A DNA stretch of 20,271 nt from a virus. Location: the IMG/VR virus record IMGVR_UViG_3300032285_000047, positions 1 to 20,271 of that record. The stretch is one strand, 5' to 3'. The translations under genes were made by a program, and so were the position numbers. Shown piece after piece: positions 1-20,271 of the stretch. How positions within the stretch are numbered: the first letter of the stretch is position 1; each line of letters opens with the position of its first letter. Below the pieces are notes generated by a model. That model did not search any database. It saw only the letters and a program-made list of their open reading frames with translations, and was not told where the DNA came from.

Positions 1-3
1 CCC

Positions 4-87
4 AAAAAAAAGGGCTACACCTGAAGTCTCACCCTTGCGGATGTTGGCGGACTGGCGTAGTAACCAGCAGACTTCATGTGTAACCCT
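4..87 (-). terminator. long-stem intrinsic terminator or structured 3' RNA
   Basis: Positions 11-28 and 70-87 are inverted repeats that match at 16 of 18 bases. Read leftward, the second arm is followed directly by eight T residues (4-11 on the minus strand). The 41-base loop holds at least one further small stem, CTGG/CCAG at 52-55 and 64-67. It lies just past the stop of the leftward repressor gene, so termination of that transcript is the simplest role. The branched loop is larger than an ordinary terminator needs, so a stable small RNA is also possible. Confidence 0.6.
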
Positions 88-123
88 ACTACATTAACAC
101 CGCCAAGTGTTTTCATAATCTTA

Positions 124-276
124 CTATACAAACCAATCAGGCCGCAATACCATTAATTGATACAACCGCCCTGTGGGAATTGTTTTCCAATTGTGAACAG
201 CCGCCCTGGTGATGCCCAAAATGCGAGCAAGCTCACTCTGTGAGCCAGCAAGGGTGATAGCCTTTTGTTTATCCAT
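124..276 (-). CDS. Cro/YdaS-like helix-turn-helix regulator (50 aa)
   Basis: This encodes a small DNA-binding repressor of the Cro/YdaS type. Residues 11-35 form a helix-turn-helix; the core SELARILGITRAAVHNWK is typical, with the recognition helix around TRAAVHNW. At 50 residues it is the size expected for such phage Cro-like proteins. I chose the ATG at 276 rather than the longer frame from 387. The extra 37 residues are hydrophobic and unlike the family, and they would run through the promoter region. No Shine-Dalgarno precedes 276, but an extended -10 sits exactly where it would start transcription at the ATG. It is divergent from the early operon and probably controls it. Whether it is the Cro or the maintenance repressor cannot be told, since no second repressor is present in the window. 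Confidence 0.75.
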   Translation of the reverse strand: MDKQKAITLAGSQSELARILGITRAAVHNWKTIPTGRLYQLMVLRPDWFV

Positions 277-282
277 TGCCAA

Positions 283-291
283 AGTATAGCA
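283..291 (-). promoter_or_regulatory. extended -10 promoter for the leftward repressor
   Basis: The minus strand reads TGCTATACT, an extended -10 element with hexamer TATACT at 283-288. Six bases separate the hexamer from the ATG at 276, so transcription should begin at or next to the start codon. No good -35 hexamer is seen at the proper spacing, which the TGn extension may offset. Inferred from sequence only. Confidence 0.5.
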
Positions 292-351
292 AAATAAACA
301 AATAAGCATTTGCATAAAAGCAACATTAGGGAAAGTCCTAATAAAAGAAAC

Positions 352-379
352 TTGTTGCGTGTTTAGTTTGGTGTACACT
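352..379 (+). promoter_or_regulatory. sigma70-type promoter of the early operon
   Basis: TTGTTG at 352-357 and TACACT at 374-379 are separated by 16 bases, with a TG two bases before the -10. This would start transcription near 386 and read into the gene at 423. It points away from the leftward repressor promoter, giving the usual divergent phage control region. Confidence 0.5.
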
Positions 380-381
380 AA
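368..381. promoter_or_regulatory. palindromic operator candidate over the early -10
   Basis: TTGGTGTACACTAA is an inverted repeat with six of seven base pairs matching and a perfect GTGTACAC core. It covers the -10 box at 374-379, so a protein bound here would block the early promoter. The natural candidate is the Cro-like protein encoded at 124-276. Binding is inference. Confidence 0.4.
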
Positions 382-422
382 CGCCATGCCCTGAACTTCT
401 CGGGGTCTATTTAGGAAACCAA

Positions 423-695
423 ATGATTGACTACAAACTCCGATACCACTTTGAAGAATTCGTCAGCTATGACGATGGCGACACGCTTGAAAAAGTCACA
501 GTCGGATACGACTACTATCCACCTGAACACAATTACCCCCATGAGCCTGACTGTGCAGAAATCTACGATGTGTTTATCTACAACCAAAAGGGTGATGACA
601 TTACTCTTGACTTGTCCAAAGAGAACACAGATCACATCATGTCTGAAGTCAAGATTCACCACGCTCGTATGCTGAAAGAACAAAATGAAATCTAA
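423..695 (+). CDS. small acidic early protein, unknown function (90 aa)
   Basis: This is the first gene of the rightward operon. The product is soluble, strongly acidic and rich in Tyr, His and Asp, with no signal peptide or membrane segment. A purine-rich AGGA at 412-415 lies eight bases before the ATG at 423. The early position right after the promoter is where phages often place host-takeover or regulatory peptides, but no motif supports a specific role. Its 3' end overlaps the start of the next small frame by 11 bases. I do not recognise a family. Confidence 0.65.
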   Translation: MIDYKLRYHFEEFVSYDDGDTLEKVTVGYDYYPPEHNYPHEPDCAEIYDVFIYNQKGDDITLDLSKENTDHIMSEVKIHHARMLKEQNEI

Positions 696-777
696 GATTA
701 TTCAAACACTTGTTGAATGGACATTGGCGATCATCATCTTTGGTGGTTGGGGCGTAATGTTGGCATGGAGGGGCTGA
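685..777 (+). CDS. 30-residue single-pass membrane peptide
   Basis: A short frame opens at ATG 685, overlapping the end of the upstream gene, and stops at 775-777, two bases before the next start. The product has a lysine-containing N-terminus (MKSKIIQ), a hydrophobic helix from about residue 9 to 28 and a final Trp-Arg-Gly. One membrane span with positive charge at both ends is predicted. The tight fit between neighbours supports translation, and its end carries the GGAGGGG ribosome binding site of the next gene. An AAAG stretch upstream is only a weak ribosome binding site. The function is unknown. Confidence 0.5.
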   Translation: MKSKIIQTLVEWTLAIIIFGGWGVMLAWRG

Positions 778-779
778 TC

Positions 780-965
780 ATGATTGACCAAATCAAAGAC
801 TATTTTAGATTGCCATCAGCCAAAGAACTGGCTGCCAAGGAACTCGCAGAAGCACAACGCAAACTCTTGGATGCCCTTACTTCTCAAGAATACGCCAAAC
901 GCATGGCTGACTATCACTCCGACCGAATCAAACGCCTCACAACTTATTTGAAAGACGAATCATGA
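780..965 (+). CDS. small coiled-coil early protein (61 aa)
   Basis: The start is placed at ATG 780 because GGAGGGG at 768-774 lies five bases upstream. A longer in-frame start at 717 has no ribosome binding site and would overlap the membrane peptide. The protein is highly helical and charged, with repeated AKELA segments around residues 14-22 and a basic C-terminal half (SDRIKRL). It may form a short coiled coil. It overlaps the following lipoprotein gene by four bases (ATGA), so the two are probably translated together. Proteins of this look recur in phage early regions, but I know no function. Confidence 0.7.
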   Translation: MIDQIKDYFRLPSAKELAAKELAEAQRKLLDALTSQEYAKRMADYHSDRIKRLTTYLKDES

Positions 966-1234
966 AAATGTTTACATTCACCCTTTTATGCACTCTCAGC
1001 ATCATCACAACTGGATGCTCAATGATGCCAGGCTCTGTGCCAACGCCTCCCAACCAAGACCTGATTGTTGACAAACAAGTTCAGCCGATGGGTCGCAATG
1101 AAGTGATCGATGCTGTGCGCCAGTGCGAGTCATCAGGACTTCGTGCAATTCCTATGTACGCAAAACGCAAGATCGGTGGCTACACAGTTGAGACTGTGGT
1201 GGAAGTCACTTGTGGCCCTAAATATCAATTTTAA
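962..1234 (+). CDS. small predicted lipoprotein (90 aa)
   Basis: The N-terminus is a signal peptide: a Lys near the start, a hydrophobic stretch at residues 4-17, then ITTGCS with the candidate lipidated Cys at residue 19. The -3 residue is Thr, less common than Leu in a lipobox, so lipidation is likely but not certain. The mature part is about 70 residues with two further cysteines, in VRQCES and VTCGP, which may form a disulfide in the periplasm. The gene is coupled by ATGA to the one before. Early phage lipoproteins sometimes block superinfection at the envelope, which is a possible role here, but nothing in the sequence proves it. Confidence 0.65.
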   Translation: MKMFTFTLLCTLSIITTGCSMMPGSVPTPPNQDLIVDKQVQPMGRNEVIDAVRQCESSGLRAIPMYAKRKIGGYTVETVVEVTCGPKYQF

Positions 1235-1243
1235 GGATTCATC

Positions 1244-1798
1244 ATGTCAATCGCTAATTTACTGACATTGAATGTCAACGAACATACTGAGAAGAAAGCC
1301 AATCTCACTTATCTTTCATGGGCATGGGCATGGGCTGAAGCACTTAAAGCAGACCCCAAAGCCTCGTTCAAGGTTGAGATGTTTGGTGACAAGTGCTTCA
1401 TGGACATCAACGGCACAGCAATGGTGTGGGTCACAGTCACCATGTTTGACAAGCCAATGACTTGCCAGCTTCCCGTGATGGATCACCGCAACAAAGCCAT
1501 CGTGAACCCTGATGCTTTCCAAGTGAACACCGCCATCATGCGTTGCATGACCAAGGCACTTAGCTTACATGGCCTCGGGTTATACATCTACGCAGGGGAA
1601 GATTTGCCAGATGGTGCAGAGCCTGAATCAACCATTGAGCCTGACAGCATGACAGATTTATTCTTGGCTATTTATAGAGCAACTACACAAGATGAACTCA
1701 AGGTTGCCTATAAAGTAGCGTATGCCGCTTGTGATGGCGATAAAGCCTGGCAACTCAAAGTTATTGCGGCTAAAGATGCAGCAAAGGCAAAACTTTAA
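1244..1798 (+). CDS. single-strand annealing protein, Sak3/DUF1071-like
   Basis: The N-terminal half matches the Sak3/DUF1071 pattern of phage annealing proteins: NLTYLSWAWAWAEALK at about residues 20-35, then a beta-rich core and FQVNTAIMRCMTKALSLHGLG at roughly 92-112. Such proteins pair complementary single strands during phage recombination and genome replication, working with an exonuclease. The partner exonuclease and an SSB-like gene follow within 1 kb, which strongly supports the role. The C-terminal third (from about residue 125) is a helical region, Ala/Lys-rich toward its end, and looks less conserved. AAGGA lies eight bases before the ATG. The family assignment rests on recall of the motif, not on a search. 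Confidence 0.75.
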   Translation: MSIANLLTLNVNEHTEKKANLTYLSWAWAWAEALKADPKASFKVEMFGDKCFMDINGTAMVWVTVTMFDKPMTCQLPVMDHRNKAIVNPDAFQVNTAIMRCMTKALSLHGLGLYIYAGEDLPDGAEPESTIEPDSMTDLFLAIYRATTQDELKVAYKVAYAACDGDKAWQLKVIAAKDAAKAKL

Positions 1799-1818
1799 TG
1801 TGGCGTAAAAGGGAAATC

Positions 1819-2022
1819 ATGAAAACTGAAGAAGATGACGAATTCGACCGCATTGAGCATGAAGCCTTGATGCGTACTGGTCAACCATACCATTGGGATG
1901 TGTTTGTGTCTGTCTCACAACGCAATCAGGTCTTAGAAGAAGTAGCCAAAGAGTTTGACAAGATGCCCTTTGGCGACACAGCCGCTAGTTTTTCCGCTTT
2001 TGTAAGGAGTATGAAGAAATGA
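1819..2022 (+). CDS. small acidic protein between annealing protein and exonuclease (67 aa)
   Basis: An upstream in-frame ATG at 1798 overlaps the previous stop, but AAAAGGG at 1807-1813 sits well placed for the ATG at 1819, so I start there. The product is acidic at the N-terminus (EEDDEFDRIEHE) and helical, with a short hydrophobic middle, and ends in a basic SMKK. Its last four bases overlap the exonuclease start (ATGA), so it belongs to the recombination cluster. It may be an accessory factor of that cluster. I recognise no domain. Confidence 0.65.
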   Translation: MKTEEDDEFDRIEHEALMRTGQPYHWDVFVSVSQRNQVLEEVAKEFDKMPFGDTAASFSAFVRSMKK

Positions 2023-2645
2023 TAGAAATGATGGATCAAGGCTCAGAAGAATGGTTCACCATTCGCATTGGTAAAGTCACCGCATCTCGTGTGGCAGATG
2101 TGATTGCCAAGACCAAGACGGGTTACAGCGCTAGTCGTGACAACTACATGGCTCAGTTGATCTGTGAACGCCTGACGGGTTTAAAAGGTGAGAGTTTCAC
2201 CAACGCTGCCATGCAACACGGCACAGACACAGAACCCCTTGCAAGAGCCGCTTATGAGGCTTTACAGGATGTTTTGGTTGATGAAGTGGGGTTTGTACCC
2301 CATCCCACAATTGAGATGGCTGGCGCTTCTCCTGATGGCATGGTGGGTGATGATGGTCTATTAGAGATTAAATGCCCCAACACTGCCACGCACATTGAGA
2401 CTTTGATTTCCAAAGTAGTGCCAAGCAAATACAACACCCAGATGCAGTTTCAAATGGCTTGCACAGGGCGTAAGTGGTGCGATTTTGTCAGCTTTGACAA
2501 TCGTTTACCTGAGATGTTTCAGTTGTTTGTGACACGAGTTCCACGGGATGAAGTGTTTATCAGATTGATTGAATCGGAGATTGTCCAATTCATTGCTGAA
2601 CTGGATGACAAAATTAATAAACTAATGAAAGTAAGAAATGTCTAA
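2019..2645 (+). CDS. YqaJ/lambda-type recombination exonuclease (208 aa)
   Basis: This encodes a nuclease of the YqaJ viral recombinase family, related to lambda exonuclease. It would resect double-stranded DNA ends to expose strands for the annealing protein. Visible motifs are GSEEWFTIRIGKVTAS near residues 8-23, E73 in TDTEPLARAAYE, and the metal-binding core with D106 in GASPDG and E116/K118 in LLEIKC. A conserved Gln-rich helix (NTQMQFQMA) follows. The length of 208 is normal for the family and all expected catalytic residues are present. It is coupled by ATGA to the small gene before it and overlaps the SSB-like gene after it by eight bases. Confidence 0.88.
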   Translation: MIEMMDQGSEEWFTIRIGKVTASRVADVIAKTKTGYSASRDNYMAQLICERLTGLKGESFTNAAMQHGTDTEPLARAAYEALQDVLVDEVGFVPHPTIEMAGASPDGMVGDDGLLEIKCPNTATHIETLISKVVPSKYNTQMQFQMACTGRKWCDFVSFDNRLPEMFQLFVTRVPRDEVFIRLIESEIVQFIAELDDKINKLMKVRNV

Positions 2646-2874
2646 ACTCTACGAAATTACTATTGTTTCAGGTAAATACAAAAACAAAGATGGTGTGGAA
2701 AAATCCCGCTATCAAAACATCGGCTCAGTCATTGAGACCAAGAACGGCCCAATGCTTAAATTGGACAGCATCCCACTGCCAGAGAACGGCTGGAATGGTT
2801 GGGCATATCTCAATACCCCAAAGCCCAAAGAAGATAGCAGGGGCTTTCCAAAGGATGATGACATCGACTTTTAA
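2638..2874 (+). CDS. small SSB-like protein with acidic C-terminal tail (78 aa)
   Basis: The protein is a short beta-rich domain (residues 3-60, with KYKNKDGVEKSRYQNIGSV) followed by a linker and the tail KDDDIDF. That tail closely resembles the DDDIPF tip by which bacterial SSB proteins recruit partners. Taken with the preceding annealing protein and exonuclease, a single-strand DNA-binding role is likely. At 78 residues it is much shorter than cellular SSB (about 110 for the OB fold alone), so it would be a minimal phage form. The start overlaps the exonuclease stop by eight bases. The OB fold itself is inferred, not shown. Confidence 0.6.
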   Translation: MSKLYEITIVSGKYKNKDGVEKSRYQNIGSVIETKNGPMLKLDSIPLPENGWNGWAYLNTPKPKEDSRGFPKDDDIDF

Positions 2875-2879
2875 TTAAC

Positions 2880-2951
2880 GGGGGGAAAGCGGATGCTGTG
2901 GCAAAGTTTTTCCGAAAGCAAGCGAGAGACACAGACGCAGCGAGTACCCCC
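2880..2951 (+). other. structured intergenic segment with nested stems
   Basis: The 94-base gap between genes has nested complementary arms: GGGGG at 2881-2885 with CCCCC at 2947-2951, and inside them CTGTG at 2896-2900 with CACAG at 2930-2934. The composition differs from the surrounding coding sequence. A 28-codon frame from 2893 crosses it, but the paired arms suggest RNA structure or a protein-binding site instead. It could be a leader that controls the next gene, an origin element or a small RNA. Confidence 0.4.
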
Positions 2952-2968
2952 ACCATTTAGGAAATATC

Positions 2969-3295
2969 ATGGACTATAAAGACGCATTTAAAAAGATTTT
3001 CGCCATGCCAGACTTCCCAAGAGTCAGGGCAAATGATCCCCTAACATCGTTTCAAGCAGCAGATTCCATTAAGGAAGTTGCCCCACAACATCACCAAGTT
3101 ATCTTGGAGTGCTTACAGTTTTTTGGCCCACTTGGAAAAGATGGAATTGCCATACACACAGGGCTTGATGGAAATCAGGTTGCCAGGCGGCTTAACGAAA
3201 TGAAAATAATTGGTCTAATTGAATTGACAGGCAACACAGTCAAATCAAACTCAGGCCGAAACGAAAGAGAGTGGCAATGTATCCAATCGGTTTGA
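2969..3295 (+). CDS. winged-helix DNA-binding protein (108 aa)
   Basis: The sequence follows a common phage winged-helix pattern: a NDPLTSFQAA segment at residues 22-31, HHQVILECLQFFGPLGKDGIA, then a recognition helix in GLDGNQVARRLNEM, and a wing with ELTGNTVKSNSGRNEREW. Such proteins act as small regulators or helper proteins at replication origins. AGGAAA lies before the ATG in the same ATTTAGGAAA context used by the gene at 423. The structured segment just upstream may control it or be its target. The DNA-binding fold is well supported; the specific role is not known. Confidence 0.7.
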   Translation: MDYKDAFKKIFAMPDFPRVRANDPLTSFQAADSIKEVAPQHHQVILECLQFFGPLGKDGIAIHTGLDGNQVARRLNEMKIIGLIELTGNTVKSNSGRNEREWQCIQSV

Positions 3296-3453
3296 ACGGC
3301 AGTCAGCCAGTTCATAGATTACGAACTTGTAATAAATGTGATGTAACCAAACCACCAGAGGGCGGGGTTGATATGGGGCATAAGTGGATTTGTCAGACTT
3401 GTTGGATTATGAGAACAACAGGCCAATACTTACGCCAATATCAAATTAAGTAA
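3277..3453 (+). CDS. small zinc-ribbon protein (58 aa)
   Basis: Two CxxC pairs, CNKC at residues 18-21 and CQTC at 40-43, define a zinc ribbon with an 18-residue spacer. The C-terminus is basic and aromatic. An in-frame GTG at 3271 is a possible earlier start, but AAAGAGAG fits the ATG at 3277 better. It overlaps the winged-helix gene by 19 bases and is the last gene of the early operon. Its stop overlaps the stop of the convergent endolysin gene by eight bases. The function is unknown; nucleic-acid or protein binding is the usual role of such ribbons. Confidence 0.65.
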   Translation: MYPIGLNGSQPVHRLRTCNKCDVTKPPEGGVDMGHKWICQTCWIMRTTGQYLRQYQIK

Positions 3454-3874
3454 AAACCCTAGTTCCTTGTTTGTCAATGATCAAGGCTTGTTTGCGGGGT
3501 TCACCGCCCGAAATGTTTGGAACGCTAATGTGTGTCCAACGATCAAACTCCCTGATGATCTGATCGTAGCCAATGCCTGAAGCAATAATGGCTCTGACCA
3601 CTTCATCGGGGGTCATAGAGGGAACACGAATGTCAGCAGCACAGCCGATCCGATGCTGAGAACTGTCTTTAGACCCCACAGCGTCATTGACTTGTTTAGA
3701 CCTGAAAGCTGAATTGACCATGATGGGCTTGCCGCCCAATACTGTTTTGACTTCTTCAAGAAAATTTGCCAGTCGTTTAATGTTTTCAAGTTCCGCATCA
3801 TTTGGTGTGTTGTCAAATTCTCTGTGATCTGTGTGAGTCAGTTCTTCAAGGGTAAAGTGTTCGCTCAAGTTCAT
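3446..3874 (-). CDS. M15-family peptidase endolysin (142 aa)
   Basis: This is a zinc peptidase of the M15 (M15A_3-like) family that cleaves peptidoglycan stem peptides at the end of infection. Motifs visible are SAFRS with R58, SSQHRIGCAADI giving zinc ligands H74 and D81, and RWTHISV giving H115. The length matches single-domain phage and gene-transfer-agent enzymes of this type. No signal peptide is present, so it needs the holin encoded just upstream to reach the wall. Its start overlaps the holin stop by four bases. It is the last gene of the late operon and ends against the convergent early operon. Confidence 0.85.
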   Translation of the reverse strand: MNLSEHFTLEELTHTDHREFDNTPNDAELENIKRLANFLEEVKTVLGGKPIMVNSAFRSKQVNDAVGSKDSSQHRIGCAADIRVPSMTPDEVVRAIIASGIGYDQIIREFDRWTHISVPNISGGEPRKQALIIDKQGTRVFT

Positions 3875-4284
3875 TTTTTCACCTTATCAGCAATTTTTTC
3901 CATTGTTCTGCCGCCAAAATAGAAACTCATCACCAACATACCCCACTGGCCCAACAGTTCAACATAAGCACCACGGGTTTCAAATTCAAAGATGGAGGCA
4001 ATGGCAAAGCCAGAATAGGCCACCAGAATGAATATAAGGGTCATAGGGCGGATATTTTTGGACAACCAAGAGTCAGATGCCATATCAGCCTGAACACGCT
4101 GTGTAAGGTTGTTTTGCTCAGTCTCATACAGCTTGGTTTCGTTAGCCATCTTTGCCAACTCACCTTCTTGAGCCATTTTGTCCAACTCTAATTTGGCAGC
4201 CGCAGCCGCTGTTGGGTCTGGCAACACTCGGTCAAGGATTTTGCCGCCAATGGCGACTAATGGGTTTAAATCACTTAGGTTCAT
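3871..4284 (-). CDS. holin of the 3TM gene-transfer-agent type (137 aa)
   Basis: The layout fits the 3TM holin family. A weakly hydrophobic N-terminal segment (residues 7-24) is followed by a charged Ala/Glu/Lys helix, then LSKNIRPMTLIFILVAYSGF at about 74-93 and a second hydrophobic stretch at roughly 107-125. The NIRPMT motif before the first strong span is typical. The C-terminus is basic. It would form the membrane lesion that releases the endolysin, whose gene follows with a four-base overlap. Two spans are clear and the third is inferred from the family. It is also coupled to the small membrane gene before it. Confidence 0.7.
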   Translation of the reverse strand: MNLSDLNPLVAIGGKILDRVLPDPTAAAAAKLELDKMAQEGELAKMANETKLYETEQNNLTQRVQADMASDSWLSKNIRPMTLIFILVAYSGFAIASIFEFETRGAYVELLGQWGMLVMSFYFGGRTMEKIADKVKK

Positions 4285-4508
4285 GGTGTTTCATTCTGTG
4301 AAAGTTTAACGCCAGCCAAGAGGCCAATAAAGCCACCAATGATGGTTTGAAAGGCGGGGTGAAGCATGGAAAAGATTTCTGAATTGTCCACTTCTTTAGC
4401 CCACAGGCCAAGTAAGAACGCACCCACCATGCCAAGAATTGAAAGACAAAGGGTCGCACTCACCATCAGAGTCACCCAAAATGTCAGCTTGTTTTGTGAA
4501 TTTTCCAT
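4281..4508 (-). CDS. small two-span membrane protein of the lysis cassette (75 aa)
   Basis: Two hydrophobic segments, about residues 9-36 and 51-68, are separated by a short acidic loop (KEVDNSE). Both ends look cytoplasmic. GAGGG lies five bases before the ATG. The gene abuts the 3TM holin gene with a four-base overlap, so it is probably a second holin, an antiholin or another lysis timing factor. No family-specific residues allow a choice. It is present in tight order with the rest of the lysis genes. Confidence 0.65.
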   Translation of the reverse strand: MENSQNKLTFWVTLMVSATLCLSILGMVGAFLLGLWAKEVDNSEIFSMLHPAFQTIIGGFIGLLAGVKLSQNETP

Positions 4509-4514
4509 ATACCC

Positions 4515-4754
4515 TCACACAAATTTATCAAATCGTTTGTGATTAGCAAACATCTCTAATTCAATCGTTGTTTGCCTTGCCCGTTTATCGTACAACTCAA
4601 GTGCATACGCTTCAACTGCTTCACGAACTTTTTGTGCCGCAACTTCCAATCTATATTCTTCGTCTAATTTTTCTGCTCGTTTTTCAAAAGCAATCGTCTT
4701 GACATCGTATTCTTTAGGCCACACAAACGGATACCATTTGTGCAAGGAAATCAT
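4515..4754 (-). CDS. charged helical protein in the lysis cassette (79 aa)
   Basis: I start at 4754, where GAGAGGGAAAAG precedes the ATG and the start overlaps the previous stop (ATGA). An upstream in-frame start at 4853 would run deep into the neighbouring gene. The product begins with an aromatic segment (HKWYPFVWPKEYD) and continues as a long charged helix rich in Glu, Arg and Lys, possibly a coiled coil. It has no membrane span or signal. The role is unknown. Its place between a secreted protein and membrane proteins suggests a lysis or envelope function. Confidence 0.55.
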   Translation of the reverse strand: MISLHKWYPFVWPKEYDVKTIAFEKRAEKLDEEYRLEVAAQKVREAVEAYALELYDKRARQTTIELEMFANHKRFDKFV

Positions 4755-5035
4755 TTCTTTTCCCTCTCCGCAGCCCTCGCATAATAAAACAGCACTTTGA
4801 TTCTGATTTCTGATGAATCCGCAGTGCCAGCCCACATAGCAAGATTGTTCCAAATTGCAAGCAGTTGGTCAGTATTGCAAGAGTTTCCATTGGTGGTCAG
4901 CCATTCAGAAAGTCTTTGATGTCTCTCCGATGGATTGCCAAGCCAACTAAGGCCATAGAAGTCTGCAATCACACATTTCTGTTGAGATGCCGCCAACAAA
5001 CACATTGTCAGCAACCCAACAAAAAACCATTTCAT
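4751..5035 (-). CDS. small exported protein of the lysis cassette (94 aa)
   Basis: The start at 5035 gives a clean signal sequence (MKWFFVGLLTMCLLAASQQK) and an ATGA overlap with the gene before. A longer frame from 5104 would place 23 extra residues in front of it. The mature part includes FYGLSWLGNPSERHQRLSEW, a central NSCNTDQLLAIWNNL segment and a basic C-terminus. Cysteines near residues 21 and 53 could pair in the periplasm. The lipobox is poor, so this is more likely a secreted or anchored protein than a lipoprotein. No spanin is seen nearby, so a role in outer membrane disruption is possible but unproven. Confidence 0.6.
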   Translation of the reverse strand: MKWFFVGLLTMCLLAASQQKCVIADFYGLSWLGNPSERHQRLSEWLTTNGNSCNTDQLLAIWNNLAMWAGTADSSEIRIKVLFYYARAAEREKK

Positions 5036-5235
5036 TTTGACCAGTAATGAGAAATATATCCAAAGACTGAAGAAATGGCAGAGACAAAAGCCATGCCCAT
5101 CCAAAAGCCTCCACGACCCTTGTTAGCCAAAGCAATCAGGGTTTCCATGTTGGCTTCTAGCTTGTCGATCTTGGCTTCCATAGATTCGACCTTTTGCCAC
5201 AGAACGCCATATTTGACTAAATCAATGTCAGACAT
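5032..5235 (-). CDS. XhlA-like coiled-coil protein with C-terminal membrane span (67 aa)
   Basis: Residues 12-35 form a heptad-like coiled coil (KVESMEAKIDKLEANMETL), followed by a short Gly/Arg turn and one membrane span (about residues 44-61, WMGMAFVSAISSVFGYIS). This is the shape of XhlA-type lysis accessory proteins. The start overlaps the stop of the large ejection gene by one base (TAATG), with GGGGAAA just upstream as ribosome binding site. It opens the lysis cassette. The family link rests on architecture, not on a diagnostic motif. Confidence 0.6.
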   Translation of the reverse strand: MSDIDLVKYGVLWQKVESMEAKIDKLEANMETLIALANKGRGGFWMGMAFVSAISSVFGYISHYWSK

Positions 5236-7487
5236 TATTTCCCCAGATCGCTTAATTTGTTTTGACCTTTTTGCCGTGTGCCAGCGCCAACCTCAAGGGC
5301 TTTGCGGGTTTCGGCTTCTGCGGCTCGTCTGGCTCTCATTTCCATGACAGTTGTGCCAAGCTGTAAGCCTGGCACAGCCACATTCAAACCCTTTTCAACG
5401 CCCATGGAAACGCCTTTACCCGCCTTTTCAGCAAGTGACCCCACCAATGTATTGGAGTTGTTTACAAACGCACCACGGGGCTGTGCTTGGGTATATCGTG
5501 CCACATTTCCCAAAGTCTTGAGTTGTGAAGCGGCTTCTTGGTTAAAAATAGCGTTTAGATTTTGGACATCATCCAATCTCTTGAGAGCCTTGTTGTATCC
5601 CGCTTGGCTGAAATTGCCATTGCCATCAACAATTCCCGCTTTGTCTGTAAGCCAGTTGACAGTTCCCGCAGCCATGTGCTGATGGGCGGGTGAATCTACG
5701 CCTAAGTTTTGAACCATTGTGTTGATGTTCTTGTTCACGCCATTCACGACAAACTTGTCAATGAACTTGTCAGCGGGAACAGAATCATCCACAGCCGCTT
5801 TCATGGCGGGGTCTTTTTCAAGCATTTGAAATCTTGCTTTTGCAGATGCTCGGGCTTTGTCAGCCAAAGGTTTAAGAGCAGCGGCTTCTTTCTGAAGTGG
5901 CAATTTTTCCAATTCTTCAATCATGTAACTAGCGGCTTTGCGAACACTTCCGTCTTGGCTTGTTCTAGCAATATCACCAAGATTTCGCCTCAAAGACAAA
6001 TAGTCCTCAAAGGTCATTGAATTGTTTTCAGCCAATCGTTTTAGTTCACTAAATTGACCCGCTGGCGCTTCATTGGACAACAATTCTTTTTTGAGTTTTG
6101 TTTCAACATTTTGAAGCAACTTGGGTGCGTCAACAGGGAACTGACCACCAGCGGCATCACGCAAGGCTTGATAGTCTGCGTTAATTCCTGTATTTAATTT
6201 GTTGTCCAAATCTTTATAAGCATCAATGATGCCTTGGCTGTTTTCGATCTTCTTTGTGCCGTACACATCAGGGGCGGCTTTGTCACGAATCAAACCAAGA
6301 TTCTCAACAAGTTGACCATTTTGTTCATTAAATCGTTGTGCCAACACAGGGTCTTTGCCACGCCTGTTTTGCTCGTTGGACAACTTGACCACATCACCAG
6401 TGGCTTGACCTTCTGTCAAACGAACAGGCACAGGCAATGTGTCAGCCTCAATGTGTCTTTGCAATGTCGGGATATTGACTTCATTGACAGGGATTGAGGA
6501 AATCGTTTTTTGCAGTTCAGGGGTCGCCACAGACAAGGCTTGCTTGATGGTAGTGGTATCAGGAACTACAGCAGCGCCAGCGCTTACCATGCCAGGCTTG
6601 GCAACAATACCAGACGGGGCAACAGATGTGGGGGTAAGTTCAGCAGCGGCAGTCTTTAAGCCTCTGACAACTTTAGGTGCAGCCGCACCACCCGCCATCA
6701 TTGCCGCATTAATTGCATTTTCCACATCGGCAGCAGGAACGCCAAATTTCTGAGCAATTGCTTGTGCGCCTTCACCAATGTTCTTGCCGATGTATTCCAT
6801 TACCTGAGTTGGCAAGGCTTGACGATAACCCGCAGTCTGGGATAGTCCTGTCAAACGACCAACAGGCTCGGCAAGTGCGCCACCGACCTTTTGTGAGGCT
6901 TCTGTGGCTTGTTCAGGCGACAGGCCAAACAAACGCCCTGCACCATAACCAATCGTGCTTGCAATAGCAGAGGGGGCGCTTGCCACCACATCAGCGGCAG
7001 ATGCCAGAAAGCCTGGCACTTGTCGCTTCATTTCTAAGCCTGTGCCTAATATGCTACCAACAAGACTTTTTACTTTTGTCGGTTCTTCTTTGGGTTTTTC
7101 TTTTTCACCAACATTCAAAGAATCTATGTAATCTGCAAATGTTTTGCCTTCAGGATTTTTGGTAGGCATCAATACCGCATGAACAGGGTCTTTAGAACCT
7201 AGTGGTCGATGGATTCCATACTGATTCAAAAATGATTCAGGCACAGAAGCTGGTATGTCTGCGGCTTCATTGGTTTCGTGCTTGGAAGTGCCAGGCGCAG
7301 CCACCATGTTTGGATTCTTAGAACGCTCTGCAAACAATTTTTCTTGTTCAGCACGATTGCGAAATCCACTTGTGATGGGCATATCTTTGCCGAACTGTTT
7401 GCGATAAGCATCTTTAGCATCGCTCAAACGAGTCTGAAACTCGTTGTCACCTGAAACTGTATCAATATAGTCGGCAAAGGTAGGCAT
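5235..7487 (-). CDS. ejection protein with N-terminal M15/VanY-like peptidase domain (750 aa)
   Basis: This is the largest of three ejection (internal virion) proteins and lies in the P22 gp16 position. Residues 30-105 form an M15 D,D-carboxypeptidase/endopeptidase-like domain: ITSGFR at 38-43, GTSKHETNEAAD with H70 and D77 as zinc ligands, and DPVH with H103 as third ligand. The catalytic base expected as Glu in EPWH is Asp100 here. A TFADYID motif occurs at residues 3-9 and again at 117-123. The rest is long, Ala/Gly-rich and helical (about 140-750) with weakly hydrophobic stretches near 160-290. It probably enters the host with the DNA and opens the peptidoglycan. The start overlaps the previous stop (TAATG). 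Confidence 0.75.
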   Translation of the reverse strand: MPTFADYIDTVSGDNEFQTRLSDAKDAYRKQFGKDMPITSGFRNRAEQEKLFAERSKNPNMVAAPGTSKHETNEAADIPASVPESFLNQYGIHRPLGSKDPVHAVLMPTKNPEGKTFADYIDSLNVGEKEKPKEEPTKVKSLVGSILGTGLEMKRQVPGFLASAADVVASAPSAIASTIGYGAGRLFGLSPEQATEASQKVGGALAEPVGRLTGLSQTAGYRQALPTQVMEYIGKNIGEGAQAIAQKFGVPAADVENAINAAMMAGGAAAPKVVRGLKTAAAELTPTSVAPSGIVAKPGMVSAGAAVVPDTTTIKQALSVATPELQKTISSIPVNEVNIPTLQRHIEADTLPVPVRLTEGQATGDVVKLSNEQNRRGKDPVLAQRFNEQNGQLVENLGLIRDKAAPDVYGTKKIENSQGIIDAYKDLDNKLNTGINADYQALRDAAGGQFPVDAPKLLQNVETKLKKELLSNEAPAGQFSELKRLAENNSMTFEDYLSLRRNLGDIARTSQDGSVRKAASYMIEELEKLPLQKEAAALKPLADKARASAKARFQMLEKDPAMKAAVDDSVPADKFIDKFVVNGVNKNINTMVQNLGVDSPAHQHMAAGTVNWLTDKAGIVDGNGNFSQAGYNKALKRLDDVQNLNAIFNQEAASQLKTLGNVARYTQAQPRGAFVNNSNTLVGSLAEKAGKGVSMGVEKGLNVAVPGLQLGTTVMEMRARRAAEAETRKALEVGAGTRQKGQNKLSDLGK

Positions 7488-8941
7488 TATTTCAACACTC
7501 CCAACTGACGGGCTTTGTCACGCATAAGTTTGATTTGTGTTTGTTCTTCTTTTGACATTGAGTTCCACATTTTCTGTGCATCTTCTTTTGTCATTTCTTG
7601 GAACAATCGTGCATCAGAAATTGAATCGAAATCTGACTTGCGTTGCATATAGGTATTAGCGTCATTTTGTGCAGGAACTAAATAATTAGCCCTTGCTAAA
7701 CGCATCTTTTCAATACCTAAAAGTTGATCTGTAACCCTAGCAATACCTTCTTTGGTCATTTTGCTATTTGGATTTGCAAACTCAGCCAAAGCACGAGCCG
7801 CATCTGTATTGCCACCAGCCATCTGCAACAACTTGGTGTTCTTCATCAGTTCATCAGTTGATGATGTTTCCAAAGTATATGCAGGGATGCCCAACATTTG
7901 AGCAAAACTAGCAACAGCCTGTCTGCGCTCTGCTGTTGGGCCAGTAAGCGCTTCAGGTGCAAGTTTTTTAATGTTTTGAAAGATGCCAATTCTTTGTGGT
8001 GCATCTTTGGCTTCAGCAATAGTGCGAGGCAAATCTTCTTTTAATACATTGCCACCAGCTTCCAATACACTAGCTTGAGCAGGGGCAAGACCAGTTGTAA
8101 GGGGTACGCCACCACGCTGTGAAGCAGGGCCAAGCAATCTTGTTTCTCCTGTTGGAGTAACAACTTGTGTTGTTGGTGGCAATCCAACATCTGCCAAAGG
8201 TTGTGCGCCCATTTGGATTCGGGGCAACATACCGCCAACCGCAGGGGTCGTAACAGTTGGGAAGATTTGTTCACCAGTGTTAAGAGTACCCGCTTGCGGT
8301 GCAAGAGCAGTTTGTTGTTGTGCAGGAGTTAACAAAGTCTGTGCGCCAGCAATCGCTTTGCCTGGCAAGTCAGGGCCAGATGGCATTTCATTCCATGTGA
8401 CCTTATAAGCATCAATCAATCTTCCCAAATCTTTATTGTCGGGATTTTCTTTTTTCAGCAAATCCATTTCAGCAATATATGCTTTTTTGTCTTGCACACC
8501 CAAACGACCAAGAATTGAAAATCGTGACGCAATCATGTTGCGTTGATCTTGAGTCAGATTTTGTTTTGCACTGATTGCTTCAGTTTGGGCTTTGCCCAAT
8601 GTGCTGAATTTGCTAATCGCATCAGCGCCCGTCAATGGGGCAATCTTTGGAACAACGGCATTAATCTTGTCAATGTCAATTCGACCATCAGTCTGAAAGT
8701 TCTCAGGATCAGAAAAGAAAGTCTGCAAGTTATTGCGTTCTTTATTTTTCTGTTCTTCAACGCCCAAAGCAATTTCGCCTGTGCGAGTAGCTTGTTGCTT
8801 TTGTTGAAGTTCTAGCGGATTGATTTGAGCCGCTTGTTGGTACTGTTGTGCGCCACGAGCAATGTTAATCATGTCACCAAGAGAAGCACCTTGGACAGGC
8901 TTAATTTGCCCTGCAACTGGCGTTATGTTGAAATCTGCCAT
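7487..8941 (-). CDS. ejection protein, P22 gp20-like position (484 aa)
   Basis: This lies between the gp7-like and gp16-like genes, exactly where P22-like phages place gp20. The N-terminal 65 residues are Gln/Ala-rich and helical (NIARGAQQYQQAAQ). Residues 65-190 are charged helices, 190-320 a Pro/Gly/Thr-rich segment, and 320-484 a conserved-looking helical C-terminus with NPNSKMTKEGIARVTDQL. No signal peptide or membrane span is clear. AAGGGATC precedes the ATG. It would be packed in the virion and injected ahead of the DNA. The call rests on position and composition. Confidence 0.6.
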   Translation of the reverse strand: MADFNITPVAGQIKPVQGASLGDMINIARGAQQYQQAAQINPLELQQKQQATRTGEIALGVEEQKNKERNNLQTFFSDPENFQTDGRIDIDKINAVVPKIAPLTGADAISKFSTLGKAQTEAISAKQNLTQDQRNMIASRFSILGRLGVQDKKAYIAEMDLLKKENPDNKDLGRLIDAYKVTWNEMPSGPDLPGKAIAGAQTLLTPAQQQTALAPQAGTLNTGEQIFPTVTTPAVGGMLPRIQMGAQPLADVGLPPTTQVVTPTGETRLLGPASQRGGVPLTTGLAPAQASVLEAGGNVLKEDLPRTIAEAKDAPQRIGIFQNIKKLAPEALTGPTAERRQAVASFAQMLGIPAYTLETSSTDELMKNTKLLQMAGGNTDAARALAEFANPNSKMTKEGIARVTDQLLGIEKMRLARANYLVPAQNDANTYMQRKSDFDSISDARLFQEMTKEDAQKMWNSMSKEEQTQIKLMRDKARQLGVLK

Positions 8942-8950
8942 GATGATCCC

Positions 8951-9721
8951 TTAACCAATATTTGCTGTGTAACTAGTTGGAACTTGTGTTCCATAACCAG
9001 TTGGCATTGCACTACCTTGAGGGCTTAACAAACTAGCAAGTGTTGCAGCATTTCCAATATTGCCATAAGCGCCAGCCATAGCGTTTGCCGCACCAATTTG
9101 ACCAGCACCCAAAGCAGAAGCGCCACCAATTGCCAATTGACCAAGATTTGATGCTGTATTTGTTCCCAAAGTATTTGCTTGAGTTTGAGCCGCTTGACCG
9201 ATGCCAGCAAGGGAAGCCAAACGATTGTAGATATTTGTTTGTTGCGTTTGGCCTTGGTTAAAACCTTGAGCCTGTTGTTGCATATAGTTGTTCAAAGCAT
9301 TTTGATACGCATTGGATGCGTAATCTTCGGCAAACTTAGTTCTTGCCAAATTGACATTGCTTCCACCACCACCAACATTCATGGCTTGACCCGTAGCGCC
9401 AAGACCTTGCTGTTTCATAAACTCATAGTTAGGGGCAAGATTTGTTTTTAAATCTTCCGCTGTAAATGGTTTGTATGCCGCTTGCTGTTGCGTAAAGTAC
9501 GGCAACATTTCATTGATTTTTGCCAAACCACCATATCCTGATTCACGATAAGGTGCTTGTTGTGCATTAAGAATGTCAAACATCTCACGCTGTTGTTTGG
9601 CAGCGTCTTGAGTTGATTGATATTGAAGTTGAGAAGCGTTCTGAGCCGCACTTGCTTGATTTTTAGAACCAACATACCCTAATAGGGCTGAACCACCAAT
9701 TGCTACTGCTACCCAAGTCAT
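8951..9721 (-). CDS. ejection protein, P22 gp7-like (256 aa)
   Basis: The N-terminus has a hydrophobic stretch (VAVAIGGSALLGYVGSK, residues 3-19), followed by Ala/Gln-rich helices, a Gly-rich turn with ARTKFAEDYASNAYQNALNNY, and a long Ala/Gly-rich C-terminal half. This is the pattern of gp7-like DNA transfer proteins. I use ATG 9721, which AAGGGG at its proper distance supports; a TTG five codons earlier lacks such a site. The gene begins one base after the cupin stop. It lies first in the ejection set (gp7, gp20, gp16 order). The product should be in the capsid and leave with the genome. Confidence 0.65.
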   Translation of the reverse strand: MTWVAVAIGGSALLGYVGSKNQASAAQNASQLQYQSTQDAAKQQREMFDILNAQQAPYRESGYGGLAKINEMLPYFTQQQAAYKPFTAEDLKTNLAPNYEFMKQQGLGATGQAMNVGGGGSNVNLARTKFAEDYASNAYQNALNNYMQQQAQGFNQGQTQQTNIYNRLASLAGIGQAAQTQANTLGTNTASNLGQLAIGGASALGAGQIGAANAMAGAYGNIGNAATLASLLSPQGSAMPTGYGTQVPTSYTANIG

Positions 9722-9722
9722 A

Positions 9723-10166
9723 TTATTCCCCTTCAATTCTTAATTTTTTGATGTCATTATTGGCATCAAAAAGTGCGGTCGTATCTGGCTCAATCAATTC
9801 TGCTTCAATTTCATCAAGGTCGGTTTTGTCAGTTCTGTGAATGGTGATGCCAATTGCATCTGTCACAGCCAAAGTCACCCGTTTAGTGCCAGGCTGAGAT
9901 TCCACAACATCCCCCGCCTGAAGCCTTTTCATTCCGCTTTCTGTCCACGCAATTATCTCGCCTTTTGCACATAAAAAAAAGTGGGGTTCTTTATGAACTT
10001 TGCCCACAATTAAAGTGCCAGCGGGTCGAAAGACTTTCCGCATATACATTCCAAGGCTGAAATGATGTTCTGTCGTTAGTTCAGCTTGTGGCATGGTCGC
10101 CATTTCCGCTTGGAGGCGCTCAACTTGCTCACGAGAAACATGGTTTGGCAATTCTAGATCGTTCAA
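9723..10166 (-). CDS. cupin-fold protein in the head-tail gene cluster (147 aa)
   Basis: The central part reads as a cupin barrel: FRPAGTLIVGKVHKEPHFFL with H58 and H62 as possible metal ligands, followed by AKGE, LQAGDVVES and QPGTKRVTL. The later His of a full cupin site is an Arg, so metal binding may be partial. The TTG start at 10166 is chosen because GGGAGG lies six bases upstream and no ATG is close. The start overlaps the previous stop by three bases. The slot is that of gp14 in P22 order, so a virion or ejection-related role is inferred from place, not from the fold. Confidence 0.7.
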   Translation of the reverse strand: MNDLELPNHVSREQVERLQAEMATMPQAELTTEHHFSLGMYMRKVFRPAGTLIVGKVHKEPHFFLCAKGEIIAWTESGMKRLQAGDVVESQPGTKRVTLAVTDAIGITIHRTDKTDLDEIEAELIEPDTTALFDANNDIKKLRIEGE

Positions 10167-10177
10167 AATGTGCCTCC
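10163..10177 (-). repeat. 15-bp shared element: GGTF codons plus ribosome binding site (copy 1)
   Basis: The minus strand reads GGAGGCACATTTTGA. It encodes the last residues GGTF and the stop of the 87-residue fibre-like gene, while GGAGG serves the TTG start of the cupin gene. The copy at 17677-17691 differs at one base. Confidence 0.65.
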
Positions 10178-10426
10178 CTTAACCCCATTTAGGGCGGTGA
10201 AATCGGTGAATTTACCCGCTGTGGGGGTTGTCAATCCAATGGTGGAATTATTGATCGTTACATTGGTAATTGAGCCACCAGTGATGTTCATGTTGGTTGT
10301 CGTAAAACTGACCACATTTGGGTTCATCAGCCACAGCAACCATTCTTGAGATGGGCGACCTGTGTTGACATCCAAAAAAGGCGAATAAGGGATGTTAATG
10401 TTGGCATTTGGAATTGCCGTAGCCAT
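10163..10426 (-). CDS. short fibre-like protein in the tail-needle slot (87 aa)
   Basis: The N-terminal 40 residues (IPNANINIPYSP, then PSQEWLLWLMNP) look like an attachment segment. From 41 on the sequence is a Thr/Asn-rich beta pattern with GLTTPTAGKFT at 64-74, a motif shared with the two large fibres of this window, and the end is KGGTF. In P22 order the gene after gp10 is the tail needle gp26, so this small protein may cap the tail or stand in for the needle. It overlaps the gp10-like stop by one base. The last codons encode GGTF and carry the ribosome binding site of the cupin. Confidence 0.6.
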   Translation of the reverse strand: MATAIPNANINIPYSPFLDVNTGRPSQEWLLWLMNPNVVSFTTTNMNITGGSITNVTINNSTIGLTTPTAGKFTDFTALNGVKGGTF

Positions 10427-11904
10427 TAGTTATCCCCTGCGCTTGCTTTTAGATTGGCAGAAACAATCACCGCCTTGATAGGGTCAGAGATCACCACCTC
10501 AAAGATTCTGTCCCTTGACCATCCCAAACGCCTCCAAATGGCTCGGTTCAAATATTGACCAATTTTGCCAATAGTCACCCAATGCTCGTTTGACCAAGTA
10601 GAGCCACCATCGTTTGACCATCTAAGCATGGCTTGTGGGTCGTTGCCTTGACCAGTGGGGAGGCCAACGCCAGGCTGAAATTGGATTTGGAACTCCTCAA
10701 AATACTGACGCTGTAAGTCAGTAGTCAGATGCTTTGCTCTACGCAAACGCCTAATGGTTGTACCATCATCGGTGTAAACTTCATTTTCAATGCTATATAA
10801 CTTGCCGTTTTCGTAGTCACCTACGATATACATATTGTTGAAATAAGCACCGCAGTTTGAACGATGGCGTTTATAAACACTTTTATCTGCATCCCAAGCA
10901 AGCCATTTGTGCCATGACTTTGTTGACCCGTCATAAACCCATGTCAAGCCATACTGACCCACAGATGGAAAAGTGCAAACATACATTTCATGACCTTCAA
11001 TCTGAAATGTGTAAGCAAAAGCATCGCTTGTGACTTCATTTAACAAAGATTGCTCAACAGCATGGGTGGAAATCTTTACCCAAGAATAACCTTGCATCAT
11101 CTCAATGGTTGAGTCGCCACGAGTGTCTTTTGCCACACAGACAAAAGAATCGGCAAATCTTGCAAGTGAGAATCGTGCGCCAATACCTGACTGGCTAAAA
11201 GTGCCAGGCACTCGTTGGAATGGGAAAGTGGTGATGCCAGCGATCACATTACCCACATCTGTCCAAACCTCGGTGGTGGTCTCGCCCAACAAATAAACTT
11301 GTCTGCGGTCAGCAATCAGCGTGACAAGTAAGTCTGACGATCCATCAGAACTGCCGTAGAGTGCTTGAGTTGAATATTGTGAGCCAAGATCAGTACAAGC
11401 CCAATTCTGTGAATTTGGCTCGTTGTAAATGTTGTAGTTGTCAATCACATCCACCACATCAGCACCTTGCCACGGGCCATCAGAGGCTGGCAATTTGGTA
11501 AAAGTGTTAGTAGAAACAACCCATGTGTAACGATCAATTCCGTCAACAATGTAAGCAATCAAACCATTGGCATTGGTAATGTTGTCAGAAATTGAGACTT
11601 TGCCAACAGTAGTGGATAAAGTGCCAATCTGAGTGGCAGCCATCAAAGTGTCAACTTTGTAAACAATGTTTCCAGCTACGGCAATCAGGATTTTTTCGCC
11701 TGACATTGTGTGAAGCCCACGGACTTCATCTTGTACTAGTTGAGTCTGGAATTTTAGGCCTGGCGTTGGATACAGCGCCACAATCCCACGCTCACCCTGT
11801 TGCTTAGTAGGATCAATCTCAGCAAAGAAATTGATGCACTCCTGATCGTCTTGGTAGATCGATGGGGCAGTGTAGGATGTGCCAACAAAGCCAAAGTCTG
11901 CCAT
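10426..11904 (-). CDS. P22 gp10-like tail accessory (packaged DNA stabilization) protein (492 aa)
   Basis: The start GFVGTSYTAPSIYQDDQECINFFAE, with a YPTPGL segment at about residues 46-51, is the hallmark of the gp10 family. These proteins form the tail tube below the gp4 ring and help seal the packaged genome. The middle is a beta-propeller-like series (DRRQVYLLGETTTEVW, residues 200-215), and the end contains WSNDGGSTWSNEHW and GWSRDRIFEVVISDP. The length of 492 is close to P22 gp10 (472). It overlaps the gp4-like stop by one base. All family landmarks look intact. Confidence 0.85.
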   Translation of the reverse strand: MADFGFVGTSYTAPSIYQDDQECINFFAEIDPTKQQGERGIVALYPTPGLKFQTQLVQDEVRGLHTMSGEKILIAVAGNIVYKVDTLMAATQIGTLSTTVGKVSISDNITNANGLIAYIVDGIDRYTWVVSTNTFTKLPASDGPWQGADVVDVIDNYNIYNEPNSQNWACTDLGSQYSTQALYGSSDGSSDLLVTLIADRRQVYLLGETTTEVWTDVGNVIAGITTFPFQRVPGTFSQSGIGARFSLARFADSFVCVAKDTRGDSTIEMMQGYSWVKISTHAVEQSLLNEVTSDAFAYTFQIEGHEMYVCTFPSVGQYGLTWVYDGSTKSWHKWLAWDADKSVYKRHRSNCGAYFNNMYIVGDYENGKLYSIENEVYTDDGTTIRRLRRAKHLTTDLQRQYFEEFQIQFQPGVGLPTGQGNDPQAMLRWSNDGGSTWSNEHWVTIGKIGQYLNRAIWRRLGWSRDRIFEVVISDPIKAVIVSANLKASAGDN

Positions 11905-12878
11905 TATCGGAAGCCTCCATCCATGATGAAGCCAGCGTCTTTGGCACGACCCACCATCAGGCTCTCAGGGTATCGTGCAATCTGAACAGGCTTCATGTTA
12001 GTGCGCTTGATCGTTGCCTTGCCTTGTGCTGCATAAGCATTGATCAAACCAATCTGAACTTGATTGACCTTGCCAAACATGGGCAACAATCTTTCAGCCA
12101 AGCACCACCGCAAAGCCATGTTATAACCTTGAGGCAGTTGGATGGTGTCATTCAAAGTTTGGAATTCTCTGAAAATTGTTTGTGTGAACAAATGCAACTC
12201 ACCTTGAGAGGGGTTGGGGTAAACATAGATTGTTCCCAACAACTCTGATGGCTGATAGTAAATGCCCTTTGCCCAAGGGCCATTTAATTGCTTGATGCCG
12301 ATGGATTCATATTCTTCAAGGCTAAAGATTGTCAGAGGATAGTCTAAATATCCACCCGCAATGTTTGAGCCGCCTTGCATGGTAGCCACACGAACAAACC
12401 CTGATTCAATCGTCAAGGGGCGCTCATAATAGGCTGTAATCGTTGTGCTAGACGCTGTTTGACTTGGACTGACAGTGTATGTGCCGCCCTCGTTTACATC
12501 GCCACCAGCGCCTGTTTTAAAGGCAACAATGCGAGTTCCCGCAGTAATGCCTGTGCCACTCAGCGTCATGCCAATATTAATGCCACCCGCAGTCACGCCA
12601 TTAGCGGGGACTGTCAAAGTATTACCCGAAATTGAGCCTGTAAAAGTAGCGCCCATTTGACCGCTTGGGCCAATGGTGTATTGAACTTGATTTTGGGTTG
12701 TTTTGAAAATGATTTCTGATCGATAGAAAACCATCATGTTTTCATTTGACCATTGGGCAAGCATATCGTTGAGCATATCAAGACCATCTTGCGCCTCATC
12801 AGCCGTTGGCACTTCACCAGCGGCAATTGCGCCAATGTCCTTCATGGCTCTGGTGACAATATCAATTGGCTGAGTCAT
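11904..12878 (-). CDS. P22 gp4-like tail accessory factor with inserted beta domain (324 aa)
   Basis: Residues 1-70 ([30 protein letters not shown]) and about 150-324 ([15 protein letters not shown] and a helical C-terminus with [11 protein letters not shown]) match the gp4 family, which forms the ring on the portal and starts tail assembly. P22 gp4 has 166 residues; this one has 324. Much of the excess lies at residues 78-150, a Gly/Thr-rich beta segment ([37 protein letters not shown]) that looks inserted in a loop. GAGG precedes the ATG. The gp10-like gene follows with a one-base overlap, as in P22. Confidence 0.82.
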
Positions 12879-12899
12879 TTTTTATCCTCTAACAACAAG

Positions 12900-13169
12900 T
12901 TAGCAATCAACAGCACTTGCATATTCAGGCAATGATTTAATGTAATCATAAGCCTGTGCAATGAAGTTTTTTGAATCACTTTCAACAGATGGCACAAAAG
13001 CAAATGTTTCTTCACGATAAACACGATTTTTTTCTGCGTTCATCACATCCATTTTGATGTGCATTTGCGCTTTGTCGCCAACCAATTTGGTGACTTTACA
13101 GTAGCAATTTGCCAAAGTTGAAATTTGACCAAAGTTGTTTTCTGCGCTGATACTGATTTGAAGTGCCAT
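12900..13169 (-). CDS. conserved-looking small protein after the tailspike (89 aa)
   Basis: The product is a soluble alpha/beta protein. The first 65 residues form alternating beta strands (MALQISISAENNF, CYCKVTKLVGDKAQMHIKMDV) and the last 20 a helix with NFIAQAYDYIKSL. AAGGAAAG precedes the ATG at ideal distance. It lies between the tailspike and the gp4-like gene, so a structural or assembly role is possible. No catalytic motif is evident and I do not recognise a named family. Confidence 0.6.
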   Translation of the reverse strand: MALQISISAENNFGQISTLANCYCKVTKLVGDKAQMHIKMDVMNAEKNRVYREETFAFVPSVESDSKNFIAQAYDYIKSLPEYASAVDC

Positions 13170-13180
13170 GATCTTTCCTT

Positions 13181-15301
13181 TTACAAAATTGTTACTTGGG
13201 AGTTACCCATACCGCCACCAATAACTTGGATGCCAACTCGTGCGGTTTCACTTGTTCCTGCTGCGGTTGTTGTTCTAACAGTCAATAAAGCGCCAGCCAA
13301 GACAAATGATAGAGTCATGTTTACGCCAGTAATGTTGGTGATGTTTTGTTCAACCAAAGTGCCTGAACCATTTTCATTGATCAAACTTTCACGAACAGCG
13401 CATCTAGCACCGCCAGCACTTGACGCGTAATTTGCAACAACTTTAACAGTTGCGGCTTTTCCATTAAATGCACCAAAATCAATTGTGTACCAATCTGTTG
13501 ATGAAGCGGCTGAAACTGTCTTTACGCCAGTATTTCCCCAACTTGCATATTTGGCAACATAGTTACCAATCACAGACGATCCACCCGACAAATCAAGCAT
13601 TGGCTTTGCGCTTGCTTGGTTTGTGAATGGAGAAGTAACAGCAGCGCCACGACCCATTGATACAGCACTGATTCGGATGGTAAATGGATTAGCAGATGTG
13701 AAACGCAACAGGCCACCAGTCATGCCAGTTGCCATGATCCATCCATTACTTAATCTAAATAAGTTGGCTGAACCATAAAGGAAAGTTGATGCGCCTGGCT
13801 GAAACACCTCAATTGACGCATCGCCTGAAGTCACTTTATAAATGACTGCATACGACATTGGTGTGTAGTTGTTTCCATTATCAGAAACTGAGTTTGTAAC
13901 GCCACAAACAGCAAAAGCAACACTGCTAGAAAACTGAACAGCTTTACCAAGTCCTGTTGGCTCTGTGCTATCAGAAACAACTGAAGCACTCATGCTCACT
14001 TGATAAAAACAAGCGGGATAGCCACTTTCATTTAAGACTGACCAATCACCACCCAAAAGCACATTGCCATTTGGAGAAATTTGAGGGGCGACACGGGCTT
14101 CTCCTGCAAGTGGTGCTGGCTCTCCCGAATATGGAATGTTGAAGCCAATTTGACCACCACCCATTGTGTTGCTGCTTTCACCTGAAAAGTGGGTGTTTTC
14201 AATTTGCCATGAATCGCCATAAACGCCACGAACAGTGGTTTCATTGTAAAGACCAATTATTCGATTAACACCGCCAGATGTAACGCCATTGCCAAGACTG
14301 TCACCAATTACCATTGCATAAACATTGCCATCAGGTGCAGTGATGCCATTTCCAGTTTGACAATACACTTCACATGAAAGCATTTGATTCATGTGGAAAC
14401 TTTGAACAGGGTTATGTCCTGATGAATATCCAACATACCCCGTATTTTTTACCCACCAATTTGCCCATTGACATTCAACAAATTGATTTGAGTTAACAGG
14501 GCCATATCGTTGGTCACAGATAATATTTCCAAATTGGCAACTTCTAAATGTGTTGAAATAAAAACCTACAAAATCTCCTGCTACGGGATAGTCGCCACCA
14601 AACCAACTAGTTCCGCTAACAGTAACGCCTGTATATGCAGAATACCAAGATGAAAAACGGCAATCGCCTGTAATGTGAACACTATTTATAGCGCATTGTT
14701 TGCCAAGAAAATATGCAGCAGTTGGTGATCCAAATGTTGTTGAACCAACAATTGTCATGTTTTGCAAAATGACGCAGTTATAAACACAAAACCAAGCCTT
14801 ATTGAGACCATAACCAACGCCAGCCGTTGCGTAAGGGTCAACAATTACATCAGGAACAACTTTATAAGATTTTGCCAATCCATCAATTGTGCGACCCGCT
14901 GCCGCTGCAAACATGGCGTTCATAGCCGTTGTATCATTGGTTACGCCATCACCTTTTGCGCCAAACATCAAAGGGGTCAGAATTGGTGAAGTCAGATCGC
15001 CAATTGAAGTAATAGATGGAATGTTGTCGTAGGTGTTTAACAAAGTTCCTGTGGCAGTCTTAACAACATATTTGTAAAGCTGATCAGGTGTTACCCAAAT
15101 TTCACCGCTTGGCACTCTACCCGCAGAATCCAAAACGATTGGATTGCTTTGAGCAATTGATCCTGAACTTGATGTGTAGGTTGTCGCTGGTGTGTTAGTT
15201 CCTGCCAAGTAAGAATAGATCAATCCTCCCGCTAATGGGATGCCATTGTTGTCAAATAGTTGCTGCCCAACGCCAGCAAAACAGGAAAGATTGACTGTCA
15301 T
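13181..15301 (-). CDS. tailspike with head-binding-like domain and beta-helix (706 aa)
   Basis: Residues 1-97 resemble the P22 tailspike head-binding domain (QQLFDNNGIPLAGGLIYSYLAG, then VLDSAGRVPSGEIWVTPDQLYKYVV). After a linker, LMFGAKGDGVTNDTTAMNA at 111-129 is the usual opening of a right-handed beta-helix of the pectate-lyase type, which continues to about 380. Residues 380-560 are beta-rich, and the C-terminal part (590-706) looks like a jelly-roll or trimer cap. Such spikes bind and often cleave host surface polysaccharide. Catalytic acids cannot be assigned by eye. Its start overlaps the APS-kinase-like stop by four bases (ATGA), tying it to the sulfation pair. Confidence 0.8.
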   Translation of the reverse strand: MTVNLSCFAGVGQQLFDNNGIPLAGGLIYSYLAGTNTPATTYTSSSGSIAQSNPIVLDSAGRVPSGEIWVTPDQLYKYVVKTATGTLLNTYDNIPSITSIGDLTSPILTPLMFGAKGDGVTNDTTAMNAMFAAAAGRTIDGLAKSYKVVPDVIVDPYATAGVGYGLNKAWFCVYNCVILQNMTIVGSTTFGSPTAAYFLGKQCAINSVHITGDCRFSSWYSAYTGVTVSGTSWFGGDYPVAGDFVGFYFNTFRSCQFGNIICDQRYGPVNSNQFVECQWANWWVKNTGYVGYSSGHNPVQSFHMNQMLSCEVYCQTGNGITAPDGNVYAMVIGDSLGNGVTSGGVNRIIGLYNETTVRGVYGDSWQIENTHFSGESSNTMGGGQIGFNIPYSGEPAPLAGEARVAPQISPNGNVLLGGDWSVLNESGYPACFYQVSMSASVVSDSTEPTGLGKAVQFSSSVAFAVCGVTNSVSDNGNNYTPMSYAVIYKVTSGDASIEVFQPGASTFLYGSANLFRLSNGWIMATGMTGGLLRFTSANPFTIRISAVSMGRGAAVTSPFTNQASAKPMLDLSGGSSVIGNYVAKYASWGNTGVKTVSAASSTDWYTIDFGAFNGKAATVKVVANYASSAGGARCAVRESLINENGSGTLVEQNITNITGVNMTLSFVLAGALLTVRTTTAAGTSETARVGIQVIGGGMGNSQVTIL

Positions 15302-15747
15302 ATTTCAACTCCAATTGTCTTTATAGGCCGCTTAATTATGTCGGCAATTTCTTCAACATGATAAGTTGGAAACACATGATCAAATTCATTTCTGATCCGA
15401 ATATTCCACTCTTTTGGTTGCTCAAAAAGTTTGTTTGTATCAGCAAAACGACCCTCTTTAATTCGATCAACCCAGATCACAAAATCAGCGGCAAACGCCT
15501 TTCTTGTTTCCTCAGTTGGGCAGATTAAATCTGCAATCGCATGGCATCCCCATCTAGAAGCTACTGAACACAAATGACCCATGCGTCTTGCTTGTTCAAC
15601 ACGATCCTCAATGCTAAAGCCTAAATCTTTGTTGATATGCTGACGAATGTCATCAGCATTGAAATGAACGGCACTCATCAATCTAGCCAGTTCAGTTGCT
15701 AGTGTGGTTTTACCTGCGCCAGGCAGTCCCATCACTAAAATTTTCAT
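15298..15747 (-). CDS. APS-kinase-like P-loop kinase (149 aa)
   Basis: The sequence fits adenylylsulfate kinase (CysC), which uses ATP to turn APS into PAPS, the sulfate donor. Visible are the P-loop GLPGAGKTT at 7-15, NADDIR at 30-35 in place of DGDNVR, DLGFSIEDR at 41-49, ARRMGHLCSVA after it, and ICPTEETRKAF at 75-85, which matches ISPxxxxR in CysC. It is about 50 residues shorter than bacterial CysC: the N-terminal arm is missing and the lid region after residue 95 is reduced. Another small-molecule kinase role is possible. Start and stop both overlap neighbours by four bases, so it is translated together with the sulfotransferase-like gene and the tailspike. Confidence 0.72.
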   Translation of the reverse strand: MKILVMGLPGAGKTTLATELARLMSAVHFNADDIRQHINKDLGFSIEDRVEQARRMGHLCSVASRWGCHAIADLICPTEETRKAFAADFVIWVDRIKEGRFADTNKLFEQPKEWNIRIRNEFDHVFPTYHVEEIADIIKRPIKTIGVEI

Positions 15748-16304
15748 TTTTTCAGGCTTTGCAAATTGTTGAGCAACGCAAAATCAGCCGCATAAAACTC
15801 ATCTAATTTTGCTTTGACTTCAGGCGTTGATTGAATGTAGGCCAATGCTTGTTCATCCAATTCTTTTGGAGAGTCATTCATCACAAACTGAAAATCAAAG
15901 TTTTCAATTGTTTTTGCTTGGTACTTTGTAGCCAGTTGTTTTAATTTTTCGTTTAGCTGATTGTCAATAACAATGACTTCATCAAACTTTTGATCGCCAA
16001 TGTATGAACTCTGAGTTTGCAAATGAAATTCCATTTCTGACAAACCCAAAGTGGCAACGCAATCGTTAATGTGTTTTTGCACATCAACATTCATGCCTTC
16101 ATAGGTTGTGCGCTTTGGCAAGCCTGTAGGTGGGTATGAACCAAACAAAGAAATCTCATCAACAATTGTTTTTACATTTGACCAAAAACGAATGTATGGA
16201 TCACGCAAAAAACAAACCGACACATCTTGCTCACACATCAATGTTTGAGACAAAAATAACGCATATCGTGATGCGTTTTTTGGGATTTCAAGGATTTTTA
16301 TCAT
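15744..16304 (-). CDS. sulfotransferase-like protein (186 aa)
   Basis: Two PAPS-binding signatures are visible. EIPKNASRYA at residues 6-15 matches the 5'-phosphosulfate loop (PKxxST/S type), and CFLRDPYIRFWSNVKT at 31-46 matches the 3'-phosphate motif RDPxxRxxS with S42. The order and close spacing fit the compact carbohydrate sulfotransferase families. The remainder (50-186) is mixed alpha/beta with several Lys/Asp helices and would hold the acceptor site. The catalytic base is not assignable. No signal peptide, so it acts in the cytoplasm. It overlaps the fibre before and the APS-kinase-like gene after by four bases each. The call is from motifs; a search of structure or profile would settle it. 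Confidence 0.68.
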   Translation of the reverse strand: MIKILEIPKNASRYALFLSQTLMCEQDVSVCFLRDPYIRFWSNVKTIVDEISLFGSYPPTGLPKRTTYEGMNVDVQKHINDCVATLGLSEMEFHLQTQSSYIGDQKFDEVIVIDNQLNEKLKQLATKYQAKTIENFDFQFVMNDSPKELDEQALAYIQSTPEVKAKLDEFYAADFALLNNLQSLKK

Positions 16305-17401
16305 GAAAATGCCACTCCGCTAGTCACACCACGAAACACAACAATTGCCGTACAAGCATTGTTTGCTTTTGCTGTGATCGTAATATTGCCATACGAACCA
16401 GCGGATTTTGTGGCTGTGAAAGTTGGCGCTGTTGTAATTGAAAATCCATTCATGGATGAATTATTAGCAATCAAAGTGCTTGATCCACCGCCATACCAAC
16501 TACTACTGCCAAGTGAAGTTTGTGCAGCATAAGAATACACATAAACAGCCATACCATCAGGGTAACTTCCTGATTGAATAATAATTTCAAACACGCCACC
16601 AATAGTTGCACCATACGAATTTTCCGTGATGGTCATAATCGTTGTTGTGGTATTTGCCGCCAACGATGTTTGTTTTGATGTAAGTTGTTGGTAATTTACA
16701 AGTGTGGTGTCACCTGTTGATGTCAGTGTGGTGAACTTGCCTGTGGTTGCAGTTGTTGCACCAATGGTCACATTATTCAATGCGCTGACTGTGCCACCCA
16801 AAGAAACAGCAGTTGAGCCAAATGTGATGGAAGAATTTGACAAACCACCATTAGGGATGCCTGTGAAATTCGTGCCTGTCAATGTTGGTGTGTTTGTCCA
16901 AGAGGGTGCGCCTGACGCATTACCAATCAAGACTTGTGTGTTTGTTCCCGCTGCGGTGCTTCCCATCGCAGTTGTGCTTGCACCATAAATCAGGCCATAT
17001 TGGGTCAGATTGCTTGTCTGTCCTGTTCCACCATTGCCAACACCCAAAGTGCCTGAAACATGGGTTGACAGGCCAATCTTGCCCCACAAAGGCGCTGTGC
17101 TTACGCCACCAGAGATCAAAGCGTTGCCAGTTGCTACATCAGGAAGTTTGGCAAGTGTGGTGGTGGTGTCTGCATAAATCAGATCACCAACGGCATAAGA
17201 TGTTTGCCCTGTGCCACCAGCAGTTGCGGGGACAGTTTTCCAACCAATTACTTGAACGGCATTTGCGTTGTCTTTATAAAACAACTTGCCATCGGTAATG
17301 TTGATTGCCAATTCACCACTAGCAAGACTTGCCGCCAAAGGAACATTGGTGGTCGTGCTGCTGTAGTAAAGCTGAATGGGGGTGTAGCCTGTCTGTGCCA
17401 T
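16301..17401 (-). CDS. tail fibre protein with GGTGQTS repeats (366 aa)
   Basis: The N-terminus (GYTPIQLYYSSTTTNVPLAASLASGELAIN split by a turn) is a common phage fibre start. GGTGQTS occurs at 62-68 and 124-130, each followed by a YGLIYG or GDLIYA strand. GATTATTGKFT at 214-224 is shared with other fibre genes here. The C-terminal 130 residues form a separate beta domain (ENSYGATIGGVFEIIIQ, SYGNITITAKANN) that probably makes the receptor-binding tip. The protein is Ser/Thr/Gly-rich, as trimeric fibres are. It directly follows the 91-residue gene with no gap and overlaps the sulfotransferase start by four bases. Confidence 0.72.
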   Translation of the reverse strand: MAQTGYTPIQLYYSSTTTNVPLAASLASGELAINITDGKLFYKDNANAVQVIGWKTVPATAGGTGQTSYAVGDLIYADTTTTLAKLPDVATGNALISGGVSTAPLWGKIGLSTHVSGTLGVGNGGTGQTSNLTQYGLIYGASTTAMGSTAAGTNTQVLIGNASGAPSWTNTPTLTGTNFTGIPNGGLSNSSITFGSTAVSLGGTVSALNNVTIGATTATTGKFTTLTSTGDTTLVNYQQLTSKQTSLAANTTTTIMTITENSYGATIGGVFEIIIQSGSYPDGMAVYVYSYAAQTSLGSSSWYGGGSSTLIANNSSMNGFSITTAPTFTATKSAGSYGNITITAKANNACTAIVVFRGVTSGVAFS

Positions 17402-17677
17402 TTAGATGCTCGGTGTAAAGACTTGGGGCAACCAAGGGGCAACAACAGTCTTTTGAGTGACTGCCGCTTGTTCATCAAGCCTTGCCTCAACTTGTGCGCC
17501 AATATCTCTTTTAACCCAATCAATGACCATTTCCTCGGTCACATCGGCAAAAGGAGTAGTCAAAACAGGCTCGGCAAAATTCCACCAACCTTCGGTTTCA
17601 ACCCCATTTTTAACGCAGAAATACCTAGCGCCTGTGATCAGATCGCCATCGGCTTGAATTTCTAGTATTTTCCACAT
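17402..17677 (-). CDS. small protein between two fibre genes (91 aa)
   Basis: The first 45 residues form beta strands (MWKILEIQADGDLITGARYF, GWWNFAEPVL), followed by an amphipathic helix with TEEMVIDWVKRDIGAQVEARLDEQ and a Pro-rich end. Small proteins of this kind sit between fibre genes in several phages and may help assemble or cap fibres, but no function is established to my knowledge. The ATG at 17677 overlaps the stop of the 686-residue fibre (TGATG) and uses the GGAGG in that fibre's final codons as ribosome binding site. The next fibre gene starts right after its stop. Confidence 0.62.
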   Translation of the reverse strand: MWKILEIQADGDLITGARYFCVKNGVETEGWWNFAEPVLTTPFADVTEEMVIDWVKRDIGAQVEARLDEQAAVTQKTVVAPWLPQVFTPSI

Positions 17678-17691
17678 CAGAATGTGCCTCC
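17677..17691 (-). repeat. 15-bp shared element: GGTF codons plus ribosome binding site (copy 2)
   Basis: The minus strand reads GGAGGCACATTCTGA. It ends the 686-residue fibre with GGTF and the stop, while GGAGG serves the ATG of the 91-residue gene. Same dual use as the copy at 10163-10177. Confidence 0.65.
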
Positions 17692-19737
17692 AAGAACGCC
17701 ACCAGTTGCGGTCAAAACGCCTGTGGATGGATTAAATTTCAGTTTAGTGGATGATACCTTGATTGGCAAATTTCCTGAAGTGGAAGTCACCCAAGACAAG
17801 TACATATCGATTGCTGTGCTAGTGTCATCCGTTACCGCCACATTGGTTGCATTTGTTGCGGTTGTGGCAGTGGTTGCCGAACCCGCAGAACCATCGATGT
17901 TCACGCCTGTCAAAGACTGTGCGCTGCTTGACCGATTCAAAGCAATGGAAGTCGTGCCAATGTAAAGGCTTGAATTGCCCAATACACCGCTTGGAATTGT
18001 TCCCGATAGTTGTCCCGCAGGGAGGCTTGTCAGGCTTGCCCCAGAGCCGCTAAAACCCGTTGCTGTGAACAATCCTGTGCTTGGGTTGTAGTTCAGCTTG
18101 GTAGAACTGACATATTCGGTTGTCAGGTTGCCTGTGGTCTGATTTGCAAACAGTGGATAACGCACCGCATTTGTGGTGGTGTCATCTGTCACAGTCGCAT
18201 AAGCGGTCGGAGTTGTCCAAGTCGGTGCGCTTGAGCCATTGGAAGTCAGAACTTGACCCGCTGAACCCGTTGCACCTGACACCGCCAAAGTGCTACTGAA
18301 ATCAATAGTGGTGAATTTTCCAGTTGTCGGAGTGGTTGCGCCAACAGTTCCATTAATATTGATTGAGGCAGTTCCTGTCAGATTGGTAACTGTGCCGCTA
18401 GATGGCGTACCCAAAGCCCCACCATTAACCACAAAAGCCCCGCTAGAGCCTGTATTCACGCCCAAAGCTGTCACTACCCCTGTGCCTGTTGTAATCGTGC
18501 TAGGGGCTAATCCCGCACCGCCACCAATCATCAAAGCATTTGCCGCCAAAGCCGCAGAAGATGCCCATGCCGATGCGCTTGAGAAGTAAGGAATACCACC
18601 GCTAGTTCCCGCCACAGTCAAAGCCAATGTGCCTGAAGTTGTGATGGGTGAGCCGCCAACAGAAATGATGCCACCCGTAAAGGTTTGAGCAACAGAAGTC
18701 ACAGTTCCTGTGGTGGGTGTTGCCCATGAGGGAATACCCGATGCCAAAGTCAAAACTTGCCCATTTGTGCCAGCACTTAAAAATGCGGTTGCACTAGAGC
18801 CAGTTTGATAAGGAATAGCACCAACAGTTCCATTTGCAAGATTTGTTGCAGATGTTGCAGTTGCCGCATTACCTGAAATTGATCCTGTGATCGTATTGGT
18901 CACACTCAAATTGGTAAGTGTTCCAACGCCTGTAATGCCTGTATATGATCCTGATATACGGGCGGTGTCAATCGTGCCACTAGTGATCTGAGTGGCGGCA
19001 ATTGCAATGTTTGTGCTACCCGCCAAAGTCAATTGGCCTTGTGCGTTGACAGTGAAAGTCCCAACCTGAGAAGCAGAACCATAGGCTGCCGCTGTAACGC
19101 CTGTGTTGGTAATGCTGAAAGTGTTGCCTGTAAGGGTTAACCCTGTTCCCGCTAAATAAGAACCCGCACCCGAAAACTGTGACCAAGTGATTGGGGTCAC
19201 ATCAATTGTGCCGCCCTGATTGGATGTGCAAACCCATCCTGTGTCAGATAGGGTTGTCCCTGATTCAATAAAGGTGAACGCTGATGGCACTTCAGCCCAA
19301 ACATTCATGTCGGCTGATCGTGACCAAGCTGTTGCAGAGGCCACATAAATGCCGTTAAATTGGCTGCTTGACTGATTCTTGACCAGAATCCGATCACCCG
19401 CACTTAGACTTGTTGCCCAATCACCACCGCCTTGAGTGCCAAGACCCGACAAGGTAATGTTTGCCGTTGTGGAGTAAACGCACGATGCTTTGACATCAAG
19501 ACCTTGAGCGACCGAATCCACATAACCCTTGTTGGCAATGTCAGTGTCGGCAGATGGGGTTGTGGTGATCGTGCCAGTTACAGTCGTAATGCTTGTAAAG
19601 GTGGCGTTTGCAGGGCCATAAAAAGGCGTTCCCGCTGGCCCAACAAAGTATTGGAGGGCAAAGGTAGGCTCAGGGGCAAAAACGCCCTGAACAGGGACAA
19701 TGTTGGTTGTCTGAGTGACAGCCGTATTGTTAGACAT
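17677..19737 (-). CDS. large repetitive tail fibre (686 aa)
   Basis: Residues 60-190 hold a recurrent phage fibre domain (TPSADTDIANKGYVDSVAQG, then DRILVKNQSSSQFNGIYV). The rest is Ser/Thr/Gly/Ala-rich with many short repeats: GQVL...PSW motifs near 326-338 and 494-507, GATTPTTGKFT at 466-476, and a duplicated module at 516-561 and 635-679 sharing VTDDT, GNL, VSSTKL, NPSTG and TATG. The end is LGGTF. This is the composition of a trimeric beta-structured fibre. The catalytic acids of an enzyme are not evident. It overlaps the stop of the preceding small gene by one base and carries the start site of the following one. Confidence 0.75.
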   Translation of the reverse strand: MSNNTAVTQTTNIVPVQGVFAPEPTFALQYFVGPAGTPFYGPANATFTSITTVTGTITTTPSADTDIANKGYVDSVAQGLDVKASCVYSTTANITLSGLGTQGGGDWATSLSAGDRILVKNQSSSQFNGIYVASATAWSRSADMNVWAEVPSAFTFIESGTTLSDTGWVCTSNQGGTIDVTPITWSQFSGAGSYLAGTGLTLTGNTFSITNTGVTAAAYGSASQVGTFTVNAQGQLTLAGSTNIAIAATQITSGTIDTARISGSYTGITGVGTLTNLSVTNTITGSISGNAATATSATNLANGTVGAIPYQTGSSATAFLSAGTNGQVLTLASGIPSWATPTTGTVTSVAQTFTGGIISVGGSPITTSGTLALTVAGTSGGIPYFSSASAWASSAALAANALMIGGGAGLAPSTITTGTGVVTALGVNTGSSGAFVVNGGALGTPSSGTVTNLTGTASININGTVGATTPTTGKFTTIDFSSTLAVSGATGSAGQVLTSNGSSAPTWTTPTAYATVTDDTTTNAVRYPLFANQTTGNLTTEYVSSTKLNYNPSTGLFTATGFSGSGASLTSLPAGQLSGTIPSGVLGNSSLYIGTTSIALNRSSSAQSLTGVNIDGSAGSATTATTATNATNVAVTDDTSTAIDMYLSWVTSTSGNLPIKVSSTKLKFNPSTGVLTATGGVLGGTF
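17701..17835 (-). repeat. C-terminal copy of a duplicated fibre module
   Basis: Encodes residues 635-679 of the large fibre. It shares VTDDT, GNL, VSSTKL, NPSTG and TATG in order with the copy at 18055-18192, with a one-residue length difference. This indicates an internal duplication that has since diverged. Confidence 0.6.
18055..18192 (-). repeat. first copy of a duplicated fibre module
   Basis: Encodes residues 516-561 of the large fibre and pairs with the copy at 17701-17835. The conserved blocks lie at the ends of the module and the middle is divergent. Confidence 0.6.
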
Positions 19738-20000
19738 TATTCGTAGTAAACAGTTACGCTTGCAGTGCCGCTAATCACGACATACAAGCCGTTTTCACAA
19801 TTAATGCCATCAAAGAAGTTGATGTTTTGTGCCGCTGACATTGTGTAAGTGTCAATGATTTTGACAGTTGTGTCAGGGGTTTGGGCATCGTACACAGTGA
19901 TTGTGGGAGTAAGCGTCACGCTGGTGCAAAAAATGCCTTTAAGTTTGCCAGGCTGATTCTTCACCAAAGTGGTAGCGGAAATCTGTGAATAATTTGACAT
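19737..20000 (-). CDS. small beta-rich virion-type protein (87 aa)
   Basis: The product is almost all beta: SQISATTLVKNQPGKLKGIF, a central LTPTITVYDAQTPDTTVKI and a C-terminal GLYVVISGTASVTVYYE. It looks like a small jelly-roll or head/tail decoration domain. I start at ATG 20000, with AAAGG seven to eight bases upstream; a TTG at 20015 has no such site. It is the first gene of the late operon after the terminator and overlaps the large fibre start by one base (TAATG). The function is unknown; a virion part is inferred from neighbours. Confidence 0.62.
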   Translation of the reverse strand: MSNYSQISATTLVKNQPGKLKGIFCTSVTLTPTITVYDAQTPDTTVKIIDTYTMSAAQNINFFDGINCENGLYVVISGTASVTVYYE

Positions 20001-20023
20001 ACCAATGCCTTTCAAGTCATTAA

Positions 20024-20029
20024 ATTATA
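20024..20029 (-). promoter_or_regulatory. -10 element of a possible late promoter
   Basis: The minus strand has a perfect TATAAT just downstream of the terminator and 23 bases before the first late gene's start. No clear -35 hexamer is found at 16-18 bases, where T-rich terminator sequence lies. It could be an activator-dependent promoter or a chance AT-rich match. Confidence 0.3.
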
Positions 20030-20035
20030 TGTTCT

Positions 20036-20074
20036 AAAAAAGAAAAAGCCACCCCTTTTGAGGGCAGCCTTTTC
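20036..20074 (-). terminator. intrinsic terminator after the partial virion gene
   Basis: On the minus strand, AAAAG and GCTGCCCT pair with GGGGTGGC and TTTTT across a CAAAA loop, with three G-U pairs, and a further run of six T residues follows at 36-41. The stem with A-tracts on one side and T-tracts on the other could work in both directions. It separates the gene ending at 20093 from the late operon. Confidence 0.65.
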
Positions 20075-20092
20075 AATTATTTCAAGCCATTT

Positions 20093-20271
20093 TTATGGCA
20101 AGAATGTCAGGTCATAGCCGTAAATAAATACATCAGCGGTAGCTGGTACGCCCTGAACAGTCGTGTTACGAATGTACAAAGGAGTGCCTGTTACAGCGTC
20201 AGTAGATGTTGCAGCGGTCACAACAGTCTTAGCGGCTGTGGTGTTGCCTGACAAAGCATAAGTCGATTTGA
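20093..20271 (-). CDS. C-terminus of an upstream virion-type gene (partial)
   Basis: An open frame enters from the window edge and ends with TAA at 20093-20095, giving 58 visible residues. The sequence is Thr/Ala-rich and beta-like, ending in TADVFIYGYDLTFLP. By gene order (upstream of tail genes in a P22-like late region) a head protein is plausible, for example a coat or decoration protein. The visible part has no diagnostic motif, so the product stays unassigned. A terminator follows at 20036-20074. Confidence 0.6.
   Translation of the reverse strand, partial: KSTYALSGNTTAAKTVVTAATSTDAVTGTPLYIRNTTVQGVPATADVFIYGYDLTFLP

Follow-up and report, generated by a model that had tools for sequence, protein, structure and literature searches.

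Two overlapping genes of a phage tail-gene operon, designated here S and K, probably form a late-expressed two-enzyme sulfation cassette within a receptor-binding operon, with the virion as the favoured acceptor, a reading to which we assign a probability of roughly 0.6. They lie in a 20,271-base IMG/VR fragment of a virus infecting bacteria, hereafter called the window. A first-pass annotation had read the two as a sulfotransferase-like and an APS-kinase-like gene locked between a tail fibre and the tailspike; both ORFs were indeed recovered on the minus strand, S at 16304-15744 (186 aa) and K at 15747-15298 (149 aa), and the motifs on which that reading was based (IPKNAS, RDPxxR..S, NADDIR, DLGFS and ICPTEETR) were all found in them.

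The tail-gene operon and the maintenance of S and K

Transcription of the minus strand proceeds in the order 686-aa fibre-like, 91-aa DUF7936-like, 366-aa fibre-like, S, K and 706-aa tailspike-like protein, with the following features:

17677..19737, minus strand: fibre-like protein, 686 aa, 32% Ser+Thr (PHROG tail-fibre and head-decoration matches; composition)
17402..17677, minus strand: 91-aa DUF7936-like gene separating the two fibre genes (Pfam DUF7936 at 30.1 bits, above the cut-off of 27)
16301..17401, minus strand: 366-aa tail-fibre-like protein with 29% Ser+Thr, encoded immediately before S (ORF and composition)
16301..16304, minus strand: ATGA overlap of fibre stop and S start (sequence)
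15744..16304, minus strand: S, a divergent, 186-aa protein resembling Sulfotransfer_2 (IPKNA loop, LRDPxxRFWS, HLQxQ and YAADFAL; Pfam, own profile, CRP-901 gp49 homologue)
15744..15747, minus strand: ATGA overlap of S stop and K start (sequence)
15298..15747, minus strand: K, APS-kinase-like P-loop kinase, 149 aa (Pfam APS_kinase, AlphaFold2 model, best folds)
15298..15301, minus strand: ATGA overlap of K stop and tailspike start (sequence)
13181..15301, minus strand: 706-aa tailspike-like protein encoded immediately after K (Pfam End_N_terminal at 29.5 bits, above the cut-off of 26.3; PHROG tail protein)

The ATGA overlaps are exact at the fibre/S, S/K and K/tailspike junctions, but the run contains three junctions and not the four originally counted, and the upstream junction of the 366-aa fibre gene itself is not an ATGA overlap. 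For the 366-aa protein a Pfam search returned no family, and a weak match was obtained to a PHROG whose function is unknown. Adaptor-like and phage-stabilisation-like genes are located farther downstream of the tailspike, and the region harbouring S and K therefore looks like a late structural operon. No ATP sulfurylase partner was found among the ORFs of the window, itself a fragment; the nucleotidyltransferase accompanying many K relatives (see below) is also absent from it, so that APS would derive from the host or from genes outside the fragment.

Co-occurrence in related genomes had been proposed as a check on the pair, and in both close relatives S and K stay beside the tailspike. The order fibre-S-K-tailspike is kept in L005, 96% identical in DNA over 10.5 kb, and in L006, at about 80% nucleotide identity, and dN/dS values against the latter are low (S, about 0.12; K, about 0.08, with its dS near saturation); both genes are therefore maintained by purifying selection. 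A more distant relative of S, gp49 of Roseobacter phage CRP-901 (about 33-37% identity, with phosphate-loop-like and RxPxxR motifs kept), directly follows a tail-fibre gene at a 4-base overlap, and since no K relative was found in this phage, S is not always dependent on a kinase of its own.

Identity of the two proteins

K is an APS-kinase-like protein. APS_kinase was the best of all Pfam families (PF01583, 55.3 bits vs. a cut-off of 21.1), and a profile of 22 K relatives matched APS kinases of the PDB with up to 55 bits, as compared to about 23 for ordinary adenylate kinases. The AlphaFold2 model, built from 22 sequences, reached a pLDDT of 90.6 and aligned to APS kinases over residues 1-142 (Z up to 18.3, 1.9 A); an APS-kinase domain was present in each of the 30 PDB entries that aligned best (Z 15.6-18.3), the next match being gluconate kinase (Z 14.9). 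Gluconate and shikimate kinases were considered as identities for K and set aside on fold scores lower than those of APS kinases, although gluconate or shikimate may still serve as a substrate. Grouping with unrelated nucleotide kinases had been named in advance as a result that would speak against the proposed pathway, and K falls with the APS kinases by both sequence and fold. K retains the P-loop, both the Asp and the Arg of DxxR, and the LGFSxxDR and RR blocks, with Gln for the usual Asn of ENxRR and Cys for the usual Ser of ISP. About 30 residues are missing from the lid region (RDxKGLY and FTGI segments), which leaves the canonical lid incomplete, and a family-specific GRFxDTNxxFxxP segment occupies the shortened position; moreover, K does not reach the apsK equivalog cut-off (TIGR00455, 47.6 vs. 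138.7 bits). K is quite likely to be an APS kinase.

The assignment of the 186-aa protein to the sulfotransferases was sustained in part, as a Sulfotransfer_2-like profile covers most of its length but the Pfam score (PF03567, 15.4 bits) lies below the 22-bit cut-off; judged by its sequence, S is classed as Sulfotransfer_2-like and not as a member of the family. IPKNA and LRxPxxRFWSxxKT, the 5′- and 3′-phosphate loop motifs of the PAPS site, are invariant in four homologues. Against our own Sulfotransfer_2 profile, built from phage and bacterial proteins including L306, which passes Pfam (51.3 bits), and eight annotated sulfotransferases in public plasmids, S scored 19.0 bits and CRP-901 gp49 17.3, while the best of 3000 shuffles of the S proteins scored 11.8; 18 ORFs outrank S, with 20 to 121 bits. 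The alignment spans RxPxxR through the C-terminal YxxD region. As hhalign of the S profile with Sulfotransfer_2 returned a probability of only 5.7 (P 0.0067), the Sulfotransfer_2 claim for S rests on the shuffle test.

Comparison of S with PDB profiles yielded chance matches only, no homologue emerged from searches of plasmids and bacterial genomes, and the S profile showed no similarity to Sulfotransfer_3 or, as a control, to K. The Sulfotransfer_2 family search did not pick up the S proteins of the close relatives, and the AlphaFold2 model of S, obtained from three near-identical sequences only, was poor (pLDDT 36.5) owing to the small number of homologues. The bacterial Sulfotransfer_2 relatives adjoin glycosyltransferase, flippase and LPS genes. 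S is quite likely to be a sulfotransferase.

Kinase-sulfotransferase pairing in viruses and bacteria

The pairing proposed from the window recurs widely elsewhere, with other sulfotransferases. K relatives in viral contigs most often lie beside proteins that, in those members tested, pass Pfam Sulfotransfer_3, some of them fused to TPR-like and further sequence, and the same cassettes include fibre-like, GT25 (Glyco_transf_25), Gly_transf_sug and methyltransferase genes, with lysis-like genes downstream. For a 279-aa Sulfotransfer_3 clade, K was directly downstream on the same strand in 79/79 loci with room for it, the sulfotransferases of these loci being close relatives of one another and their kinases more varied, the most divergent sharing about 47% identity with the query set. 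A wider sulfotransferase sample showed K in 47 of 62 testable loci; the 15 without K nearby were mostly divergent and belonged to other glycan-type modules.

A neutral structural marker served as control. Of the 20 loci that it gave in related phages, each with 6 kb or more of upstream sequence, four carried K together with a sulfotransferase and 16 neither (4/4 vs. 0/16, Fisher P 2e-4), three of the four apparently representing one virus. Fibre and lysis genes were still present in several K-less relatives, with a different intervening stretch. The association was pronounced for the short, NKDLGFS form of K, with Sulfotransfer_3 in 19 of the 22 contigs sampled (each at least 15 kb), two of the other three being window relatives with S. 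In the T4-like contigs L078, L079 and L081, the K start coincides with the end of a Sulfotransfer_2-like gene; in phages, no fewer than two sulfotransferase families are found in this position. It appears probable that K and S act in one pathway.

A small nucleotidyltransferase bearing a GRWQPWHxGH motif, best matched in the PDB by NMN adenylyltransferase, is fused to many K relatives or encoded just after them. A classical ATP sulfurylase was considered for this protein and rejected, a weak ATP-sulfurylase match occurring in one member only; since its sequence is nearer to NMN adenylyltransferase, the role of the nucleotidyltransferase rests on genome context. A recognised sulfotransferase was present in only 10 of 36 contigs with the long form of K.

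Among bacterial genomes, K and the nucleotidyltransferase occur throughout the SAR86 matches, several directly after a Sulfotransfer_3-type gene. In a Pelagibacter genome (L414) K is followed by a sulfotransferase-like gene at a 4-base overlap, a Rhodospirillales genome combines K, the nucleotidyltransferase and a Sulfotransfer_2-like gene, and in L443 K precedes ST2. No Sat-type ATP sulfurylase was found across 28 whole genomes, and strong CysD/CysH-type matches were limited to five genomes, none of them SAR86. The nucleotidyltransferase was unmatched by whole-genome search in four of the five strong-CysD genomes and fused to K in the fifth, while every genome without CysD encodes it, the Pelagibacter one at a different locus. 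SAR11 has been reported to be devoid of cysDNCHIJ and sat (PMC5069961).

In the SAR86 genomes, including a complete one, nothing but K exceeds the cut-off for APS_kinase, and nearly all of them encode one to four Sulfotransfer_3 proteins, while neither an ATP sulfurylase nor a canonical APS kinase, CysD or CysH was recognisable in the K-bearing ones. No PAPS source other than K with the adjacent nucleotidyltransferase is visible in SAR86, and the simplest reading of these gene presences and absences, drawn partly from incomplete and related genomes, is that the two supply PAPS there. Tentatively, and at somewhat less than even odds, K and the fused or following nucleotidyltransferase may constitute an unrecognised minimal PAPS synthetase, the latter acting as a new type of ATP sulfurylase, by which, with no sulfate-assimilation pathway needed, streamlined marine bacteria and phages would add sulfate to molecules of the surface or the virion; the window would then hold a K-only form working on host APS.

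Acceptor, competing explanations and known systems

We infer that K would phosphorylate APS from the host sulfate-assimilation pathway to PAPS, from which S would move sulfate onto an acceptor. Given the overlaps of the two genes with those for fibre and tailspike, this acceptor is probably made together with S and K; it would most likely be a hydroxyl or glycan on the fibre or tailspike, a host surface glycan being the second choice. Provided that K and S do share one pathway, a virion acceptor is slightly favoured.

The same enzymes could instead sulfate a host surface glycan during infection, so that the receptor is changed or hidden and progeny or rival phages do not adsorb. The presence in related cassettes of Glyco_transf_25, described as an LPS biosynthesis family, together with Gly_transf_sug and methyltransferases, would agree with such a target, as would the glycan-related neighbours of the bacterial Sulfotransfer_2 proteins. 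However, modification of the host surface is usually early and carried out from separate genes, whereas S and K are overlapped within a late structural operon, and a host target is accordingly rather unlikely.

K may also phosphorylate something other than APS, be it a sugar, a nucleotide or a compound of the NMN type, in which case its proximity to sulfotransferases would reflect a shared glycan-modification module and not the supply of PAPS. The missing lid residues are consistent with this, and so are the long relatives, fused to a nucleotidyltransferase resembling NMN adenylyltransferase and often far from any sulfotransferase. Nevertheless, the best sequence and fold matches of K are all APS kinases, its short form is tied to sulfotransferases and SAR86 has no other visible PAPS source, all of which render a different substrate improbable.

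That S is a non-enzymatic tail-fibre assembly factor merely resembling a sulfotransferase is less probable still: its 4-base overlap with the preceding fibre gene, seen both in the window and in the K-less CRP-901, and its weak match to Sulfotransfer_2 would suit such a role, but the phosphate-loop-like and RxPxxR motifs persist in the distant gp49, the profile score exceeds all 3000 shuffles and, in other phages, unambiguous sulfotransferases take the position of S ahead of K. Finally, it is very improbable that K is an auxiliary metabolic gene boosting host cysteine synthesis, the usual reading of viral cysC (PMC9611531, PMC12766990), as K lies in a tail operon, its short form is mostly beside fibre and sulfotransferase genes, and no CysH was found in the K-bearing SAR86 genomes, where PAPS therefore could not feed cysteine synthesis.

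With sulfation by S and K as the preferred reading, the recurrent pairing suggests a common and testable role for viral cysC and phage sulfotransferases, namely sulfation in the host-recognition module, as an alternative to the view that phage "sulfur metabolism" genes help the host to make cysteine. It also indicates a possible PAPS source for SAR86, where sulfotransferases are retained although no pathway of sulfate activation can be recognised, and, if virion proteins are sulfated, it would represent a new post-translational change of phage receptor-binding proteins.

Viral cysC genes, which share the kinase family assignment of K, have been read as part of sulfur assimilation or sulfur metabolism, and a text search of these three studies returned no mention of a sulfotransferase (PMC8066274, PMC9611531, PMC12766990). 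Phage Sulfotransfer_3 proteins, known from S-SRM01 and OM43 phages, belong to a PAPS-dependent sulfotransferase family whose function was stated as unclear (PMC10580990); S differs from them in resembling the Sulfotransfer_2 family. With members of the latter (PF03567) S has in common the IPKNA-type loop, RxPxxRFxS and the C-terminal YxxD in the same order, but it falls under the Pfam cut-off and the family search misses S in relatives. K likewise resembles APS kinase (CysC, and the APSK domain of PAPS synthetase) in its fold and in the P-loop, DxxR, NKxLGFSxxDR, RR and (I/V)xP blocks, while its lid is about 30 residues shorter and its score is below the apsK equivalog cut-off. In the literature searched, most subscription journals being outside its scope, no described phage sulfotransferase-kinase pair was found. 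In bacteria, NodPQ-NodH and RaxPQ-RaxST couple PAPS supply genes with a dedicated sulfotransferase. As in these systems, the putative sulfotransferase of the S-K pair travels with its own, predicted PAPS-making enzyme; unlike them, S-K has no ATP sulfurylase partner in the window, resides in a phage tail operon and relies on a short, separate kinase. The kind of system is thus known, and what is new, as far as our searches reach, is that it is found in host-recognition operons of phages, that it recurs with different sulfotransferases and that its kinase has a short form.

Other genes of the window and of a close relative

Two further features of the window were annotated:
1244-2645, + strand, Sak-type single-strand annealing protein and YqaJ-type nuclease (recombination pair)
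5235-7487, - strand, 750-aa structural-region protein with a VanY-type peptidase domain at its N-terminus

The recombination pair lies on the strand opposite to the structural genes. In the close relative L006, two ORFs (500 and 184 aa; 7004-9100) are found where the tailspike of the window is a single ORF of 706 aa.

Sulfotransferase-like genes elsewhere

Three T4-like contigs have in common one Sulfotransfer_2-like gene, within which Sel1-like repeats form insertions of varying length, placed between the N-terminal loop and the RxPxxR motif:
L078, 2344-3006, 220-aa product including the insertion
L079, 2219-3262, 347-aa product including the insertion
L081, 84-1070, 328-aa product including the insertion

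A single viral contig of 222 kb (G059, source of locus L238) carries ten Sulfotransfer_2 matches, several of them in tandem, and additionally one Sulfotransfer_3. The latter domain also occurs in proteins of about 590 aa (locus L009, 1472-3268, and relatives), where it is fused with TPR-like repeats and with a C-terminal region for which the PDB gave no sequence match.

Arrangements of the APS-kinase-like gene

At locus L013 (6001-7368) two APS-kinase-like genes stand in tandem, the short NKDLGFS form being followed by the long form fused to a nucleotidyltransferase. SAR86 chromosomes harbor a row of sulfotransferase, APS-kinase-like and small nucleotidyltransferase genes (e.g., L418, 6892-8796), and no ATP sulfurylase, CysC or CysH was recognisable on the chromosome bearing it. 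This row may constitute a minimal PAPS synthetase.
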